Shown one piece after another: positions 1-64,000 of a stretch of 64,000 bases of DNA. The translations under genes were made by a program, and so were the position numbers. This DNA comes from Nitrososphaeria archaeon (GTDB taxonomy: Archaea; Thermoproteota; Nitrososphaeria; JACIWG01), in the NCBI GenBank assembly GCA_029776065.1, contig JARVJP010000011.1:1-64000 (forward strand). The letters run 5' to 3'. Position 1 is the stretch's first letter. Each line of letters begins with the position of its first letter. A model generated the notes under the pieces. It did not search any database. It saw nothing but the letters and a program-made list of their open reading frames with translations, and was not told the DNA's origin.

Positions 1-315
1 CGTCTACCACCATTATATGAAACGAGGAAGTTCATAGATGAGCTTCAGATCTTGGTTAACGCTGCCTCCTATGGGAAGAAGAGGGCTTGGAAGTCTATCC
101 TTATAGTTGGAGTTATGGCTATGAAAAGGGATCTTGTGATCAAGGATGTGACAGAAGCTCTGAGATGTGATAGGACCACAGCATACAGGATCTTTAAGAG
201 GCTAATCGAATTTGGGTTCATTGAGAAGGATGGAAGATTATATAAGTTGAACGCTAAAGTCTGTCCAGTGCTGCATTCAATGACTAGGAGAACCCTCTAT
301 GTGATCAGAGAGTAG
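1..315 (+). CDS. Winged-helix DNA-binding protein, 5'-truncated by the window edge
   Basis: The frame is open from base 1 to a TAG at 313-315, so the N-terminus lies outside the window; the internal TTG at 52 is only the first possible start inside it. The visible 104 residues contain a helix-turn-helix (residues near DVTEALRCDRTTAYRIFKRL) followed by a beta-wing (FGFIEKDGRLYKLN), a MarR/IclR-like winged helix. It is probably a transcription regulator and may act on the palindrome at 384-402 just downstream, but that link is inferred from position only. Confidence 0.6.
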   Translation, partial: RLPPLYETRKFIDELQILVNAASYGKKRAWKSILIVGVMAMKRDLVIKDVTEALRCDRTTAYRIFKRLIEFGFIEKDGRLYKLNAKVCPVLHSMTRRTLYVIRE

Positions 316-365
316 GAAGGGAAAATGTTGCATGTACTATGCTACAAAAGCTTATCCAACGTTGC

Positions 366-378
366 GTGTATATAATAC
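366..378 (+). promoter_or_regulatory. TATA-box promoter
   Basis: GTGTATATAATACC-like archaeal TATA element about 20 nt before the ATG at 394. The spacing implies a leaderless or almost leaderless transcript of the secreted-protein gene. Confidence 0.5.
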
Positions 379-383
379 CATAA

Positions 384-402
384 TTCGACCAAAATGGTCG
401 AA
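384..402. promoter_or_regulatory. Perfect inverted repeat over the start codon (candidate operator)
   Basis: Arms TTCGACC (384-390) and GGTCGAA (396-402) flank AAAAT, and the ATG at 394-396 lies across the spacer and second arm. It sits where the transcription start is expected, downstream of the TATA box, the usual place for a repressor site in archaea. The upstream winged-helix gene is a candidate binder. Confidence 0.5.
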
Positions 403-1098
403 CAAAATAAACTCCGAATAGACAGAAGAAAACTGGTAGAACTGATAGCTGGTATTACAATCTTATCATTGGTGACTCTGACTCCTATTGTCGAAGCATA
501 ATCCGGTGCAGTCGCTGACTTACAACTATGGACGAGATATGGAGAGTCTTTCCGTTACACCGGTGTTGCTGGGAAATTGAAACTTTATGGCAATACATAT
601 AACAAAGAGGTATGGGTTCACGTGTGCGTAAACGATCCTGCTGTGAGCTGCTTTATAGAAGCCGGATTGATAAGGAAAAAGGATTTCTGGGGAACTTGGA
701 AAACTTACTTCTACTATTCCTATCTAAATAGTGGAAATCCAAGCGAAAATATCAAAGATGAAACAGACACCACAATTTTCCACAATGTGGAAATAACAAA
801 GATTTCAGCTACACAGTGGAAAGTGAACTTCGATTGGGGTGCAAAAATTTACTATGTCACATTCAGCAGGGATTGGTCAGGACAACAGTGCTATTCTCAG
901 TTTGAGGCAAAGGAGACAAACTTCAGATACATACCAGACATGGCGATGCTGTTCGAGGGAAAAGACTTAATCTACTACGAAAGCGGCGGATGGCATGTAT
1001 TTCAGAACAACAATTGCTTTAACCACAACTTTGAATATGATGTTAAGTATACTTGGGGAAGCCAACAAAACTATTGGATGGCATGGGAAGACAGGTAG
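394..1098 (+). pseudogene. Secreted protein interrupted by one in-frame stop codon
   Basis: ATG at 394 opens a 35-codon segment that looks like a complete signal peptide: a basic start (NKLRIDRRK), a hydrophobic core (LIAGITILSLVTL) and a TPIVEA cleavage region. It ends in TAA at 499-501. The same frame then continues without a stop for about 200 residues to 1098. The mature part is rich in aromatic residues, Asn and paired Cys and resembles a beta-sandwich extracellular protein; I do not recognise a family. Open readings begin again at a TTG at 577, but that would lack the signal peptide. Either this is a recent nonsense mutation, or a sequencing error, or the stop is read through. No homopolymer is present at the stop. 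Confidence 0.6.
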
Positions 1099-1186
1099 AC
1101 CATGTCACTCTTTCTTTTTTCCGGATCTGAAGTTCTTCATTGAGGCTTTGATGGTTATGAGACTAGGTTGTAGCATCAGATAATTC

Positions 1187-1675
1187 TTATGGTATTCTGC
1201 AAGTGGCAGGATAATCTGTGCCTGATTCAGTACGAAGTGTAATTGTGACTGTACTGTTGGATTCGAATGCTTTTTTGTCGTCGATGTCAGGGAACATTAT
1301 CGCTATGCTTCCTGATTCTCCTGGTGAAACAGCATACGGTAGGCCATCTACTTGGGCTTTGTCCCAGAAGTCTGTCAAGCTCATATCATTCATCAAAATC
1401 GTTGTCACATTTGCGACGTGCGAGGGTGATGTGTTATTGTAATATACAACCAATACGTATTCGTGGGAGAAACGGAATGTGTCCACCTTGGTGATAGTGA
1501 GTTTTTCAAATCGCTCCCCGCATATAATACATGAATGGAACATAATCGTGATAGATAAATAGATGAATAAGATGGTTAGAACGATTGCGATGCCCAGAAC
1601 TATCAAGATTGACTTAGCTGAAGACAATCTTTTAGGTCTGCCCACTTCAGTAAGTTTGGTGGATTGCATCTGCAT
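1187..1675 (-). CDS. Single-pass membrane-anchored protein of unknown function
   Basis: 162 residues. A short basic N-terminus (GRPKRLSSAK) precedes one strong membrane helix at about 22-46 (SILIVLGIAIVLTILFIYLS). The remaining ~115 residues are predicted to lie outside, with a CIICGE Cys pair, N-glycosylation sequons (NNT, NVT, NST) and alternating beta-strand character. It may start at the second Met (residue 3). It is convergent with the broken secreted gene at 394-1098. I do not recognise the family. Confidence 0.6.
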   Translation of the reverse strand: MQMQSTKLTEVGRPKRLSSAKSILIVLGIAIVLTILFIYLSITIMFHSCIICGERFEKLTITKVDTFRFSHEYVLVVYYNNTSPSHVANVTTILMNDMSLTDFWDKAQVDGLPYAVSPGESGSIAIMFPDIDDKKAFESNSTVTITLRTESGTDYPATCRIP

Positions 1676-2294
1676 CTATCAAAGTTTGTTAGTCATCAGG
1701 TTTAAGAACTTTACTACCAATGATTATAAGAACGTTAGGAGTAACTTTTGAACCAATCTCTTATATGCCATTGATTTGACAAACTGATAACAAAATGACA
1801 TCTGTCAAGAACTTAATCAGAAGTCAATGACAGGACGATAACTAAGTCAAGACTTTACTAATTTAACTTTCTTACTAACGTTTATCGCTGACACAACATT
1901 ATTTTTGATTTATCTCATGTGGGTAAGAAAGTAGGTGCAACCATGACTTAGCCAGAAACTTTTTGACTTACTTTGCTACCAGATAGGAGGATCATAGCGT
2001 ACTTTCTTACTAAAAAAATAACGATGTCGGAACGATGTAAAAGCAAGGACTAGATCGATCCTATAACCGACATTATAAGCCGCTTATAGCAATAGGTGTC
2101 TTCGCCTACTCTCTTACAGGAGACCCCTATAATGCGATGAAAGAGGCTCTATAAGTGTAAATAACTTACCCAAAATCGTTCATCATTCACAGACAAGCCT
2201 CATCAAAGACCACCATAACCGACAATGGCCATTCTAAACCATCTTCTAGGATCCAAGAAAAAGCTTAAAGAACACCTCTTAACAGTTTAATGTT
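1676..2294. other. Gene-poor stretch
   Basis: About 620 bases without a convincing intact gene. It is AT-rich, has scattered stops in all frames, and contains the repeated words TTTCTTACTAA (near 1866 and 2003) and CTTATA...TATAAG-like short inverted repeats. The only coding-like piece is the fragment at 2041-2154. It looks like an accessory region with decayed genes ahead of the tRNA gene. Confidence 0.4.
2041..2154 (+). pseudogene. Possible gene relic (37 codons)
   Basis: Between TAA at 2038 and TAA at 2152 a frame reads with protein-like composition (...NRHYKPLIAIGVFAYSLTG DPYNAMKEAL). There is no ATG/GTG start and stops surround it. It could be a remnant of a larger gene. No family is assigned and it may be chance. 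Confidence 0.2.
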
Positions 2295-2407
2295 GGGCTC
2301 GTAGCGCAGAAGACGTGCTGCTGCGTTGACAGTAGGCGTCTGCGTAATATGGATAGCGCGGCAGCCTCCTAAGCTGTAGGTCGTGGGTTCAAATCCCACC
2401 GGGCCCG
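2295..2407 (+). tRNA. tRNA-Arg (anticodon CCT) with an intron in the D-loop
   Basis: The acceptor stem GGGCTCG (2295-2301) pairs with CGGGCCC (2400-2406) with one G-U. D-stem halves are GCGC at 2304-2307 and 2356-2359. The anticodon stem GCAGC/GCTGT (2361-2365, 2373-2377) encloses CTCCTAA with anticodon CCT at 2368-2370. The T-stem is GTGGG/CCCAC. The D-loop is about 37 nt too long. The extra segment, about 2310-2346, has CGCAG/CTGCG and ACG/CGT pairings separated by a 3-nt bulge, as expected of a bulge-helix-bulge splice site. Boundaries are uncertain by 1-2 nt. CCA is not encoded. Confidence 0.85.
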
Positions 2408-2576
2408 CTACTATAACGATCTTTGTAATAGTATAATATCGCAATGTTCATTAGACCTGATACTAAGTTTTCAAATCCTAAACTCCTTTTTGAACTGATT
2501 TTACCACTCTTATATTGTTGATTGTTCGGACAAAACTATTTATCAAGAGAGTATAGGACCTATCATTGAAATCAAG

Positions 2577-4133
2577 TTGGCTAAACTGTCGCATGGCATT
2601 CTTATCCTGTTCTTCACCTTCGTATTGGTAGCCTCAGAAACTGTAGTCGCTAATTACATGGCTACAAGCTCCACAACAACTACAGCTGCAGAAGAGCCTG
2701 ATGAAGTTCTACCTTCGGATTTTAAGTTAAATGTAGAACTTCGCTTAGAAGAAAGATCTGTGTGGTGCAGTTTGTCAATAAGACAGACGCCTTGGTTAAA
2801 TCAAAGTCAAGCAATTGAAGCTGTGAAGAAGGAGATAGCCAGCAGACTAGCATCTTACAACCTGTCATTTGAAATCGAGTCTGTCAAGTTCAGAGAAAAT
2901 ACTCCAATGAGTGTTGACTTTATTATACCCAACCTACCCATTGAAGGGGGACCACTAAAATACGGGTATAACAACTATTCCGTTGAATTGGGTTGGCTGG
3001 TTGACTGGGCTGGGGCGCCATTTACGCAATGGGCTGAAGTGAAGTCATCGCATAATCAAGGTGTCATCAATTATGCGAGAGAGATAGAAGGTAAAACCTA
3101 TAGCTTCACGCTAGACCCCCTTATAATGATCCAAGGATTCACCAATATAACTAAGCGTACGGAAACGCAGATAGTCTATTCGTTCTTTGTGCCAAATATG
3201 ATACTTGACCTTCAAATCCTACAAGATGGCATCAAAGTTACCAACATAACGAACTTTCTGAACAAAAGCGAGTTTGAACAGATTTACAATCAAGGGGAAC
3301 AGTATCAAGACAAAATCTTGAAAAATACTTCGGAAGAGCTTGCCCTTAGGTTAAGCCCCCTTGGGATGGTGGCCACAAACTTCGAAGTATGTCGTAGAGG
3401 ACCATATTCAACAGTAGGCATCCACTACACGATAAAAGGGGTGATTGAAAAGGTCACTGATAAGGAGTTCAAAGCTGACCTAAGATTCCTGAATATACCG
3501 CTGTCTGAGTTTACTGTATCTCAACACTCTTACTCTACAGTTCTACAATACGTTGGAACCATAGCTGGAAAGGAGGGAATAATTACAATATACTGTAAGT
3601 CTTTGTACAGAATAGGGGCTGATACTCTATTATGTTTACCGTTAGAGTTTACGACTACTACCGAAACCACGACAACTACAACAACGACGACCACTGAAAG
3701 GCCAGGAAACCTCTACACATACCTGGTTACTGTGCTGGCTGATAACTCAGTCGTCCTTGTATTAATCTCACTTTCCATTTTAGTTGGGACTCTAATATGG
3801 AGAGGGCATGTGAGAGTAGCTTGGAGCAGAAGCTGCTTTGACTACGACACATTCAAGCTCCTTGTAAGGATGAGGGGTGGAAGAACAAGGGTGAACCTTC
3901 TAAGGTCATTAGGTGAGCAAAAGAATAAGCTACAGCTGGCTAAAGAGCTTGGTATGGACTGGAAGGCGGTTGATCGCAACATAAGGATTCTGTTAAAGTA
4001 TGGTTTAATCAGAGAGTCCGAGTCCTCAGGTAAAGTGAAGTACTATTCACTAACACCTGATGGAAGGAAGGTCCTTGAGCTACTAGAAGAATTGAATAAT
4101 ACGGGTGGTCTAAGAGATCAGGCGGAGGAATGA
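2577..4133 (+). CDS. Membrane-tethered winged-helix regulator with a large extracytoplasmic domain
   Basis: 518 residues from a TTG start. Order: signal peptide or N-terminal helix (about 5-25), an extracytoplasmic domain of ~330 residues with many N-x-S/T sequons, a threonine-rich linker (about 358-378, runs of Thr broken by Glu), one membrane helix (about 385-408), then a ~100-residue cytoplasmic winged helix. In the last part KLQLAKELGMDWKAVDRNIR is the HTH and LIRESESSGKVKYYSLT the wing. This is a one-component architecture: an outside stimulus passed directly to a DNA-binding domain. The frameshifted small membrane protein begins 7 nt downstream and is probably co-transcribed. The ectodomain family is not recognised. 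Confidence 0.75.
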   Translation: MAKLSHGILILFFTFVLVASETVVANYMATSSTTTTAAEEPDEVLPSDFKLNVELRLEERSVWCSLSIRQTPWLNQSQAIEAVKKEIASRLASYNLSFEIESVKFRENTPMSVDFIIPNLPIEGGPLKYGYNNYSVELGWLVDWAGAPFTQWAEVKSSHNQGVINYAREIEGKTYSFTLDPLIMIQGFTNITKRTETQIVYSFFVPNMILDLQILQDGIKVTNITNFLNKSEFEQIYNQGEQYQDKILKNTSEELALRLSPLGMVATNFEVCRRGPYSTVGIHYTIKGVIEKVTDKEFKADLRFLNIPLSEFTVSQHSYSTVLQYVGTIAGKEGIITIYCKSLYRIGADTLLCLPLEFTTTTETTTTTTTTTTERPGNLYTYLVTVLADNSVVLVLISLSILVGTLIWRGHVRVAWSRSCFDYDTFKLLVRMRGGRTRVNLLRSLGEQKNKLQLAKELGMDWKAVDRNIRILLKYGLIRESESSGKVKYYSLTPDGRKVLELLEELNNTGGLRDQAEE

Positions 4134-4139
4134 CATATT

Positions 4140-4633
4140 ATGTCCAATCAACTAAGAGGTAGAAACTTTATAACAGTCTTACTGGTCCTACTTGTTTAGC
4201 ACTTGGATCGCTATCTGTATTCCAATTCTCTCAGAATCAATCTTTAAGCAGCGAGTTAGAGGAGCTGAAAAAACAGTATCCCACATCTACGACTCACGTT
4301 GATGAAGGGACTATTGTATTCCAAGGTATCGGCTTATTTGAATACAAAAGAGTGCCTTTGGATAACTTTAAGCCAGGCGCTTCCTTAGTCTTTAGAAACA
4401 TGACCTTTCAAAACCTGCCTCTTAACGCGACATATACAGGCTGTATTGTTCAATTCATTAGAGTGGTTTTTCAAGACGGTGCTTCAGAAGTGATTCAGAT
4501 CACAAGTTGTCCAACCCTTTTTGAACCTTCTGTGGTGCTAACAAATCATAGTAGACCGAAGGCAGGAATAATATATGTACTCGGCGACTCGTTCATGTTT
4601 AGAGGGATTTACTTGCTCGTAGAAGAGGGGTAA
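4140..4633 (+). pseudogene. Small membrane-anchored protein, frameshifted in its N-terminal helix
   Basis: ATG at 4140 reads MSNQLRGRNFITVLLVLLV and hits TAG at 4197. The +2 frame (frame of 4196) continues the same hydrophobic helix as LALGSLSVFQF and then about 145 residues to 4633, with a coiled-coil stretch (SLSSELEELKKQ) and an outer domain containing QFIRVVF and CPTLFEP. One missing T in the TTT at 4195-4197 would restore a single ~164-residue protein, so this is a one-base deletion or a sequencing error. It follows the membrane regulator by 7 nt and is probably its operon partner. An in-frame TTG at 4352 gives only the C-terminal part. Confidence 0.6.
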
Positions 4634-4634
4634 G

Positions 4635-4669
4635 ACCTAAACCCATGCCTTCTATGGGGATATTTAGGT
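4635..4669. terminator. Hairpin between convergent genes
   Basis: ACCTAAA (4635-4641) pairs with TTTAGGT (4663-4669), and CCCAT (4642-4646) with ATGGG (4654-4658), around a 7-nt loop with a small bulge. It lies exactly in the gap between two convergent genes, so it could serve as a transcript end in both directions. No strong U-tract follows, so the role is inferred. Confidence 0.35.
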
Positions 4670-4674
4670 GTAAT

Positions 4675-6096
4675 CTAAGTTATAGCTCTCCCTTTATCCG
4701 TTAACGTATAAAATTCCCTCTTTCTACCTAAAACCATCTTCGAGCCAATTTTCTCCACATAGCCTTCTTTGGTTAGCTTGGATAAGTGTTGGTAGACGGT
4801 AGGAATCTTCACATTAATACTATGTTTCTCTCTTAATTCCTTCCAGATCTGGTAACCATATTTTTCTTTTTCAGACAATGACTTTAAAATCGCTGCTTTG
4901 GTGTCACCTAACAGCATACCCCCACTCAACTCTTCTATTAAGGTCCCTAGATTTGACCTTCTCAGGGCTATTTCCCTCATTAGTCTAGAGTCTTTAAGGC
5001 CGCTTCCTGTTATGACACAAACTACATTAGAGCCTTCCTTTATCTCCTCCATGTTTCTCAGTTTTATCAATCCTGCTATAGTTAAACTTGCAGCTGGTTC
5101 AGCAAGGACTCCTTCTCCCTCAGCTAACATATTCATAGCGTCTAATACCTCACTCTCGCTTATAGCGATGGCGGACCCGCCTGTTTCCCTTATCGCTTTT
5201 AGAGCCGCATTTCCAAATCTCGGCTTTGTAACGTTTAGATCGAATATCTTGGTTCTAGGCGAATTTAGAGGTTCAACAATATCTAACCCTTTCTGAAACG
5301 CCTCTACTATAGGAGCACAGCCATCTGGTTGCACACCGATAATCTTCGTCTTACAACCTGTTAATCTATTCAATTTTTTGAGTTCATTTAATGCTTTAAA
5401 GGTCGAATAGACCAACCCCCCTTCCCCCATCGGGAGTATAATGTAGTCTGGTAAAGTACGGTTAAGTTGGTAAAAGATTTCCCACATAATTGTCTTCTTG
5501 GCTTCATTTATTAGTGGGTCATATTCCGTGGCTACAGCTGTATCCCCTGTTTCTCCTGGCTTTTCTTTGAAGCTCTGCACCACCCTTACCTCAGCTCCAT
5601 ACGCTATCATTTGGTAAAGTTTTCCAAGGTCGATTCCTGGCTTAATGCAGACCTTCATCATTAACCCTGCTTTAGAAGAATATGCCGACAGAGAAGCACC
5701 AAGGTTCCCTGTGGAATATGTGACCAAGTTTCGACATCTTAATTGTAAGGCCATGGATGCGAATAACGCTGAGCTTCTATCCAGATAGGAGCCTGTCGGC
5801 TCTACCGTCTCATCCTTAAGCCAGAGTCTACTGATCCTAGTCTCATCCTTGATCTTCTTGCTTACATGTAAGGTTGTGTTCCCCTCACCTAAGGATATTC
5901 GAAATTCTCCGTCCAGACTTGGCAGTATTGCAGTGTATTTCCATATCCCAGTTGCATCCTGTTGAGGTTCAAAGTCATTAATCTGCTTTATTTCTATGGT
6001 GAGGCCGTTTCCGCATTTTGAACAAAGCTTTCTATTAATATCAAAATTATATCCTGCACCACAGCCTGTGCACTTCAATAATATATTGTTCGTCAT
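4675..6096 (-). CDS. Threonine-synthase-fold protein lacking the PLP lysine, fused to a PadR-like winged helix
   Basis: 473 residues. Residues 9-28 form a CxxC...CxxC zinc ribbon (CTGC, CSKC), as in archaeal threonine synthases. Residues ~65-385 are a fold-type II PLP-enzyme domain with recognisable motifs: LKDETVEPTGS, STGNLGAS, PMGEGG and TGSGLKD. The residue that should be the PLP-binding lysine (GSFKDR in the family) is leucine here (GSYLDR, Leu105, codon CTG, two base changes from a Lys codon). Residues ~390-473 are a winged helix resembling PadR (KYGYQIWKELREK...TVYQHLSKLTKEGYVEK). Catalysis by a Schiff base is therefore unlikely; a ligand-sensing transcription regulator is inferred. 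The divergent neighbour is an ECF S component, a plausible target. A residual lyase/synthase role cannot be fully excluded. Confidence 0.75.
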   Translation of the reverse strand: MTNNILLKCTGCGAGYNFDINRKLCSKCGNGLTIEIKQINDFEPQQDATGIWKYTAILPSLDGEFRISLGEGNTTLHVSKKIKDETRISRLWLKDETVEPTGSYLDRSSALFASMALQLRCRNLVTYSTGNLGASLSAYSSKAGLMMKVCIKPGIDLGKLYQMIAYGAEVRVVQSFKEKPGETGDTAVATEYDPLINEAKKTIMWEIFYQLNRTLPDYIILPMGEGGLVYSTFKALNELKKLNRLTGCKTKIIGVQPDGCAPIVEAFQKGLDIVEPLNSPRTKIFDLNVTKPRFGNAALKAIRETGGSAIAISESEVLDAMNMLAEGEGVLAEPAASLTIAGLIKLRNMEEIKEGSNVVCVITGSGLKDSRLMREIALRRSNLGTLIEELSGGMLLGDTKAAILKSLSEKEKYGYQIWKELREKHSINVKIPTVYQHLSKLTKEGYVEKIGSKMVLGRKREFYTLTDKGRAIT

Positions 6097-6170
6097 ATCT
6101 ATTACTAGACCTATATATAGAATACTGCTTATATATGTTCTTATTCTTTATTTCATCAGATGGTCGAACT

Positions 6171-6683
6171 ATGCGCGTAAAACTGCTGGCCTTAGTCAGT
6201 GTTATGACCCCATTAGTCACAGTGATGACAATGATATTCAAGATACCTATTCCGGCAACGCAAGGCTACTTCAACTTCGGAGACGCTGGAGTAATGTTAC
6301 TCAGCATGTTATTCGGTCCGTATGTGGGCTTGATTGCAGGAGGCCTCGGCTCCTCGTTAGCGGACATCCTCTCAGGGTATTCTTTTTATGCGCCGGTGAC
6401 CTTCTTTGCTAAAGGTGTTGAAGGCTTTATTGTAGGAGTGATATTTGCAAAATTCTATAAGAAATCGAAGCTACTGGCTTATACTTCAGGTCCAGTGGGC
6501 GGGTTATTTATGATATCCTCATACTTTATTTTTGAAAGTTATTTCTTCAGCATCGGCAACGCACTGGTAGAGCTTCCATGGAACATACTACAAGCACTAT
6601 TTGGTTCCATGATCGCTTACTCATTATATAAGCTACTCTTCCCTATCTTACATCAAAGGCTTCTCTTAAGATTCTTGACGTAA
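6171..6683 (+). CDS. ECF transporter substrate-binding S component
   Basis: About 170 residues and five to six membrane helices. The ATG at 6171 is preferred over an upstream in-frame ATG at 6135 because translation from 6171 begins directly with the first helix. The segment FNFGDAGVMLLSMLFGP, then GLIAGGLGSSLADILSGY and APVTFFAKGVEGFIVG, is the conserved core of small vitamin/precursor S components of energy-coupling-factor transporters. The substrate cannot be read from sequence. No EcfA/EcfT genes are in the window, so it probably uses a shared energising module. It is divergent from the threonine-synthase-like regulator, about 75 nt between starts, so control by that protein is plausible. 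No riboswitch-like structure precedes it. Confidence 0.75.
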   Translation: MRVKLLALVSVMTPLVTVMTMIFKIPIPATQGYFNFGDAGVMLLSMLFGPYVGLIAGGLGSSLADILSGYSFYAPVTFFAKGVEGFIVGVIFAKFYKKSKLLAYTSGPVGGLFMISSYFIFESYFFSIGNALVELPWNILQALFGSMIAYSLYKLLFPILHQRLLLRFLT

Positions 6684-6801
6684 TCTTTAAGAGAGTGTGG
6701 TAGCAAAGAGGTTACTAAAGTGTTACATCATGCTTAATAGCGCAAGAATCGGTTTAAGCTCGGTCATTAGGCTATGAAATTCTTCCCTGATTAGTTTAAT
6801 C

Positions 6802-6810
6802 TATATATAA
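6802..6810 (+). promoter_or_regulatory. TATA-box promoter of the hydrogenase operon
   Basis: TATATATAA about 22-28 nt before the GTG/ATG start at 6830/6833. This predicts a leaderless transcript for the first hydrogenase gene. The three downstream genes follow with overlaps or no gap, so this is probably the operon promoter. Confidence 0.5.
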
Positions 6811-6829
6811 ACCCTCTTTCGCTACCTAT

Positions 6830-7933
6830 GTGATGAAGTCGAACCAAGAACCCTTTTTTATTCAAAAAAAGAGTCTCGAGATAATACTTAGTAACCTGAA
6901 GCTTAAGGGGTATAAAGTTTTCGGTCCGAAGCTTAAGAACAATGCTATAGTCTTCGGTGAAGTTGGCTCAATAAATGATTTGCCAATAGGTTATGTTGAC
7001 ACCCAAGGGCCAGGGAAATACGAGGTTAAGAAGTCAAGTGAATCGTTCTTCTCATATGTTAATGGGCCGTTTTCTTTAAAGAACTTCCTCTACCCATCAG
7101 AGGTCGACCTTCTAAAGGTCGAGAAAAAGGATAACAAGATTCGTGTGCTATCTAACACAAACGTTGTTGAGAAGCGAGCTTTTGTGGGGATCAGGTCTTG
7201 TGACCTTTCAGCACTTAAAGTCTTGGATAAAACACTCTTAGGATACGAATATGTCGATGAGCAGTATAAGCTGCTTAGAAATGGGACATTCATATTAGGC
7301 GTTAACTGTGTTAGGGCTGGAGAAAACTGTTTTTGTACATCAATGAATACTGGGCCTAAGCTCGGTGACGGCTTTGACTTGGCTTTGACGGAGATGGAAG
7401 ATGGCTTCATGCTCGAGGTCGGAAGCGCAGAAGGTGAAAGGATGTTAGACGGCGTCGAATTGAGGAGAGCCTCAGAAGACGAAGTTCAACAAGCCGGTGA
7501 ACTGGTCGAGAGGGCAGCAAGAGTGATGGCGAAGAAGGTTAATATCTTAAACCTCAAGAACGTTCTCTATAGTCAGCTTACTAACCCAAGATGGGATGAT
7601 GTTGCTAAAAGATGTTTATCTTGTGGGAATTGCACTATGGTCTGCCCTACCTGCTTCTGCAACGATGTGTTCGATGACAACGAGCTTAAAAGTGGTGTAA
7701 CAACTAGGAAAAGAATTTGGGATTCATGCTTTAATGTAGAATTCGCTGAAACTACAGCCGGTAATGCTAGACCAACTATAAAGGATAGGTATAGGCAGTG
7801 GCTTATGCATAAGATGGCCTACTGGGTGGACCAATTTGGAACCTTTGGATGCGTTGGGTGTGGAAGATGCATAACATGGTGCCCTGTCGGAATAGATATA
7901 ACAGAGGAAGTAAGGGCTCTAAGAGGTGAATGA
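6830..7933 (+). CDS. hydB: Sulfhydrogenase beta subunit, 4Fe-4S electron-transfer protein
   Basis: 367 residues, homologous to the HydB/ShyB subunit of archaeal sulfhydrogenases and to anaerobic sulfite reductase subunit A. Two ferredoxin-type cluster motifs are near the C-terminus: CLSCGNCTMVCPTC (about 261-274) and CVGCGRCITWCPVG (about 344-357). The N-terminal ~230 residues carry the family segment RAFVGIRSCDLSALKVLD and a CxxxxxCFC motif. It relays electrons between the flavin subunit and the [NiFe] module. The start is either GTG 6830 or the next codon, ATG 6833. It overlaps the next gene by 8 nt, the sign of a co-translated operon. Confidence 0.88.
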   Translation: MMKSNQEPFFIQKKSLEIILSNLKLKGYKVFGPKLKNNAIVFGEVGSINDLPIGYVDTQGPGKYEVKKSSESFFSYVNGPFSLKNFLYPSEVDLLKVEKKDNKIRVLSNTNVVEKRAFVGIRSCDLSALKVLDKTLLGYEYVDEQYKLLRNGTFILGVNCVRAGENCFCTSMNTGPKLGDGFDLALTEMEDGFMLEVGSAEGERMLDGVELRRASEDEVQQAGELVERAARVMAKKVNILNLKNVLYSQLTNPRWDDVAKRCLSCGNCTMVCPTCFCNDVFDDNELKSGVTTRKRIWDSCFNVEFAETTAGNARPTIKDRYRQWLMHKMAYWVDQFGTFGCVGCGRCITWCPVGIDITEEVRALRGE

Positions 7934-8768
7934 TGTGGCATCCGGCTATTCCGAATTAAAAAATGCTAGAATTGAAGGGATCAGGTGGGATACACAGGAC
8001 ACAGCGACCGTCCGCGTAAGCCTTCTTGAGGAAGAAGGTAGAAAGAGTTACTCGTTCAAGCCTGGTCAGTTTAACATGCTCTATGTCCCTGGGGTCGGTG
8101 AAGCCGCAATATCTATTTCTTCTACTCCAGAAGGTTCTGGTGTCATAGAACATACAGTGAGGGCTGTAGGGTATATTACGAGGGCTCTGCTGAATTTAAA
8201 AGAAGGGGACTTCATAGGATTCCGTGGCCCCTACGGCAACTGGTGGCCTGTAGAATCAATTGCTAGACGAAACGTTCTTGTGATAGGGGGTGGGATCGGT
8301 GTCTGCCCTCTGAGGCCCGCAATCTACTACCTCCTTAAGAACAGGAAGAAATATAGTTCGGTGAAGATCCTCTATGGTTCGAGGACGCCGAAGGACTTGA
8401 TGTTCCCGGATGAATATAGTAGTTGGCGTGATAGTGGTGCGGAAGTTCACATAACCGTTGATAGAGGAGATGAAAATTGGAGAGAAAACGTTGGTGTTGT
8501 GACCACTCTACTTAACAAAGTCGATGTGAAGCCAGAAAATACTTCAGCCCTCGTATGTGGTCCTGAAATAATGATGAAGTTTACCGCTATAGATTTGGTG
8601 ATGAGGGGGATTAAGCCCGAGGACATCTACCTCTCTATGGAGAGGAGAATGAAGTGTGGTATAGGATTGTGTGGTCACTGCCAGTTCGGTGGATTCTTTG
8701 TATGTAGGGATGGCCCTATTTTCACATATAATCAGGTAGAGAAATTTTTGAATGTGAAGGGGATATAG
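7926..8768 (+). CDS. hydG: Sulfhydrogenase gamma subunit, FAD/NAD(P)-binding reductase with a 2Fe-2S site
   Basis: 280 residues of the ferredoxin-NADP reductase/PyrK superfamily (HydG/ShyG, AsrB). Residues ~20-100 are the FAD-binding barrel (KPGQFNMLYVPG, AISISSTP). Residues ~110-230 are the nucleotide-binding domain (VLVIGGGIGVCPLRP). A C-terminal cysteine motif CGIGLCGHC...C binds the 2Fe-2S cluster. It passes electrons between NAD(P)H and the hydrogenase iron-sulfur chain. GTG start within the end of the previous gene; the next gene starts directly after its stop. Confidence 0.9.
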   Translation: MNDVASGYSELKNARIEGIRWDTQDTATVRVSLLEEEGRKSYSFKPGQFNMLYVPGVGEAAISISSTPEGSGVIEHTVRAVGYITRALLNLKEGDFIGFRGPYGNWWPVESIARRNVLVIGGGIGVCPLRPAIYYLLKNRKKYSSVKILYGSRTPKDLMFPDEYSSWRDSGAEVHITVDRGDENWRENVGVVTTLLNKVDVKPENTSALVCGPEIMMKFTAIDLVMRGIKPEDIYLSMERRMKCGIGLCGHCQFGGFFVCRDGPIFTYNQVEKFLNVKGI

Positions 8769-9533
8769 ATGGCTGGGAAACTAAAGATCGCGGTTGTAAA
8801 GTTCGCATCATGCAGTGGTTGCCAAGGAGTTCTACTCGACGCAGAGGAGGAATTGCCCTTCTTGGTTGATAACCATCTTGACATACAATACTTTATAGAA
8901 GCGACTAGCAGGATCGGAGATGGTCCCTACGACTTAGCCCTAGTTGAAGGCTCAATATCAGTACCAGAGGATTTGAAGAGGGTAAAGGAGATTAGAGAAA
9001 AGTCAAAGATCGTTGCCACAATTGGAGCATGTGCTACAACAGGTGGTATCCAGGCGCTTAGAAACTGGTCTTCCTTAAACGACTTCTCTCGAACCGTCTA
9101 CTTGAACCCTGAATGGATAGCATCTCTGGACAAGTCTACTCCAATATCAGAGCATATTAAGGTTGATTACGAGCTGAACGGTTGTCCGATTAGCAAGCAA
9201 CAACTACTTGATTTCATAGTTTCCATGGTCATTGGGAAGAGGCCTAGAATAGAAAGGAACAGTGTATGTGTTGAGTGTAAGAGGTTAGGGAACGTCTGCG
9301 TGCTCGTAGCTGATAAGCTTCCCTGCATGGGGCCTGTAACTAAGGCAGGGTGTGGTGCTCTTTGTCCCTCTTATGGTAGGGACTGTTACTCGTGCTTTGG
9401 GCCTTTCGAGGATATAAACGTAGAATCTTTGAAGAAGAAGTTCAAAGAAATAGGTTTGAAAGATTATGAAGTCCTACATAAATTTAGAGAGTTCACTGGT
9501 TATTCAAAACAATTTAGAGAGGTGAAGGTTTGA
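8769..9533 (+). CDS. hydD: [NiFe] sulfhydrogenase delta (small) subunit
   Basis: 254 residues of the [NiFe]-hydrogenase small-subunit family. The proximal cluster motif CSGCQ is at residues ~15-19, with a further GACAT and ELNGCPISKQQ. C-terminal cysteine groups (CVECKR...CVLV, CMGPVTKAGCGALCP, CYSCFGP) match the additional clusters seen in group 3 small subunits. It conducts electrons to the large subunit. No Tat signal is visible, so a cytoplasmic enzyme is expected. It overlaps the next gene by one base (TGATG). Confidence 0.9.
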   Translation: MAGKLKIAVVKFASCSGCQGVLLDAEEELPFLVDNHLDIQYFIEATSRIGDGPYDLALVEGSISVPEDLKRVKEIREKSKIVATIGACATTGGIQALRNWSSLNDFSRTVYLNPEWIASLDKSTPISEHIKVDYELNGCPISKQQLLDFIVSMVIGKRPRIERNSVCVECKRLGNVCVLVADKLPCMGPVTKAGCGALCPSYGRDCYSCFGPFEDINVESLKKKFKEIGLKDYEVLHKFREFTGYSKQFREVKV

Positions 9534-10807
9534 TGGAAAAGGTTTACGAAGTTAACCCATTAACGAGAGTCGAAGGGGAAGGGAAGATCTACGCTAGAGT
9601 GAAAGAAAATGTGGTTGAAGATGTTAAGGTAAATATTTATGAACCACCACGATTCTTCGAAGCCTTCCTACTAGGTAGGAGCTATAAGGACGTTCCAGAC
9701 ATTGTAGCTCGAATTTGCGGTATATGCCCTGTGGCGTACCAGATGAGTTCTACTCATGCTATTGAAAAAGCCTTTAACTTAGAAATTGATCAAGCCATAG
9801 AAAAAGTTAGGCGACTCCTATACTGTGGGGAGTGGGTACAGAGTCACGCATTACACTTCTTCCTACTTGCTCTACCAGACTTCTTCGCTCTTCAAGATGT
9901 ATTCGAACTAACGAAGGTGCAACCGGATGTTGTAAAGGCAGGATTAGAGGTGAAGAAGGCTGGGAACTCAATTATGGCTTTGATTGGAGGGCGATCAATT
10001 CACCCTGTAAGCCCATGTGTAGGCGGATTCACAGGTCTCCCACCAGGGTATAAGTTTAAGCGGTTGATTGAGCAGTTGAAAAACGCTGAAAGGAAGGTTT
10101 TGAAGGTATCAGACTGGATAATGGAAAATGTGAAGGTGCCTGAACTTAAGCATGAACTAGAATTGGTGTCATTGTTGGATCAAAATGAGTATCCGATGAT
10201 TTATGGGAAGGTCGCCTCTAGCAGTGGCTTACAGGTAAACCAAGAAGACTATGACAAGTACTTTGATGAGTATCAGGTTGAACACTCCACGGCATTGCAC
10301 TCAAAGACCAAGGAAGGCAAAACCTACATAGTCGGACCTCTCCCAAGGTTAAGATTGAACGTAAGCAGCCTATACCCTCAAGCGAAACAATATGCTAAGG
10401 TTGTAAACGACAAGAATGTCTACATGCAGAACATCGCTAGATTCTTGGAAATGTTACACGCATTAGAGGAGGCGATCGACATACTTGAAGACTACAAGGA
10501 GCCTTCGAGAAGTAAGGTTCCGGTTGAGCCGAAGAAGTCAAGTGGCGCTTGGATAACTGAGGCGCCAAGGGGTATGTTGTATCACAGATATGAACTGGAT
10601 GAGTCGGGCAGAGTTAAGTCCGCCAAGATCATACCGCCTACGTCGCAGAATCTAGCCAACATAGAAGATAACTTGAAAGCCCTACTGGAAAATCGAGGGC
10701 ATGAATCTGATGAGGAACTGGTAAGGTTGTGTGGGATGCTGATACGAAGTTACGACCCATGTATCTCGTGTTCCGCGCACGCCTTACAGATTAAGATAGA
10801 TCGTTGA
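9533..10807 (+). CDS. hydA: [NiFe] sulfhydrogenase alpha (large, catalytic) subunit, group 3b type
   Basis: 424 residues. The NPLTRVEGEGK N-terminus, the L1 nickel-binding motif RICGICPVAYQ and the C-terminal L2 motif DPCISCSAH are all present, giving the four Ni-ligating cysteines. ATG 9533 with GAGAGGTGAAGG upstream is preferred to the TTG one codon earlier. After the last His there are only 8 residues (ALQIKIDR), a short tail that a maturation protease may remove; no hyp or protease gene lies nearby. With its HydBGD partners it should be a bifunctional cytoplasmic H2:NAD(P)+ oxidoreductase that can also reduce sulfur, as known for group 3b enzymes. The direction in vivo is not readable here. 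Confidence 0.92.
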   Translation: MEKVYEVNPLTRVEGEGKIYARVKENVVEDVKVNIYEPPRFFEAFLLGRSYKDVPDIVARICGICPVAYQMSSTHAIEKAFNLEIDQAIEKVRRLLYCGEWVQSHALHFFLLALPDFFALQDVFELTKVQPDVVKAGLEVKKAGNSIMALIGGRSIHPVSPCVGGFTGLPPGYKFKRLIEQLKNAERKVLKVSDWIMENVKVPELKHELELVSLLDQNEYPMIYGKVASSSGLQVNQEDYDKYFDEYQVEHSTALHSKTKEGKTYIVGPLPRLRLNVSSLYPQAKQYAKVVNDKNVYMQNIARFLEMLHALEEAIDILEDYKEPSRSKVPVEPKKSSGAWITEAPRGMLYHRYELDESGRVKSAKIIPPTSQNLANIEDNLKALLENRGHESDEELVRLCGMLIRSYDPCISCSAHALQIKIDR

Positions 10808-10895
10808 CTTCAGCGAGAGTATTACTCCACCTATAAGAACCATCAAACTCCAACTAGAGTGTTTAATTAAAATTTTCTCATAAGGCTAACCATGG

Positions 10896-11969
10896 TTACC
10901 TGGTAATCTTAGCTTGCTCAAAGACTTCTAACAACTTCCTATTCGATGGCGTTTCAAAATGTTTCTTTATCGGGTGAATTATCTTTGATATTTCCCTTGC
11001 AACTGACAGTTTCAGGTCCATCGGGTGAACCCTTCCACTAGCATACTCTTTTTCCAGTTCTTCATAAGAGTAGAAGTTCACGGATCCACCATACTTTACA
11101 GGTCTCTCTACAAGAAATTGCTTTCTCTCCCTGAAAATAACGTACTTCACAAGTTCTAGAACAGGGTTCAACTCGGTTTGCTTTATAGGACACCATGCTT
11201 TAAGTAGTTTCTGCTTTACTTCATCTTCGGAGTCGTGTATGAAGATGGCTGTCCAAGGCTTGCTTTTACTCATCTTCGCGGCTATTACCTTCTCCACCTT
11301 GCTCTCTCTAGGTGTTTTAGGCGGTTCTGCTAGACCCATGAGGAGATGGTTGTGAAGTGGTATCGGTTTTTTCCACCCTAGTTTAGGGAAGACCTCTCTT
11401 GCGAGGACGTGAACTTTTCTCTGGTCCATTCCACCTTGGGGGACATCTTCTGCTAGGTACTTGACGTCCACACCCTGCATTGGGGGGTAAATGTACTGGG
11501 CGAAATCTAGTTGTTCGCTTTGGTTCCTTCCCATTATCGTTAGGCACCTCTTGTTTCTAGAGAGTGTGATGTGTTTTGAGAACCTTATTACGTCCCTCCA
11601 ATAATCATTATTGTTGTGATAGAGGTCTGAGCCTAAAACGATTTTAGCCTTTGGGCAAAAGAATTTGAAGGCTTCTTCGTAGTACTTGGATGCCTTTATT
11701 ATGTTCTCCCAACTTCCACCGAGCTTATTGTTTATGAAGCTGTGCCAGTCTGCTAAGTAGATTTTGCAATTGAACCCTGCCTCAGCAAGGTCGTTGACTT
11801 TGTAACCGCATAAGAAGAGCGTTCCAAGATGTAGATACCCAGATATCTCGAAGCCTATGTAGTGCTCTGGATGCTCACAGGTTTCTAGGAGTCCCCTTAG
11901 CTCTTTCTCTGTTATTATCTCTTCGGTTGGCGGCGCCTTTACTAAATCAAGTCTTCTTTCAAGGTCCAT
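10896..11969 (-). CDS. tyrS: Tyrosyl-tRNA synthetase (archaeal type)
   Basis: 357 residues, the compact archaeal/eukaryotic TyrRS without the bacterial S4-like C-domain. Class I signatures are visible: the HIGH-like GYLHLGT (about 44-50) and KMSKSKP (about 242-248). Tyrosine-site motifs include YLADWH and QGVDVKYLAEDVPQGGMDQRK. It charges tRNA-Tyr in the cytoplasm; the cognate intron-bearing tRNA-Tyr gene is 7 kb away at 18939. It is convergent with the hydrogenase operon. Confidence 0.95.
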   Translation of the reverse strand: MDLERRLDLVKAPPTEEIITEKELRGLLETCEHPEHYIGFEISGYLHLGTLFLCGYKVNDLAEAGFNCKIYLADWHSFINNKLGGSWENIIKASKYYEEAFKFFCPKAKIVLGSDLYHNNNDYWRDVIRFSKHITLSRNKRCLTIMGRNQSEQLDFAQYIYPPMQGVDVKYLAEDVPQGGMDQRKVHVLAREVFPKLGWKKPIPLHNHLLMGLAEPPKTPRESKVEKVIAAKMSKSKPWTAIFIHDSEDEVKQKLLKAWCPIKQTELNPVLELVKYVIFRERKQFLVERPVKYGGSVNFYSYEELEKEYASGRVHPMDLKLSVAREISKIIHPIKKHFETPSNRKLLEVFEQAKITR

Positions 11970-12073
11970 GGAACCCTCTCCTTCCCTACAACTTGTTTTA
12001 ATATATGTTTATGTGTGCTATGGGTCCGGTAGTCTTCTAAACGCTTTTAACGTGGATCTTTCAAGATGCTTAT

Positions 12074-12613
12074 ATGAACGTGCACAGTAGGTCTAAAATC
12101 CTTTCTTTAACGGTTATCCTTGGCGCAATAGGTGGCGTAGTCAGCGTACCTATAGGCTACGCTGGGAGAATGCTTTCAATAGTTCCAGGCTTTTCTCTCT
12201 TCTTATCCCAGGCCTTATCAGGTTTTCATGTGTTCTGGCTCGTCTTGGCTGCTGCCTTAATTAAAAAACCTTGTATAGGAATAACTGTAGGTGCACTGAA
12301 AGGTTTAGTAGAGTTATCCTTAGGTAGTCACTTGGGTTTAATTGCTCTAATCATCTCTTTGGTCGAAGGCTTCTTTGTTGATATTACCCTTTTGATTTTA
12401 GGAGGAAATAGGGTTCTTTATACTTATTTGGCTGGAGGTTTCTCTTCTGCGAGCAATGTCATCGTTCTTAGAATGTTTTTGCTCACAACTTTGCCAATTG
12501 TATTCATACTAGTGATGTCCATTGTCTCCTTCATTTCGGGGCTTGTGTTTGGTGGGTATTTGAGTTCGCAGTCGATTAGAATATTGTTAGCTAAGCTCAG
12601 GGAAGGTGGTTAA
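12074..12613 (+). CDS. ECF transporter S component (YkoE-like)
   Basis: 179 residues with five or six membrane helices. The core GAIGGVVSVPIGYAG, QALSGFHVFWLVLAAALI, GALKGLVELSLGSHLG and SLVEGFFVDITLL follows the YkoE-type S-component pattern associated with thiamine or its hydroxymethylpyrimidine precursor. The substrate assignment is by family resemblance only. Start at ATG 12074, about 25 nt after a weak TATA (CTTTTAA). No energising ATPase or T subunit is adjacent. It is convergent with the 7TM sensor gene at 12647. Confidence 0.7.
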   Translation: MNVHSRSKILSLTVILGAIGGVVSVPIGYAGRMLSIVPGFSLFLSQALSGFHVFWLVLAAALIKKPCIGITVGALKGLVELSLGSHLGLIALIISLVEGFFVDITLLILGGNRVLYTYLAGGFSSASNVIVLRMFLLTTLPIVFILVMSIVSFISGLVFGGYLSSQSIRILLAKLREGG

Positions 12614-12646
12614 GGCCTACATGAACCCTCCTTTAGAGGATCTTTA

Positions 12647-14323
12647 CTAGGGTATTACTACTTTGAATAATGTCTCGAAAGTTGAGAGAACATCCTTTTT
12701 ATGAGCGTCTTTGTTTATGAGGAACAGAGAATGCATTTTTGAATCTGCTTCTATATCAAGGGCATGTCTAGTCATCTTATATGTCTGGTCAAAGCCGATT
12801 AAGAATATAAGGTCTGTCAAGTTGTCAAATATTACTGACGCATTCTTTCCCTTGTTCTTTATCGCTATCAATGTTCCGAGGAGTTGTGATATGTCACCTG
12901 TTGGAATCATCTTCTCGTTTTCACTAATCTTTGAAATCGTAGAAATTGATGGTGTCAAGTATAAGTAATTTATGCCCTTGTAGTTCTTCAATTTCGATTT
13001 GATTAGGCTCTCTTTTCTGGTGAAGACATGTACTTCCTCACCATTCGCAAACCCTTCTCTTACATAGTCTTCAACTTTGCTTGCAAAGTCCTTTTCCGAA
13101 GAAAACTTAAGAAGTATGGGGGTGTTTCTGAGTTCTGTGTGGTTGATATTCAAGGCCTTGGAGAACCTCTCTAGATCCTCCTCTGTAAAATTACGTGGGG
13201 CAAATATTAACCTTAAATCACCTTCTGCTACTTTATTGATTATGGTACTGCCTTTTAAGTAGTCTTCATGTTTCTTAAATAGAACTATTAGGTCTTCGCT
13301 GATTTTCTCATAATTTTCGTTTATGAAGTTGATTAGGTTGTCCGAGAATTTTTGATTTAGTTCATTATTCTCCATCAAAGTTAGCGAAAGGTTGATAAAC
13401 CTTATGATTTGACTCGAGCTTATTGGCTCCTCTTCTTTATTAGTAAACTTTATCTCGTCTTTTTCCAGTTTCACGGTCTCTGCTAATCCACATTCTCTAA
13501 GATAAGAAAGGAACTTAAAGTACTTCACCCCCAAAGTGTCGAAAGGTGGGGAAAGGTTTTCATAAAACGCTTTAATAGTTTCAGTTAACATTTTGGGCTT
13601 ATAAATGCCTGTTTCCTGCATAAAGATCACCTTCTTCTTAGGTGGTTGTATTTGGTAGTAAATGACGAAAATATTTGCGAGGTGGAAGAGCCCTCCTAGT
13701 GGAGGGAAGTCTGTGTTACTTTGTAAAAAAAGGAGATTCGTAATTGAAATACCTAGAACTTGGAAGAGTAAAAAGGCAAGTAAAATGTAAAGGAATTTCC
13801 TTTTTAGTTCCCTGCTAGGACTTTTTATTAAGAGATATATCAATGTAAAAACTAGAATAACTATTATAATAATGGTGGTTGAATAAATTAAATCGTCTAT
13901 TAGAGGTTTTCCTGTTTGTTTTTGATAGTAGCTCCAACCAAAGGCTCCTGATCTGACTCCGTAGTCGACGTAAAGCCCAATAAGGAGACTTCCAACTAGA
14001 CTTGGAACCAGACATAGAAGGTTTAGTAACCGGGTCTTCCAAATGTTCAGGAATGTTAAAAAGTAGAATCCATATATATATGGGTAGATAACTCCTACGA
14101 TCTTAAAGAGGGCAATGGCTTTAATCTCATTTTCTTCGATTCTATGGAAGAACACTAAAAGTGCCCAGAGAACGATGAACGCTGAGAAAAAATAGAATGG
14201 GAGTGTGACAGAATTGATCTTGAACCTTCGAACTGTTTTTACAATTAAAATAATTATAACACTTGCAACTACCACATATTGTATAAAAAGATACAAGAAA
14301 TTTGGTAGTGTAATGTCAAGCAT
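12647..14323 (-). CDS. 7TM sensor with a degenerate KaiC/DUF835-like cytoplasmic domain
   Basis: 558 residues. Seven hydrophobic helices occupy ~8-235, resembling the 7TM region found at the N-terminus of some histidine kinases. A helical linker (~250-370) contains no H-box or ATPase motif. The last ~190 residues (LRLIFAPRNF, ASVIFDNLTDLIFLIGF, MHSLFLINKDAHKKDVLSTF) look like a RecA/KaiC fold that lost its Walker A, similar to DUF835-type archaeal signalling domains. Last gene of the four-gene operon; its start overlaps the GH3-like gene by 8 nt, so the products probably work together. Likely a membrane receptor that signals through protein contacts rather than phosphorylation; the ligand is unknown. 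Confidence 0.65.
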   Translation of the reverse strand: MLDITLPNFLYLFIQYVVVASVIIILIVKTVRRFKINSVTLPFYFFSAFIVLWALLVFFHRIEENEIKAIALFKIVGVIYPYIYGFYFLTFLNIWKTRLLNLLCLVPSLVGSLLIGLYVDYGVRSGAFGWSYYQKQTGKPLIDDLIYSTTIIIIVILVFTLIYLLIKSPSRELKRKFLYILLAFLLFQVLGISITNLLFLQSNTDFPPLGGLFHLANIFVIYYQIQPPKKKVIFMQETGIYKPKMLTETIKAFYENLSPPFDTLGVKYFKFLSYLRECGLAETVKLEKDEIKFTNKEEEPISSSQIIRFINLSLTLMENNELNQKFSDNLINFINENYEKISEDLIVLFKKHEDYLKGSTIINKVAEGDLRLIFAPRNFTEEDLERFSKALNINHTELRNTPILLKFSSEKDFASKVEDYVREGFANGEEVHVFTRKESLIKSKLKNYKGINYLYLTPSISTISKISENEKMIPTGDISQLLGTLIAIKNKGKNASVIFDNLTDLIFLIGFDQTYKMTRHALDIEADSKMHSLFLINKDAHKKDVLSTFETLFKVVIP

Positions 14324-15932
14324 TTCTGCTACATTCCTTAAGCTCTTCGATGACGTACCCCTTATTAGGAGGAACTACCTTTGGGGGTTTGTATTGTCCT
14401 AAAGGCATGTTCTTCCTCACCTGCTTTATTGTATATCGAGTAAAGGTTCCCCTACTCAAGAAGTTGACTCTAATTACATCAGAAGGGTTTCTTATGTTAA
14501 AATCTTTAATGTAATTATCAAATCCTGGAACCAGCTTCAACATGGAATCAAATATCAGCCTTTCTGCTTGGTTTGGTGTCACCGGCCATTCCTTCTCAAA
14601 ATATATGTCTAATCTTTGCGAGGGCTCTGTTTTTGACACTACCCACCTATCTGAAGAAACAAATCCCACGTCAGCTAACACTTTAGCCATCAAGTCCTCA
14701 GAGAACCTATAATAGTTAAGAACATCCAGTATATTCTGGGTTCTACCTTCGAAAGTAAATACTGGGCAGCCATCATAGAAGTCTTCGACTTTGAACATAT
14801 CTCTCACCCTATATCTTGTGAATGTAGAATAGTAGGGTGTTGCGATAAGCTCGTATATATCCCCCAGTTTTAATTCGTAAAGCTTCCTTATCTCACCTTT
14901 TTCATCTAAGAACTCTGGGTATACGCTTCTGAGGTTGGGGAAAAAGTCTAGTTTTCTGTCTGGTCTTCCAAACATCGCGCATCCGATTTCCGTGGTGGAA
15001 TAAGAATTAATCGGTTCCACTCCAAACTCTTTCTTAAAGAAGTCAGAATATATGCGCGCATCGGTGCTCCCGATTATAACTCCCTTCAGAGGCATTATTT
15101 CTTTGAGATCTTTTACCCTCTTTCTACTAATCTTTGTGACGAGAAGGTTCAGTAGGATTAGCATTCTCTTCCACCAAATGGGCGTCATCTTATAAGATTC
15201 TGTCATAAAGTATTCTGGGTCAGAGAAGTATTTGCATGTCATATAGAGTAGTGCACCGCTTCCTCCAACTATTTGTATCTTGTTTCCATTTTCAATAAGT
15301 TTTAATGCCTTATAAAACTTTTTCCCCATATCATTGGTAAAATCCGTGAAGCTTATTGGTGGGATGAAGTTGATTAGGCTCTCCCAATATCTTAGTGCCC
15401 ACCCACTCAGGTAGGGGACGGGGGCGACGAGGTTAAACGCATTTGGCTTTGGGTCAAAGACCTTTTCTCCCCATTCCTTTGCAGTGCCAAACAAGATTAT
15501 CGAGACCGTGTCTGATATGAATTGTTCGTTGAATTTCACACCATGGGGAACGAACTTGTTCTTTCCAGTTGTACCGGTTGTCTTTATGCAGATCGATGGC
15601 TTGTCTGGGAGATAACCTTCCACTGTATAAGAGATCGAGCCTAATATTCGAATGTAGTAATCATGCCATAGTTCACCGCTACCCCGTGGCTCGGTTTTAA
15701 CCCTGTCTTCTATAGTGTCTCTAAAGGTTGATAAAAAGGTGTATTCCTCGTACTCTGTGACAGGTATATCGTTTACTGTTTTAATTTCTCTATCTTTACA
15801 GATACTCTTAGCAGTTTTTGTAGTGTTCCAAGCTTCTAGATGCTTTTTTAACTTCTCTTCACCGAAGGCTAATTGCTCATCAAAGCTCTTTTTAAAGAAG
15901 TCACAGTGTTTCCATAGTTCTTCGTTGTCCAA
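14316..15932 (-). CDS. GH3-like acyl-adenylate-forming enzyme
   Basis: 538 residues of the GH3/ANL adenylation superfamily. Motifs visible: the nucleotide loop TTGTTGKNKFVPHG (about 117-130), a VGGSGALL loop, SYSTTEIGCAMF (about 309-320), and YRVRDMFKV in the hinge region. In plants GH3 enzymes conjugate amino acids to hormone carboxylates through acyl-AMP; relatives are phenylacetate-CoA-ligase-like. The substrate and acceptor here are unknown. It starts directly at the end of the KaiC-like gene and overlaps the 7TM gene, so it is embedded in a signalling operon, unusual for a metabolic ligase. It may make or remove the signal molecule (inference). Confidence 0.75.
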   Translation of the reverse strand: MDNEELWKHCDFFKKSFDEQLAFGEEKLKKHLEAWNTTKTAKSICKDREIKTVNDIPVTEYEEYTFLSTFRDTIEDRVKTEPRGSGELWHDYYIRILGSISYTVEGYLPDKPSICIKTTGTTGKNKFVPHGVKFNEQFISDTVSIILFGTAKEWGEKVFDPKPNAFNLVAPVPYLSGWALRYWESLINFIPPISFTDFTNDMGKKFYKALKLIENGNKIQIVGGSGALLYMTCKYFSDPEYFMTESYKMTPIWWKRMLILLNLLVTKISRKRVKDLKEIMPLKGVIIGSTDARIYSDFFKKEFGVEPINSYSTTEIGCAMFGRPDRKLDFFPNLRSVYPEFLDEKGEIRKLYELKLGDIYELIATPYYSTFTRYRVRDMFKVEDFYDGCPVFTFEGRTQNILDVLNYYRFSEDLMAKVLADVGFVSSDRWVVSKTEPSQRLDIYFEKEWPVTPNQAERLIFDSMLKLVPGFDNYIKDFNIRNPSDVIRVNFLSRGTFTRYTIKQVRKNMPLGQYKPPKVVPPNKGYVIEELKECSRNA

Positions 15933-16631
15933 CTAAACGACCTCCGGGTAGGGTGTTATAACTATGCCATCTCGTTCACTGATAACATACTGATAGAACT
16001 TCATGTCATGGCTTGTCCCTCTCATCTTTAAAATCATCAACCTCCTCCTGAGTTCGCCTCTCACAGGTAGAGTTTCTAGTTTAATTATGCCATCGGCAAC
16101 GAATTCCTCAATCCCTGAACCTAGCTTATCTTCTCCCCAAGGTGTTTCTGCGATCAGAAAGCTAGTACAGTCTAATCTTCTCAGTAGCTTCTGCATTAAA
16201 GATATTGTAGCCCTAACTTCAACCCTTTCTGTGAAGGCGATTGTTAAAGCTGTTATAGAATCAACCACCATCCTCTTCGCTCCGAAACTCCTAGACTCCT
16301 CAAGTATCATGTCAAGTAAGACGTCTAAACTCATTTTCTTTATTGAGATAAAATCTAATATTTTGATCTTTCCCTCTTTTTCAAGTCTCTCAAAATCCCA
16401 GCCTAAGGACAGCATAAACCTTTTAAAGATTTGAGCACTTTCGTTAAAGGAAACTAACAACCCTTTCTCATTGTAGACCGTTGCACCATTATAGAGAAAT
16501 TGTGCCGCAGTAATCGTCTTACCCGTTCCAGGCCCTCCTGCGATCAGTGTGGCTGATCCCTTCGGAACCCCTCCGTTAAGTAATCGGTCAAGTTCAGCTA
16601 TTCCAGTAGGCGTTTTTTCAACCGTTATCAA
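15933..16631 (-). CDS. KaiC-like RecA-family ATPase
   Basis: 232 residues, a single KaiC/RadA-like domain. Start PTGIAELDRLLNGGVPKGS, Walker A GGPGTGKT at 32-39, Walker B MVVDS ending in Asp124, and RGTSHD...F in the C-terminal part typical of archaeal KaiC-like proteins. It lacks the second KaiC repeat and any zinc finger. It probably acts as an ATP-dependent switch or oligomeric scaffold in signal transduction. It overlaps the upstream regulator gene by 14 nt and abuts the GH3-like gene. Confidence 0.85.
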   Translation of the reverse strand: MITVEKTPTGIAELDRLLNGGVPKGSATLIAGGPGTGKTITAAQFLYNGATVYNEKGLLVSFNESAQIFKRFMLSLGWDFERLEKEGKIKILDFISIKKMSLDVLLDMILEESRSFGAKRMVVDSITALTIAFTERVEVRATISLMQKLLRRLDCTSFLIAETPWGEDKLGSGIEEFVADGIIKLETLPVRGELRRRLMILKMRGTSHDMKFYQYVISERDGIVITPYPEVV

Positions 16632-17295
16632 TGCTACTCACAGTCTCGCTGACTTCGAATATAAATTTTTGCGTGTTCTCAGCTAAGATTTTGTCCTCGT
16701 CCTTTCTAACATGCACCCTTTTTGAGAAGATCTCTTCTAATCCACCTGATATTATTCCTTTTATAACATTATCAGTTACTTGGTTTTTGAATGGTATCTT
16801 AGAAATAGTAATCCCCCCCATCCCTTTCTCATAGTCGATTTGGTTATATTCTAGTTCCCCCCATCTTTTTGCATTAAATATTTGGCTGAAACCAACTATC
16901 GACTGATTCAAGTCTATACCATCTTTCTTAAGGGTTCTCCCATACGTTCTACCTATCGCTAATCCAATGTTAAAAAGTATGACTCCGCCACCAACTCCAA
17001 ATATGTTCTTTATTGTAGATGCTAAGCTGTCCCACTCTGTCGCACTAATCTCTATGAACCCCTCTGAAAGCATTAATGGTGTTTCTTGAATAAACCCTGA
17101 CTTGATTAATTGTTTGTCAACTTCAACCCTATAACCTTTTATTATCCCCTTCTCCTCCATTTTCTTTATCCTCCTAGCAATGGTTCTATCTGATAAGCCA
17201 ACGTTTTGTGCGATCTTCTTACAGTCCATTCGCGCGTTTCTTTTCAAATTCTCTAGAATCTTTATATCAAGAGTATCGACATTAGTGTCACTCAT
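16618..17295 (-). CDS. Winged-helix regulator with a V4R-like ligand-binding domain
   Basis: 225 residues from ATG 17295, chosen because AGGAG lies 6 nt upstream; an in-frame TTG at 17319 would add 8 residues. Residues ~6-60 are an Lrp/AsnC-type HTH (LDIKILENLKRNARMDCKKIA, LSDRTIARRIKKMEEKGIIKGY). Residues ~85-220 have the V4R pattern: FNIGLAIGRTYGRTL, then a WGELE strand pair and GLEEIFSKRVHV. The metal-binding Cys/His of many V4R proteins are not seen. V4R domains bind small hydrophobic ligands, so this is probably the transcriptional output or autoregulator of the operon. A TATA-like TTTTATAA on the minus strand near 17326-17333 is a candidate operon promoter. Confidence 0.65.
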   Translation of the reverse strand: MSDTNVDTLDIKILENLKRNARMDCKKIAQNVGLSDRTIARRIKKMEEKGIIKGYRVEVDKQLIKSGFIQETPLMLSEGFIEISATEWDSLASTIKNIFGVGGGVILFNIGLAIGRTYGRTLKKDGIDLNQSIVGFSQIFNAKRWGELEYNQIDYEKGMGGITISKIPFKNQVTDNVIKGIISGGLEEIFSKRVHVRKDEDKILAENTQKFIFEVSETVSSIDNG

Positions 17296-17616
17296 CGCCT
17301 CTCCTAATATATTTGTCAATAAATGTTATAAAAGACTTTCTATGGCATTAACTTGTCGTTTTTTGACATAATATCTTCAACCTTAATTCCAACTTAAATC
17401 CTAAATTTCACCAATTCAAAATGTATTTTTACACAAGCATGTCATTATTGTTCTGCACCCTCTTAAGTAGAGTAGGAGTATGGTTCTTCCCCTATTGATT
17501 CTTTTGGGAGGCTCTAAAGTGTAGAGCCATTAAGACGACCCATATTTGCAATTTACTCCTTTACCGCGATTATCTATAAATAAAGTTATTTACCTTCTAA
17601 ATATAGCTACGTTGGA
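17296..17616. other. Divergent intergenic region with a 7-bp hairpin
   Basis: About 320 bases between the divergent regulator operon and alaX. It holds the minus-strand promoter near 17326, and a perfect hairpin GGCTCTA/TAGAGCC (17510-17516 and 17522-17528) with a 5-nt loop about 90 nt before alaX. The hairpin could be a small RNA element, a terminator or an operator. No ORF seen. Confidence 0.35.
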
Positions 17617-18366
17617 TTGAATCTCGATGATGTAGTATCAGGGTGTGAGAGTAATAACCCGAAGTATTGGGAGGACCCATACCTTAAACTTAATAAAACA
17701 TTACTTAGGAAGGTCGTCTTTGAAGATAGGAAAGCTGTTTATCTGATTACAGATCCAACCATCTTCCATCCAAAGTATGGTGGCCAACCATCTGATAGAG
17801 GCAAGGTGTATGGTAAAGGCTTCTCTGTAAACATAAACAAAACTATGCGCTATAAGAGGTTTATCGTTCTCTACGGGAAAGTCGAATTTGGTGTTCCTAG
17901 AGAAGGTGATGTTGTAGAAGAGATCGATTGGTCCCTACGCTACACGTTGATGAAACGTCATACTGCCTCACACCTCCTTGATCACACCTTAAGATTGACA
18001 TTAGGATCACATATAGAAACTATAGACTCATGGCTTGGCGATGACTGGTACATCTCTTATAAGGGGCCTCTACCTGCTGAAGAATTGTTAAAGAAGGCGG
18101 TCGAGCTCGAAAACAGTTTGATTAAGGAAGGGTATATCGTGTCTTCTAGACTTGTAAGTAGAGCAAGTCTTCTAGAAGAAGCTAAGAATTCACCTAACCT
18201 CACTCGTCTTCCTGAGCTTGATGTTTATCGCCTAGTAAAAATAAATGGTTTCGAAGATATCGCCTGCAGTGGAACCCATTTGAGGAGCATTTCAGAAATC
18301 GGAAAAGTTATATATATTCGCTCAGAACCTATGCAAGATGGTTTTAGAGTCTACCTGAGCTTATGA
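17617..18366 (+). CDS. alaX: Alanyl-tRNA editing protein AlaX-like
   Basis: 249 residues. Has the editing-domain fold of AlaRS/AlaX with metal-binding motifs HxxxH (RHTASHLLDH, about 113-122) and CxxxH (CSGTH, about 217-221), plus PKYGGQPSDRG typical of the N-terminal barrel. It hydrolyses mischarged Ser- or Gly-tRNA-Ala in the cytoplasm. Length fits the longer AlaX class with the barrel but without a C-terminal coiled coil. Starts with TTG. It is convergent, one base apart, with the dUTPase-like gene. Confidence 0.88.
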   Translation: MNLDDVVSGCESNNPKYWEDPYLKLNKTLLRKVVFEDRKAVYLITDPTIFHPKYGGQPSDRGKVYGKGFSVNINKTMRYKRFIVLYGKVEFGVPREGDVVEEIDWSLRYTLMKRHTASHLLDHTLRLTLGSHIETIDSWLGDDWYISYKGPLPAEELLKKAVELENSLIKEGYIVSSRLVSRASLLEEAKNSPNLTRLPELDVYRLVKINGFEDIACSGTHLRSISEIGKVIYIRSEPMQDGFRVYLSL

Positions 18367-18367
18367 C

Positions 18368-18832
18368 CTACTTGTTTTGATATCTGCCCTTGTACCCAGA
18401 TCTAACGTTCTTCGATCTTATTAGGATGAACTGAACTATCCTTGCTCCCTTCTCGATGACTATCGGGTTATTAACCTTCAAAAGAATTCTTGAGAATCCA
18501 GAATAACCTGAATCCCATAACGCTGCACCTATATACGCACCCAACCTAACAAGTGAGGATCTAGGGAGGCAAAAACCTACTGCGTTTAAAGGCACTATAA
18601 TCCTCTCCCTTACTTGAAAGATATATGTTCCCTCGTTTAAAATGTAAAAACCTTCATCATTTGGGGAAACCTCTACATACTCTGGTAATACTACTCTATC
18701 TTTCAAGATCTGTCCACGCCCTACAATTTTAAAAAGCTTGTGTATTGTTAGGTCTACACCATTGGGTTGAATTTGATCCTCGCACACTCCTTCAACATAT
18801 TTCGCAACATCTTCTCCTGTCAGGACGCTCAA
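18368..18832 (-). CDS. dut: dUTPase / dCTP deaminase family protein
   Basis: 154 residues of the trimeric DCD-DUT family. The core motif RSSLVRLGAYIGAALWDSGYSG holds the usual Arg-Ser-Ser nucleotide-binding turn and the beta-turn with Gly/Tyr. QPNGVDLTI near residue 22-30 is typical of archaeal dUTPase-type members. The deaminase-specific glutamate is not evident at the W-D-S-G site, so dUTP hydrolysis is favoured. It keeps dUTP low and supplies dUMP. Dcd activity cannot be excluded by eye. Confidence 0.8.
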   Translation of the reverse strand: MSVLTGEDVAKYVEGVCEDQIQPNGVDLTIHKLFKIVGRGQILKDRVVLPEYVEVSPNDEGFYILNEGTYIFQVRERIIVPLNAVGFCLPRSSLVRLGAYIGAALWDSGYSGFSRILLKVNNPIVIEKGARIVQFILIRSKNVRSGYKGRYQNK

Positions 18833-18938
18833 GTCTTTCCTATGTGCTCATATTTAACCAAAAGATAAAAGTTTTCAGTAATAAAATGTAGTTAACGATA
18901 AATATATATTTACCAGGAAAACCCCCATTTACCAGCTC

Positions 18939-19060
18939 CCCGGGGTAGCTCAGCCTGGCAGAGCTTCCGGCTGTAGAAGCTTGCCTTGGCAAACCTCATT
19001 CAGCCTGTCAGGCGTACAGAGACCGGAGCGTCGGGTGCTCAAATCACCCCCCCGGGACCA
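18939..19060 (+). tRNA. tRNA-Tyr (anticodon GTA) with a canonical 37/38 intron
   Basis: Acceptor stem CCCGGGG (18939-18945) pairs fully with CCCCGGG (19050-19056), giving the archaeal tyrosine C1-G72 pair, and A73 is the discriminator. Anticodon stem TCCGG/CCGGA; anticodon GTA at 18973-18975. The intron runs from 18977 to 19021 (45 nt), at the usual position one base 3' of the anticodon. T-stem GGGTG/CACCC, with C at position 54 instead of T. CCA follows directly at 19058-19060, so it appears to be encoded, unlike in the Arg gene. Confidence 0.9.
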
Positions 19061-19263
19061 CCAATTGTAGTATAACAGTTTCTCTATAGGTTGACTTCAA
19101 CTGTAACCTTCATCATATGTGGTTTAGAACAAAGTTTCTGGTCGAAGGCTTCTCTAATATTCGGGAAATACGAAAAGAAGGAATAATTTGTTGAAAATAT
19201 AGTGCAATGGAGTATCTGTCTCGTGCTATCTCACTAAACAGTGAAGAATATTGTTGTAAACGT

Positions 19264-19482
19264 TCAACGTCCTAAAACGAATGAAATCATGAATTGGATG
19301 AGCAAATAAGAACCTAAAGCATAGCAGACAATAACCAAGACGATAATGATATCTTTTAAAACCTCTTTAGATATAAAGGAAAGAAGTAGGTTGTTTAACG
19401 TTTTTCCTAGATATTGATCTATACGTCTTATATAGAAAGCAGTTATCTGCTTATTGAAAACGTAATGGTTGTTTAATAGCAT
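19264..19482 (-). CDS. Small membrane protein next to the glycosyltransferase
   Basis: 72 residues. A polar, basic N-terminal half is followed by one long hydrophobic segment (DIIIVLVIVCYALGSYLLI) near the C-terminus. It lies 15 nt downstream of the glycosyltransferase on the same strand, so it is likely co-transcribed and could be an accessory subunit. No family recognised. The start codon is uncertain. Confidence 0.45.
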   Translation of the reverse strand: MLLNNHYVFNKQITAFYIRRIDQYLGKTLNNLLLSFISKEVLKDIIIVLVIVCYALGSYLLIQFMISFVLGR

Positions 19483-19497
19483 AATCCAATACAGGTT

Positions 19498-21696
19498 TTA
19501 TCTAGAAAGTACGAATTTCTTTAGAAGTATAAGTAGTTCTATGCAGAAGGACGCTATTGTCATAGCCCAGATTAGTAACAGTAAATTCGTGAGGGGTGTG
19601 CTCCAAAGTCTACCCGCTAAGTTAAGGTTTTTGGTGAACAAGTCGTAGAAGACCTTTGTAAACACTATTCCACTCATTATGTATAAGGCTAAAAATTTTT
19701 TACTCGCATTTTGTTCTGTCGCTAAAGACAGTTCCTTTCCCTCCTTTATCTCTGCAATTCTGTTTTCAGTGAATTTTTTCGAAATACCATGGCTGGTCTT
19801 CTCCCAGTAAAATGGCTTGGTTATGAGCTGTAACGCTCCCCTCCACGCTCCTATGCTTATTAAAACCCAATAAGCTGGCATCGTAAATGCTAATAGAACT
19901 CCCGAATAATTTCTTTTAACAATCGATGGCACTATGTAAAGTAGTATCTGAACTAGGTTGCCAACTAGTAGGTTGAACATGCAGACGTATATTATTGGGT
20001 AGAAGAAGAGGAAGTCGAATATACCAGGTACCAGCAATGTTAGGATTGTTACTGCCCATAAAAGGGGGTTGATGAGTGGTAGGAAGATATTTCCTCCGAA
20101 CGTGAACTGAAAGAGTAGGAACTTGCTTAAACCCATTTCTGAAATCAGCCTTTTAGGATGCCTCATGTGAACCAGATATGTTTGAATGTGGCCTTTATAC
20201 CATCTGGACCTTTGTCTTATCCAATTCCATAGCCGGCTATTGGCCTCTTCATAGGTATAAGAATTGAGCATGGCTGTCTTCAAATTTCTTCTGGAGATCC
20301 TAATACCAAGGTCTGCATCCTCTGTCACATTATATGGATCCCAGCTTCCAAGATCACGTAATTGTTTTGTTTTAAAGTGGTTGCTTGTACCGCCTAATGG
20401 AATAGGTGCATTCACCCTATCTAATCCTTCTAGGTAGTAATCATACCAGTATGAGTATTCTAGGGAAAACCATTTTGTGAGAATATTCTCGTTTGGGTTG
20501 TAAAAGTTGAGACGTGACTGTAAACAGACGCAGTCTTTCTCACTCAGTGAAAAAGCTATAACTGCCTTTTTAAGTTGATCTGGTTCAGGGTTGTCCTCTG
20601 CATCATATATCACGCAAAACTGTCCCCTTGCTCTTAGAAGGCCGTAGTTGCAGGCGCGTGGTTTAGTTCTTATATCCGCCTCTGGAACTATTATTATGTC
20701 AAAGATCCTTAACAACCTTCTATATTCTTCCTTACTCATATTTGATGGTGTTACCTCTGGTTCTCCAAATAACCCAAGTTTCTCAGCTTCTCTAAGTGTT
20801 TCCTCGTCCCCTTCTTCTATTAATATCTTAACGTCTAACTTATCTTTGGGATAGTCAAGGTTAAAGATGTTCAGTAATATGTTAGGGAGCATTCTTGCTT
20901 CTCTATAGACTGGGATTAGAATTGTGTAAATGGGTAACGTGTCTTCGTCTAAGTTTTCAATGTCCTCTCTTGCTATATTCTTGGTTCTGTGAGAGCCATG
21001 TACTCCTTTGGAGGATATGTAGAACTTGGGCAGATTGACAAATATGTACATTATGTTTATTAACGAAAAAACAAGGATGAAGGACGCAGGATAATTAATT
21101 ATCGCTAGTACCAATATCAACAATGATGAGACTATCACCAAGTACCTTTGCCATGGGTAAAGCACCTGGTAGGCTGATTCATCTGGGCTTCTATAATACA
21201 AGTCCCATAGCGCTCTATTTTTATGAATATCCCTATACACCTTCTCAATAGCCCCTTCAACCGCTTCAATCGATGAAACATAAAGTTCTATTCTCTTATT
21301 TCTAAGCAGGGTTCTAAGAAGTCTAAAAGCACTTATATTTAGTGGATTAGCTGTTACTATAGTGGCTCTACCATCGGTGACCTCTAAAGGTAGAATAAGG
21401 TTCTCTTTTTGGAAACGATATGGGAGCGCTGCTGCTAAATTAAACCTACCCTGCACCTCTTCCTTCGAAAGAAATGGGAGACCAAGTATGTTAGCAAGCT
21501 CTACGAAGAACGACTCATTAACTTTAATCTTATTCTGATTTAAGACGAAAATTAAATTTTCCTCAGTAACCTCTACTTCTTCTAATACTTTAGGGTCAGA
21601 GACCCCACCCTTTTTTAAAAGCGAGATAAGCGTGTCCTTATCTACCATTTTCTCTAGGCTTATCTGTGCCATTCTCGAGTCGTCCAGCTTCTTCAA
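19498..21696 (-). CDS. Membrane GT2 glycosyltransferase with an N-terminal MshEN domain
   Basis: 732 residues. Residues ~20-150 match the MshEN/GspE-N type domain (ILGLPFLSKEEV, LPYRFQKENLILPLEV, GRATIVTANPLN). Two membrane helices follow (~185-235). The GT2 catalytic domain (~255-500) has YTILIPVYREARMLPN, YDAEDNPEPDQ, TEDADLGIR and the processive-type QRSRWYKG. Several C-terminal helices complete a BcsA-like topology. It probably exports a polysaccharide or glycosylates an envelope component. MshEN binds c-di-GMP in some bacterial ATPases; whether it binds a nucleotide here is unknown. TTG start at 21696; an ATG eight codons later is an alternative. Divergent from the large histidine kinase. 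Confidence 0.8.
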   Translation of the reverse strand: MKKLDDSRMAQISLEKMVDKDTLISLLKKGGVSDPKVLEEVEVTEENLIFVLNQNKIKVNESFFVELANILGLPFLSKEEVQGRFNLAAALPYRFQKENLILPLEVTDGRATIVTANPLNISAFRLLRTLLRNKRIELYVSSIEAVEGAIEKVYRDIHKNRALWDLYYRSPDESAYQVLYPWQRYLVIVSSLLILVLAIINYPASFILVFSLINIMYIFVNLPKFYISSKGVHGSHRTKNIAREDIENLDEDTLPIYTILIPVYREARMLPNILLNIFNLDYPKDKLDVKILIEEGDEETLREAEKLGLFGEPEVTPSNMSKEEYRRLLRIFDIIIVPEADIRTKPRACNYGLLRARGQFCVIYDAEDNPEPDQLKKAVIAFSLSEKDCVCLQSRLNFYNPNENILTKWFSLEYSYWYDYYLEGLDRVNAPIPLGGTSNHFKTKQLRDLGSWDPYNVTEDADLGIRISRRNLKTAMLNSYTYEEANSRLWNWIRQRSRWYKGHIQTYLVHMRHPKRLISEMGLSKFLLFQFTFGGNIFLPLINPLLWAVTILTLLVPGIFDFLFFYPIIYVCMFNLLVGNLVQILLYIVPSIVKRNYSGVLLAFTMPAYWVLISIGAWRGALQLITKPFYWEKTSHGISKKFTENRIAEIKEGKELSLATEQNASKKFLALYIMSGIVFTKVFYDLFTKNLNLAGRLWSTPLTNLLLLIWAMTIASFCIELLILLKKFVLSR

Positions 21697-21740
21697 TATC
21701 CGTCAACATTATTGCAAAAATTAGTATATAATTAAGGTTA

Positions 21741-21759
21741 TTCTAGAAATCTTCTAGAA
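21741..21759. promoter_or_regulatory. Tandem palindromes TTCTAGAA in the divergent promoter region
   Basis: Two copies of the 8-bp palindrome, at 21741-21748 and 21752-21759, start 11 bp apart, so they lie on the same face of the helix. They sit between the divergent glycosyltransferase and histidine-kinase genes. The same palindrome appears twice at 57310-57358. Candidate operator; the binder is unknown. Confidence 0.45.
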
Positions 21760-21842
21760 TGTTATTATGCTGTTTTACAGTTGGAATACTCGTATTAAAT
21801 TAATTTTCTGGAGCATGTATCTCATAAATACTTGAGGCGAAT

Positions 21843-24800
21843 TTGCAAGTAAAAGATTTAAACGAGCTCGTTAAGCCATATCATGTATCCCTGATGGTGG
21901 AGCAGGTGCCTTATAGCAATAAATTACATGAACCTATTCAAATACTGCATTTCATTGAAGAGCTCTCCCTTAAAGTTCATAAGCTGTTAGATGATCGCTT
22001 GATCCTAAACACGGTTGCAGATGAATTTGAGAAACGTACTGAATACGGTGTGAGCGTTTTTTTAGTAAATGAGGACGGTCTCTCTCTACGCCTGCTCAAA
22101 TCTTCTACACCTTTTAAAGACCTGGAGAAGGTGAAAAAGCTTAGCCGTATTAGACTTGAAAAAGAGGGCGTTGATTTATCCAGATCGAGGCTCTTTAACC
22201 AAGTGGTTAAGGAGGGAAAGTCTCTTAAAGTTGGAGCGTATGAGTTACTTAGTGATTTAGTCTCAAAACCCTTGTCTTTTTTTGTTTCTAAGATGGTGGG
22301 GTTGACTAGGAAGGAGATGATTTTGGCGCCTATTCATCGAAGTGGTAAAGTTTTTGCTGTGCTCGCAATATCTGGTAACGAGTTTACAGAAAGCTTCATT
22401 CCCTCGATGGCCAACTTATCCCAGCATATCTCATATTCATTGGAGCATGTTGATGAACGTATTAGCCAAACTAAAGTTGAAGAGGCTCTTCTACTTGAAC
22501 TGAAAAAGTTCCAGCGATACTTGAACACTATGGACGTAATTATGCTGGTTTTAGACTCGAACTTGGTCGTGCTTGAGATAAACCAGAAAGGGTGTGAATT
22601 ACTCGGTTCCCCTGCTAGTGAGGTCGTTGGGGAAGGTTTTGTTACCAAATTTGTATCCCTTAACAAGAGGAAGGAGGTTCAAGCTGTTCTTAGAAACATG
22701 GTCTCTAAGGGGACTCAGTCTGTTGGACAATACGAAGATTTACTTGTTTCTAAAGATGGGCAGGAGCATGTCATATTGTGGTGTAACACGCCCCTTAAGG
22801 ACTCCAATGGTAAAGTTGTTGGTATTTTATGTTCAGGCGTTGATATTAGTAAGAGAAAGGAGGATGAGAATAGTCTTCAGGAGAGTTACCGCTCTCTCTT
22901 AGATTTGGTGAACCACCTTCAAGGAGTAGTTTATCGTCGTTTTAATGATAGGGAGTTTAAAGTGGAGTTCATAAGTGATGGATGTTGTTCTCTAACAGGC
23001 TATAACCCTGCTGATTTGACAGGTAGTAAGAGGTTATCATACAGTCAGATAATATACCCTGAGGACCTAGATCTCGTTCGGAAAAAGGTTCAAGAAGGAT
23101 TAAAGCAGTTCAACCAATTCCAAGTTGAATACAGAATTATTACTGCAAGAGGCGAAATAAAATGGGTTATGGACAGGGGAAAAGTTGTTCAAATCGGATC
23201 AGATGGTATCGCTATGGTTGAAGGCTTTATTACCGATATCACTGACAAGATGAGTGCCGTTGAGGATCTTAAACGGTCCGAGGAACGTTTTAGGGCCCTT
23301 TCCGATAACTCTTCTGACATTATATTTCTCTACGATGTCAAAAAAGGTTTCGAATACGTAAATCCGACTTCGAGTAGGATAATTGGCTACTCTCCTGAAG
23401 AGTTTTACTCCGATAAAAACCTACTCTTTAAGATCGTACATTTAGAAGATTCTAAGAGACTAACGCAGACATTCGAAGAAGCGACTGAGTACAGAAGGCC
23501 TGTAACTAAAGAAGTTAGATGGATACATAAAAATGGAGGTGTTGTTTGGACTGAGTACACAGTAATACCCATATACAATAAATCAGGTGAACTTATTGCT
23601 ATAGAAGGAATTCTAAGGGATATAATAGAAAGGAGGAATTTGGAAGCTGAGAGGAGAAGGTTCGAGGATAGACTTTCTGCGCTAAGTTTTTATGAGGGAA
23701 CCTTGAACACAGCTCGAAACCTTCAACAACTTTATGAACTCACTTTAGACGCTATTGTCAAGTCTTTAGGTTTCGAATACGCGGTGTTTATGGTCGTTGA
23801 TAAGGGTGGTTTAAAGCCTGTCTGTCAAAGAGGGCACAGTAAGCTGCTATTTTCACAGCTTCCTCTAGATGGTTCGAAGGGTGGGTTAATAGCAAGGGTT
23901 GTGGCGACAAAGAAGACCATGCTAGTTCAAAATGTATGGGATATTAAGGACTATATTGAGATCTTTCCTGGAATAAGATCAGAAATATGTACACCTGTTA
24001 TAGTCGAAGACGAGATTGTCGGCGTTTTAGATGTAGAGAGCAAGAAGATCAATGCCTTTGATGAGAAAGATGCTAAGCTAATTGAAATTTTAGCCTCACA
24101 TATGGCAACAGCGATCAGTAACAAAGAAAAACAAATGGAAATAGAAAGAAGATCTAACCAGCTCACTTCCCTTTTAAGAAACTCTGCTAAAATGTTGAGT
24201 ATAACAGATCTGCGTAATCGTTTGCAAGTGATCGCTGAATCTATACAAGAATTAGGGTGGAGAAGGGTTGTTATCTCATTAAGAGATGAAAACTTAGCTA
24301 TTAAAAGCCAGGATGGCATGGTTTGCGCTGGTCTCACACCAGAAGAAAGAGACTTCCTGTGGCGTAACCAAAACCCTGAGCTTTGGAGGGAACGCCTAAG
24401 TCCTGAATATAAAAGGTTCAAAATAGGGCAGTTCTACTATCTCCCATGGAGTGACCCTTGGGTTAGAGAAAGGTTTGAGGCAACAACGATTCCAAGTAAA
24501 TTGGCGCCAGAGGATATGGTGAACTGGGACCCCCAAGACATACTTTATGCCCCGCTCACTCTAGCAGATGGTAAGATCGTTGGAATCGTTAGTATTGACG
24601 ATCCTGTTGATGGAAAGAAACCAACAAGGGACTCCCTTGCTCCTTTAGAACTTTTCCTCACTCAAGCAGCGGTTGCTATAGAGAACGCTCAGCTAATACG
24701 AGAGTTAAATAATGCGACAAACCAAGTCAAAGAGTACGCTGATCTTTTGGAGCAAAAAGTTGATCAAAGGACAAAGGAACTTATTGAGGCTCAAAATAAG

Positions 24801-25514
24801 CTTATCAAGTCTGAAAGGCTTGCTGCAATAGGAGAGGTGGCTGCTATGGTAGGCCACGATCTGAGAAACCCATTGCAGGTGATCGTTTACACTCTATTCT
24901 TAGCAAATGAAATGTTCAAGAGGATTTCTCCTGAGGTGAGAAAGATCATGGAACAGCAAGGAGTGATTGAGATGCTAGAAAGGATAGGGGAACAGGTAAC
25001 ATATATGAACAAGATCGTCTCCGATCTACAGGATTACGCCAAACCTCTTAAGCCTGAACTCCTAGAAACGAGTCTTTCTCAAATCATCAACACAATACTA
25101 GCCACGATAACGGTGCCTGAAAAGATAAAGGTCAACATCGAAGTTGCTGAAGACTTCCCCAAGATACCGATGGATAAGGCCATGATAAGAAGGGTGCTGA
25201 CTAACTTGATTACGAACGCAATCCAAGCAATGCCGGATGGAGGTGAGCTTACAATTAAATCTTCGATCGAGGGAGACATGGCTGTAATAAGTGTCAAAGA
25301 CACAGGCGTAGGTATTGCGAAGGAGAATATCGACAAACTTTTTCAGCCTCTCTATACAACTAAGTCAAAAGGACAGGGACTCGGTTTGGCTGTTAGTAAG
25401 CGTTTGATCGACGCCCACGAAGGCTCCATTGAAGTCGAAAGCGAAGTCAACAAAGGTTCTACATTCACGATAAAGTTGCCATTTAGAAAGTTAAAATACT
25501 CCCAGAACGATTAG
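21843..25514 (+). CDS. Soluble multi-sensor histidine kinase (GAF, three PAS, two GAF)
   Basis: 1223 residues from a TTG start, without membrane helices. Order by sequence: GAF-like (~30-195), PAS (~219-340), PAS with PAC (~350-470), PAS with PAC (~476-600), GAF (~616-762), GAF (~780-950), a coiled coil (~960-995), HisKA with H-box GHDLRNPL (His near 1005), and HATPase (~1103-1217; N-box NLITNAIQAMPDGG, G1 DTGVGI, G2 GQGLGLAVS). It integrates several cytoplasmic cues. The response regulator follows after a few bases, making a complete two-component pair. The bacterial-type design suggests ancient transfer. Confidence 0.9.
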   Translation: MQVKDLNELVKPYHVSLMVEQVPYSNKLHEPIQILHFIEELSLKVHKLLDDRLILNTVADEFEKRTEYGVSVFLVNEDGLSLRLLKSSTPFKDLEKVKKLSRIRLEKEGVDLSRSRLFNQVVKEGKSLKVGAYELLSDLVSKPLSFFVSKMVGLTRKEMILAPIHRSGKVFAVLAISGNEFTESFIPSMANLSQHISYSLEHVDERISQTKVEEALLLELKKFQRYLNTMDVIMLVLDSNLVVLEINQKGCELLGSPASEVVGEGFVTKFVSLNKRKEVQAVLRNMVSKGTQSVGQYEDLLVSKDGQEHVILWCNTPLKDSNGKVVGILCSGVDISKRKEDENSLQESYRSLLDLVNHLQGVVYRRFNDREFKVEFISDGCCSLTGYNPADLTGSKRLSYSQIIYPEDLDLVRKKVQEGLKQFNQFQVEYRIITARGEIKWVMDRGKVVQIGSDGIAMVEGFITDITDKMSAVEDLKRSEERFRALSDNSSDIIFLYDVKKGFEYVNPTSSRIIGYSPEEFYSDKNLLFKIVHLEDSKRLTQTFEEATEYRRPVTKEVRWIHKNGGVVWTEYTVIPIYNKSGELIAIEGILRDIIERRNLEAERRRFEDRLSALSFYEGTLNTARNLQQLYELTLDAIVKSLGFEYAVFMVVDKGGLKPVCQRGHSKLLFSQLPLDGSKGGLIARVVATKKTMLVQNVWDIKDYIEIFPGIRSEICTPVIVEDEIVGVLDVESKKINAFDEKDAKLIEILASHMATAISNKEKQMEIERRSNQLTSLLRNSAKMLSITDLRNRLQVIAESIQELGWRRVVISLRDENLAIKSQDGMVCAGLTPEERDFLWRNQNPELWRERLSPEYKRFKIGQFYYLPWSDPWVRERFEATTIPSKLAPEDMVNWDPQDILYAPLTLADGKIVGIVSIDDPVDGKKPTRDSLAPLELFLTQAAVAIENAQLIRELNNATNQVKEYADLLEQKVDQRTKELIEAQNKLIKSERLAAIGEVAAMVGHDLRNPLQVIVYTLFLANEMFKRISPEVRKIMEQQGVIEMLERIGEQVTYMNKIVSDLQDYAKPLKPELLETSLSQIINTILATITVPEKIKVNIEVAEDFPKIPMDKAMIRRVLTNLITNAIQAMPDGGELTIKSSIEGDMAVISVKDTGVGIAKENIDKLFQPLYTTKSKGQGLGLAVSKRLIDAHEGSIEVESEVNKGSTFTIKLPFRKLKYSQND

Positions 25515-25545
25515 AATTGTGGTAAAAAAAGGAGGGACATATAAG

Positions 25546-25998
25546 TTGGCTTTAGAGAAGGTAAGCATACTTGTCATAGACGATGACAAAGACATTCTAA
25601 AAAGTCTAAAGGACATCCTCAGGACAAAGGGTTACGAAGTGGATACCGCTGAGACTGCTCAGAAGGGGATTGAAAAGGCTAGGTCTAAGTTCTTTAACTT
25701 AGCTTTATTAGATATAAAGTTACCTGATATGGAAGGCACTGAACTTCTAGCTCAAATCCACAAGGAGAAGCCTGGCATGATGAAGATTATGATCACAGGT
25801 TACCCATCCGTCGATAACGCTGTGAGAGCGTTGAACTACGGTGCTGACGCTTACATAATGAAGCCAGTTAATCCAGAGAACCTACTAAAAGTGGTTGAAG
25901 AGAAGTTGAAAGAACAAAGGGAAGCTGAAACTATGACGGAAGAAAAGATCGCGGAGTGGATCGAGAACCGAATAAAGAAGCTAGAGCAGAGCAAGTAA
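25546..25998 (+). CDS. Single-domain response regulator
   Basis: About 150 residues. TTG 25546 is chosen because GGAGGG lies 9 nt upstream; an in-frame GTG at 25519 would put that ribosome site inside the gene. The receiver domain shows the acidic pair VIDDDKD, phospho-acceptor Asp in LALLDIKLPD, the Thr of ITGYPS and the Lys of MKPVNP. After the REC domain comes only a ~30-residue charged helix (TMTEEKIAEWIENRIKKLE), with no DNA-binding output. It probably acts through protein contact. Co-transcribed with the kinase just upstream. Confidence 0.88.
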   Translation: MALEKVSILVIDDDKDILKSLKDILRTKGYEVDTAETAQKGIEKARSKFFNLALLDIKLPDMEGTELLAQIHKEKPGMMKIMITGYPSVDNAVRALNYGADAYIMKPVNPENLLKVVEEKLKEQREAETMTEEKIAEWIENRIKKLEQSK

Positions 25999-26079
25999 CC
26001 CTCAATTGAAGACTATTTATTAGCTATTTTAAACACAGGAGAAACCTTAAATGGAGCTTGATAGAGCTGTGGCTGTAAA

Positions 26080-26517
26080 ATGGTAAAGATCGTTCATCCA
26101 GAGTTCAGTTGGCGTTGTCTACTATGTGGGAAATGTTGCAGAGACCAACCGAATAGGAAGAGGCGGATACTTCTAACCGATTACGACTTAGAAAGAATTA
26201 AGAAATTAAAAGTTAAAACAGACTTCTTTAAAGACGTGGAGCCGATAGGTGCCTTCAAGTACCAGATGTTACAGAAAGACGGTAAATGCGTCTTCTTGTC
26301 ATTTGGGAGATGCATGATATATGAAGATCGCCCTCTCATTTGCAGGTTCTACCCTTTCGCGATGATAAAGAACGACTTCTACACCTTCCATGTCGACCCT
26401 GACTGCCCCGGTGTTGGAAGAGGTAATAGAGTTAATAAGAGACTATTCATTGAACTGGTTGAAGAAGCTGAAAATGCGTTTTCTAACGATAATCTGATCA
26501 ACGTTTTCTCTATGTGA
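26080..26517 (+). CDS. YkgJ-family CxxCxxCC cysteine-cluster protein
   Basis: 145 residues. The pattern CLLCGKCC near residue 13-20 followed by GKCVFLSFGRCMIYEDRPLICRFYPF is the signature of the YkgJ family, predicted to bind iron/zinc through an 8-Cys motif. Biochemical role is not established. It is transcribed alone, after the two-component genes, with its own likely promoter. Confidence 0.75.
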   Translation: MVKIVHPEFSWRCLLCGKCCRDQPNRKRRILLTDYDLERIKKLKVKTDFFKDVEPIGAFKYQMLQKDGKCVFLSFGRCMIYEDRPLICRFYPFAMIKNDFYTFHVDPDCPGVGRGNRVNKRLFIELVEEAENAFSNDNLINVFSM

Positions 26518-26555
26518 CGTCTATTCCAAAAATAATATAGGAGGTTTCCTTTTTG

Positions 26556-28472
26556 CTAAGGAAGCTCTATCGTCGCAACCTCATTTAAGGTGTTTATGTT
26601 GTTGACCTTGACCATTCCATGGGAGACCGTGTACAGGTATTCTTCGATGTAGAGCGCCCTCTCCACAAAGTTCTGGCTGTAGTACACTTCTTTGCTGAAT
26701 TCACCTTTTATATGGGTGATCCTACCCTTTAAGACTATCCCATTTTCAGCAGTGACGTTGAATACGTAAACTCCTTGCCACATAGGTTCACCATACGCGT
26801 TTGATGGGACTTCTCCTTGATATTGTTCCTTGTTTACCTCGGCAACTAGAATTGGTATGACCATTAACCCTGTAGATTCGTCGAAGAGTAGTGCTTTGTG
26901 GTCGTATAGTACTGGTGAGTCTGTTCCTCTGTCACCTATCTTAAACTTCGAAGTTTCAACAGGTGCACTTACGTTTCTGACATCAAACAAGGAAATCTTG
27001 ACTCCTTGGTACCACGCGAAGTCACCTTCTTCAGCAGGTACTGTTTCTTTACCTATCCCTATTATGTAATCTCTGCCGAGTGGGTGAAGGTAATCCGAGT
27101 ATCCCGGTATCTTAAGCCATCCGAGTATCTTAGGGTCTGATGGCTCATTGACATCGATTATGAAGAACGGATCCACCTTCTTAAAAGTAACCATGTAAGC
27201 TTTTTCACCAATGAACCTAACCGAGTATATTCTTTCACCAGGTGCTATATTTTCGATCTTTCCTACGGTTTTAAGCGTTTGGTCTAAAATATATAGGTTA
27301 TTCATCTGCTCAGTGCTAGCTTGCCCTCTGAAAATAGGTTGGCCGACCGTTGTCGCGACCCTAAAGTATCCTTGGTACTCGTCCATAGAAAATTGGTTTA
27401 AAACGTGGCCAGGTACCGAACCCTCTGCTTCTAGCTTTATCTCTCCATTCTGAATCTTGACTCTATAGATCAAGGTCTCTTCTGTAGCGATAATGGCCTG
27501 CTGGTATTCTTTGACATCGTACTTTGTTAGTGTTAAGTAGATGTTATTGAGTGAAACGTAGATGTTGCTCGCTGCACCAGTTAATAGGGTCTTGTAGACT
27601 GGTGCTTGTTGGTCCTCTCGAATGTTCAAAGATAGTATTGTTGTAAAGGAATAAGACAGATCTGCTGCTTCTGGATAAAAAACCTCAGTCGGGTCTACCT
27701 TGTTCCCATTATTGTCGACTCTGATTTCAGGTAGTACAACCTCCTCTTTGATAAGGTATGCTGGAAACGATGCTATAACGTAAACGTAGTCGTCTATCAT
27801 CCTAGAGTTCAGATAGTAACCGTCGATTGTGATGTTCCTTGCGAGTTCTGGCTGAGCTCTGTTTTGTACATCGTAAACCTCAATGCTCATCTTCGACGCG
27901 TAATAGTAGTATTCGCCTTCCTTCTCTGTTACCATATAGTTGCTCCAAGTTGACAAAAAGACTACAAGTCTATCTCCGTTTATGAATATGGCTGTTGGAA
28001 CCCTGTTCTCCTCCCAAACTATCTTTGAAAGGATCTTCGCCTCCTCAGGTGGGTAAGCCTTGAGAATTATCACCTCACCCTTTCCAGTTGAATGATCCTG
28101 TCTTAGCATATATAAATATGTACCATCACTTTTTATGATATCTGCTTCGTCAACTCCAGCTACTTGGACATTGGTCTTTGAATAGCTACGTGAAGACTCT
28201 GCTGCTTGGGTTGAAGTCGCTACAGTGGTGAACGTCCCCCCTTTAATCCCCGGAGGGAAGATTAAATCTACCCCAAACCATCTAGACGCAGTTTGTGTGT
28301 TCGTTTTTATGTAATTCTTAAGTTCATCATATGATGAGAAGGTTTTGAGTTCTGTTTTTACTTCTTGCTTTGGTGGTATCAAGTAAGGTGCCATTAAGGT
28401 TGCTAATATGGTCAATAGTAAGATGGATACCGCTGCAACTGCATATAGGTGTGCATATTCTACCTTAGACAT
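26556..28472 (-). CDS. Secreted or anchored beta-propeller protein
   Basis: 638 residues. N-terminal membrane helix or uncleaved signal at ~10-31 (AVAAVSILLLTILATLMAPYL), then an extracellular domain with repeated four-strand blades (for example ADIIKSDGTYLYML, PEILGWLKI-like blades, NIYLTLT). It belongs to the archaeal beta-propeller family (PF09826-like) commonly anchored at the cell surface. Function unknown; perhaps adhesion or ligand binding. It is divergent from the wHTH-2TM regulator at 28606, which may control it through the repeat at 28520-28548. Confidence 0.75.
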   Translation of the reverse strand: MSKVEYAHLYAVAAVSILLLTILATLMAPYLIPPKQEVKTELKTFSSYDELKNYIKTNTQTASRWFGVDLIFPPGIKGGTFTTVATSTQAAESSRSYSKTNVQVAGVDEADIIKSDGTYLYMLRQDHSTGKGEVIILKAYPPEEAKILSKIVWEENRVPTAIFINGDRLVVFLSTWSNYMVTEKEGEYYYYASKMSIEVYDVQNRAQPELARNITIDGYYLNSRMIDDYVYVIASFPAYLIKEEVVLPEIRVDNNGNKVDPTEVFYPEAADLSYSFTTILSLNIREDQQAPVYKTLLTGAASNIYVSLNNIYLTLTKYDVKEYQQAIIATEETLIYRVKIQNGEIKLEAEGSVPGHVLNQFSMDEYQGYFRVATTVGQPIFRGQASTEQMNNLYILDQTLKTVGKIENIAPGERIYSVRFIGEKAYMVTFKKVDPFFIIDVNEPSDPKILGWLKIPGYSDYLHPLGRDYIIGIGKETVPAEEGDFAWYQGVKISLFDVRNVSAPVETSKFKIGDRGTDSPVLYDHKALLFDESTGLMVIPILVAEVNKEQYQGEVPSNAYGEPMWQGVYVFNVTAENGIVLKGRITHIKGEFSKEVYYSQNFVERALYIEEYLYTVSHGMVKVNNINTLNEVATIELP

Positions 28473-28519
28473 TGCTCATCGCCTAATACAGTGGGGACAT
28501 CCTTATATTATTCCATTGT

Positions 28520-28548
28520 ATAGAACATTCAGTTTACTGTTGTTCTAT
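28520..28548. promoter_or_regulatory. Inverted repeat ATAGAACA...TGTTCTAT (candidate operator)
   Basis: Perfect 8-bp arms at 28520-28527 and 28541-28548 are centred 21 bp apart (two helical turns), with another GAACA half-site at 28554. They lie in the divergent gap between the propeller gene and the membrane-bound winged-helix gene. Likely bound by a dimeric regulator, possibly the neighbouring one. Confidence 0.5.
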
Positions 28549-28605
28549 TTTTTGAACAAGTGAATTTAGAGCAAAACTCTTTTAAGAAGTATCTGGACAA
28601 TCTAC

Positions 28606-29070
28606 TTGAAACTATTGTCAAAGATCATCCTTCCAGATTCTACAGTAATAGAGTCCGAGCTGGCAGGTAAGACTTTACTCGTTTACCTGTACCTGTTAAA
28701 GAGTAGAGGAGGAACTGTTGGAGTCAGAGAGGTACAGAGGAAGCTTGGTTTCTCAAGCCCGAGTGTTGCGATATATCACCTCGATAAGTTGTCTACCCTC
28801 GGCTTAGTCGAGAAGACCGATCTAGGTGAGTATTACATAAAAAGAGAGGTCAAGGTGGGTGTTCTGAAGTTTTACACAAGACTTGGAAACCTTCTGTTGC
28901 CCCGCTATCTCTTCTACACCACCCTTTTCATGGCTATGCTTACCTACTATTTGATACTGTATCAATCTGCTTGGACTACCAACAAGGTCATCGCCGTTCT
29001 ATTTGGTGCTTTAGCATCTATAATATTCTTATACGAAACTATGAAGATCTGGAAGGAGAAACCGTTCTAG
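28606..29070 (+). CDS. Winged-helix regulator with two C-terminal membrane helices
   Basis: 154 residues from a TTG start. The N-terminal ~90 residues are a winged helix (TVGVREVQRKLGFSSPSVAIYHLDKLSTLGLVEK). Two membrane helices follow at ~103-122 and ~127-148. It is clearly paralogous to the gene at 38358 (both share VGV.EVQR.L..SSPS.A.YH..KL...GLV). The DNA-binding domain is cytoplasmic and held at the membrane; there is no outer domain, so the signal may come from a partner membrane protein. A small two-helix membrane protein gene follows 46 nt later. Confidence 0.75.
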   Translation: MKLLSKIILPDSTVIESELAGKTLLVYLYLLKSRGGTVGVREVQRKLGFSSPSVAIYHLDKLSTLGLVEKTDLGEYYIKREVKVGVLKFYTRLGNLLLPRYLFYTTLFMAMLTYYLILYQSAWTTNKVIAVLFGALASIIFLYETMKIWKEKPF

Positions 29071-29116
29071 GGGTGTTCTAAAGTATGGAATTAATAAGCT
29101 ACCTGTTAGAAAGTAA

Positions 29117-29413
29117 GTGAGCAAGATGAATAAACTAATCCTACCAATTTTTACTGCCTTGGTTCTAGCGACGGTTCTACTGGCTGTCCCACTATATTTT
29201 CTTGAAACCCAACCTGCTAGAAGCGTTGGGGGAGAAGGTCTGCCCTCTACCATACTAGATGAATCCAAAAGCCAGTTTGGTATACAGTCAGAAAGCACGC
29301 CAACTAGTGGCATAAGTAACTACTCAAGTATATTATACATGGTTGCCTTAAGCATGCTCATCGCCATTACAGCTACTTCCTTGATCATTAGGGTTCAACG
29401 AAGGACTTTATAG
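29117..29413 (+). CDS. Small membrane protein with two helices and an outer loop
   Basis: 98 residues. Helix 1 at ~8-27 (PIFTALVLATVLLAVPLYFL), a ~40-residue Ser/Thr/Gly-rich outside loop, helix 2 at ~70-91, and a short basic tail (RVQRRTL). GTG start, or the ATG three codons later. It follows the wHTH-2TM regulator in the same direction and may be its signalling partner. Unrecognised family. Confidence 0.55.
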   Translation: MSKMNKLILPIFTALVLATVLLAVPLYFLETQPARSVGGEGLPSTILDESKSQFGIQSESTPTSGISNYSSILYMVALSMLIAITATSLIIRVQRRTL

Positions 29414-29467
29414 TAAACAGACATCAAAAACAATATATTGTCTCTAATTTAAGTTGAGATAGGTAAC

Positions 29468-30526
29468 ATGGTTGCTCACTTTTTTAGCTTTGGTTTAAAA
29501 GCAAATGGTGTGCGTAAAGAAAAAGTAGAATTGCTAAGGTACTTCGCCCCAGTTTTAGTAGGGATATTGGTAATAGTTGTCTTCTTCACATTAGTAAACC
29601 CTTATATAGAGTCTCTTCACTCAAGCTACACCAGTACTCCAACTAAAGCAACATATACAACGTTTACTAATACGGATAATGTAACTACAACTATTCTAGT
29701 CGACCCGATCAGATCGGAACTGGTTTCCTATGCCTTGGAGGTGATAAACCATGATCGAGAAACATTTGGTCTCGCATCAGTTGAATTAGGGGATAATATT
29801 GCTGCCCAAAAACATTCTGAAGATTTAGTAAGGCTCAGTGTTCTGAGCCATTGGGGAGCAGATGGCATGAAACCTTATATGAGGTATAGTGTTTACGGGG
29901 GGAAGAACTATGTTCAAGAAAACGTTGGAGTTATGTTTCTAGTTGGAAAGGCTTCGCCACCATCTGTTGAGGAAATGAAATCATACATTAGGGAACTGGA
30001 GCATGAGATGATCTACAACGATTCTGCTGCAAATTGGGGGCATAGAGATAACATTCTCGACCCTGCTCATACGCATGTTAACATAGGAATTGATTATACT
30101 AATAACATGTTTGTTATGGTTCAAGACTTTGAAAACGTCTACATAAATTGGAATGTGTTCGAAGTAAACGATACACAAGTAACATTAGATGGAAGTCTCT
30201 TAAAAGATTTGGAAGCATATTTGTTTGTCGTGTTCTACGATCCGCTACCAGAACCTTTAACGAGAGAGCAATTATTAGGTCCACCTTATAACAACGGATA
30301 CTTCTTTGGTGAGAAGATAGGGGCTGTCTTAAATAAAGGGTATGAAGTAGATATTCCATACGTTTACGCTACTAAATGGTATCAAAGTGGACTTGACTTT
30401 AGCATAGAATTTGATCTCTCACCTTTTGTTCAAAAGGATGGAGTTTACACGATCCTATTCGAAGTTATAGATGAAAAAGGTCAGATATACTATGCTACAG
30501 CATACTCAATATTCATCAAAAAATGA
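29468..30526 (+). CDS. Membrane-anchored CAP/SCP-domain protein
   Basis: 352 residues. One N-terminal membrane helix (~26-46), a Thr-rich linker, then a CAP-superfamily domain at ~85-225: VINHDRETFGLASVELGD, AAQKHSEDLVRLSVLSHWG, YVQENVG, NWGHRDNILDPAHTHVNIGI. The paired His and Glu of the CAP cavity are present. The C-terminal ~120 residues form a further beta domain. CAP proteins act outside the cell in adhesion or lipid/peptide binding; the exact role is not readable. Confidence 0.8.
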   Translation: MVAHFFSFGLKANGVRKEKVELLRYFAPVLVGILVIVVFFTLVNPYIESLHSSYTSTPTKATYTTFTNTDNVTTTILVDPIRSELVSYALEVINHDRETFGLASVELGDNIAAQKHSEDLVRLSVLSHWGADGMKPYMRYSVYGGKNYVQENVGVMFLVGKASPPSVEEMKSYIRELEHEMIYNDSAANWGHRDNILDPAHTHVNIGIDYTNNMFVMVQDFENVYINWNVFEVNDTQVTLDGSLLKDLEAYLFVVFYDPLPEPLTREQLLGPPYNNGYFFGEKIGAVLNKGYEVDIPYVYATKWYQSGLDFSIEFDLSPFVQKDGVYTILFEVIDEKGQIYYATAYSIFIKK

Positions 30527-30585
30527 CTAAAAGCTTTCCCAACCTCATATATATTAGCCGTACATGAAGTTCTAAGTTAGATATA

Positions 30586-31356
30586 TTAAATATGATATAT
30601 TATAAGCACTAGGAAACCAAGAAACCAGCAATAAAACGAAAACTTGTAGAAATCCCCTTTTAAAACTAACTTAGAGACCTTCCTTATTGAAGCATAACCT
30701 ACTAAAGCAGATACAAGGAAACCTATTAAAACCATCTCAAAGGAGATTTCAGTAAGGTCTAATTCTGAGACTTCTAGTACAGAGGCTCCAAGTATAGCAA
30801 CAATTGAAAGCAGGAAGGAGAACCTGTAAGCCTGTTGTCTGTCCACACCTCTTAAAATAGCAGTAGATATTGTAGAACCACTTCTAGATACCCCGGGGAA
30901 GACTGATAGCACTTGTGCCACTCCTATGGTCAACGTGTTAGATAAACTAAGATTTCCTTTTGTAGTAGAATATTTTGTTAAGAAGAGTATGAAACCATTA
31001 ACTAACAAGGCGATCGCTACCGCTATAGCATCAGAAAAAGCTCTTTCAATAAGGTCTTTAAATGTTAGACCAACGGCTACGATTGGGAGGCTTCCAACTA
31101 CAACGTAGACCGATAATCTTCTTTCTTCTATGCTATTAAATCCAAGTAAAGATTTGATCATTAAAATAATGTCCCTCCGCATGAATAAGCCCACAGATAA
31201 CAATGTTCCTATGTGTAGGACGACGTCAAAAGCAACTGGTACCTTTATCCCTAATCCTTCTTGTACAAGTACTAGATGCCCAGAGCTTGAAATTGGGAAC
31301 CACTCTGTTAGACCTTGTACTATCGCTAAGAACACTATTTCAATAAGTTCTACCAT
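30586..31356 (-). CDS. uppP: Undecaprenyl-diphosphatase family protein (UppP/BacA)
   Basis: 256 residues and about eight membrane helices. The signatures QGLTEWFPISSSGHLVL near the N-terminus and FPGVSRSGSTI around residue 150 are the two conserved active-site regions of UppP. In archaea it is expected to dephosphorylate polyprenyl (dolichyl-type) diphosphate to recycle the carrier for glycan assembly. Slightly shorter than bacterial members (~270). Confidence 0.9.
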   Translation of the reverse strand: MVELIEIVFLAIVQGLTEWFPISSSGHLVLVQEGLGIKVPVAFDVVLHIGTLLSVGLFMRRDIILMIKSLLGFNSIEERRLSVYVVVGSLPIVAVGLTFKDLIERAFSDAIAVAIALLVNGFILFLTKYSTTKGNLSLSNTLTIGVAQVLSVFPGVSRSGSTISTAILRGVDRQQAYRFSFLLSIVAILGASVLEVSELDLTEISFEMVLIGFLVSALVGYASIRKVSKLVLKGDFYKFSFYCWFLGFLVLIIYHI

Positions 31357-31430
31357 TAATTAGATATAAACTCTCCATATTTATAAATCAGATATGAATT
31401 TGGTGTCGATCTTTGCTTTGGCCCTCTCCA

Positions 31431-32114
31431 CTAGAAGATTTCTAGGAGTTCATCAAGTTCCTTAATCTCGAAATCGGGTACTTCAAAATCGTTCATAGGA
31501 TACATATGTAACATGATTCCTCTTCTGATCAACACTGTCCTCATACCCAGAGACTTAGCAGGTCCAATATCTGCGTCTATCCTATCGCCGACCATAGCTG
31601 CCTCTTGGGGCACACAGTTAGCTTGGTTCAATGCATACTGGTAGACCTTGATATCTGGTTTCTTAAGGCTTACTTCCTCTGAGAGGACTATGAGTTTGAA
31701 GAACTTCGTTAAACCTAGAGACTCGAGTTTCTGTCTTGTATCTTTTGGTTGGTTGGCTAAAACTCCTAGGCTATATTTTTCTTTAAGCTTGTTTAAAACC
31801 CTGATCGCTTCAGGTACAGGCTCCATCATTTCTACATATTTACGTGCGTTCTCTTGATAGTAGTCTATGTTCCTTTGCAAGAGGATTGGGTCGTTCGAAA
31901 AACTTTTTACAAGCTCACTTACTATACCAGTATAACCGTATCCTGTAAACCGCCTGTTTGAAATGATCTCCTTCAACGCGGCATTAAACCTATCCCAGGT
32001 TATTCCTAGCCCGGCTTCCTCTATAGACTTAAATATGTGAGTGAAGAGATATTTGTTAAAGGAGCATTCATCACATAATGTTGAACCGATATCGAGAAAT
32101 ATCCACTTTAGCAT
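31431..32114 (-). CDS. HAD-superfamily hydrolase
   Basis: 227 residues from ATG 32114, which opens directly on MLKWIFLDIGSTLCDE; an ATG nine codons upstream overlaps what looks like the TATA region. HAD motif I DIGSTL (second Asp replaced by Ser relative to DxDxT), motif II LANQP, Lys in SLKKPD, and motif IV GDRIDADI are present. The change in motif I would weaken phosphatase acid-base catalysis. Substrate unknown. Confidence 0.7.
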   Translation of the reverse strand: MLKWIFLDIGSTLCDECSFNKYLFTHIFKSIEEAGLGITWDRFNAALKEIISNRRFTGYGYTGIVSELVKSFSNDPILLQRNIDYYQENARKYVEMMEPVPEAIRVLNKLKEKYSLGVLANQPKDTRQKLESLGLTKFFKLIVLSEEVSLKKPDIKVYQYALNQANCVPQEAAMVGDRIDADIGPAKSLGMRTVLIRRGIMLHMYPMNDFEVPDFEIKELDELLEIF

Positions 32115-32364
32115 CTGTACCCAAGGGTATAGTTTATGCATAATTTAACGATTAAGTTGCAACGATTTTCAAAAAGTTTGCCTTAGAGTTCTAATAAGAG
32201 GGTCACCTTTAGGAAATCTCTTATAAATATGGTTCCTGTTTGAATGTTTTAAACGTGTGTAAATTTCGCACTTATCTAACTCTGAAAGGTATGGTTCGAT
32301 AGATTAACCACCTAATATGCATCTGTTCTTAATTGTTAAATACGGTTTAAACAAACTAAAGCCT

Positions 32365-32604
32365 ATGAAGATCGGGGTCTGTGGAGTGGCTTGTGAGAAA
32401 TGCCCTAGGATGGTGCGAGGGACATGCCCCAATGGTGAAATAGGTTGTACACCGAAGGAGAACAAGTTCTGCAAGGTTTCAACTTGTGCTTTCCGTAAGG
32501 GTGTTGCGCTTTGCTTTGAATGCAACGACTTTCCATGCGAAATAACGAAGAGCGGGCCATTAGACTATGGCTACTGCACCTACATATCAGGGAAGAGTAT
32601 CTAA
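32365..32604 (+). CDS. Small Cys-rich protein, DUF3795-like
   Basis: 79 residues from ATG 32365; an in-frame ATG at 32317 would add 16 residues. Contains CGVACEKCP, then GTCPNGEIGC, KFCKVSTCAFRKGVALCFECNDFPC, the cysteine spacing of DUF3795-type proteins presumed to bind a metal or Fe-S cluster. No known function. Confidence 0.65.
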   Translation: MKIGVCGVACEKCPRMVRGTCPNGEIGCTPKENKFCKVSTCAFRKGVALCFECNDFPCEITKSGPLDYGYCTYISGKSI

Positions 32605-32641
32605 GCCTAATGTGAATGAAAAGAGCTTCTCTAGAGTTAGG

Positions 32642-33781
32642 TCATCCACTCTGTTCTATTACCTTCTTTATAAGATGTATTACCTTCTCAACATCCTCTT
32701 TGTTGTTGTAAATGTGGGGTGAGAAACGTAGAGCGCCAAACCTTTTTGAGATGATTATCTTCTCCTCTTTTAGTTCATTAAGCAAAGTGTCAGCGTCCAA
32801 GTTGTCGAATTTTGCGGTGACTATTCCTGCTCTTTGGTGGCGGTTAAAGGGGGTGAACAGATTAGCTCCTAAGTTTTTTAACCCCTCCATCAACTCTTGG
32901 GTAATGCCTATGACATGGTTATTGATGTTATCCACTTCAAGATCTGAAATATACTTTAGTGATCGCGTGAAGCCGTAGATGGCTGAATAGGGCATACCTC
33001 CATATTCAAATTTTCTGGCGGTTTTTTTAAAAGAAAGTTTCAAAGGCTCAAAGACCTCGTGATCTTCCTTGCTTCTCCACCCAGCAAAGATCGGTTCAAC
33101 GTCATGGTAGACTTCGTCCTTCATGTATAGGAACCCTGCTCCAAAAGGTCCGAGGAGCCATTTATAAGCAGCTGTGACTAGAACATCGACATCCTCCACC
33201 TTCGCATCAAATGGAATCACACCTAAGGACTGTATGGCGTCAACGACTAAAAGTGCTCCATGCTTATGCGCTAACTCAGCAACCTCTCTTAAATTGAATC
33301 TGAACCCACTACTGTATTCCACATGGCTTAATGTGATCACTTTAGTCTTATCGTCAACCAACCTTTCCAAGTCCTCAATTGTAACGATGCCGTTTTTGTG
33401 CCGCGCAAACCTTACCTCCAACCTTTTCTCCTCGGCGACCTTTAACCAAGGGTATGTAACTGTTGGGAACTCTAGGTCGGTGGTGACAATATTACTCCCA
33501 GGAGTCATCTTTACTGCATGCGCAGTGAAGTTCAAACCCTCACTTGTGTTTGTTACAATAGCTATGTCATCGGATTTGCAGTTTATTAGATTAGAAACTT
33601 CATCTCTTGCTTCTTCCAAAACTTGATCTTCGAAGTTATCATTAATCGTCCCAGATATTTCATAAGTTTCCTCGAAGCTTGAGATCGCCTTAATGACTTG
33701 AATAGGTTTAAGGGAGATCGCTGCTGTATTCATGTAAACGTATACCTTTGAAGGAGGGAAGTCCTCTTTTACTGGACGCAT
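32642..33781 (-). CDS. PLP-dependent class V aminotransferase / cysteine-desulfurase-like protein
   Basis: 379 residues. The class V pattern is clear: NTAAISLKP at the N-terminus, SEGLNF, HVEYSSGFRFNL, VVDAIQSLG (PLP-ring Asp) and the Schiff-base Lys in AAYKWLLGPFG (about 210). Closer to the isopenicillin-N-epimerase-like/ selenocysteine-lyase-like branch than to classical IscS, as the long Cys loop is not obvious. Substrate uncertain; no Fe-S scaffold genes are adjacent. Confidence 0.8.
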   Translation of the reverse strand: MRPVKEDFPPSKVYVYMNTAAISLKPIQVIKAISSFEETYEISGTINDNFEDQVLEEARDEVSNLINCKSDDIAIVTNTSEGLNFTAHAVKMTPGSNIVTTDLEFPTVTYPWLKVAEEKRLEVRFARHKNGIVTIEDLERLVDDKTKVITLSHVEYSSGFRFNLREVAELAHKHGALLVVDAIQSLGVIPFDAKVEDVDVLVTAAYKWLLGPFGAGFLYMKDEVYHDVEPIFAGWRSKEDHEVFEPLKLSFKKTARKFEYGGMPYSAIYGFTRSLKYISDLEVDNINNHVIGITQELMEGLKNLGANLFTPFNRHQRAGIVTAKFDNLDADTLLNELKEEKIIISKRFGALRFSPHIYNNKEDVEKVIHLIKKVIEQSG

Positions 33782-33972
33782 GTCTGATTGTGGATGTGAG
33801 GTACTAAAAAAGCTTATATTGAATAGACCTATTCTAAGGCAATAAGAATCTATGTGCTATATATTGGTTTGATTCTTAAATCTTTTAGTCGGCTTAACAT
33901 CATTTAAATGGTGTTTGTCAAGTTTCTTTGGTGGCGGTTCCCCTTCCAATTGGTAACTATGATGTAATATAA

Positions 33973-33988
33973 AGCGATTGGTATCGCT
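33973..33988. other. Short hairpin AGCGAT/ATCGCT
   Basis: A 6-bp stem with a TGGT loop in the intergenic region before the secreted-protein gene at 34061. Could be an operator or RNA hairpin. Confidence 0.25.
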
Positions 33989-34060
33989 CTCTTAAAACAT
34001 ATTAATTTTCGATGGCAAAAGCAGTAAGCTTAAATTAATCTAAGGAAAAATTGGCAACGG

Positions 34061-34579
34061 ATGCGTCCTGCTAAGAATCAGTTACTTATGGTAGTGGTTA
34101 TAGCGTTTATGATTGTTGTAGCATACGAGTTGGCCAACTCGACCTTGGCAGTTAGAATTGAACCAACAACTTCGACGAAGACTTCGTTGATCGAATACTC
34201 GACCCCTCCTAAAATAATTGTAACCTATCAAAATAGGAGCTATTACGGTGCGCAACATACTTACATGTGGAAGATGAGGTGTGAAGACTATGGTCCAATC
34301 TTCGGGAGGCCGGATCTAGAGTATTTAACTACAATAAGGATTGTAAATTGCTCTGAACTTACGATTGGAATAAAAGGGTTTCGTGAACCTGAAAAATATC
34401 ACTTGGTGTTTTATAGTACTGACAAAAGCGAGTACATCTTTAAAGAGGGGGTTCAACAGAATGTAAGGATACAACTTAATCAAAAATCTTACTATCTTGT
34501 AATAATAGCTGATTGGTGGCCTCCTAACGATCCAGGAGAAACGTCGAACATCTTCAAGATTGAGTTAATTACATCTTGA
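34061..34579 (+). CDS. Membrane-anchored or secreted protein, unknown
   Basis: 172 residues. A hydrophobic N-terminal segment (LLMVVVIAFMIVVAYEL, ~8-24), a Ser/Thr-rich spacer, then a beta-rich domain with two Cys (MRCEDYG, VNCSEL) that could form a disulfide outside. I do not recognise the family. Confidence 0.6.
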   Translation: MRPAKNQLLMVVVIAFMIVVAYELANSTLAVRIEPTTSTKTSLIEYSTPPKIIVTYQNRSYYGAQHTYMWKMRCEDYGPIFGRPDLEYLTTIRIVNCSELTIGIKGFREPEKYHLVFYSTDKSEYIFKEGVQQNVRIQLNQKSYYLVIIADWWPPNDPGETSNIFKIELITS

Positions 34580-34580
34580 T

Positions 34581-34652
34581 GTGTGCGTTAATGGGATGTT
34601 CAAATAATTCATGTGTTTAATGCCATGTTCATATAAGATTGACTACGCACAC
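34581..34652. repeat. Inverted repeat GTGTGCGT ... ACGCACAC between convergent genes
   Basis: Perfect 8-bp arms at 34581-34588 and 34645-34652 with a 56-nt interior that contains a repeated ATGTTCA word. It lies in the short gap between two convergent genes. It may form a terminator-like or RNA structure, or be an old small element. Confidence 0.35.
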
Positions 34653-34678
34653 CTCTTTTCCAAAATAGTTGATCCGAG

Positions 34679-35365
34679 CTAGTATTTTGTCATCATTCTC
34701 ATATATCTAAGATTTTGGGCGCTTTGAATATAGGTCTCTGGATCTATCTCTTCTGCTGAGACGTTGTCTACATCTATTATAAATACAGAGTGTAACCTCG
34801 CGTATTTGATGTCTTCTAGCCTAATAGGTGGGTTTTGGTAGTAGATATCGCAGAGCTTTTTTACCTTCCACGCTTCTTCATCACTTCTATAACGTGGTGG
34901 CTTTACAAAGTATGATGGTAAAGGGAGAATGTGGTTGGGTGGTGTGCCTAAGGCGAACTTGTTTGAGTAAGCGCTATATCGCGAAATTTTACTCGACAAT
35001 CTAGCATAGTAATAGGTAAGTGGTTGTAGGGCATGTTCCGGTGACACGAAGCCAGTCTCGACTTCAACGATCATTGTACCCTCTCCCTTGATGCAGTAGA
35101 GATCACAGACAAGGTTTTCTGATAATTTATATTCAACCTTCACATCATACCCTAGCTTAATCAATGCCTTTGCACATACTAACTCCATTGCGGAGTGATT
35201 TATTTTAACAAGGTTCTTTTTGTATAGTGAAACTAGTTCCTGTTTCACTACTAATAACTTTTTGCATGAGCTATAATCCTCCCCATTACAAGCTTTATTC
35301 GTTAAAGTGTCCAGATCTTCTTCAAACTTGCTGGAAACCAAAGCCTTCGCTATCCTTAGGGCCAT
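34679..35365 (-). CDS. Predicted PD-(D/E)xK nuclease-like protein
   Basis: 228 residues. The central part reads as a restriction-endonuclease fold: SAMELVCAKALIKLGYDV (helix with Glu), LVCDLY (Asp), then MIVEVETG (ExE), the expected order of catalytic residues. The N-terminus is helical; the C-terminus is unrecognised. It stands alone with no methylase nearby, so a repair or maintenance nuclease is more likely than a restriction enzyme. Assignment is by motif only. Confidence 0.55.
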   Translation of the reverse strand: MALRIAKALVSSKFEEDLDTLTNKACNGEDYSSCKKLLVVKQELVSLYKKNLVKINHSAMELVCAKALIKLGYDVKVEYKLSENLVCDLYCIKGEGTMIVEVETGFVSPEHALQPLTYYYARLSSKISRYSAYSNKFALGTPPNHILPLPSYFVKPPRYRSDEEAWKVKKLCDIYYQNPPIRLEDIKYARLHSVFIIDVDNVSAEEIDPETYIQSAQNLRYMRMMTKY

Positions 35366-35428
35366 CCTCTATATAAGAGGTACCACTTCTGCAGACTATA
35401 TTGGATGTGTAAACTTATTAGTTGAAGC

Positions 35429-35950
35429 GTGAGTTACACCTTTGTGGGCGGCTCAAAAAGGCGTATGATATGTGTCATGACAAGAAATAATATTAAGCCG
35501 GGTGACATAGGGTACATCATATACTTACATGGTCTTCTATATTCAGAAGAATTTGGGTTTGACGTAACATTCGAACCTTATGTTGCAGTTCCTTTAAGCG
35601 AATTTGTTTTGTCACAAGATAAAGATAGGCAACGCATCTGGATTTTAGAGGCTGAAGGCAAGATAATTGGTTCTGTTGCTGTGGTAAAGAGGACGGAAAT
35701 TCAGGCTCAACTTAGGTGGCTGATCGTGCATCCAAGGTTTAGAGGGAAAGGATTAGGAAGGAAACTTGTCAACGAAGCTATATCATTTAGTAGAAAAGCT
35801 GGTTACAAATCGATATGTCTTTGGACCGTTAGTGTTTTAGAGCATGCAGCCAACCTCTACAAGTCGCTTGGTTTTGTCAAAAAGGAAGAAAAGAAGCATA
35901 TGATCTGGGGTAGAATGCTTACAGAGGAAATGTATGAACTCGAACTATAA
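35429..35950 (+). CDS. GNAT-family N-acetyltransferase
   Basis: 173 residues. The acetyl-CoA binding motif A is [16 protein letters not shown] (around 108-123), preceded by LRWLIVHP and followed by the [12 protein letters not shown] region. GTG start at 35429, with later in-frame ATGs possible. Substrate unknown; its N-terminal half resembles the GNAT domain of MarR/GNAT fusions, but no HTH is present. Confidence 0.8.
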
Positions 35951-36010
35951 TAAAAGCTCCAACTTTCGCATATATACCATTTATTAATGACAACTTAGTT
36001 CATTTAACAC

Positions 36011-36565
36011 ATGATAAAGTTGAAAGTTTTAGGAATAATTGGGGCAACTTTGCCATACTTGTTCATCGTAGCTTCCATTGCTCTCTCACCATGGTTTGAC
36101 TTCTACGATAACGCTTTAAGCGATCTAGGGAACATCGCGCGTAATGGGTATACCGCTTACCTCTTCAATCTGGGTCTGATGATTACTGGCGTGATTGTAG
36201 CTTTTTTTGCAATACTTTTATCTGTACAGAAACACTCTTGGAAATTCCTCACATGGACCCCCTTGCTAATGATATCGGCGTTCGATCTATTCTTGATCGG
36301 TGTCTTCAGTGAAGACGCGGGGAAAATTCATTGGATTGTATCAGTAATATTTTTTGTCACTATTACGGTTTTGATGTTCATATACAGCTATATCTCTTGG
36401 CCACTGGGGTCTCCTGAAGTAGGTGCAATATCTCTTATCTTTGGGCTTACTTCCGCGTTTATCTGGTTTATAGAATGGCCTTGGGCTAATGTTGCAATAC
36501 AAGAATCTGTTACTGGACTGACTTCGTCTATCTGGTTGATCCTTGTTTCCTACAGGAACGTGTAG
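36011..36565 (+). CDS. DUF998-family membrane protein
   Basis: 184 residues with six hydrophobic helices. The stretch LSPWFDFYDNALSDLGNIARNGYTAYLFNLGLM is the hallmark of the DUF998 family (LSDLG...). Function unknown. Single gene with its own promoter. Confidence 0.75.
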   Translation: MIKLKVLGIIGATLPYLFIVASIALSPWFDFYDNALSDLGNIARNGYTAYLFNLGLMITGVIVAFFAILLSVQKHSWKFLTWTPLLMISAFDLFLIGVFSEDAGKIHWIVSVIFFVTITVLMFIYSYISWPLGSPEVGAISLIFGLTSAFIWFIEWPWANVAIQESVTGLTSSIWLILVSYRNV

Positions 36566-36631
36566 GTTTAAGCTTCATAAACAACGTTATTTAAAATAAT
36601 CTTCACGTAGAATAAAGCATGCTTGTAATTT

Positions 36632-37561
36632 TCATTCCTCTGAAGGGTTATACTTCTTAAACCATTTGAAACCAGCTTTTTCCATCAAGTCTAAATATGT
36701 ATCATTTCCCTCAGGCATAAGGTCTGCTCTGTAATGTAGAGCAAAGTAGTATTGTGCAGGGTTTATGTAGCCTTTCCTCTTAATCAGCTCCAAGCACCTT
36801 GATGCGAAAGCTTTCCCTTGAACTTTATTACAAACTTCCTCTACTACCTTTAATCGCTCTTCATCAATCTTAACTTTGATGCGTTCATACTTCTTATTGA
36901 ATGCTTTTAGAAGCTCACTGTCATCTTGTTCCTTGTATTTCTCATTATGAACGATCATTCTTAGACCTAGTTTTTGTTGTGGTAATGGTCTCGTTTTAGG
37001 GTACCCTATGCAGAGTAAGACCACAGGAAAGACCTTATCAGGTAGTTTGAGTAGTTCCCGGATCTCGGAAAAAGCTTCAAGCACGGAGCCAATATACACC
37101 GAACCAAGACCAACGGATTCTGCTGCCGTGCATATGCTCTGCGCGCAGATGATAACGTCTTGAAACGAGACCCAAAAGTGTCGGAATGAGTTGTTGGCGG
37201 TGAAGGGTGCACATTCTAAGTTTGCCCAACGTTCTAGGCGGTGCATATCGATGGTAAACATTAACAAGATAGGTGCTTTGCTGATAAATGCTTGTTGGCA
37301 TAATTTAGCGAGCTTCTCTTTTTTCGACTTGCTTTTAATCACGATAATCGAATATGGTTGGAGGTTGCCTGCTGACGCGGAGTGAAGTCCTGCCTCAAGA
37401 ATGAGGTTAAGTAGGGTTTGAGGGACCTTTTCGTCTTGAAAACTTCGTACGCTTACTCGTTCATATAGAAGCTTAATGGTTCCGTTTGGATAATTTTCCT
37501 TTCCCCCTTTTTTGTTTTGAATAAGCTTGCCATCATAGGTTAGAATTGGATTTTCTACCAT
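36632..37561 (-). CDS. Nitroreductase-family flavoprotein with a C-terminal extension
   Basis: 309 residues. Residues ~28-215 are the FMN nitroreductase fold: ERVSVRSFQDEKVPQ (phosphate-binding Arg), HSASAGNLQPYSIIV, and ESVGLGSVYIGSV. About 90 further residues follow (KKYERIKVKIDEERL...LIKRKGYINPAQYYFALHYRADLMPEGN), a tail not present in compact members and of unknown role. Probably reduces an organic or quinone-like substrate with NAD(P)H. Confidence 0.8.
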   Translation of the reverse strand: MVENPILTYDGKLIQNKKGGKENYPNGTIKLLYERVSVRSFQDEKVPQTLLNLILEAGLHSASAGNLQPYSIIVIKSKSKKEKLAKLCQQAFISKAPILLMFTIDMHRLERWANLECAPFTANNSFRHFWVSFQDVIICAQSICTAAESVGLGSVYIGSVLEAFSEIRELLKLPDKVFPVVLLCIGYPKTRPLPQQKLGLRMIVHNEKYKEQDDSELLKAFNKKYERIKVKIDEERLKVVEEVCNKVQGKAFASRCLELIKRKGYINPAQYYFALHYRADLMPEGNDTYLDLMEKAGFKWFKKYNPSEE

Positions 37562-37658
37562 TTACCCATATGAGATAATATACTACGTATTTAAGCCTTG
37601 GTGTGTAAAGACGATCAGTTCGAGATCATGTGTCGAGACTCTGATTTGACTTCTTTTC

Positions 37659-38213
37659 TTAAGGGATTACAACTGTAGTATAGTAGTCAGAGCTCGTCTT
37701 GATCAGCACATTGTAAGTTGTATTAGATGGCAGTGGTGTGCTAAATTTCAACTTAATTGTCTGAGGTGACCGTGGTGTAACCTTAATAGGTAGATTAATG
37801 TCAAAGACTTCTCCCTTTAAGCTCGTTAAAGTGTTCCCATTAAGGAGTATGTCTGTTATAGTTATATCCCTACTGCTTCTTATGTTGACTACTATATCGG
37901 TCTGATTAAGAGCGTATACAGCCACCTCTAAACCCTCTCTTTCTGTCAAAACCTCGGTCACAGTTGTGGTTAAGTCAGTTCTAGAAGTTGTCCCCGTTTT
38001 TGTTTCACTTGAAGGCGCCTCAGTTGGCACAGTCGTGGTGATCACATTCGTGTAGGTTGAAGGTGTTGCCGATGTTTTCCAATTAGTTGTAGAAGGGTAT
38101 GCTGTGTGTATCTGCTCGGATGGGAAGTAAATACTGGCTCCATATGCGAGTGAGACCGCTATTAAAACCCCTACTAATGCTCCTCCAGTAATCTGTTTTT
38201 TATACTCTGACAA
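37659..38213 (-). CDS. Secreted or anchored protein with a Ser/Thr-rich stalk
   Basis: 184 residues. A membrane helix at ~10-28, a Ser/Thr stalk (~40-90, probably glycosylated), and a C-terminal ~90-residue beta-sandwich (VAVYALNQTDIVVNIRSS, PIKVTPRSPQTIKLKF). It is divergent from the wHTH-2TM regulator at 38358, the same arrangement as the propeller/regulator pair at 28 kb. Unknown function. Confidence 0.65.
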   Translation of the reverse strand: MSEYKKQITGGALVGVLIAVSLAYGASIYFPSEQIHTAYPSTTNWKTSATPSTYTNVITTTVPTEAPSSETKTGTTSRTDLTTTVTEVLTEREGLEVAVYALNQTDIVVNIRSSRDITITDILLNGNTLTSLKGEVFDINLPIKVTPRSPQTIKLKFSTPLPSNTTYNVLIKTSSDYYTTVVIP

Positions 38214-38239
38214 CTGTTCTCCCTTACTAGTATTCTTAG

Positions 38240-38298
38240 GTTCAAATATAATACTAAAGTTTAGAACGACTAATCAATTTATATTCTAAGATTTGAAC
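38240..38298. promoter_or_regulatory. GAAC-type half-sites in a divergent promoter region
   Basis: GTTCAAAT (38240-38247) and its exact inverse ATTTGAAC (38291-38298) flank a TTTAGAAC (38270-38277). They lie between the divergent secreted-protein and wHTH-2TM genes. They resemble the GAACA arms at 28520-28548, upstream of the paralogous regulator. Confidence 0.35.
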
Positions 38299-38357
38299 TA
38301 GGAAAAAAAGCTTAAGTCATATAAATAATCGATATATTAGTGAAGGAGGCTATTATA

Positions 38358-38774
38358 TTGGCGGATAAAAAAGGTTCAGATGTGTTAAAAGGAACAACTC
38401 TTAAGGTTTATCATTACATATTCAAGCAAGGTAAGCCGGTAGGTGTTCATGAAGTACAAAGAGGGCTTACATTAAGTTCTCCTTCTTTAGCTTTGTATCA
38501 TATAAGCAAGCTTTTAGAAGCGGGTCTTGTCAGAGAAGAAGGTAAAGGCTACATCGTTGACAGAGTTGTATTTGAAAACATGATAAGAGTTAGGAGAACT
38601 CTCATACCTTTCCATACCACTTATGCGATTTTCTTTATAACAACATTACTAATTCTCTTAACCTATCTTAGACCCTCTGCGATAACCTCTACCTACGTAT
38701 TTTCCCTAATTGTTAATATCGCAGCCATCTTAGTCTCAATATATGAAGCTATTAAAGCTTTGAAAAAGATTTGA
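38358..38774 (+). CDS. Winged-helix regulator with two C-terminal membrane helices (paralogue of the 28.6-kb gene)
   Basis: 138 residues from TTG 38358, chosen because GGAGG lies 8 nt upstream; the in-frame GTG at 38340 would contain that site. The N-terminal winged helix (KPVGVHEVQRGLTLSSPSLAL, then YHISKLLEAGLVREEGKGY) matches the gene at 28606. Two membrane helices follow (IFFITTLLILLTYL and VFSLIVNIAAILVSIYEA). A TATA (CATATAAATA near 38316) gives a short leader. Probably controls itself and the divergent surface-protein gene. Confidence 0.75.
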   Translation: MADKKGSDVLKGTTLKVYHYIFKQGKPVGVHEVQRGLTLSSPSLALYHISKLLEAGLVREEGKGYIVDRVVFENMIRVRRTLIPFHTTYAIFFITTLLILLTYLRPSAITSTYVFSLIVNIAAILVSIYEAIKALKKI

Positions 38775-38874
38775 AATAGTAGGCCTACATTTTAAAGCTG
38801 ATTTAGAATAGCCTCCTTATTTTTATCGAGGAAAATAAATAAAAGCTAGGCTAATAAAAAATTAGTTGACCTAA

Positions 38875-39429
38875 ATGATTACATATAATGTCGGTAAAGC
38901 AAAGTTGCAAATAGTAAGAGGTGATATAACCGATCAAGAAACCGATGCGATAGTAAACGCGGCGAACTCGACCTTGATGGGTGGAGGAGGGGTGGATGGT
39001 GCGATTCACCGAAAAGGTGGCCCTAAGATACTCGAAGAATGTAAAAAGATAAGACTTACTCTATACCCAGAAGGCCTTCCAACAGGTAAAGCCGTAATAA
39101 CATCAGGCGGGAATATGAAAACAAAATATGTAATACATACCGTTGGACCAATATGGAGAGGTGGTAATAGCGGGGAAGCAGAGTTGCTTTCAGAAGCTTA
39201 CAAGAACAGCCTTAAACTAGCTGTATCTCGACGTCTAAAGACAATTTCTTTTCCATCAATAAGTACCGGTGCCTACGGGTTTCCTATTGAAAAAGCAAGC
39301 AAGATCGCCTTAGAATCAATTAAGAACTTCCTAGAATCTGAAGACGGTCTTGAACTGATAGTTTGCGTATTATTTAGTCAAAGCGACTTAGAAACATATG
39401 TCAAGGTTGCCAAAGAAATCTTCAGCTGA
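38875..39429 (+). CDS. Macro-domain protein (ADP-ribose binding/hydrolase)
   Basis: 184 residues. Classic macro-domain motifs: GDITDQETDAIVNAANSTLMGGGGVDGAIHR-like N-terminal half, with the ADP-ribose loops VDGAIH and SISTGAYGFPI. Removes or binds ADP-ribose derivatives such as O-acetyl-ADP-ribose or ADP-ribosylated macromolecules. Single gene, TATA-like AAATAAAT about 40 nt upstream. Confidence 0.92.
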   Translation: MITYNVGKAKLQIVRGDITDQETDAIVNAANSTLMGGGGVDGAIHRKGGPKILEECKKIRLTLYPEGLPTGKAVITSGGNMKTKYVIHTVGPIWRGGNSGEAELLSEAYKNSLKLAVSRRLKTISFPSISTGAYGFPIEKASKIALESIKNFLESEDGLELIVCVLFSQSDLETYVKVAKEIFS

Positions 39430-39545
39430 TTTAGTAACCTTAGATCATCCCTCCTCTTAATTAAGCTGTTTTCTTAATGTCATTAGCTTAAAAGCTTGAT
39501 GTTAGAAGGTTAATATAATAGGTTGTTCATAGAAATAAGATAGTT

Positions 39546-41903
39546 TTGCATAGTGATACAAGTCTTATTGAAGGATTTGGCGTTGTAGAGTCAGGAGTTA
39601 ATATTGCAACCGCTACTATACAAGACGCGGGGGTTTATGACATAATATTGGAAGTAGGTGAAATTATAGGTGCCTATCCTAGAATAGAGGTCAAATCACC
39701 TAATGGTTGGTTGCAGTTAAAGAAAAACGCTGATCTGTTCAAACTCAGTGACGAACTCCGTGTAATCTTTTGTGATAATACAGGTAGCAACCTAGTAAAC
39801 GATAAACCCTATTTCTACAATTCATACGTAGGTTCACCTGATATGATGGGTGTAGGTGTGTTCTCAATTCCCTTACGCCTCCATATTAAGCGGTTTCTCG
39901 AAGGGCAGCTATCTCCTTTAAACAAAGGCGGAAATCTTAGAATTGAAGTTGAGCTCTTAGACCCTGATGAAGATATAAATTCAATCGACGGCGTTAGGCA
40001 AAGATCTGGTAAGGAGTTTGTGGAACTCTTCCATAACGAGATTTTAAATAAATTCCAAAGTTTCGACAACTGTCCAGAAGAGTTAGCCCCATCAATATAC
40101 GCTTTAAGGTCAGGGGATGTTGGTGGAATAAAGTCTGACAAGATGCGTTTTATATTCTTCGTTCTAAACCCCACTCTTAGTCCAAGCTACTCGTATAAGG
40201 TCAACTACGCTGACAATAAAGTGATAGTAAGTTACGAATTCAATGCGGACGACGTTACTGGAGTAGAAGATCTCGTTTTTGAAGTGCTCTTTAATCCTCC
40301 AGGCGTTCTTGGCAATAACTATAAGGTTAGAGTGAACCTAGTGAGACCTGATACAGGAGAACCATGTAGCACTAAGGTAACAGGTTACGAAACCCCTAAG
40401 ATAACCGTGTGGCGGGAGACTACGTTAGAGCTTTTTCTCCAAGGTGAAGACTTGAACGACAAATCACTCTATGACGATATCGAATGGGATGAGGTTCAAA
40501 GAGCGTTTGAAGACGCTTACATAATAGTAAACTACCCTAAAAAACCTTCAACAAAGACCCATGTGACAGGAAAAAATGATTGGATCATGTTCTTGGAAAA
40601 TTTTGTGTACAACAATTGGAGGACAGCTGCTTGGAACCTTATTAAGAACAAGTATCCACAACAACTATCACAAGATCTGCGACAATACTCCTTTCCTCAG
40701 AGAGTCCTAGTTAATGATATTAAGTTCGATGGTTCCATGCAATACGAACTGAGTAATGATGTTAACGGAATCGCCACATCAGACATCGTTGTCGAAGGGG
40801 TGAATCAAGGATGGTCAACCACATTCTTGCAGGGGACTGACTATATAATTAACGGTACTAAGATCGAATGGCAAGTTGGGAACATAGTGCCAGACAATAA
40901 TACAAACTTCAAAGTTTATGCTGAGCTCGCTCCTACTACAAACTCCTCTTGGGAAACCTCCTCCTACGCACAGATAGAGAAGATGGCATATCAGATCGTA
41001 AGTTCAATAATAGGCGTCAACCCAAAGGACAGTCTCCCAGCAAAGAGACCATTTTATGTTTTAGTCTGTAAACCTCCAACAGCTGGGCAGACTGGTATGG
41101 GTTGTTTCCTAGGAGGAAAGTTGTTTTATATAGTCACTGGTGCTGACAGTGCTCAAACCTTCACACATGAAATGGGTCACGCTCTTTTCCTTAACCACGG
41201 CTCAACATCTTTTATACAAAGTCCATCACTGAATATTGTTGTACAATTTAATGGTGGCGGCTCAAGTGGGCCATTTTGGCACGATCACGACTCAGAAGAC
41301 ATGATCTCCTGCGTCATGTCATATTGCGTTGCTCATAAACTTCAAGTTCATCCTTGTGATTGGCATTTCTGCGGTGTGTGCTTACTACTATTGAAGTTCT
41401 ATGACGGTTTCAAGCTTCAGGGAAGTGATGTTATGAAGAAACTACAGTATTCTTTAAGGAAAGGTAATGGCCCTATAAGAATTATTAGTGCAGACTACCA
41501 AATTGTAAATGTCGGAGCCTCACAAGAGCTTCAAATAGGGAACTTTAACTTCACAGGGCAGTGTAGCATAAATAGCGAATCATTTAAGCAAGGTGCGGCT
41601 GTTTCTAAAATTCTTTTCGTCGCTTATCCTAAAGAAGGTGTAATTAACAACACGGGAGTTGACTACTTCAAAGATATTTCTAGCTTTCCTTGGCACCTTT
41701 GGAAGGTTTACGATGACACGACAGGGCAGGAGATAAGTCCATCAAATTCCATCTTTAGCTTTTCTTACTTTTCACCTGACGCAAGGTTATTCACTATGAT
41801 AACCTTAAAGGGTATAAAGGGAAGAAACAGGATAGTGTTTGAGGTAAATTATAATAGCAATAACCCAATTCAAAGTGAGCCCTTTATTGTAGAGGTTGTT
41901 TAA
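39546..41903 (+). CDS. Large metzincin-like metalloprotease without a signal peptide
   Basis: 785 residues from a TTG start. The zinc site HEMGHALFLNH (~540-550) has the HExxHxxxxxH spacing of metzincins, and about 45 residues later CVMSY supplies a Met-turn. A Cys/His group (HPCDWHFCGVC) follows. The ~500 residues before the protease are beta-rich and unrecognised; the ~190 after are beta-sandwich-like. No signal peptide or membrane helix is visible, so it is either cytoplasmic or exported by a dedicated route. Similar Met-turn/HFCGxC arrangements occur, as far as I recall, in proteases linked to phage-tail-like injection systems; no tail genes are in this window. Overlaps or abuts the next gene. 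Confidence 0.65.
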   Translation: MHSDTSLIEGFGVVESGVNIATATIQDAGVYDIILEVGEIIGAYPRIEVKSPNGWLQLKKNADLFKLSDELRVIFCDNTGSNLVNDKPYFYNSYVGSPDMMGVGVFSIPLRLHIKRFLEGQLSPLNKGGNLRIEVELLDPDEDINSIDGVRQRSGKEFVELFHNEILNKFQSFDNCPEELAPSIYALRSGDVGGIKSDKMRFIFFVLNPTLSPSYSYKVNYADNKVIVSYEFNADDVTGVEDLVFEVLFNPPGVLGNNYKVRVNLVRPDTGEPCSTKVTGYETPKITVWRETTLELFLQGEDLNDKSLYDDIEWDEVQRAFEDAYIIVNYPKKPSTKTHVTGKNDWIMFLENFVYNNWRTAAWNLIKNKYPQQLSQDLRQYSFPQRVLVNDIKFDGSMQYELSNDVNGIATSDIVVEGVNQGWSTTFLQGTDYIINGTKIEWQVGNIVPDNNTNFKVYAELAPTTNSSWETSSYAQIEKMAYQIVSSIIGVNPKDSLPAKRPFYVLVCKPPTAGQTGMGCFLGGKLFYIVTGADSAQTFTHEMGHALFLNHGSTSFIQSPSLNIVVQFNGGGSSGPFWHDHDSEDMISCVMSYCVAHKLQVHPCDWHFCGVCLLLLKFYDGFKLQGSDVMKKLQYSLRKGNGPIRIISADYQIVNVGASQELQIGNFNFTGQCSINSESFKQGAAVSKILFVAYPKEGVINNTGVDYFKDISSFPWHLWKVYDDTTGQEISPSNSIFSFSYFSPDARLFTMITLKGIKGRNRIVFEVNYNSNNPIQSEPFIVEVV

Positions 41904-41907
41904 GGCT

Positions 41908-43347
41908 ATGAGCTATAAGCTTTCACTTAAGTTGGATGTTAACAAGAATTTGTTTATAGAGTCGGAGTCTATCAAAGTATGTTTAACTATTTACAACGCA
42001 GACATTCAAACAATTAGGCTAGAGGATTTGACGATATCAAACAACCCTGTTTTCTTCAAGATCGTTAATAGATCAGGCCAAGAGTTTACATGCTCATTGC
42101 AAAGCCTTCGAGATAGAGATGGAGTAGGAGAAAAGCCGCCTTTAGAAAAGACGTGGGTTGAACTAAAACCTGGCGCTTCGAAAACGATTAATGTCGACCT
42201 AATGAGCCTTCTTCCAAAATTACCAATAAACGTTTACGAAGTAATGGCTTACTATAGGACAAGCCCACTCTCATTCCTATTATCTAACAAGGTCATGTTT
42301 GAAGTTTTAAAGATGAACTGCATTTATGCTAAGACCACTATGGATTATACATGGTACGATAACACACCTTTTTACACTGTTTGGGTGAACGAAGATAAAG
42401 AGGGTCGACAATTATTCTCTATGGTTAATAGTGCAAATGCTCCTCAAAACGTGATTTCAAATAATAGAGTTACAAAGGTTGCTGAGTTCAAAGAAATTTT
42501 ATGTTCTCTCCCTCTGACTCTGGAGCAGGAGAGAAGGCATATAATTTGGACTGAGGGGCACATGATAAATGTTGGTGTTATTAAAAATGGTGAACTTACA
42601 AGCGTAGAGGCGCTTAGTGGGGAATATGGTGTACCGCTTTCACCTTCCATCACAACAGAATATGGGGAATTAAAATTTTTAACTCTTTTAAAAAGAGGGA
42701 ATGATTTTCACTTCTTTTTTGTACGTGTACTCCCAAGTGATGAAGTTGATGTAAAAGAAGTCTTTAAAGGAACTGGAAGCATAGGGCAATATTCTATTAT
42801 CTTTGATAAGAATAGGCTTCCCCATGTAGCGTTTACTCTGGACAATACGATTTTTTATCTGAGAATTGGTGGATTATTTAATAAAGGTTTTGAGTTAAGG
42901 GAAATCTTCAAGGCCAATGACTCTAAGATTTTCGTCAAGTTGATGGAAAGGTTCTCTGTAGTTGATAGGGGGTACAAGGTGATCCTTAACTATACTTTAA
43001 AGGAAGGTGATAAAATGGTTTCAAACAGCTTTGATCTAGTCGATTTTAAGCATCTGTCAAATTATTACATACCATTAGAAATAGAAGACCTCTGCATCTT
43101 ACAGATGGTACTTGATGACATAAACTCGCCGTACTTCCTGCTGGTTGATGAAGACGGTAACTTATGGTTCAAGGGTGCGAAGGATGGAATAGAAAGAGCA
43201 ACTCTTGAAGGAGAAAGATACCCTAGCAACATAGTAGCGCCAACTCTGCTTCTATCGTCACGGTATAATGTGAACTATGGTGTCTACCTAAGGTATGTAA
43301 AAGATGGTGACTTCGTTTACAGAAAGCTCAAAACATTAAGAGTCTAA
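41908..43347 (+). CDS. Partner of the metalloprotease: Ig-like plus propeller-like repeats
   Basis: 479 residues from ATG 41908; an in-frame TTG at 41896 overlaps the end of the protease gene. The first ~130 residues look like an Ig-type beta-sandwich (ESESIKVCLTIYNADIQTIRLEDLTIS). The rest has short repeated strands like beta-propeller blades (RHIIWTEGHMINVGVIKNGE, LPHVAFTLDNTIFYLRIGG, YFLLVDEDGNLWFKG, NYGVYLRYVKDGDFVYRKL). No signal peptide. Tight spacing implies a complex or shared fate with the protease, for example a substrate-recognition or inhibitory subunit (inference). Family unknown. Confidence 0.6.
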   Translation: MSYKLSLKLDVNKNLFIESESIKVCLTIYNADIQTIRLEDLTISNNPVFFKIVNRSGQEFTCSLQSLRDRDGVGEKPPLEKTWVELKPGASKTINVDLMSLLPKLPINVYEVMAYYRTSPLSFLLSNKVMFEVLKMNCIYAKTTMDYTWYDNTPFYTVWVNEDKEGRQLFSMVNSANAPQNVISNNRVTKVAEFKEILCSLPLTLEQERRHIIWTEGHMINVGVIKNGELTSVEALSGEYGVPLSPSITTEYGELKFLTLLKRGNDFHFFFVRVLPSDEVDVKEVFKGTGSIGQYSIIFDKNRLPHVAFTLDNTIFYLRIGGLFNKGFELREIFKANDSKIFVKLMERFSVVDRGYKVILNYTLKEGDKMVSNSFDLVDFKHLSNYYIPLEIEDLCILQMVLDDINSPYFLLVDEDGNLWFKGAKDGIERATLEGERYPSNIVAPTLLLSSRYNVNYGVYLRYVKDGDFVYRKLKTLRV

Positions 43348-43399
43348 TACCGTCTTCGTAATAATTCTTTTATAGAGAAAGGAAATAGGGGGTGCCATA

Positions 43400-44830
43400 T
43401 TGCCATCCCAAGGTTCTACTTCTAAATTAGAGAAAAATTCTAGACGTTCCGTACTACTTGCGACGACAATATCATCTTTTTTGGTTGCCTTTATGGTGTC
43501 AGCGGCGAATGTCGCTCTCCCTTTGATTGGTGTTGAATTCAAGCTTGATCCTATTATGCTAGGTTGGATACAATCGTCTTATTTTCTAGCGTCTGTTGTC
43601 TTCCTGGTTCCAATAGGTAGGATTGCGGACATTAAAGGTAGAAAGAATATCTTCATTTTTGGGTTGTTTTTATACACGATCACGTCGCTTTTAGCATCGT
43701 TTTCAAGTTCAAACCATTTCTTGCTCTCTGTTCGCGTATTTCAAGGGGTCGGCGGTGCGATGATAGTCGCAACAGCCGTCGCTATCCTTATTGAAGCCTT
43801 CCCTGAAAGGGAATGGGGTAAAGTTCTTGGTATAAATACTGCTGCAGTTTACATTGGAGTGTCATCAGGCCCTTCTTTGAGCGGTTTTCTGATACAATAT
43901 TTTGGTTGGAGAAGTATATTCTTGATTAATGCCCCATTAGGGGTATTGACTCTCGGTCTATCACTTTTAAAGTTGAAAGATGATTGGATTCAAATTAAGG
44001 ACTCGAAGTTTGATCTTTTAGGTACAGTTGTTTACGGCCTTGGTTTGACGATGATCATATATGGTGTATCATCTGCTTTTTCAGCATCATCTAACAGCTG
44101 GAATGTAAGTTTTGAAGCCATTTTCATCCCTCTTGTTATCTTGGTGTTTGGAACCTTTACGATGATAGGGTTCATAGTATGGGAAACAAAGTCTCATTCA
44201 CCTATTCTAGATTTAAAATTATTTAAATTGAATAAAGTCTTCTCTTATACGAACTTCGCAACACTAATAAATTATAGCGCAAATTCTGCGACTTCTCTCT
44301 TGTTAAGCCTGTACCTCCTATTGGTGAAGGGCTTGGAACCTGAAATGGTGGGTCTAACCTTGCTTCCGCAACCAGCGATCCAAGCTGCTCTTTCTCCTGT
44401 TGCAGGCTGGCTTTCTGATCGAATTCAAGCTAGGGTTTTAGCGTCCCTTGGAATGGCGATCACAGGTGTTGGATTAGCACTGTTTATGTTTCTTGAACCT
44501 TCAACAAATATAACGTTTATAATGTTAAATCTCATTCTAATAGGCATAGGATTTGCCTTTTTTAGTTCACCAAACACAAATTTGTTGATGAGCTCCGTAA
44601 GTGATCGCGATCATGGTGTTGCCTCTTCGATGCTCGCTACGATGAGGCAGTTAGGGATGATAACTAGTACTATAATTGCTACAAGTGTCATCTCATATTA
44701 CGTTAAAGGGGTTGAAATATCAGAAGCCCCCACGCATCTTTTAGTTTCGGGGGTAAGCCGATCCTTCGCCATCTCCGCGGTGTTATGCTTCATTGGGGGG
44801 ATTCTATCGTGGAGAGCCGTCAATAGGTAG
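43400..44830 (+). CDS. MFS multidrug transporter, DHA2 (14-helix) type
   Basis: 476 residues with about 14 helices. MFS motif A (GRIADIKGRKNIF) between helices 2 and 3, motif C-like (GVSSGPSLSGFL) in helix 5 typical of drug:H+ antiporters. TTG start with GGGGGTG about 8 nt upstream. Exports a toxic or signalling compound. Single gene, 50 nt after the protease partner; co-expression is possible but not shown. Confidence 0.85.
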   Translation: MPSQGSTSKLEKNSRRSVLLATTISSFLVAFMVSAANVALPLIGVEFKLDPIMLGWIQSSYFLASVVFLVPIGRIADIKGRKNIFIFGLFLYTITSLLASFSSSNHFLLSVRVFQGVGGAMIVATAVAILIEAFPEREWGKVLGINTAAVYIGVSSGPSLSGFLIQYFGWRSIFLINAPLGVLTLGLSLLKLKDDWIQIKDSKFDLLGTVVYGLGLTMIIYGVSSAFSASSNSWNVSFEAIFIPLVILVFGTFTMIGFIVWETKSHSPILDLKLFKLNKVFSYTNFATLINYSANSATSLLLSLYLLLVKGLEPEMVGLTLLPQPAIQAALSPVAGWLSDRIQARVLASLGMAITGVGLALFMFLEPSTNITFIMLNLILIGIGFAFFSSPNTNLLMSSVSDRDHGVASSMLATMRQLGMITSTIIATSVISYYVKGVEISEAPTHLLVSGVSRSFAISAVLCFIGGILSWRAVNR

Positions 44831-45408
44831 TATAAGAGTACTTGGTTAAGAGTTGTTGAATTTATGTACCGTTTTCAGATTAAATTGATTTCAGTGCCCT
44901 AGCTTTCACCTTTACAATTGTTCGATTAAAAAAGAGTGACATACAATCACAGCATCAGTTAGAACCTAGGAGGATTTACTCGAAGAAGAGTTATATTCGC
45001 CCTCCATTTGTTCGCCAGAGTAACCACTTAAGACGTTCCACCTCCAACATGGTGGCTGAGGCTGAAGAGAACGCATTCCAGTTAATTACTCTTTCGCATA
45101 TCATTTTCCTATGTTTCAATATGAACAGACCACTTCCACCTCTACCTAACATCATAAAACTTCGCATCAAAGATTTTACGAAATTAACCGTTATTACTAA
45201 AAATATCTCTATATTATTGCTCAATTATTAAATCATCTCCGGATTTCAATCTTGTACTAGCATCTTATATGCGTTGCTCATTAATATTCGGATATTATTC
45301 ATAAGTTTAACAAAATTTTTGTAATAAACCAAATATTCCGGATGATATCTTATGTGCGACGATAATCTTAATAAAGAACTTCCAATTTTTCATGATGTTG
45401 GTAACTAG
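44831..45408. other. Intergenic region upstream of an Lrp-type regulator
   Basis: About 580 bases with short overlapping ORFs on both strands (around 44991-45231) that lack ribosome sites and family features; I do not call them. The 3' part holds repeated operator-like words at 45235-45358 described separately. Confidence 0.35.
45262..45358. promoter_or_regulatory. Repeated operator-like sequences before the Lrp-family gene
   Basis: AATATTCGGATATTAT (45283-45298) and AATATTCCGGATGATAT (45332-45348) are near-palindromic and ~49 bp apart. ATCTTATATGCG (45262-45273) and ATCTTATGTGCG (45347-45358) flank them in opposite order. Multiple spaced AT-rich palindromes are typical of Lrp autoregulation. 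Confidence 0.4.
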
Positions 45409-45897
45409 TTGACTCAACTCAAGAGGCCTATACAAGCCAAGGATAAATATCAAGTAGACGAAGTTGATAAGAAAGTATTAAGAGGGTATCAGCAAGACGC
45501 CTCACTTTCTTACAAAGAGTTAAGTGAAATTATTGGTCTACCCTCATCAACAATATTCGATAGAGTTAAACGGTTACGTAAAGCTGGTATAATAAAGGCA
45601 ATTGTGCCAATTTTGGACCCAGAGATGCTGGGGCTTCACACAACGGCATGGATTACGGCTAAGGTAGAGAAGGGCGCAGACTGTTGCGAGACAGCGGATA
45701 GGATTGCTAAGATACCTGGGGTACTAGAAGTCCACGAAATCGTGGGTCTCTATGACATATTTATCAAGGTTAAAGTGTGTGATAACATAGATTTGCACAA
45801 TATAAGTGAGCTTATATCGAAGACACCGGGTGTTCAAGAAGCTCATTCTATGGTCGCGTTAAGAACGGTGAAGGAAGACGTTAGACTTAATATTTGA
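45409..45897 (+). CDS. Lrp/AsnC-family transcription regulator
   Basis: 162 residues from a TTG start. HTH at ~20-70 (VDKKVLRGYQQDASLSYKELS, LPSSTIFDRVKRLRKAGII), then a RAM effector domain (~75-155: AKIPGVLEVHEIVGLYDIFIKV, ISKTPGVQEAHSMVALRTVKED). Probably senses an amino acid. Autoregulation is suggested by the repeats upstream. A GYD-domain gene lies convergent 30 nt downstream. Confidence 0.88.
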   Translation: MTQLKRPIQAKDKYQVDEVDKKVLRGYQQDASLSYKELSEIIGLPSSTIFDRVKRLRKAGIIKAIVPILDPEMLGLHTTAWITAKVEKGADCCETADRIAKIPGVLEVHEIVGLYDIFIKVKVCDNIDLHNISELISKTPGVQEAHSMVALRTVKEDVRLNI

Positions 45898-45928
45898 TCT
45901 TAATATAAGATGATAAAAAAAGAAGATC

Positions 45929-46195
45929 TTATTCCAAAAGCTTTAGAGCTTCTTCTCTTGGAACAGCGACTAGAGTCTCAGATGATACTATTTCGCCATA
46001 CTTTATCATGGTTTCCATTATCACTTTCTCGTTAGGCGCCTGTGAAATCAGTATGGCGTCATATCTGCCTAAGGTCCAATACATAGAGATCGGCTTGAGT
46101 CCTTTACTCGCCATTTCTGCTAAAATTTTATTGCTCTCTTCTGGGAAGGTCTTAGAAGGCTTCTTCTTGAACTTCACTAAGGATATGAATATCAT
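45929..46195 (-). CDS. GYD-domain protein
   Basis: 88 residues, one ferredoxin-like alpha/beta domain matching the GYD family (MIFISLVKFKKKPS, LGRYDAILISQAPNEK). The GRYD motif replaces the canonical GxYD. Function unknown; relatives are small dimeric proteins. Upstream is very AT-rich. Confidence 0.75.
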   Translation of the reverse strand: MIFISLVKFKKKPSKTFPEESNKILAEMASKGLKPISMYWTLGRYDAILISQAPNEKVIMETMIKYGEIVSSETLVAVPREEALKLLE

Positions 46196-46429
46196 ATTCT
46201 TCGAATTTTAAACAAAGAAGTTATATTTAAACTTTTATCATAAAAATTCATTATTTTTTTTAAAAAATATTTAGTTCAATAATTTTTTACATCAAATTTA
46301 ACTTATGATTTTGAAATTTTAATATAACTAATACATCATTCCATCCATATGTTCCTCCCTCTGAAATTTGAAATTAAAACTAGAAACAATACTTTAAGAA
46401 GGTCGAATACTAGACCTCCTAAAGGTAGG

Positions 46430-47146
46430 ATGATTAATAGACGCCAACTATTCTATATTTCAACTGCCTCAGTTCTAGGATTAGGTTTTGAGATAGGATA
46501 TGCCGAAACCAAGCGAATAGAAGTTACAAAACTAGATGTAGGTATAGGAAGAAAAATCATCTTCTTGGCTGATCTCCATATAGGTGTCTTAGGTCATGTG
46601 GCAGAAGAAATAATTGAGTTAGTTGATGAAGAAGAACCGGACATAATTATGCTAGGAGGAGATACTGTAGACGAACTAACGGTAGACGTTAAATCGGCTT
46701 TAAAAAGTCTTTCTAGTTTAGAAGCTCGAGAAAAGTTTGCTGTCATGGGTAACCACGAATATTGGAGTGGTAAAGCAGGAGAGTTGGCGGAGAATCTTAA
46801 AGATCAAGGGTTTAAAGTTCTCTACAATTCAGTTGTTTCAAGCACAGCAGGAAAGGTCTATGGCTTAGACTGGAAGGAAGACAGGAAATACCCGCAGATA
46901 AAGGCTGAAGGAATAGTTATTGTTCACGATCCAAATGCTGCGATGTCTGTGTCTGGTAGCGCTTTGATACTCGCAGGCCATACTCATGGTGGAGTGGTTC
47001 TATTTGGTTTGAAGTATTCTAACTCAGTTTTTACGCGTGGTCTATACAAGATCGATGGGGGTGGAGTTCTTTATGTTTCAAGAGGGCTTGGACAGATGTT
47101 CCCTTGGCGTCTATCTTCCCCTTTAGAACTAGTGATAATAGAATAA
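46430..47146 (+). CDS. Metallophosphoesterase, YkuE-like, membrane-anchored
   Basis: 238 residues from ATG 46430, with AAAGGTAGG before it and an RR-containing hydrophobic N-terminus (MINRRQLFYISTASVLGLG). An in-frame ATG at 46349 would add 27 polar residues. Calcineurin-type motifs: DLHIG (motif I), GGDTVDE, GNHEYW, and GHTHGG. Hydrolyses a phosphoester, perhaps of lipid or nucleotide, at the outer side if the N-terminal segment is exported. Confidence 0.85.
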   Translation: MINRRQLFYISTASVLGLGFEIGYAETKRIEVTKLDVGIGRKIIFLADLHIGVLGHVAEEIIELVDEEEPDIIMLGGDTVDELTVDVKSALKSLSSLEAREKFAVMGNHEYWSGKAGELAENLKDQGFKVLYNSVVSSTAGKVYGLDWKEDRKYPQIKAEGIVIVHDPNAAMSVSGSALILAGHTHGGVVLFGLKYSNSVFTRGLYKIDGGGVLYVSRGLGQMFPWRLSSPLELVIIE

Positions 47147-47247
47147 GTTGAGAGAAGGTTGTGTTAACGTACTAACATGCAGGTTTCGTGAGGTGCTTGT
47201 TCTTTGATAAGATTTATATGCGACTTCATAGAAGAGTGTATTAAATA

Positions 47248-47571
47248 ATGGGAAATACTAAGTCCTTGTTACTAATATTTTATGCAGTAAGTTTGATTTT
47301 GCTAGCTTTAGCTCCTTGGCTTGATGATGAGGAAATACATGACAGGATACTTAGGGAAAAGGGTAGAGTAGATGGTACAATTGTGCCGATAGAAAATATT
47401 GTTGGAAGCGAGGAAGCGTTAAAAGATATGATAGCATATAGTAAAGCGCATGGCGTAACGGAAGGACTTCTAATCTGCGATTATGAAGTGATGTGGGCTC
47501 CATTTGGAAGGTGGGTTGCAAGCTGTGAAGGTGGTTATTACGTTACATTCTATGGCCAGGTTATCCCGTAA
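47248..47571 (+). CDS. Small membrane-anchored protein, unknown
   Basis: 107 residues. One N-terminal hydrophobic segment (LLLIFYAVSLILLALAPWL) then a ~75-residue domain with two Cys (LLICDYEV, VASCEGG) that may pair outside. TATA-like TTTATATG about 35 nt upstream. No family recognised. Convergent with the HEPN-like gene. Confidence 0.55.
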   Translation: MGNTKSLLLIFYAVSLILLALAPWLDDEEIHDRILREKGRVDGTIVPIENIVGSEEALKDMIAYSKAHGVTEGLLICDYEVMWAPFGRWVASCEGGYYVTFYGQVIP

Positions 47572-47588
47572 ACCGCTAAACCTTTAAT

Positions 47589-48068
47589 CTAAAAACTTAG
47601 TGGGAGTTCTTTGCATGAATCGATGATCGTTTTACTAGCTGAGAGCATCCATAAGACTTCTTCCTTTGTTATAGGTTGGTCGAGAGTTGATCTAAGCTTT
47701 ATTGTGTTTATATGTTGCGTTGCTTCAATAAAGGATACTTTGACACCTTTTGAGAGGGCTAGAAAGGACATGTCCACGATGTTCAATTCTGGAGAGAACG
47801 GGATTTGAAGAGAAGAGAGTACCTTTGTAAGGACATCTTTCACAGCTGAGTAAGAAAGGGATATTGCCTCTTTATAATTCATCGAGTCATAGCTTTCTTT
47901 TGCTTTACTGTAGAGTGCTATAGCATCGTTTAGATCTATTGAGATGAAATATTCGCGAGTAGGTTGAACTGGAATGGATCCTTGCGGGTGAGAAGCTCTT
48001 GGTCCTTTAGTAAGATTGTAAGTTATAGCGACAGCTACCATAATACCAAAGGTAATCAGACTCCACAT
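47589..48068 (-). CDS. Membrane-anchored helical protein (HEPN-like)
   Basis: 159 residues. One N-terminal membrane helix (SLITFGIMVAVAITYNL), a Pro-rich linker, and a helical bundle (~42-155: DAIALYSKAKESYDSMNYKEAISLSYSAVKDVLTK...). The bundle resembles HEPN/tetratricopeptide-like domains fused to membrane anchors in archaea. No RxxxxH ribonuclease motif is visible, so it is probably a binding module. Confidence 0.5.
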   Translation of the reverse strand: MWSLITFGIMVAVAITYNLTKGPRASHPQGSIPVQPTREYFISIDLNDAIALYSKAKESYDSMNYKEAISLSYSAVKDVLTKVLSSLQIPFSPELNIVDMSFLALSKGVKVSFIEATQHINTIKLRSTLDQPITKEEVLWMLSASKTIIDSCKELPLSF

Positions 48069-48236
48069 AGTGAGGGCGAGTACATCTATCTTTAGCGTAG
48101 TTGATCAACCTATGGTAAAGGCTTTGCCTAAAAAACTTTTATAACTTAAAAAGTTGTTCAATTAATGGCGTCGATGAGGAATCAGAGTTAATGAGAAGCC
48201 TTAATGACTTGAAGGCATTTGTCTGAGACGCCATCT

Positions 48237-49550
48237 TTAATGAGTATCTGCCAGAGGGACCTTTGAGCGCAACCATATCACGCTATCTACTTCTTTGAAG
48301 CTTTTAATGTAGTGTATAACGACTGTCAACGTCAAAATAAGCATTAGACTTCTAAATACGAATAGAATTTTAAGGCTTGGTAAAAGTTCTAAGTAGAGGA
48401 GGCGTCTTGAAAGTTCAAGGACGAGGCCACCTAAAGGCGATCCGATGATCATTGATATGTCCCTTACGACACCGTAAGCGCCATAACCTGCACCCCGCGC
48501 CTCTAGGGGTAAGGCGTCTCCAACTAATGCTGTAAACATCGGAGTAGCCATAGCATTGGCTCCCAAAACTAATGGGATAATTATATAAGCGTCCATGATG
48601 TTGTCCACAAATAATAGTAATGGTGAAGTAAGAACTGAAATAAATACTCCTAAAAGCAAAACCTTCCATTTGCCATACTTATCTCCAACTTCTCCGAAAA
48701 AGAATTGAACAACTAAACTGAAGATCCCTGTTAAGCCTAAGATTAAACCTGTATCTAATTCGTCGCCGTTTAGGACATTTGTTATGAAGATAGGTGTATA
48801 CCCTTGCATTAATGAGGCTGCGGTATACAATATTAGTGCGGAGACGGCAAGGTTCTTTAATGCCGGAAACTTTTTGAACGTCATCGATGCTTTTTTGAAG
48901 TGTTGTACAAAGTTCATCGAATAGATGGCATTAACTCCTTCAAACCTTTCCCTCTTCTGAACTGTTTCTTTTAAAAAGAAAAGGGCGAAAACGAAGGCAA
49001 TAAACGAGAGGCCTGCGCTAAATCCGAAGGTAGCGTTTAGCCCGTACATATTAGAAATTACACCGCCAACAAATGGTCCTGTAAACCAACCAGTGTTATA
49101 CGCTATTTGAATGGTGGAGATAACCTTCCCTCGGTGTTTGGGTTCGCAGACATCCATTACCATCGCATCTGAAACAGGCCACAACGCGCCTGAAAAGAAT
49201 CCTTGAAAAGCCCTAATCGCAAGGACATGCCAAGTTTGAGTAGCGAATATGTAGAAGATCGACACCAAACCGTAGGCAAAAAGTGGTATTACTATGAAGG
49301 CCTTGCGACCGTATCTGTCTGAAAGCGACCCGATAGGGCCTTGGGAAAGAACTCTAGTGACCGCAAAGATACTTATAGTTAGACCTATTTCGATTTCCGA
49401 AGCGTTAAGCTTGTCGTATAGCAGAATAGGGATGATGGGAAGTATCTGACCAAAACCGAGCATGGTGATGCCGTTTGAAAGAATTAGGATACCTATTGTT
49501 GGGTTCCGTAGAAGAGACCTCCTTGAAAAAGACGCTTCTTTGTTTGGCAT
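48237..49550 (-). CDS. MFS transporter (12 helices)
   Basis: 437 residues. Motif A (GSLSDRYGRKAF) between helices 2 and 3 and its weaker copy (GEVGDKYGKWK) in the second half; about 12 helices. Resembles DHA1-type drug or sugar exporters. Substrate unknown. Ends near a convergent arrangement with no neighbours to suggest substrate. Confidence 0.85.
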   Translation of the reverse strand: MPNKEASFSRRSLLRNPTIGILILSNGITMLGFGQILPIIPILLYDKLNASEIEIGLTISIFAVTRVLSQGPIGSLSDRYGRKAFIVIPLFAYGLVSIFYIFATQTWHVLAIRAFQGFFSGALWPVSDAMVMDVCEPKHRGKVISTIQIAYNTGWFTGPFVGGVISNMYGLNATFGFSAGLSFIAFVFALFFLKETVQKRERFEGVNAIYSMNFVQHFKKASMTFKKFPALKNLAVSALILYTAASLMQGYTPIFITNVLNGDELDTGLILGLTGIFSLVVQFFFGEVGDKYGKWKVLLLGVFISVLTSPLLLFVDNIMDAYIIIPLVLGANAMATPMFTALVGDALPLEARGAGYGAYGVVRDISMIIGSPLGGLVLELSRRLLYLELLPSLKILFVFRSLMLILTLTVVIHYIKSFKEVDSVIWLRSKVPLADTH

Positions 49551-49580
49551 TTGGAAGAAACTTCCCCTCTTCTTAGGTGG

Positions 49581-50429
49581 CTAAATCCTTCCAAGAGCGA
49601 TGTCCCATAAAATTCTAATATCGTTCATACAAGCCTCATCTGAGTCATATGGTGTTTCCATTATTATAGGTAAGTCCTTAATCTCTCTCCTTTGTAAGAA
49701 AAACTTGAAGCCTTCTAGGCCTATTTGGCCGAGTCCGATATGTTCATGTCGGTCTAGATGGCCGTTGAGGGCTCCTTTTGAATCATTGGCATGCACCATT
49801 TTTAGACGGTTGAGCCCTATTACTTTGTCAAAATCAGATAGCAAAGATTCTATTTTTGATTGGGAACGTATATCGTATCCTGCAGCGAACCCGTGGCAGG
49901 TGTCGTAACATATTCCAATATGTTTATCATCATCTATTAAGTCTATGCATCTTCTCAAATGTTCGAATGTGTGGCCTACGCTATTTTTTTGGCCTGCGGT
50001 ATTCTCAAGTAGTATCATAACGTTGTCGGAAGAAGAAGTTAGAGCGGTGTCGCAAGCTGATGCAACTCTTCTAATCCCTTCTTCCTCTGATGTACCCATA
50101 TGGCTCCCTAAATGAGTTACAAGATAAGGTATGCCTAACTTACCACATTTTACAACTTCTTCGCATAGAACATTCAAAGACTTTTCGTATTGTTCGCGAT
50201 TTGGGGAAGCGATGTTAGGGAGATACGGCATGTGAGCGATGGGAAAGAGCTTGGTTTCTTTGTATTTATTTTTAAAGTTGATATAATCGTATTCAACAAG
50301 TTGTTTAGCTCTCCAACCTCGAGGGTTTCTTGTGAAAATTTGGAAAGCAGTGCAACCCATCGCTTTAGCTCTTTCAAATGATAGACTAATTTCACCTATA
50401 ATTGAAACATGTGCTCCGATTAGAGGCAT
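49581..50429 (-). CDS. nfo: Endonuclease IV (AP endonuclease)
   Basis: 282 residues, the normal length for Nfo. Zinc-binding motifs: GAHVSI at the start, HLGSHMG, ENTAGQ, GICYDTCHGFAAG, KMVHANDSKG, LDRHEHIGLG, and METP near the end. Cuts 5' to abasic sites in base-excision repair. Confidence 0.95.
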   Translation of the reverse strand: MPLIGAHVSIIGEISLSFERAKAMGCTAFQIFTRNPRGWRAKQLVEYDYINFKNKYKETKLFPIAHMPYLPNIASPNREQYEKSLNVLCEEVVKCGKLGIPYLVTHLGSHMGTSEEEGIRRVASACDTALTSSSDNVMILLENTAGQKNSVGHTFEHLRRCIDLIDDDKHIGICYDTCHGFAAGYDIRSQSKIESLLSDFDKVIGLNRLKMVHANDSKGALNGHLDRHEHIGLGQIGLEGFKFFLQRREIKDLPIIMETPYDSDEACMNDIRILWDIALGRI

Positions 50430-50502
50430 TCTATCAGAAGAGTTAGACCTTTATAAAATATATAAGCATTAAATTTTAAAGAAGTATGAGAAGTTGGCTT
50501 GG

Positions 50503-51738
50503 CTAAGGAGACTCTCCAGCTAACTTCATCGCTTCTACAACTCTATTAACACTCACCACCATCGCAGCAGTTCTCATGTCTATGTCCTTCGATTTCGATA
50601 TAGTGTAAATGTCAAAGAAAGCTTCTCTAATTCTTTTAACCAGCATCTTGTTTACTTCGTCCTCACTCCAATAGTTTCGTGAAAGGTTCTGTAGCCACTC
50701 GAAGTAGCTGACTAAAACCCCGCCGCTGTTAGCTAAGATATCAGGTACCAAAAGTACACCGTTATCAAAAAGGATTTTGTCCGCTTCAGGTGTTGTAGGA
50801 CCATTTGCACCTTCAACTATTACTTTAGCTTGGATGTTGTTCGCATTCCCTTTATGTATTTGTCCCTCCATAGCGGAAGGTATTAGTATGTCGCATTTAA
50901 TCTCTAAAAGCTCCTCGTTGGTTATGTTCTTAGCTCCTGGAAAATTAATTACAGACCCTGTTTTCTCTTTATGTTCAAGTAATTTCAATGGGTTCAATCC
51001 GTTCTCGTTATATACTCCGCCTTTGGAATCGCTCACCGCTACAATCTTTGCGCCTAGCTCTTTTGCTATGATCGCAGCGTTTGCCCCAACATTCCCATAT
51101 CCTTGTATAGCGACCGCACCCTTTATGCTCTTCCTAACTATTTTGGCTGCCTCCTTAGCGACAATCACTGCCCCCCTTGAAGTAGCGGTGGTTCGCCCTA
51201 AAGATCCGCCAAGAGCAATGGGCTTTCCTGTCACAACACCAGGTTCTTGGTGTCCTACGAGTTGGCTGTAAGTGCTCATTATCCAAGCCATGACTTGTGC
51301 ATCGGTGTATACATCAGGTGCTGGGATATCAACATAAGGGCCGATGATTGGGGAAATCATAATTGTGAATTTTTTCGTTAAACGTTCGAGTTCTGGCTTT
51401 GACATTTCCTTTGGATTGCATGTTACACCTCCTTTTGCACCACCATATGGGATGTTCACAACTGCGGTCTTCCAAGTCATCCACATAGCCAAGGCACGAA
51501 CTTCATTTAAATCTACGTTTGGGTGATACCTTATACCTCCTTTGTAGGGACCACGAGCATCGTTATGTTGGACGCGATACCCTGTGAAGACCTTGACTTC
51601 GCCATTATTCATCTTCACAGGGAAGCTGACCTGTAATTCTCTTTTCGGTTTACTTAAAATTTCGAGGTATGACTTATCATGGTCGATATGCTTCCAAGAA
51701 CTTTTAAGTTGTTCGATTGCGATATCATATGCGTTCAA
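50503..51738 (-). CDS. gdhA: Glutamate dehydrogenase
   Basis: 411 residues of the Glu/Leu/Phe/Val dehydrogenase family. The catalytic segment GGAKGGV with Lys, PAPDVYTDAQVMAWIM, the Rossmann motif GYGNVGANAA, and EGANGPTT are all present. Interconverts glutamate and 2-oxoglutarate with NAD(P); the cofactor cannot be read with certainty. Single gene with its own promoter. Confidence 0.93.
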   Translation of the reverse strand: MNAYDIAIEQLKSSWKHIDHDKSYLEILSKPKRELQVSFPVKMNNGEVKVFTGYRVQHNDARGPYKGGIRYHPNVDLNEVRALAMWMTWKTAVVNIPYGGAKGGVTCNPKEMSKPELERLTKKFTIMISPIIGPYVDIPAPDVYTDAQVMAWIMSTYSQLVGHQEPGVVTGKPIALGGSLGRTTATSRGAVIVAKEAAKIVRKSIKGAVAIQGYGNVGANAAIIAKELGAKIVAVSDSKGGVYNENGLNPLKLLEHKEKTGSVINFPGAKNITNEELLEIKCDILIPSAMEGQIHKGNANNIQAKVIVEGANGPTTPEADKILFDNGVLLVPDILANSGGVLVSYFEWLQNLSRNYWSEDEVNKMLVKRIREAFFDIYTISKSKDIDMRTAAMVVSVNRVVEAMKLAGESP

Positions 51739-51817
51739 CTAATCATCACGTCAAAGTTAGCTTTTCCACATAGGTTATAAGTTTTTTTAAACATGCTATA
51801 AAAGGTTTAAGTGGAAT

Positions 51818-52471
51818 CTAACTGGATGTGATCAGTGGAAGTAGTTCTCCAAGTGAATGTATTATGTAGTCGGGTTTCTCTTGGACCAGTTTCTCTATTG
51901 GCGTATACCCTCCAACGACAACTACAGTCTTTATTCCAGCTGCCTTTGATGGAATGATGTCGATAACGCCGTCTCCAACAGTTAAACATTCATCGGCTTT
52001 CACTTTGAAGAGGGAAAGTAGGTGGTAGATCCCTTCAGGGGATGGTTTCATGAACTTCACCTCGTCCCTAGTCAAAACTATATCAAAATATTTGCGTATG
52101 TTAAACTTTTCTAGAATTTCATCAACGGCTTTTTTTCCGCTGTTTGTTAGCAACGCAACTATTTTACCCTGTTCTTTTAAGGCTGATAAAGCCTCTAAAG
52201 CACCTTTTCTAAGAATGGATTCTTTAGCTGCTTTCTCTTCAAACTTGTCTAGAACTCTGAATATGGCAGACCGAACCTTTAAATAAGTCTCATCATCACT
52301 GATTCGTCTAACCTCATCGAGCATGGTCATGTAGCTTTGCCTGTAGTCGATTCCGTGTGCTTTTGGAATGGTTGATTGAATCACTTTGACAACTTCTTCT
52401 TTAGCGCTTTGGACATCTAACTTGAATTCTATCAGCGTGCCATCGAGGTCGAAGAAGACTGCTTTTATCAT
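51818..52471 (-). CDS. HAD-superfamily phosphatase (phosphoglycolate-phosphatase-like)
   Basis: 217 residues from ATG 52471, which opens on MIKAVFFDLDGTLIE; a TTG five codons upstream is less likely. HAD motifs: DLDGT with both Asp, LLTNSG, KPSPEG, and VGDGVIDI. A helical cap lies at ~20-85. Substrate unknown; resembles Gph-type phosphatases. Confidence 0.85.
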   Translation of the reverse strand: MIKAVFFDLDGTLIEFKLDVQSAKEEVVKVIQSTIPKAHGIDYRQSYMTMLDEVRRISDDETYLKVRSAIFRVLDKFEEKAAKESILRKGALEALSALKEQGKIVALLTNSGKKAVDEILEKFNIRKYFDIVLTRDEVKFMKPSPEGIYHLLSLFKVKADECLTVGDGVIDIIPSKAAGIKTVVVVGGYTPIEKLVQEKPDYIIHSLGELLPLITSS

Positions 52472-52621
52472 CGTAGTAGTAAACAACTTAATGGCTAAAA
52501 TATTTTTATGAAAAGTTTGATAAGATTTGAAGAATGAATATGCTCTCCGAATTTTATTATCTGCTTTCTTTCCCTGTTTCTAAAAAAAATTTATGTTTGG
52601 ATACTGGTAAATCCGATTGTA

Positions 52622-53677
52622 TTGGAAAAAATTCTCGGCTATAGGTGTGTTAGGGAAGGTAGGCTTTATCAAAAGATGGGTGACAATGGTGTTAAATGTT
52701 TATTATGCCATAGAGCATGTTTTATCAAGGAAAATGGGCATGGTTTTTGTAGGACTAGAACGAATATTGGAGGGAAGCTGTACACCCTCGTCTATGGGGA
52801 TATCTCGTCGTTATCACTTAATCCTATAGAAAAGAAGCCGTTCTACCACTTTTTTCCTGGTAGTGAAGCCTTAACCATTGGAACATGGAGTTGTAACTTT
52901 ATCTGCCCATGGTGCCAGAACTTTTCCATAAGTAGAGTCTATCCTAAGCCTCAAAGCTCAAATTATATTTCACCTGAAGATTTAGTTGAGAGAGCTTACT
53001 CTTTAAGATCTCAAGGTACTTCTTTCTCGTTTAATGAACCCACTTTGCTCTTTGAATACGCTTTAGATGTTTTCCCATTAGCTCATAAAAAGAAGCTTTA
53101 CAACACGTATGTATCTAATGGTTATATGAGTGATAAAGCCTTAATTTACTTAAAGGAATTCGGTCTTGACGCTATAAAATTTGATATCAAGGGCGACTTA
53201 GAAGTTGTTAGAAGATATTGTGACGCAGATTTAGGGCATATTTGGGGAAATGTAAAATTGGCTAAAAGGCTTGGTTTACATGTTGAATTGGTAAACCTAA
53301 TCATCCCAACTGTGAACGACGGAGAGGACATTATAAAAGATGTTGTAGAAGGATTTCTTAAGTATGCTGGTGAAATGACGCCGTTACATTTTACCCGCTT
53401 CTTTCCGAGTTATAAAATGAGTGATGTTAAGCCGACACCTGTTAGTACCCTTGAAAAGGCCTATGAGATCGCTAAAAAGATGGGGATAAAATACGTTTAC
53501 TTAGGAAATGTGCCTGGTCATCGATATGAAAACACTTACTGCCATAACTGCGGGAAGCTACTCTTAGAGAGAAGTGGGTTTGCAATATTTAAAAACCGTC
53601 TTAGTGACGGACGTTGTCCAAATTGCAATACAAAGGTTCCTATAATTGAATATCTTCCATTCGATCAGGCCAAATGA
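52622..53677 (+). CDS. amrS: AmmeMemoRadiSam-system radical SAM enzyme
   Basis: 351 residues. Radical SAM motif CNFICPWC (~90-97), the AmrS-type N-terminus KCLLCHRACFIKENGHGFCRTR, a conserved FSFNEPTLLFEY, and a C-terminal zinc-ribbon (CHNCGK ... CPNCNTK). The family is named for co-occurrence with AMMECR1 and MEMO1; neither is in this window. TTG start. A second radical SAM gene follows 95 nt later in the same direction. Confidence 0.88.
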   Translation: MEKILGYRCVREGRLYQKMGDNGVKCLLCHRACFIKENGHGFCRTRTNIGGKLYTLVYGDISSLSLNPIEKKPFYHFFPGSEALTIGTWSCNFICPWCQNFSISRVYPKPQSSNYISPEDLVERAYSLRSQGTSFSFNEPTLLFEYALDVFPLAHKKKLYNTYVSNGYMSDKALIYLKEFGLDAIKFDIKGDLEVVRRYCDADLGHIWGNVKLAKRLGLHVELVNLIIPTVNDGEDIIKDVVEGFLKYAGEMTPLHFTRFFPSYKMSDVKPTPVSTLEKAYEIAKKMGIKYVYLGNVPGHRYENTYCHNCGKLLLERSGFAIFKNRLSDGRCPNCNTKVPIIEYLPFDQAK

Positions 53678-53772
53678 GTTATCGCAAAACATTTGTTGAT
53701 TCAAATTTTATTAGAGGAAAGTTTCGCCTTCTAAAAATTAATGTTTGTTAGATATATGCTTAAAGGTAGCGT

Positions 53773-54903
53773 TTGGCGAGTAGGTTGTTGAGCATACTAT
53801 TGGGTAAATGCAAAGTCTGTAAAAAGGTTTCACCGCTTATTTCCAGCAATTTAGGTGTCTGCTTAGAATGCATTAGAAAAAGGCCTGAAGAAGCGCTGAG
53901 AGTAACAGATGAAGTTCACGCATTCACCCGTAAGGAGTACGCTCTCCCGCCAAAGCCTCCTAAAAAAGGTATTTCATGTAGCATATGTTCAAACGATTGT
54001 AGGATTCCTGAAGGCGAAAAAGGTTATTGCGGTCTGGTGTACAATAAAGAAGGCCAGCTTTACAGGATCGGAGGGACTCATGAGAAAGGTTTACTTGAAT
54101 GGTATTATGACCCATTACCTACCAACTGCGTTGCGGAATGGTTCTGTCCCGGGTGTACTGGCGCTGGTTATCCGAAGTATGCATATAGATGTTCTGCAGA
54201 ATATGGGTACTCTAATTTAGCTGTCTTTTATGGTGCATGCAGTTTCGATTGCTTGTTCTGTCAAAACTGGCATTATAAGAGTTTAACGTTTAAAGGCAAC
54301 CCTATAGTAAGTTCCCAATACCTAGCATCACAAGTGAGAGCTAATGTCTCTTGTATTTGTTACTTTGGTGGAGACCCATCTGTTCAAATGCCACATGCAC
54401 TTAAAACATGTCAAATAGTGTTAGAGCGTGCCAAAGTAACTGGTCGCATACTTAGGGTGTGCTGGGAGACCAATGGATACTGGAAGAGAGAGTTTGCTCT
54501 ACAAGCTACGAAGATCTCACTTGAAAGTGGTGGTATCATCAAAGTCGATCTGAAATCATGGGATGAAAACTTGAACAAGGCTTTTTGTGGGGTGTCAAAC
54601 ACCCCGACCTTGATTGTCTTTAAAGAAATTGGCAAGTTTTTCAGAGAACGCCCTGAACTACCGGTTTTAACTGCTAGCACACTCCTCGTTCCAGGATATG
54701 TAGATGTGGAAGAAGTTCGTAATTTAGCCAAGTTCATCTCTGAAATCGACCCTAGGATACCTTACTCCCTTTTAGCCTTCTGCCCACAATATATCCTAAC
54801 GGACCTTCTAACAACAAGTAAAGAACACGCTTTCAACTGTTATGAAGTGGCTAAAAAATACCTCGAAAACGTTAAGATAGAAAACATTCAACTACTTTCA
54901 TGA
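53773..54903 (+). CDS. Second radical SAM protein, AmrS/PflA-like, with N-terminal zinc ribbon
   Basis: 376 residues from a TTG start with AAAGG upstream. Order: a CxxC...CxxC ribbon (~13-36: CKVC, CLEC), a Cys-rich SCSICSNDCRIPEGEKGYCG segment, then a radical SAM motif CSFDCLFC (~156-163), followed by YFGGDPS and KVDLKSW. The N-terminal and central motifs match the upstream amrS gene, so the two are distant paralogues in tandem. Function unknown; it may modify a protein or tRNA. Confidence 0.75.
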   Translation: MASRLLSILLGKCKVCKKVSPLISSNLGVCLECIRKRPEEALRVTDEVHAFTRKEYALPPKPPKKGISCSICSNDCRIPEGEKGYCGLVYNKEGQLYRIGGTHEKGLLEWYYDPLPTNCVAEWFCPGCTGAGYPKYAYRCSAEYGYSNLAVFYGACSFDCLFCQNWHYKSLTFKGNPIVSSQYLASQVRANVSCICYFGGDPSVQMPHALKTCQIVLERAKVTGRILRVCWETNGYWKREFALQATKISLESGGIIKVDLKSWDENLNKAFCGVSNTPTLIVFKEIGKFFRERPELPVLTASTLLVPGYVDVEEVRNLAKFISEIDPRIPYSLLAFCPQYILTDLLTTSKEHAFNCYEVAKKYLENVKIENIQLLS

Positions 54904-55025
54904 TAGAAGTGGGCGTGATAAATTATTAGTCACTTAGAGAAGATTTTTATCGTTTTTACTACTTTTAACTAATATCCATTTAAAGTTTTTTTAAAAAAAT
55001 TATTTTGATCGTTTATCACTAGCCT

Positions 55026-55208
55026 TTACCGAGCCCCTGTATTTGATGAGAACCCAATGATGTAACCGCATTTCTTACAGACGTACGCGTAATGTTTTTC
55101 AAACCCTCCTCGAAAGTTTACGTCTAATATGTCATTAATGTTCAACCATTGATCGCATTTTGGACATTTTCCTATATTACCACCTGGCATAACTATCAAA
55201 GCTATCAC
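55026..55208 (-). CDS. Small zinc-ribbon protein
   Basis: Up to 60 residues from GTG 55208; an ATG six codons in (55190) is the alternative start. Two CxxC pairs, KCPKCDQW and VCKKCGYI, about 30 residues apart, form a zinc ribbon. Such small proteins are common in archaea and often bind nucleic acid or enzymes; no specific function can be given. Confidence 0.6.
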   Translation of the reverse strand: MIALIVMPGGNIGKCPKCDQWLNINDILDVNFRGGFEKHYAYVCKKCGYIIGFSSNTGAR

Positions 55209-55303
55209 CTTGTTTATAAAAGTGATGCGGTTAGGGCTTCAAATACCTCCATTAAACCTTATAAGAAATAACGTTATATTCGTTGTTTTCTTAGGTTGAG
55301 TGG

Positions 55304-56122
55304 ATGTACTTTAGTGACCGAGTACGTAAAGAACTAAGATACTTGGGTCACCCAGCTCGGAAGAGGATAATCGAACTCCTAGGTTCAAAGGAGGTGGTTT
55401 CTATAACAGAATTGAGAGCTGAAACCGGTTTACCAGTTGGTACCCTCTACTACCATCTTGATGTCTTAAAGGACTTAATAGTTCAAGACGAGGAGAGAAA
55501 GTATCACTTAAGCCGGGAGGGTCGGAAAATATATGAGTCACTGGTTAAAGAAAAAGGTCTCCCTGTGGCCAGTACTGTTGTAAGTAGGTTTCTCCCGGGA
55601 TGGCTTTTCATTAAAGTTGGTGAAAATCTAGGTGTAGCTGTCTTGTCGTGGATGATTATTGGGCTGTTAGGCTCACTGCTCTCATATTACGAGGGCGGGG
55701 TTCAGTTTTTAGTTCACTATGGTTTCTCCACCCTCTCTGGCTGGTTACGTGCCTTATTCTTCCCAATTAGCATGGCTTTCTATTCTGTTTTTAACTATCT
55801 TCTGGTCTGGTTCTTGGTTGGGAGAAGGGTCTTAGCGAGTGGTTTCTTCGCTTCTGGAATAGTGTATGCTCCTTTCTTGTTCATTCCCATTCTATCTGTC
55901 GTAGCTTTTGATACGTTCAGTGTATATAAGATCATTTTTCTCTTTATTGTCATTTTTGCTCAAATATTATTCCTAATCCTAGGTGCCACATACGTCTCAG
56001 TTGTTTATGGAATAAGGTTTGAAAGATCTTTACTTATCCAACTAATCTTCTATCTTATAGCATCATTAGCATTCTCTTTTCTCCAACTCCTTAATTTAAT
56101 TAATGAGCCTTGGATGATATAA
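55304..56122 (+). CDS. ArsR-like winged-helix regulator with about five membrane helices
   Basis: 272 residues. The N-terminal ~85 residues are an ArsR/HTH_20-type winged helix (GHPARKRIIELLGSKEVVSIT, LPVGTLYYHLDVLKDL, wing LIVQDEERKYHLS). The rest (~100-270) is five or six membrane helices, as in several archaeal integral-membrane transcription factors. It probably senses a membrane-associated signal. The convergent neighbour is a surface-protein gene. Confidence 0.75.
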   Translation: MYFSDRVRKELRYLGHPARKRIIELLGSKEVVSITELRAETGLPVGTLYYHLDVLKDLIVQDEERKYHLSREGRKIYESLVKEKGLPVASTVVSRFLPGWLFIKVGENLGVAVLSWMIIGLLGSLLSYYEGGVQFLVHYGFSTLSGWLRALFFPISMAFYSVFNYLLVWFLVGRRVLASGFFASGIVYAPFLFIPILSVVAFDTFSVYKIIFLFIVIFAQILFLILGATYVSVVYGIRFERSLLIQLIFYLIASLAFSFLQLLNLINEPWMI

Positions 56123-56154
56123 GAAATAAAAAAATAGAAGATTAGGGGTTTGGT

Positions 56155-57261
56155 TTACCTAGTAATTTTAAGCTTTGGTTCCACTAATACTTTGCGTGCA
56201 GCGAACACTATTACCCCTATTACAGTTATGACGGTAACAACTGTGATCAAGGAGAAGAGTCCAGGATACGCTGTTGGAAGAGAAATGTTTGATACAGGAA
56301 CTTGGTAAGTAGGTATGTCTTGTATGTTGCCAGAAGCAACACCAATTACTGGGTCATGAGTGATGTTATTGCCATGGGGATAGTTGAATTCAACGATGTT
56401 GACCGTTCCATTAGCCTTTTTATATGCTATGACCGGCATGGGTGCTTCGTCGATGAAAGCTTCGCTTGCCCAAGTGAAGTAGGCGTAAGCGTCTCTGTTG
56501 ATTATCACCTCAGTACTATTATCGTAATGCGTTATCTGAGCCAAACCAGACACCCCTCCGAACGAAGTCACTAGAGCTAGTCTACTGTTTTCTTCAACCC
56601 ATGGGAAGTTTTCGAAGATGAAGTCGACTTTAGCTTCATTTGGAGCTATGGGTGTGCCATCACCTAAGACTACTCCAGTGTTAAAGATCTTTGTTCGGAT
56701 CGTATATTTTGCTCCTCTGTCCTCCGCTGTTAACTCGATGGCCCAACCCTTAGTTCCGTTGATTGTTTGGGGGGTTGCTGAGAGTTTCCAATCGAGTTTT
56801 GCAAAGTTCACGAACTGTAGTCTTGTGTCATTGTCTGCAGGGAGGAAGAAACCGTCGTTGTTTTTGTCTTGGTATTCAATCAATCCAAACGTTTTAAGTA
56901 GCCCATTTACCCATTCCAAGGTCTTATTGCCACCTTCTTTTGTAATATCTGCCATTGCTACATAAATACTGGGTACTCCTTGTTTATGAATTCTAAGCAG
57001 GAACGCTTGGGTAGTGTTGTCTTCCTTTGTAGAGATGAAGTCAACGAAATTTGGTGCTTTATTCATCATTAGAAAATGTTTAACTTGAAATCTCTGACGT
57101 AATTTCTCTAATCTTTGCATCTGTTCCTGGGCCATTCTATTCTGCCCTTTTTTCACATTGTTGTCCGCTGATGCTGAGGCGAATTCTGCTGTAAAGGAAG
57201 TTAGCGCTATGAGGGCTATAGTTGCTAAGATTACTGTGTTTTTCAGATACACTTTGTTCAT
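56155..57261 (-). CDS. Surface protein with signal peptide and C-terminal membrane anchor
   Basis: 368 residues. Signal peptide (~1-31, ending AEFASASA), a helical Gln/Arg-rich part, a beta-rich outer domain with an EF-hand-like DKNNDGFFLPADND, several N-x-S/T sequons, and a C-terminal membrane helix (LITVVTVITVIGVIVFAARK) with a basic tail. An S-layer-associated or envelope protein is plausible. The promoter region upstream is rich in palindromes (57310-57358). Confidence 0.65.
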   Translation of the reverse strand: MNKVYLKNTVILATIALIALTSFTAEFASASADNNVKKGQNRMAQEQMQRLEKLRQRFQVKHFLMMNKAPNFVDFISTKEDNTTQAFLLRIHKQGVPSIYVAMADITKEGGNKTLEWVNGLLKTFGLIEYQDKNNDGFFLPADNDTRLQFVNFAKLDWKLSATPQTINGTKGWAIELTAEDRGAKYTIRTKIFNTGVVLGDGTPIAPNEAKVDFIFENFPWVEENSRLALVTSFGGVSGLAQITHYDNSTEVIINRDAYAYFTWASEAFIDEAPMPVIAYKKANGTVNIVEFNYPHGNNITHDPVIGVASGNIQDIPTYQVPVSNISLPTAYPGLFSLITVVTVITVIGVIVFAARKVLVEPKLKITR

Positions 57262-57309
57262 TTTTATCTGGAGTTGTTTTTTGTTTTTGTTGGTATTTAA
57301 TATCTGATC

Positions 57310-57358
57310 TTCTAGAACATCGTTCGAACTATTCTACTGATGTTCGAATTTTCTAGAA
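57310..57358. promoter_or_regulatory. Operator-like cluster: TTCTAGAA and GTTCGAA(C) palindromes
   Basis: TTCTAGAA at 57310-57317 and 57351-57358, GTTCGAAC at 57322-57329, GTTCGAA at 57342-57348; GAACATC and GATGTTC at 57315-57321 and 57339-57345 are inverted arms. It lies about 50-100 nt upstream of the surface-protein start (57261, minus strand), a plausible regulatory position. TTCTAGAA pairs also occur at 21741-21759. Confidence 0.5.
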
Positions 57359-57544
57359 CATGATATTTTATTTTGTCTAACGTCTTTATTGCTTTATATT
57401 GGTTGCCTGAATACTTCTACTATGAAGAACTTGAGCATGTCTGTCAACCAACAGTACCTAGCACGATATAAACTTGACGAGTTAGTCTACATCTTAAAGG
57501 GGATTACTGCGTGATGAGACATTTGATATTAAATCCGCCAAAGT

Positions 57545-58045
57545 TCACGAGTTTATTTTGTCTTGAGGGGTGACATTAAGCGCAATAGCGAGCCTTTTAA
57601 GGTCGTCTTCGCTAATCCATTCAGTTTTAAGATATGAGTAGATCTCGTCATCCGTCATCCCTATCCTCCTCGCCTCTGAAACAGCAAGTTTGTAGGCCTC
57701 AACCTCGGTTGGCCTTTCAACGTAAGAAAACCTGTCATCAAATAACTCCTTACCTTCCAAGTACTGCTTTATATGGCATAATTCGTGGATTATATCGAGA
57801 TAGATCTCTTTCTCGCTCCCGTTTTTTAGATAGTATGTGCTAACCATGAGATGCCCGCCATCAGGGTTCACCCCCATGTATCCGTATCTGGAAGAGAAGA
57901 ACTCAACCTTTAACCGGCTAAGTGTTTTTTCAACATCTTTTCCAAATAAGTTTCTGACCACTTCTACGTTTTCAAAGCCTTTAAAATAGTCAACGAATCT
58001 ATATAATTTTATTTTTACTTCTCGAGTTATGGTAACATCTAGCAT
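57545..58045 (-). CDS. Small zincin-like metalloprotein (minigluzincin-type)
   Basis: 166 residues. HELCH (about 88-92) is an HExxH zinc site, and PTEVEAYKLA about 22 residues later supplies a candidate third ligand Glu, the pattern of compact gluzincins. It has no signal peptide. Possibly a regulatory peptidase. Substrate unknown. It is divergent from the MFS gene at 58128. Confidence 0.65.
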   Translation of the reverse strand: MLDVTITREVKIKLYRFVDYFKGFENVEVVRNLFGKDVEKTLSRLKVEFFSSRYGYMGVNPDGGHLMVSTYYLKNGSEKEIYLDIIHELCHIKQYLEGKELFDDRFSYVERPTEVEAYKLAVSEARRIGMTDDEIYSYLKTEWISEDDLKRLAIALNVTPQDKINS

Positions 58046-58127
58046 CTTGAATCACTTTGTTCACTTTTATAGGGTCTGACTGAGGATTAAAAAGTTTAAG
58101 ACTCCCTCCAACAAAAGAGTTGCCCAC

Positions 58128-59279
58128 ATGGTTCACCAGCGTAGCATAATACTCTCTTCTCTGCTCACGGATCTCTTCTTCTTCGGGCTCTTTATCAGCC
58201 TATTTGGGCCATCTAATATAAAGATGATGGAAGAATTTGATGTGGATTTTGCGACTATAGGTTTAGTCGTATCCGCTCAGTCACTAGGTACCGTGCTCTG
58301 CTTCTTTACAGGTGCTATCTCTGATAAGTATGGTCATTATAATGTTGTGAGATTGAGCCTACTTGTTTTAGGCGTATTCACAATTCTAATGGGCGTCTCT
58401 CCTAGCATATCTTTTTTGATCCTGTTTTCTTTTGTTATAGGAATTGCTTTTGGAATGTTTAACACCTCATTTAACCCCGTTATATTTGACCTCTATCCTG
58501 ATGAGAAGTTTAAGATGTTAAATCTTGTTTTAGTTTCTTTTGGCATAGGCATTGTGTTCGGTCCAGCCATTATTGCCGGTATGATTTCTTTTTTTGGAAA
58601 TTGGAGAATAGGCTATATCCTCTTCGGTCTGTTATTGGTGGTTGTTGCGATATTCGAGCTTATGATAAAGACTCAAAGTGGAGGGAGCTCAAAGGTAAGT
58701 CGAGGGCAAATGCACTTTGACCGGCCTTTCCTATTGCTTCTTGCATGTATGTTCTTTTTCTATCTTTTCGCTACTGGGATTACATCATGGATTCCAACTT
58801 ATATTGTAAAAACTAACAAAGTTGAATACTTAGAAGCAGGCGTAGTTCTAAGCTGTTTTTGGTTGGTAGTCACTTTAACGAGGCTCTACTCCTGGAAGAT
58901 AACAAAAGTTTTAGGGCAAGAGAAGGTCATCACATGCCTATCTCTTTTAGGATTCTGTGCCGGGTTGTTATCTGTATTCTGTACTGGTTTCATATCGAAT
59001 CTGATTGTGTGGGGGTTAATGGGATTGGCTTTCGCACTGGTATACCCATCGGTTATCTCTATTGCACATAGTAATTATCAAAACTCGCCAGGTAAAGCGA
59101 TTGGTAGACTTATCTCCCTTGGTAGTGTAGGTGCATTTGTTTCAGCGCCCATGATAGGTTTGATAGCTAATTTTACAAGTGCTGATATTGCAACCTTGGT
59201 AATCCCATTTTCAAGTCTTATCGTCGCTATACTATTCTTTAAGCTGAGCCATCTAAAAAACTTTAAGTCAAGACATTAA
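58128..59279 (+). CDS. MFS transporter
   Basis: 383 residues, about 12 helices. MFS motif A-like GAISDKYGHYNVV between helices 2 and 3. Resembles compact MFS exporters or oxalate/formate-type porters; substrate unknown. ATG start shortly after the divergent zincin gene. Confidence 0.82.
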   Translation: MVHQRSIILSSLLTDLFFFGLFISLFGPSNIKMMEEFDVDFATIGLVVSAQSLGTVLCFFTGAISDKYGHYNVVRLSLLVLGVFTILMGVSPSISFLILFSFVIGIAFGMFNTSFNPVIFDLYPDEKFKMLNLVLVSFGIGIVFGPAIIAGMISFFGNWRIGYILFGLLLVVVAIFELMIKTQSGGSSKVSRGQMHFDRPFLLLLACMFFFYLFATGITSWIPTYIVKTNKVEYLEAGVVLSCFWLVVTLTRLYSWKITKVLGQEKVITCLSLLGFCAGLLSVFCTGFISNLIVWGLMGLAFALVYPSVISIAHSNYQNSPGKAIGRLISLGSVGAFVSAPMIGLIANFTSADIATLVIPFSSLIVAILFFKLSHLKNFKSRH

Positions 59280-59360
59280 TGTACAATAAAACCTTCGCGA
59301 GACGGATCGCATTATTTCTTTGTTGTTATGGATCGCAACGCTAATTGTTGTTTAGATAAA

Positions 59361-59370
59361 TTTATATATT
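59361..59370 (+). promoter_or_regulatory. TATA box upstream of the predicted structured RNA
   Basis: TTTATATATT preceded by an A-rich BRE-like GATAAA. Transcription would start near 59390, just before the structured segment and with no ORF in the next 330 nt, which suggests a promoter dedicated to a non-coding RNA. Confidence 0.45.
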
Positions 59371-59389
59371 GCTTACATCAATGTTATTA

Positions 59390-59575
59390 CACTGTCATAA
59401 CAAGCCTGTGCGACCCCAGCAGGCTCAACCCGCCTATCCAACACCAATCCATCTCCTAAGATGGCAGTCTTGGCCGAGGCCAAGGTGTAGCAAAGCTGCA
59501 TGCTTTAGGAAATGTTCCTAGAGCGCAGAACTGTCTGTTTAAACCTTGGTTCGGCCAAGCTAGGAGATGTTTATT
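59390..59575 (+). ncRNA. Predicted structured non-coding RNA, unknown class
   Basis: Downstream of a TATA box and free of ORFs. A 5' hairpin AGCCTG/CAGGCT (59403-59408, 59420-59425) precedes a long rod: CATCTCCTA (59450-59458) with TAGGAGATG (59561-59569), then CTTGGCCGA (59469-59477) with TCGGCCAAG (59551-59559), then CCAAGG (59480-59485) with CCTTGG (59544-59549). The apex carries TAGGAA/TTCCTA (59506-59520). Competing hairpins are possible: CCATC/GATGG near 59449-59464, and each arm of the rod folds on itself. Boundaries are estimates. It does not match tRNA, 5S, RNase P or SRP RNA patterns that I know. Confidence 0.45.
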
Positions 59576-59720
59576 AGATATGGTTAAGTTTTTGTGTAGT
59601 GGTACAACTACGTTTAACAGATTTACTTGGCTGTTATCAAGTTTTGATTAACACCGAGTTATCCAAACTTTTATATCCACCTTCTAAAGTGTATAAAATC
59701 AAGTTGAGGTGTGATGAATT

Positions 59721-60782
59721 ATGGGGAAGAAAGGGGTAAGTAATTTAATTGTGGTTGTGTTAATTATATTTGTTCTAGCTTTTAGTCTATTATCTGTTTA
59801 TCTGCTCGCACAAATTAATCCTTTACAGAACCAGATTAACGGCCTTCTTGCGGAGAGGGACGACTTAAGCTCTAGACTTTCTTTACTTAATTCAAAAAAT
59901 GATGAATTGATCAAGGAAAACGAACATTTGAAGAGTAGTGTTGAATTAGGTGACAAGGAGGTTGAGTCACTTAAAAAGCAAGTTAATGAACTATATTCTC
60001 AAATACAAATATTAAATCAAGAGAAAAGTGATCTCCAAGAGAAATATAGTATGTTACGTTATGAAATGGATAAGGTAAATCTTTCATATTCTCGATTCAA
60101 AGCATTTCTATTATCGTATTCTACTTGGAACCTCAATTACACTTTTAAAAGGGTCTTCGATGACAAGGAAATCTTATCTTTAAAAAGTTTACTTCTTGCA
60201 AAAGTGCTTACCACTACGAATGATCCATGGAGAAGTTTTCAAGATATATATAATTGGATCACTAAAAATATAAAGTACGTATATGATGAGCCATTTCCCG
60301 TTCCCCCAAGTTTTAACGAACTAGTTAATGAGATTGTACAAAATGAAACTGTGCTTGATTCGATAATGGCTCCGAGCGAGTCTCTCAAGTTGATGCAAGG
60401 TGACTGCGATGATCAATCGATTCTTTCGTATGCTATGATAAAATCGTATGAAGCTTATGTTCTTGGTAAAGAATACAGGAAATGGTTGATGGTTATCTAC
60501 TTTAACGACGACTCTGGTCACATGTGTTTAGCTATCCCTGTCTTAGGAGATGGTGGAAAAACGGAATTAACAATATTAGATCCAGCTGGCCACTACCTTA
60601 CTAACAAGTTAGGGGTTATAACTTCAAAGGAGCCCCTCAGTGAATTGAATAATTACAGCTCATACTGGTCAAGCCATAGGGGTATTAAAACTATAGAATT
60701 ATATCGGGTAGAAGGTAACGTTGCTTATTTGGACATCAGCGGCAGTATATCCGATGTTGCTGACTTTATTGGAAGTATCTAA
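59721..60782 (+). CDS. Membrane-anchored transglutaminase-like protein with coiled coil
   Basis: 353 residues; ATG 59721 with GAGGTG(T)GATG about 8 nt upstream. N-terminal membrane helix (~9-30), a long heptad coiled coil (~38-125), then a papain/transglutaminase-like domain with Cys in QGDCDDQS (~230), His in SGHMCLAIP (~266) and Asp in ILDPAG (~285) in the right order for a catalytic triad. Probably an extracellular protease or cross-linking enzyme presented on a stalk. Confidence 0.75.
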   Translation: MGKKGVSNLIVVVLIIFVLAFSLLSVYLLAQINPLQNQINGLLAERDDLSSRLSLLNSKNDELIKENEHLKSSVELGDKEVESLKKQVNELYSQIQILNQEKSDLQEKYSMLRYEMDKVNLSYSRFKAFLLSYSTWNLNYTFKRVFDDKEILSLKSLLLAKVLTTTNDPWRSFQDIYNWITKNIKYVYDEPFPVPPSFNELVNEIVQNETVLDSIMAPSESLKLMQGDCDDQSILSYAMIKSYEAYVLGKEYRKWLMVIYFNDDSGHMCLAIPVLGDGGKTELTILDPAGHYLTNKLGVITSKEPLSELNNYSSYWSSHRGIKTIELYRVEGNVAYLDISGSISDVADFIGSI

Positions 60783-60787
60783 AGCCC

Positions 60788-62224
60788 TTATCCCAAACCC
60801 TTTTCAGATTTTTCCTTCCACTTCATAATTAACCATTGTTCTTTTCCTTCTTTTGTCTTAAACTTTAATAGTTGATAAGCCCCGTGTAATCTATCACCTT
60901 TAAGCCTAAACTTTATCTGCCCCTCTTTTTTCTTTATCAGTTCATATTCTCCACGGTCCCATATTGTAACCTTTCCAGCGCCGTACTCCCCCTCCGGTAT
61001 TGAATTAGATACTAGCATAGAACCAGCAAAATAGTTATTGTTTTCTTCCACTTGTATGTCGTACATTTTTTGGCTTCGAATTTTTTGTTTTGGAGCTTTT
61101 TCAATTGAAGCTATTTTCACCGGTATTACACCCTCTTTACCTTTTTCATATTTCCATTCTAATTTACATGGTTTAAGATATGTTTTGTAACGAAGTTCTG
61201 GCAAAATGTAATGATCTACTAATGTGAGGAATCTCATAGAACTTATTTTGTCTAAGTGAATGAAATACATATTACCACCTTTTTTCCTATTTTTACGGTA
61301 AACTTTAGCATTTATTTGCCATTTCTTTCTTAGGAATTCCACAATTAGACTGTTCTCCTCTTTTGTGAAACCCTGTGTAGAAAATTCGACATATTTATTC
61401 CAAAGATATCCATCATCCATATACCAAATCGCTAATCCACGCTCGTCCAAAAGCAAAAGTATTTCTTCACTTAATATTTTTACTTTATTTCTATAAAATT
61501 TAGGATAAATATCAACTAGAGCAATATGTGTGAAACGAAAACTCCATGAATTAGAGCTCTTTCTTTTATGGGTCTTTGTATAGGGAGCAAGTACATTTCT
61601 TATGAATTCTAAATAGCTTTTTTGGTTACCGCTATTGGTAAGTTGATAACAAGGAATTTTTGTTCCTTTTTGAAGTTCAAGATGAGCGTCTCCTAACAAA
61701 GTCCCTATTAAAACTTGAAATTGCTCCTCACTCCACTTCATTCCAGGAACAAAAATACTATCTCCAACTTTTAATTCCTTGGCAAGTTTAATGCCATTGG
61801 GAGTAAATATTTTATGATTATGTGTAACAGTAATTATACGTCTTCCACCATATTGGCCAGGTATTCTTATTCTTAAGAAATTAGTTGTTTTGCCGTTGCA
61901 AAACCAGTTTATGATCGGTTTCCACTCCAATTGATATGTTTTGAAATTATAAGAAAGACATTTTATCTTCTTTTTTTCTTTAACTATATTACCTATATTT
62001 AAACTACCTTCTTCTGTTATAACTTTTGTATAAAATTCAAAACAACCTTCAAAATCTCCATATTCCAAGGGGTGATCTTCAACTTTAATCGCCAATCTTC
62101 TTATGCCATAGCTTTCAGGCACTCCCTTTGGGACTGCCCAGGACTTTAATACGCCATCAACTTCTATTCTGAAGTCGAAATGATGCGTAGACGCCCAATG
62201 TTCATGGACAACGAATTTTGGCAT
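60788..62224 (-). CDS. Stand-alone LigD-type 3'-phosphoesterase interrupted by an intein
   Basis: 478 residues. After removal of residues 61-407 the two parts join into a normal 131-residue PE domain: HEHWASTHHFDFR (His9, His15, Asp17, Arg19 of the HxxxxxHxDxR core), EDHPLEY (His51), then DFEG + SIPEGEYGAGKVTIWDRGEY. Stand-alone archaeal PE proteins are known to trim 3'-phosphate/ribonucleotide ends; here the partner ligase is not adjacent. The mature enzyme should need protein splicing because the intein splits the metal-binding half from IPEGEYG. An HhH protein gene is divergent at 62376. Confidence 0.85.
   Translation of the reverse strand: MPKFVVHEHWASTHHFDFRIEVDGVLKSWAVPKGVPESYGIRRLAIKVEDHPLEYGDFEGCFEFYTKVITEEGSLNIGNIVKEKKKIKCLSYNFKTYQLEWKPIINWFCNGKTTNFLRIRIPGQYGGRRIITVTHNHKIFTPNGIKLAKELKVGDSIFVPGMKWSEEQFQVLIGTLLGDAHLELQKGTKIPCYQLTNSGNQKSYLEFIRNVLAPYTKTHKRKSSNSWSFRFTHIALVDIYPKFYRNKVKILSEEILLLLDERGLAIWYMDDGYLWNKYVEFSTQGFTKEENSLIVEFLRKKWQINAKVYRKNRKKGGNMYFIHLDKISSMRFLTLVDHYILPELRYKTYLKPCKLEWKYEKGKEGVIPVKIASIEKAPKQKIRSQKMYDIQVEENNNYFAGSMLVSNSIPEGEYGAGKVTIWDRGEYELIKKKEGQIKFRLKGDRLHGAYQLLKFKTKEGKEQWLIMKWKEKSEKGLG
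61004..62044 (-). mobile_element. Intein with a LAGLIDADG homing endonuclease
   Basis: 347 residues, residues 61-407 of the phosphoesterase gene. Block A starts with Cys61 (CFEFYTKVITEEG), block B has TVTHNH (132-137), two LAGLIDADG-type motifs are LIGTLLGDA (172-180) and LAIWYMDDG (264-272), block F is YDIQVEENNNYFAG, and block G ends VSN407 followed by Ser+1. The penultimate residue is Ser instead of the usual His, as in some active inteins. Both endonuclease acidic residues (Asp179, Asp270/271) are kept, so homing activity may be intact. Confidence 0.88.
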
Positions 62225-62375
62225 ATTTTGTTGTTAAAAAATGTCAAGATATAGGTGTTTTGCTTAGTATTATTTGATTGGACTGAATCCTACCCCTCTC
62301 TGATATTTTCTATTTTTTTTACTATTAAGAACGCTTTAAAACCTTTTAATGTTTGACTACAAGTTCAGATGATGT

Positions 62376-63062
62376 ATGGAACCCCTTAAAGTTGTTGTCG
62401 ACAGTTACATGGAAAAGGTTTCCGGTATTAAAGAACTTTGTGATAGATGTTTAAGGACAGAGAGGTGGGGTGGAAATGTTGTCTTGATGGTTGTTGACGC
62501 AGCATTTAATTCTATAGGGTTGAACTACTTTACTGCCATCGTTCCTAAAGTGGAAGAGTTCGAAAACAAATTTGTAAGGACGAACAAAATTAAGGCGCTG
62601 AAGGATCTAATAATTATGGACATCAGCGTTCTTCGGTCTATATGGAAGAACGAGAGATCTTGGAGTATTGCAAAGGAAATAGCTTCATTTTTTTCTAAGT
62701 TTGATGACGATAGACTTGCATTAAGAGTTTGGGCAAAGAACTCTAGGCTTATTGGATGGGAAGAGGATCCTATAGGTAGAATAAAGGGTGTGGGTCTTGT
62801 GACATATCAATACCTTCGGATGATGGGTGGCATTGATACTGTTATGCCTGACAAGATCGTTAAGAGAGTCGTAAACGAAATTCTTGTAAAAGTGGGGCAG
62901 AAGCCGGTTGAAGACGATATAGAGTTCATAAAGAAGTCTGAGGAAATCGCTCTCCTAACAGGTTATCGCCCAATTGAACTTTGTTGGATGACATGGTTGA
63001 TTCAACCCGAAGGTAGGATTATGAGGATGGCAAAGTATTCAAATATCTTCACTAAAATCTGA
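62376..63062 (+). CDS. Helix-hairpin-helix protein, DNA-glycosylase-like
   Basis: 228 residues, mostly helical. IKGVGLVTYQYLRMMGG (~135-151) is an HhH element and MPDKIVKRVV follows where endonuclease III-type enzymes have the catalytic PVDTHV Asp. No Fe-S Cys loop. It may be a divergent HhH-GPD repair glycosylase or a non-catalytic DNA-binding relative. Its neighbour, the 3'-phosphoesterase, supports a repair context. Confidence 0.5.
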   Translation: MEPLKVVVDSYMEKVSGIKELCDRCLRTERWGGNVVLMVVDAAFNSIGLNYFTAIVPKVEEFENKFVRTNKIKALKDLIIMDISVLRSIWKNERSWSIAKEIASFFSKFDDDRLALRVWAKNSRLIGWEEDPIGRIKGVGLVTYQYLRMMGGIDTVMPDKIVKRVVNEILVKVGQKPVEDDIEFIKKSEEIALLTGYRPIELCWMTWLIQPEGRIMRMAKYSNIFTKI

Positions 63063-63068
63063 TGCCAT

Positions 63069-63512
63069 TTAATATTTCACTTCAAATTCTAGTGAGGGTC
63101 TAACAGTCCCTAGATAATTTTCATCTAAGTAAACGTCTATTGCATCTAATCCTAATTGCACGATCCTGACTGTGAATTGTTCACCTCCAACACGTCTCTT
63201 TATCTCAATGATCAAGTCTAAGTAGTCGAGGTCTGCTGTAGCACCTCCATACCTATCTTCGAATCCAATAACATATGTTTCGAACACTTCCTCTGTTTGA
63301 TATGTTCCTTTTTGCACACCGATAACCTTGTAGGAAAATATGGTTTCATTTGTACTTTGATTGATAAACTTGAATCTAATTAGTTGTTTTTGTAGGTCAT
63401 GTGGTAGTTTCTGTCTTTGATGGTTCAGTACTTCAGTGATCGAATAGCCAACAATCAGCCCTAAGATTAGAAAGGTTGAAGCAACTAAGACTGTCTTCCT
63501 ATCTTTGAGCAT
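63069..63512 (-). CDS. Membrane-anchored or secreted protein, unknown
   Basis: 147 residues. N-terminal hydrophobic segment (VLVASTFLILGLIVGYSI), then a beta-rich domain (TIFSYKVIGVQKGTY, FTVRIVQLGLDAIDVYLDENYLG). Convergent by 6 nt with the HhH gene. No family recognised. Confidence 0.55.
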   Translation of the reverse strand: MLKDRKTVLVASTFLILGLIVGYSITEVLNHQRQKLPHDLQKQLIRFKFINQSTNETIFSYKVIGVQKGTYQTEEVFETYVIGFEDRYGGATADLDYLDLIIEIKRRVGGEQFTVRIVQLGLDAIDVYLDENYLGTVRPSLEFEVKY

Positions 63513-63617
63513 GGGGTTATAATAGGTAGCTACTTCGTTATTAATCTTCGCATATAAATAGAATTTGACGATAGTAACAAAAGTATGCTACTGGTTTTGG
63601 TAAGGTCAAGTCTAATG

Positions 63618-64000
63618 TCAGCTGAAGCTTACGATTAAAAAGATGCTATATAAGAAAACTAGCATAACCCCCTCTCTCCAACCTATTCTCTCGTTTGAAA
63701 TGAAGTACCATAGAAGCAGATTTGATATAAGGGAAAATATAGCTACACTTGAAAAGGCAGATATGTTTACGTTAAAGGGGGATGCAATCAAAGTTACTCC
63801 TAAGATACAGGTTAAGTTCACAAATCCACTTCCAATAATGTTGCCAAATGCAAGGTTAAGATGGCCTTGTCTAGTCGCCTGTAGGCTTGTAGCAAATTCG
63901 GGGACCGTCGTTCCAAATGCGACAATAGTGGACCCAATTACTATAGAAGGCACCCCAAGTGCTAAAGCAATGTAAGAGGCAGAATCAATTAAGAAGTATG
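63618..64000 (-). CDS. Sodium/calcium-exchanger family protein, C-terminal part (cut by the window edge)
   Basis: The frame is open to base 64000, so the N-terminal half is outside; a GTG at 63953 is internal. It shows the second alpha-repeat of CaCA exchangers: STIVAFGTTVPEFATSLQATRQG and NLAFGNIIGSGFVNLTCILG, then three more helices. Expected to exchange Na+ or H+ for Ca2+ or a related cation across the membrane. Confidence 0.8.
   Translation of the reverse strand, partial: YFLIDSASYIALALGVPSIVIGSTIVAFGTTVPEFATSLQATRQGHLNLAFGNIIGSGFVNLTCILGVTLIASPFNVNISAFSSVAIFSLISNLLLWYFISNERIGWREGVMLVFLYSIFLIVSFS

Follow-up and report, generated by a model that had tools for sequence, protein, structure and literature searches.

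A threonine-synthase-like protein without its PLP lysine, fused to a PadR-type winged helix, is probably a vitamin B6-sensing gene switch in Thermoproteota

Does a protein with the fold of threonine synthase, a leucine in place of the PLP lysine and a DNA-binding domain at its C-terminus still act as an enzyme, and if not, what does it sense and which genes does it control? The question is raised by a locus at positions 4,675 to 6,683 of a 64,000-nucleotide stretch of DNA from a Nitrososphaeria archaeon (contig JARVJP010000011.1), the whole of which is here called the window. The fusion probably works as a B6-sensing gene switch and not as an enzyme, because the PLP Lys is lost, a DNA-binding domain is present, B6 uptake or synthesis genes lie beside it in dozens of lineages, and a DNA site is shared. 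The full proposal, given a probability of roughly 0.7, is a threonine-synthase-derived transcription regulator, probably PLP-sensing, which controls a B6 uptake or synthesis gene together with its own gene. The fusion, the loss of the Lys, the linkage to B6 genes, the shared DNA site and the lack of pdxS and pdxJ in the own genome are read directly from sequence; DNA binding, the ligand, the direction of control and B6 transport are inferred. The features of the locus are as follows.

4675..6096, minus strand: regulator gene, encoding a zinc ribbon, a threonine-synthase-like PALP domain and a C-terminal PadR-type winged helix-turn-helix (wHTH); 473 aa, open reading frame intact
4684..4890, minus strand: PadR-type wHTH, residues 403-471 (PF03551, E=3.4e-15)
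5782..5784, minus strand: codon 105, Leu in place of the PLP Schiff-base Lys (GSYLDR), from alignment to solved threonine synthases
6013..6072, minus strand: N-terminal zinc ribbon, C9/C12/C25/C28, conserved across fusions
6110..6121, no strand assigned: predicted operator, CCTATATATAGA on the plus strand and TCTATATATAGG on the regulator strand; motif common to S-component and pdxS spacers; no binding data
6128..6136, minus strand: TATA-like element ATATATAAG, at a conserved spacing from the operator
6171..6683, plus strand: ECF transporter S component (PF07155, 1.3e-34; relative of 4hzu_S), predicted to serve vitamin B6 uptake (PdxU/PdxU2-like)

The PALP domain (PF00291) occupies residues 67-364 of the regulator with E=2.9e-54 (Pfam), and the AlphaFold model has a mean pLDDT of 90. 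Threonine synthases head its Foldseek list (2c2b, 6cgq and 2zsj, 1e-26 to 1e-27), which assigns the protein to the threonine-synthase fold. The C-terminal domain is a wHTH of the PadR type, and PadR matches in the PDB are returned as well; the layout of a small stand-alone PadR with a C-terminal dimerisation helix is not found, the wHTH being the last domain of a 473-aa protein. The four zinc-ribbon cysteines are invariant among 15 aligned fusions; among 40, C25 and C28 remain invariant and C9 and C12 are conserved in at least 90%. An earlier note, made from the letters of the window alone, had described a zinc ribbon and STGN, PMGEGG and TGSGLKD motifs in the enzyme domain, a PadR-like wHTH at the C-terminus and Leu at the Schiff-base position, and each of these is present as claimed. 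A pseudogene is ruled out by the intact reading frame and by conservation over about 40 families.

In the phmmer alignment with four solved threonine synthases, EPTGSYLDRS pairs without a gap with xPTGSFKDRG, and Leu105 falls on their PLP Lys; the Schiff-base Lys of an active threonine synthase is therefore missing. To collect fusions, related genomes and a set of 398 Thermoproteota genomes were searched and the loci extracted; a scan of genome contigs with the protein alone had returned only one distant stand-alone homologue, and the whole-genome search by relatives succeeded. The resulting 110 fusions that run through the wHTH come from more than 100 Thermoproteota genomes in about 40 family-level groups. 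The Lys column reads R 40, L 38, T 8, I 7, V 6, M 5, F 3, K 2 and A 1; one of the three F rows stems from a fragment in which the site itself is missing. Lys is thus absent from 107 of the 109 fusions that cover it, whereas all 13 stand-alone threonine synthases of the same set keep it (a 14th stand-alone row, without Lys, is a truncated Arg fusion), which makes the substitution at residue 105 more than chance. Further members with Leu and a C-terminal wHTH, for which the earlier note had proposed to look, do exist, but Leu is not the family's sole residue at the site.

A single branch, with support of 93 (FastTree) and 96 (IQ-TREE), divides the fusions from the Lys-bearing enzymes, so the correlation between fusion and Lys loss probably reflects one event rather than many independent ones. 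The fusions fall into two large groups, one mostly hydrophobic at the Lys site, to which the window protein belongs, and one with Arg (the Arg clade, about 42 fusions). Two Lys-bearing fusions (TNSFKDR; loci L213 and L216, genomes G387 and G271) are nested inside the Arg clade, where the Lys is possibly a reversion.

The rest of the PLP pocket is kept. Among the 110 fusions, N131 of the STGN loop is conserved in 108, G224 and G226 of the Gly-rich loop in 108 and 110, and T363 and K368 of TGxGLKD in 106 and 110. These positions are taken to contact the O3', phosphate and N1 of PLP in threonine synthases, although the contacts were not individually checked here. Ten of 14 stand-alone proteins have Arg in column 196 (NPYR), presumably the substrate-phosphate arginine of threonine synthase; almost every fusion has F, V, I, L, S, T, Y or A there. 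With the PLP motifs kept and this Arg lost, the pocket looks suited to PLP and not to phosphohomoserine chemistry. As far as the alignment can tell, covalent binding of PLP at the usual site would be impossible without the Lys; given the retained pocket, PLP or a species derived from it is probably still bound, reversibly and with no Schiff base at that site. Sensing without catalysis remains an inference, since no binding has been measured.

The reading frame of the divergent S component opens at 6135, and the in-frame ATG at 6171 is the likely start because the ATG at 6135 lies within the TATA element. The spacer then measures 74 nt, in line with the roughly 75 nt of the earlier note. By clustering of neighbouring ORFs, a PF07155 S component is located no more than two genes from the fusion in 55 of 108 genomes; it is divergent and adjacent in 22 and co-directional in about 32. 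Most of the co-directional cases belong to the Arg-bearing sister clade, in which regulator and S component mostly share an operon, so the idea that the fusion is always divergent from the same S component does not hold. The identical divergent pair recurs in a 100% complete genome (G095) whose regulator is only 35% identical. In six genomes from three families (G032, G017, G029; G127, G161; G237), the divergent partner is instead pdxS followed by pdxT, and in G035 regulator and pdxS both sit at contig ends in a manner that fits a divergent arrangement. Neither B6 gene is near the fusion in a substantial minority of cases.

The substrate of the S component is indicated by its relatives. The only significant PDB match is chain S of 4hzu, HmpT/PdxU2 (4.3e-14 with the single sequence, 1.3e-23 with a profile), and together with the PF07155 match this places the protein with the S components PdxU and PdxU2. 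TIGR04002 is matched by each of the 31 S components examined, and PF07155, to which PdxU and PdxU2 belong (PMC9997740), by every one that was tested against it. Pyridoxamine was found to be the substrate that HmpT/PdxU2 binds (PMC4860826). Four of the six residues of the HmpT pocket are kept or conservatively changed: Tyr120, Asn140 and Gln143 are retained, and Glu41 is Glu or Asp (Asp in the window). The other two differ, His84 being Lys and Gln87 being Glu, so the substrate could differ too, and B6 specificity is likely without being certain. Many of the homologues carry an insert. The earlier note had left the S component to a cofactor or an amino acid; a cofactor is supported, and it is most probably vitamin B6, because pdxST replaces the S component in six genomes, the HmpT relative carries pyridoxamine, and the spacers share an operator.

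This operator is a new near-palindrome, CCTATATATAGG, common to the spacers between fusion and S component and those between fusion and pdxS, so that one DNA site ties regulator, S component and pdxST together. With at most two mismatches it is found upstream of 35 of the 110 fusions, against 15 of 937 control genes (Fisher p about 1e-32), and 33 of these 35 belong to the mostly hydrophobic group. A de novo search recovers CCTA-N4-TAGG in 15 of 63 upstream regions, where 0.2 would be expected. The 29 loci that can be aligned on the site yield the composite consensus AAATATATAAG-N6-CCTATATATAGG, with the TATA box at a fixed distance; being near-palindromic, the TATA-like element of the window may serve both divergent promoters. 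The exact core CTATATATAGG occurs once in the 1.74-Mb own genome, at 6110-6120 in the spacer between regulator and S component. One-mismatch sites there are about as numerous as those of a reversed control pattern, and no further regulon members are therefore claimed.

Away from the regulator, the site is uneven. In G120, where pdxS is on another contig, CCTATGTATAGA (two mismatches) stands ahead of its TATA box, and the non-adjacent pdxS of G270 has a weak site with three mismatches. The operator is absent upstream of the non-adjacent pdxS of G013, G016, G145, G252 and G325 and was not found upstream of the non-adjacent S components of G001 and G003. Among fusion-free genomes, only one examined pdxS has a two-mismatch site. 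In the Arg clade, CCTATATATAGG is missing, and k-mer and gapped-palindrome searches revealed nothing shared.

The B6 supply of the hosts was also compared. None of the five genomes of the family, the own genome included, has pdxS, and pdxJ was not found in the own genome; with neither gene, the organism should depend on imported B6. One strong PF08543 kinase and three EcfT-like genes are present. Across 398 genomes, pdxS occurs in 9 of 92 with a fusion versus 177 of 306 without (Fisher 2e-17), and the anticorrelation remains (3e-10) when 72 close relatives from the same class that carry pdxS, presumably ammonia oxidisers, are left out. It is used as supporting evidence only, because shared ancestry inflates or confounds it.

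Several other observations were made around these loci. In the Arg clade, the S component is often followed within the operon, in 22 genomes, by a gene related to AIR synthase (PF00586/PF02769, the superfamily to which ThiL belongs; L172:8338-9345, L212:3438-4451); it is possibly a B6-vitamer kinase of a new type. In G034 and G031 (L054:8370-11020, L063:4843-7466), an amino-acid-permease-like gene is transcribed away from the fusion, and behind it comes an aminotransferase gene. The best NCBIfam match of the aminotransferase, which stays below the cut-off, is pyridoxamine-pyruvate transaminase; the spacers at these loci contain the variant site TTTATATATAAA/TTTATCTATAAA. The archaeal PdxS proteins at L050:8881-9930, L051:8618-9667 and L053:6358-7401 have an N-terminal extension of ~55 aa outside the PdxS models. 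In the window, genes for sulfhydrogenase/[NiFe]-hydrogenase-like subunits (6830-10807, plus strand) begin ~150 bp past the S component and were not seen at the other loci examined, and a 518-aa protein (2577-4133, plus strand) with an apparent signal or transmembrane region and a C-terminal wHTH (HTH_45) would represent a membrane-bound regulator near the locus. Neighbours named by eye from sequence as acylphosphatase, UbiX/UbiD, GatE and deoxyhypusine synthase were set aside as lineage-specific passengers.

The following mechanism is hypothesized. A threonine synthase would have gained a C-terminal PadR-type wHTH and lost its PLP Lys, becoming a regulator whose retained pocket binds PLP or a PLP-derived species reversibly. 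The wHTH would bind CCTATATATAGG in the spacer and control the divergent B6 gene, here the PdxU-like S component and elsewhere pdxST, along with the regulator's own gene. When PLP is scarce, the B6 gene would be activated and the regulator gene autorepressed. For the regulator, the operator is positioned between TATA box and start, and for the target just upstream of the likely TATA box; this arrangement, together with the like behaviour of apo-PdxR, favours autorepression with target activation. In archaea, sites downstream of the TATA box are typical of repression and sites upstream of it typical of activation, as for TrmBL1/Tgr (PMC4158304). The main alternative mode, in which the PLP-bound form represses both genes, is not excluded. 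In its broadest form the proposal becomes an even bet: a large unrecognised archaeal family of B6-responsive transcription factors and the first PLP sensor to be built on fold type II, reading free PLP precisely because the catalytic Lys is gone, with a single site through which B6 uptake or synthesis is activated and the own gene repressed, convergent with bacterial PdxR.

Other readings of the protein have to be weighed against a B6 switch, which has no binding, expression or mutant data behind it and has to accommodate an Arg clade with S-component linkage but without this operator. That clade also lends some weight to a sensor of a threonine-pathway amino acid (threonine or homoserine phosphate) controlling thrC or an S component for amino acids: the sensor domain descends from threonine synthase, and in nine genomes of one family the fusion adjoins a true, Lys-bearing threonine synthase gene, divergently in at least five. 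All such cases are however confined to this one family of the Arg clade, elsewhere the partners that recur are pdxST and a PdxU-type S component, and the column-196 Arg of the stand-alone proteins is not among the common residues of the fusions, which leaves the idea unlikely. A role in riboflavin or hydroxymethylpyrimidine/thiamine supply is suggested by the Pfam name ECF-ribofla_trS, by weak matches of 16 of the 31 S components to riboflavin S components, and by the first description of HmpT as a hydroxymethylpyrimidine carrier; it is improbable given the same operator at pdxS-pdxT, the pyridoxamine substrate of HmpT (PMC4860826) and a best PDB relative that is HmpT and not RibU.

Free variation at the position of the lost catalytic Lys would also be compatible with a domain that has no small-molecule ligand and merely forms a dimerisation scaffold for the wHTH, but the Gly-rich loop, the Asn of S(T/N)GN and the Thr and Lys of TGxGLKD are kept in nearly all 110 fusions, beyond what a scaffold needs, and this reading is highly improbable. 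An active threonine synthase with an appended domain is scarcely credible. The NCBIfam model PRK05638, named 'threonine synthase', does cover the whole length of the fusion, one protein of the Arg clade exceeds its cut-off (424 vs 421), and two fusions retain Lys; against this, both are nested in the Arg clade and the Lys is missing from all other fusions covering the site, the window protein fails the curated cut-offs (244.9 vs 421 for PRK05638, 132.3 vs 167.1 for TIGR00260), and stand-alone homologues that keep the Lys are encoded elsewhere in the own genome, on contigs C14 and C9. As an observation on the model itself, PRK05638 (NF004170) is an equivalog model that includes the wHTH, and the Arg-clade protein that passes it is without the PLP Lys; the name given to the fusions is likely a systematic misannotation.

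Since the sequence is already known as PRK05638 'threonine synthase', the novelty of a B6-sensing regulator lies in function and mechanism. To our knowledge, very few organisms have a known B6 transporter. Many Thermoproteota are without pdxS, and the family would supply an archaeal B6 regulator and transporter and correct a widespread annotation. Direct tests become possible on one short DNA site, one small-molecule class and one residue. No paper on a PLP-type regulator of fold type II was found in the open-access literature.

Among known systems, ThrC, including PRK05638, has the same zinc ribbon, PALP fold and PLP-pocket motifs, with PRK05638 covering the wHTH too; the regulator differs in the missing PLP Lys, the loss of the probable substrate-phosphate Arg, the added wHTH and the linkage to B6 genes. 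The divergent S component is of the same PF07155 family as HmpT/PdxU2 and PdxU, with two of six HmpT pocket residues changed. The archaeal regulators RbkR and ThiR likewise join an enzyme domain of cofactor metabolism to an HTH and control the same pathway, but their folds, cofactors and operators all differ. The closest parallel in design is bacterial PdxR, of the MocR subfamily of GntR, which also combines a PLP-enzyme fold with a wHTH and has its operator in a shared spacer. PdxR is often divergent from pdxST and also controls pdxU; in its apo-form it activates pdxST and represses its own gene, PLP acting as anti-activator, and MocR regulators are stated to be 'not present in Archaea' (PMC5320631). 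The divergent arrangement with pdxST or pdxU and an operator in the shared spacer is reproduced here, while the domains of MocR/PdxR are not: PdxR, which is confined to bacteria, has an N-terminal GntR-type wHTH and an aminotransferase domain of fold type I, whereas the archaeal regulator has a C-terminal PadR-type wHTH on fold type II without the Schiff-base Lys. The MocR-like design on a different PLP-enzyme fold that the earlier note had suspected is thus borne out, and if the B6 switch is real, two unrelated PLP-enzyme folds have each been turned into a B6 gene switch.

Follow-up and report, generated by a model that had tools for sequence, protein, structure and literature searches.

Organisation of the locus

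The window, a stretch of 64,000 nucleotides from a Nitrososphaeria archaeon, was found to carry four minus-strand genes between positions 17295 and 12647, which overlap or abut one another in the list of open reading frames. Genes 1 and 2 overlap by 14 nt, genes 2 and 3 abut directly, and genes 3 and 4 overlap by 8 nt. The gene set, its coordinates and these junctions agreed with the first-pass annotation. The order given there (wHTH-V4R, KaiC, GH3 and a 7TM protein whose C-terminus is KaiC-like and degenerate) was likewise borne out by domain searches and structural models. The features of the locus are the following:

17354..17368, no strand: palindrome TGTC-AAAAAAC-GACA, putative operator of the wHTH-V4R protein (comparison of upstream regions)
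17326..17333, minus strand: putative TATA-like box TTTTATAA (sequence reading)
17301..17304, minus strand: GGAG, putative ribosome-binding site preceding the ATG at 17295 (sequence reading)
16618..17295, minus strand: gene 1, wHTH-V4R transcription regulator, 225 aa (PF13412, AF2 and Foldseek)
17137..17277, minus strand: wHTH domain of gene 1, residues 7-53 (PF13412)
16621..17052, minus strand: V4R (Bet3/TRAPPC3-like) domain of gene 1, residues 82-225 (AF2 and Foldseek)
15933..16631, minus strand: gene 2, single-domain KaiC-family ATPase, 232 aa (PF06745 and Walker motifs)
14316..15932, minus strand: gene 3, GH3-like enzyme of the acyl-adenylating/amido synthetase type, 538 aa (PF23571, plant GH3, motifs)
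12647..14323, minus strand: gene 4, 7TM sensor of 558 aa whose output domain is a degenerate KaiC-like one of the DUF835 type (Pfam, AF2 model and Foldseek)
13649..14305, minus strand: seven transmembrane helices of gene 4, residues 7-225, with a beta-hairpin between TM4 and TM5 (AF2 model, pLDDT 85)
13214..13597, minus strand: cytoplasmic linker domain 1 of gene 4, residues 243-370, common to histidine-kinase-type sensors (sequence comparison)
12653..13117, minus strand: DUF835-type KaiC-like domain of gene 4 without Walker A, residues 403-557 (Pfam, AF2, Foldseek)

Gene 1 starts at the ATG at 17295; an alternative TTG start lies at 17319.

Properties of the four proteins

The regulator displayed an AsnC/Lrp-type wHTH at its N-terminus (PF13412, 6e-14), and its recognition helix region, SDRT[IV]ARRI, is near-invariant across all lineages. 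The Pfam V4R model PF02830 gave weak matches in 4 of 12 homologues (best 0.013). In Foldseek, the AF2 model of the V4R domain matched the folds of TRAPPC3/Bet3, MopR, PoxR, DmpR and MJ1460 with E values from 2.7e-6 to 2.5e-4; among single structures, 6aq3 scored 2.7e-6 and 2oso 8.8e-5. A hallmark of V4R domains is a G-x3-G pair in each of helices 2 and 5 (PMC2253512), and in the window protein the pairs read GLAIG and GIISG. Of these four glycines, the leading three were invariant (12/12), while the last one is missing in one group of loci (L067-69). No invariant cysteine was observed in the V4R alignment that would correspond to the conserved cysteine cluster of the V4R phenol sensors (MopR/PoxR).

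Gene 2 matched PF06745 (KaiC) with an E value of 4.7e-65. Walker A (AGGPGTGKT) and Walker B are intact, the motifs having been checked in 12 homologues. The tandem KaiC domains of the cyanobacterial clock protein were not found in gene 2, which holds one domain of 232 aa.

The product of gene 3 matched GH3_M (PF23571) above the cut-off (7.6e-9), the domain was found in 18/18 members, and a GH3 profile recovered the plant GH3.12 crystal sequences with an E value of 3.6e-17. The nucleotide motifs I (TTG[ST]TG..K), II (Y.x[ST]E) and III (RY..xD) are present and conserved. All copies keep motifs I and II, the acidic end of motif III and a C-terminal GQxK lysine; motif III itself differs among copies (RY-x-x-[GRD]-D), being RYRVRD in the window and RY..GD in most relatives. 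The protein is 33-58% identical to its archaeal kin and remote from plant and bacterial GH3s. Three remote GH3-like matches (L055, L056 and L075) were rejected as members, as genes for a sensor, KaiC or V4R do not adjoin them in the arrangement of the quartet.

For gene 4, the AF2 model showed seven helices and a RecA-like C-terminus. The C-terminus of the model matched KaiC and FlaH with a Foldseek probability of 1.00, at E values of only about 1e-3 to 2e-3. It had been proposed in the first-pass annotation that this protein shares the KaiC fold in a degenerate form, and the structure prediction agrees with that view; Walker A (GxxxxGK[ST]) was not found in the DUF835-type domain. DUF835 (PF05763) matched the window sensor at 4e-6 and 27.1 bits, under the Pfam cut-off of 33.1, and 7 of 17 sensor homologues (best 1e-8). 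Since a direct profile-profile comparison of this domain with the operon's own KaiC was not significant, the kinship between the two rests on fold. HisKA_7TM (PF16927) matched 3 of 17 homologues, with 7e-6 as the best value, and left the window protein unmatched. A duplication of the linker domain in the long sensors was rejected, as hhalign gave no significant result.

Distribution and module exchange

When genome contigs were scanned with the window protein alone no match was obtained, and matches appeared with an alignment-based query. Wherever a relative offered enough flanking sequence, the quartet was found in unchanged order (12 of 12). Counted over DUF835-type loci with upstream sequence, the order V4R-KaiC-GH3-7TM held in 13/13, the window included. 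These relatives are Nitrososphaeria, Brockarchaeota and Bathyarchaeota MAGs. Across families the identity was 33-62% for GH3 and KaiC and 21-41% for the sensor; the persistence of gene order at such distances shows that the operon is not a chance arrangement. In a phylum sample of 398 genomes, strong GH3 and strong sensor matches fell in the identical 14.

A second clade was found in Bathyarchaeota (among them the cultivated Ca. Bathyarchaeum tardum, PMC10477458) and in a single Njordarchaeum MAG. Here the sensor has the same 7TM and linker parts, HisKA and HATPase replace DUF835, and GH3 is again the adjoining gene. KaiC and V4R are missing from these loci, four of which (L065, L066, L081 and L082) encode a response regulator close to GH3. 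HisKA, HATPase and REC domains, present at the sister-clade loci, were not found at the window locus. The histidine-kinase type forms one clade in the GH3 tree (100/100) and in the sensor tree (100/99). Small adjacent ORFs at these loci (p132 and p101) gave no Pfam match, and their assignment to known domains was rejected. The predicted 7TM input resembles that of archaeal HisKA_7TM (PF16927) histidine kinases (PMC5847659), and the Bathyarchaeota clade also shares their HisKA and HATPase, with a response regulator nearby; the window sensor, unlike them, lacks a kinase, its C-terminal domain being DUF835.

The invariant core is GH3 with the 7TM sensor, KaiC and V4R accompanying the DUF835 version only. 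One GH3-sensor input occurs with either output, so that the KaiC/iKaiC and two-component cassettes replace each other. As for the first-pass annotation, homologues of the four genes in other genomes recur together rather than mostly apart; its quartet stands as a unit in DUF835-type loci, whereas KaiC and V4R are not invariant, the sister-clade sensor being a histidine kinase.

Upstream palindrome

A TGTC-N7-GACA palindrome lies upstream of the operon in the window, as it also does in a distant family, which suggests that the wHTH-V4R protein autoregulates its operon through this site. The identical 16-mer precedes the operon in one relative (L052) and the same architecture occurs twice in another (L053). 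In five lineage representatives, 20 TGTC/GACA half-sites were counted upstream, where 3.9 were expected, and none of 2000 random draws was as high. In two genomes (G196 and G361) the sole genome-wide TGTCNNAAANNGACA site sits upstream of the operon. The loci of genus 2 in family f1 showed TTTGTC half-sites, and the full palindrome was not found in them. Alba-associated palindrome sites in the genus-2 relatives were discounted, as they are located within the first part of the coding sequence. A genome-wide regulon read from the palindrome was rejected, since in the window's own genome, which holds three other palindromes, the pattern did not outnumber a reversed control.

Discussion

Every part of the operon is of a known kind. 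The first-pass annotation knew of no described system of this composition, and the combination, which looks undescribed, was indeed not found in the searchable literature. That claim needs qualifying, as archaeal KaiC/iKaiC (DUF835, MEDS) signalling hubs were proposed in 2017 by Makarova, Galperin and Koonin (doi 10.1128/mBio.01959-17; summarised in PMC5847659). As in those hubs, an active KaiC-like ATPase is encoded together with an iKaiC-input fusion and a DNA-binding regulator. The obligate GH3 and the sensor kin with a histidine kinase in place of iKaiC set the present system apart from the hubs as summarised there, although the 2017 text may mention them. Haloferax volcanii needs CirA, a KaiC-like protein (PMC13286277), in order to respond to density (PMC12240190). 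CirA likewise joins transcriptional control to a small-molecule density response, and no GH3 or GH3-linked 7TM partner was found described for it in the passages considered from these two sources.

Plant JAR1/GH3.12 and bacterial OlsH (PMC12493201) share with the archaeal GH3 the central and C-terminal domains, motifs I-III and GQxK(x)P near the C-terminus. The archaeal enzyme differs in that it always adjoins a 7TM sensor and is not part of a biosynthetic operon. This arrangement of adjacent genes has parallels elsewhere. The LuxM/LuxN pair of Vibrio is a quorum sensing synthase and membrane kinase, likewise encoded by adjacent genes. In FilI/FilR of Methanosaeta harundinacea, too, the gene of a small-molecule synthase adjoins that of a membrane or histidine-kinase receptor (PMC3991700). 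The likeness to both pairs lies in gene arrangement alone; GH3 is unrelated to LuxI, LuxM or FilI and the output here is KaiC-based.

We give an even chance to the view that the locus encodes a self-contained chemical-sensing system with an obligate GH3 and 7TM sensor pair and a KaiC/V4R or kinase output. The GH3 enzyme would activate a carboxylic acid with ATP and couple it to an amine or amino acid; the N-acyl-amino-acid-type ligand so made (or a ligand so removed) would be read by the 7TM sensor. The state of the sensor would pass through the linker domain to the catalytically dead KaiC-like domain, which may contact and gate the active KaiC ATPase. The latter would control the wHTH-V4R regulator, which may itself bind a hydrophobic ligand and would act at TGTC-N7-GACA on its own operon and presumably on other genes. 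In the sister clade the output would be the histidine kinase and response regulator instead. A narrower version, in which an N-acyl-amino-acid autoinducer synthesised by GH3, the 7TM receptor that detects it and a KaiC/iKaiC switch equivalent in function to, and exchangeable in evolution with, a histidine-kinase relay serve archaeal cell-cell signalling, is unlikely. Purely internal metabolite supply and a role as soluble sensing partner were GH3 functions counted against the best model.

The GH3 may instead detoxify or conjugate a hydrophobic or aromatic carboxylate, taken from the environment or from amino-acid fermentation, with no cell-cell signal. The sensor and V4R would then detect the free acid and induce the operon, and GH3 would be the regulated output and not the source of a signal. 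Plant GH3s conjugate auxin and thereby inactivate it. The palindrome lies upstream of the operon of GH3 itself, so the regulator probably controls GH3, and the fold matches MopR, PoxR and DmpR bind phenols. V4R domains in general are thought to bind hydrophobic ligands (PMC2253512). Such metabolite control appears somewhat unlikely, as enzymes of detoxification seldom require a 7TM sensor in strict linkage, and one would expect variation in the partner. Moreover, GH3 is the sole metabolic gene of the quartet, and the ORF maps showed no recurring transporter or catabolic neighbours.

Lipids offer another role: an N-acyl amino lipid would be the GH3 product, and the state of the membrane would be monitored by the 7TM sensor. 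OlsH is a prokaryotic GH3 whose product is N-acyl ornithine (PMC12493201), and its NCBIfam model matched two members weakly (best 0.0067). This similarity is marginal, however, archaea are reported to lack amino lipids of this kind (PMC12493201), and no further recurring gene that could be an OlsI-like acyltransferase appeared at the locus in the ORF maps, which makes membrane-lipid homeostasis distinctly improbable. The strict GH3-sensor linkage and the variable motif III would also fit a GH3 that partners the sensor without catalysis or by modifying proteins, for instance by transferring AMP to KaiC or to the sensor. This is highly improbable, given that the retained motifs I and II, acidic end of motif III and GQxK lysine are expected of a small-molecule adenylating enzyme.

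KaiC-like ATPases have been proposed as central archaeal signalling hubs, and the route from a membrane signal to KaiC is largely open. The joining of one sensor and partner enzyme to either cassette gives natural evidence of the same function in both, and the operon provides a defined four-protein set for testing the equivalence of KaiC/iKaiC and histidine kinase. If the cell-cell signalling reading is true, the KaiC hub would gain its first defined pair of signal synthase and receptor. A conjugating enzyme of the plant-hormone type inside an archaeal signalling operon gives a concrete starting point for finding a small-molecule signal of archaea.

Operon layout and encoded proteins

The quartet lies on the minus strand of the window, its junctions being in order a 14-nt overlap, a direct abutment and an 8-nt overlap. 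The TATA-like element and the GGAG, both 5' of the ATG at 17295, are putative signals read from the sequence.

17295-12647, minus strand: quartet of wHTH-V4R regulator (gene 1), KaiC (gene 2), GH3-like enzyme (gene 3) and 7TM sensor (gene 4)
17301-17304: GGAG
17326-17333: TATA-like TTTTATAA
17353-17368: TGTCAAAAAACGACAA, a TGTC-N7-GACA palindrome upstream of gene 1

A dCTP deaminase/dUTPase-like gene (18368-18832 in the window) is next to the operon on its upstream side in the window's family (also L057, L058, L059 and L061). In the window the two are separated by an AlaX-like plus-strand gene (17617-18366). At 19498-21696 a glycosyltransferase family 2 protein is encoded, with an N-terminal MshEN domain (PF05157), a nucleotide-second-messenger binding domain of secretion ATPases.

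KaiC is a one-domain ATPase with intact Walker motifs. Gene 3 carries motifs I, II and III and its profile matches plant GH3.12 (3.6e-17); the GH3 central domain was present in 18/18 relatives examined. GH3 enzymes adenylate carboxylic acids and then form amides, as in plant hormone conjugates. One of them, OlsH, forms N-acyl ornithine (PMC12493201). In the model of gene 4 (pLDDT 85), seven transmembrane helices are followed by a linker domain and then by a C-terminus of RecA-like fold, which has no Walker A and resembles KaiC and FlaH (prob 1.00, structure comparison).

Gene 1 starts with an AsnC/Lrp-type winged helix (PF13412, 6e-14). Its C-terminal domain was barely detected by Pfam (V4R in 4 of 12 homologues, best 0.013); the predicted structure (pLDDT 80.5) matches TRAPPC3/Bet3, the V4R protein MJ1460 and the domains by which MopR, PoxR and DmpR sense phenols. 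The paired glycines described for V4R, a domain thought to bind hydrophobic ligands, are present (PMC2253512). At locus L071 the V4R ORF has no winged helix, and the DNA-binding part seems to be split or replaced; a separate 147-aa PadR-like-looking ORF lies upstream (L071:11081-12129).

Distribution and exchange of the output

GH3 matches were found in 10 of 400 genomes of the class and 16 of 398 of the phylum, sensor profile matches in 16/398 (phylum sample). Once marginal matches were set aside (GH3 E > 1e-6, sensor E > 1e-5), both sets consisted of the same 14 genomes of the 398. Only five genomes represent the window's taxonomic order, and all carry sensor and gene 1 homologues. The V4R-KaiC-GH3-7TM arrangement was conserved in 13/13 DUF835-type loci (sensor ending in a degenerate KaiC-like domain) with upstream sequence, window counted; they lie in the window's own family, in a second family of the class (f17), in the f29 group, including a Brockarchaeota MAG (L073 = L089), and in one f34 genome. 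L054 and L060, of the same type and cut by contig ends, are outside the 13.

Other loci form a second set, in which the 7TM region and linker run into HisKA (4.8e-11) and HATPase (5.5e-28), which replace DUF835. Hosts include Ca. Bathyarchaeum tardum and further Bathyarchaeota as well as one Njordarchaeum MAG. The kinase was seen directly in L062-64, L065, L074, L078 and L083; L066 and L081 hold the N-terminal part of the sensor only, and the L082 sequence ends before it. No KaiC or wHTH-V4R gene adjoins GH3 in any kinase-type locus. A response regulator occurs just past GH3 in L065, L066, L081 and L082 (PF00072, 5.3e-28 in L065; the others by homology). In its gene arrangement the kinase type is similar to synthase-plus-receptor pairs such as FilI/FilR (PMC3991700).

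Kinase-type loci fell on one side of a single branch both in the GH3 tree (23 rows, support 100/100) and in the tree built from sensor N-termini (18 rows, 100/99), so a single exchange of output cassette suffices. Both trees are unrooted and give no direction to the presumed exchange between KaiC and kinase outputs.

In one kinase-type subclade three co-directional genes recur next to GH3 (L065:9494-10646, L066:2482-3631, L081:3124-4270, L082:1700-2845). They encode a hydrophobic protein of 130-132 aa (p132), a second small protein of 100-101 aa (p101) and the response regulator. Neither of the two small proteins matched a Pfam family in these four loci. L078 has a p132 homologue, and no REC in its available sequence. 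In L062/L076 (Bathyarchaeota M17C-01) and L077 (Bathyarchaeum tardum) the GH3-kinase pair adjoins CobD/CbiB, near CobN-type cobalamin genes. Further kinase-type sensor fragments lie at the ends of contigs C3, C54 and C129 of genome G683 (L110, L112, L113), and this genome appears to have more than one copy of the GH3-sensor system.

Putative operator

The 16-mer upstream of the L052 operon is identical to TGTCAAAAAACGACAA, and TGTCAGAAAATGACA and TGTCTAATATAGACA precede that of L053, despite a GH3 identity of merely 37-38% between this family and the window's. For matches to this 16-mer with two mismatches, 0.07 occurrences are expected in the 64-kb window. The sole copy of TGTCNNAAANNGACA in the L052 and L053 genomes is the one before the operon; the window's genome has three further copies, not above the reversed control. 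Before the operons of five lineage representatives, 20 TGTC/GACA half-sites were counted vs 3.9 expected (0/2000 random draws reached that number), and the three kinase-type loci tested had none, none and one. The recognition-helix region of gene 1 is near-invariant across lineages (SDRT[IV]ARRI), which fits a half-site common to them. Autoregulation of the quartet by wHTH-V4R at a putative TGTC-N7-GACA operator is supported, not proven, by these patterns.

In the window's own genome the palindrome pattern also precedes an Alba gene, at a distance of 44-58 nt (G000:C3:580576-580590, L127). In four relatives (L120, L121, L122, L126) it overlies the Alba start codon, within coding sequence, and is therefore probably a coincidence.

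Relation to known systems and proposed mechanism

The first-pass annotation knew of no described system of this composition. Full-text searches, which did not cover a 2017 KaiC-hub proposal, retrieved no paper linking GH3 to KaiC, DUF835 or V4R. KaiC hubs were reportedly proposed in that paper, and it may already list the 7TM-DUF835/KaiC/V4R neighbourhood; the quartet is therefore rated as belonging with KaiC-hub systems, not as categorically new.

Archaeal signalling involves KaiC-like proteins, and Haloferax volcanii needs the KaiC-like CirA for its density response (PMC12240190, PMC13286277). The GH3-sensor pair is obligate, its two output cassettes are exchangeable and the catalytic motifs are intact. 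The GH3-linked molecule may serve as a signal between cells or as a metabolite inside the cell, or it may be an acid that is being detoxified. In the proposed mechanism, GH3 would make or remove a ligand that the 7TM protein would read; the dead KaiC-like domain of the sensor would gate KaiC, and KaiC would act on wHTH-V4R, which would regulate its own operon and probably further genes.
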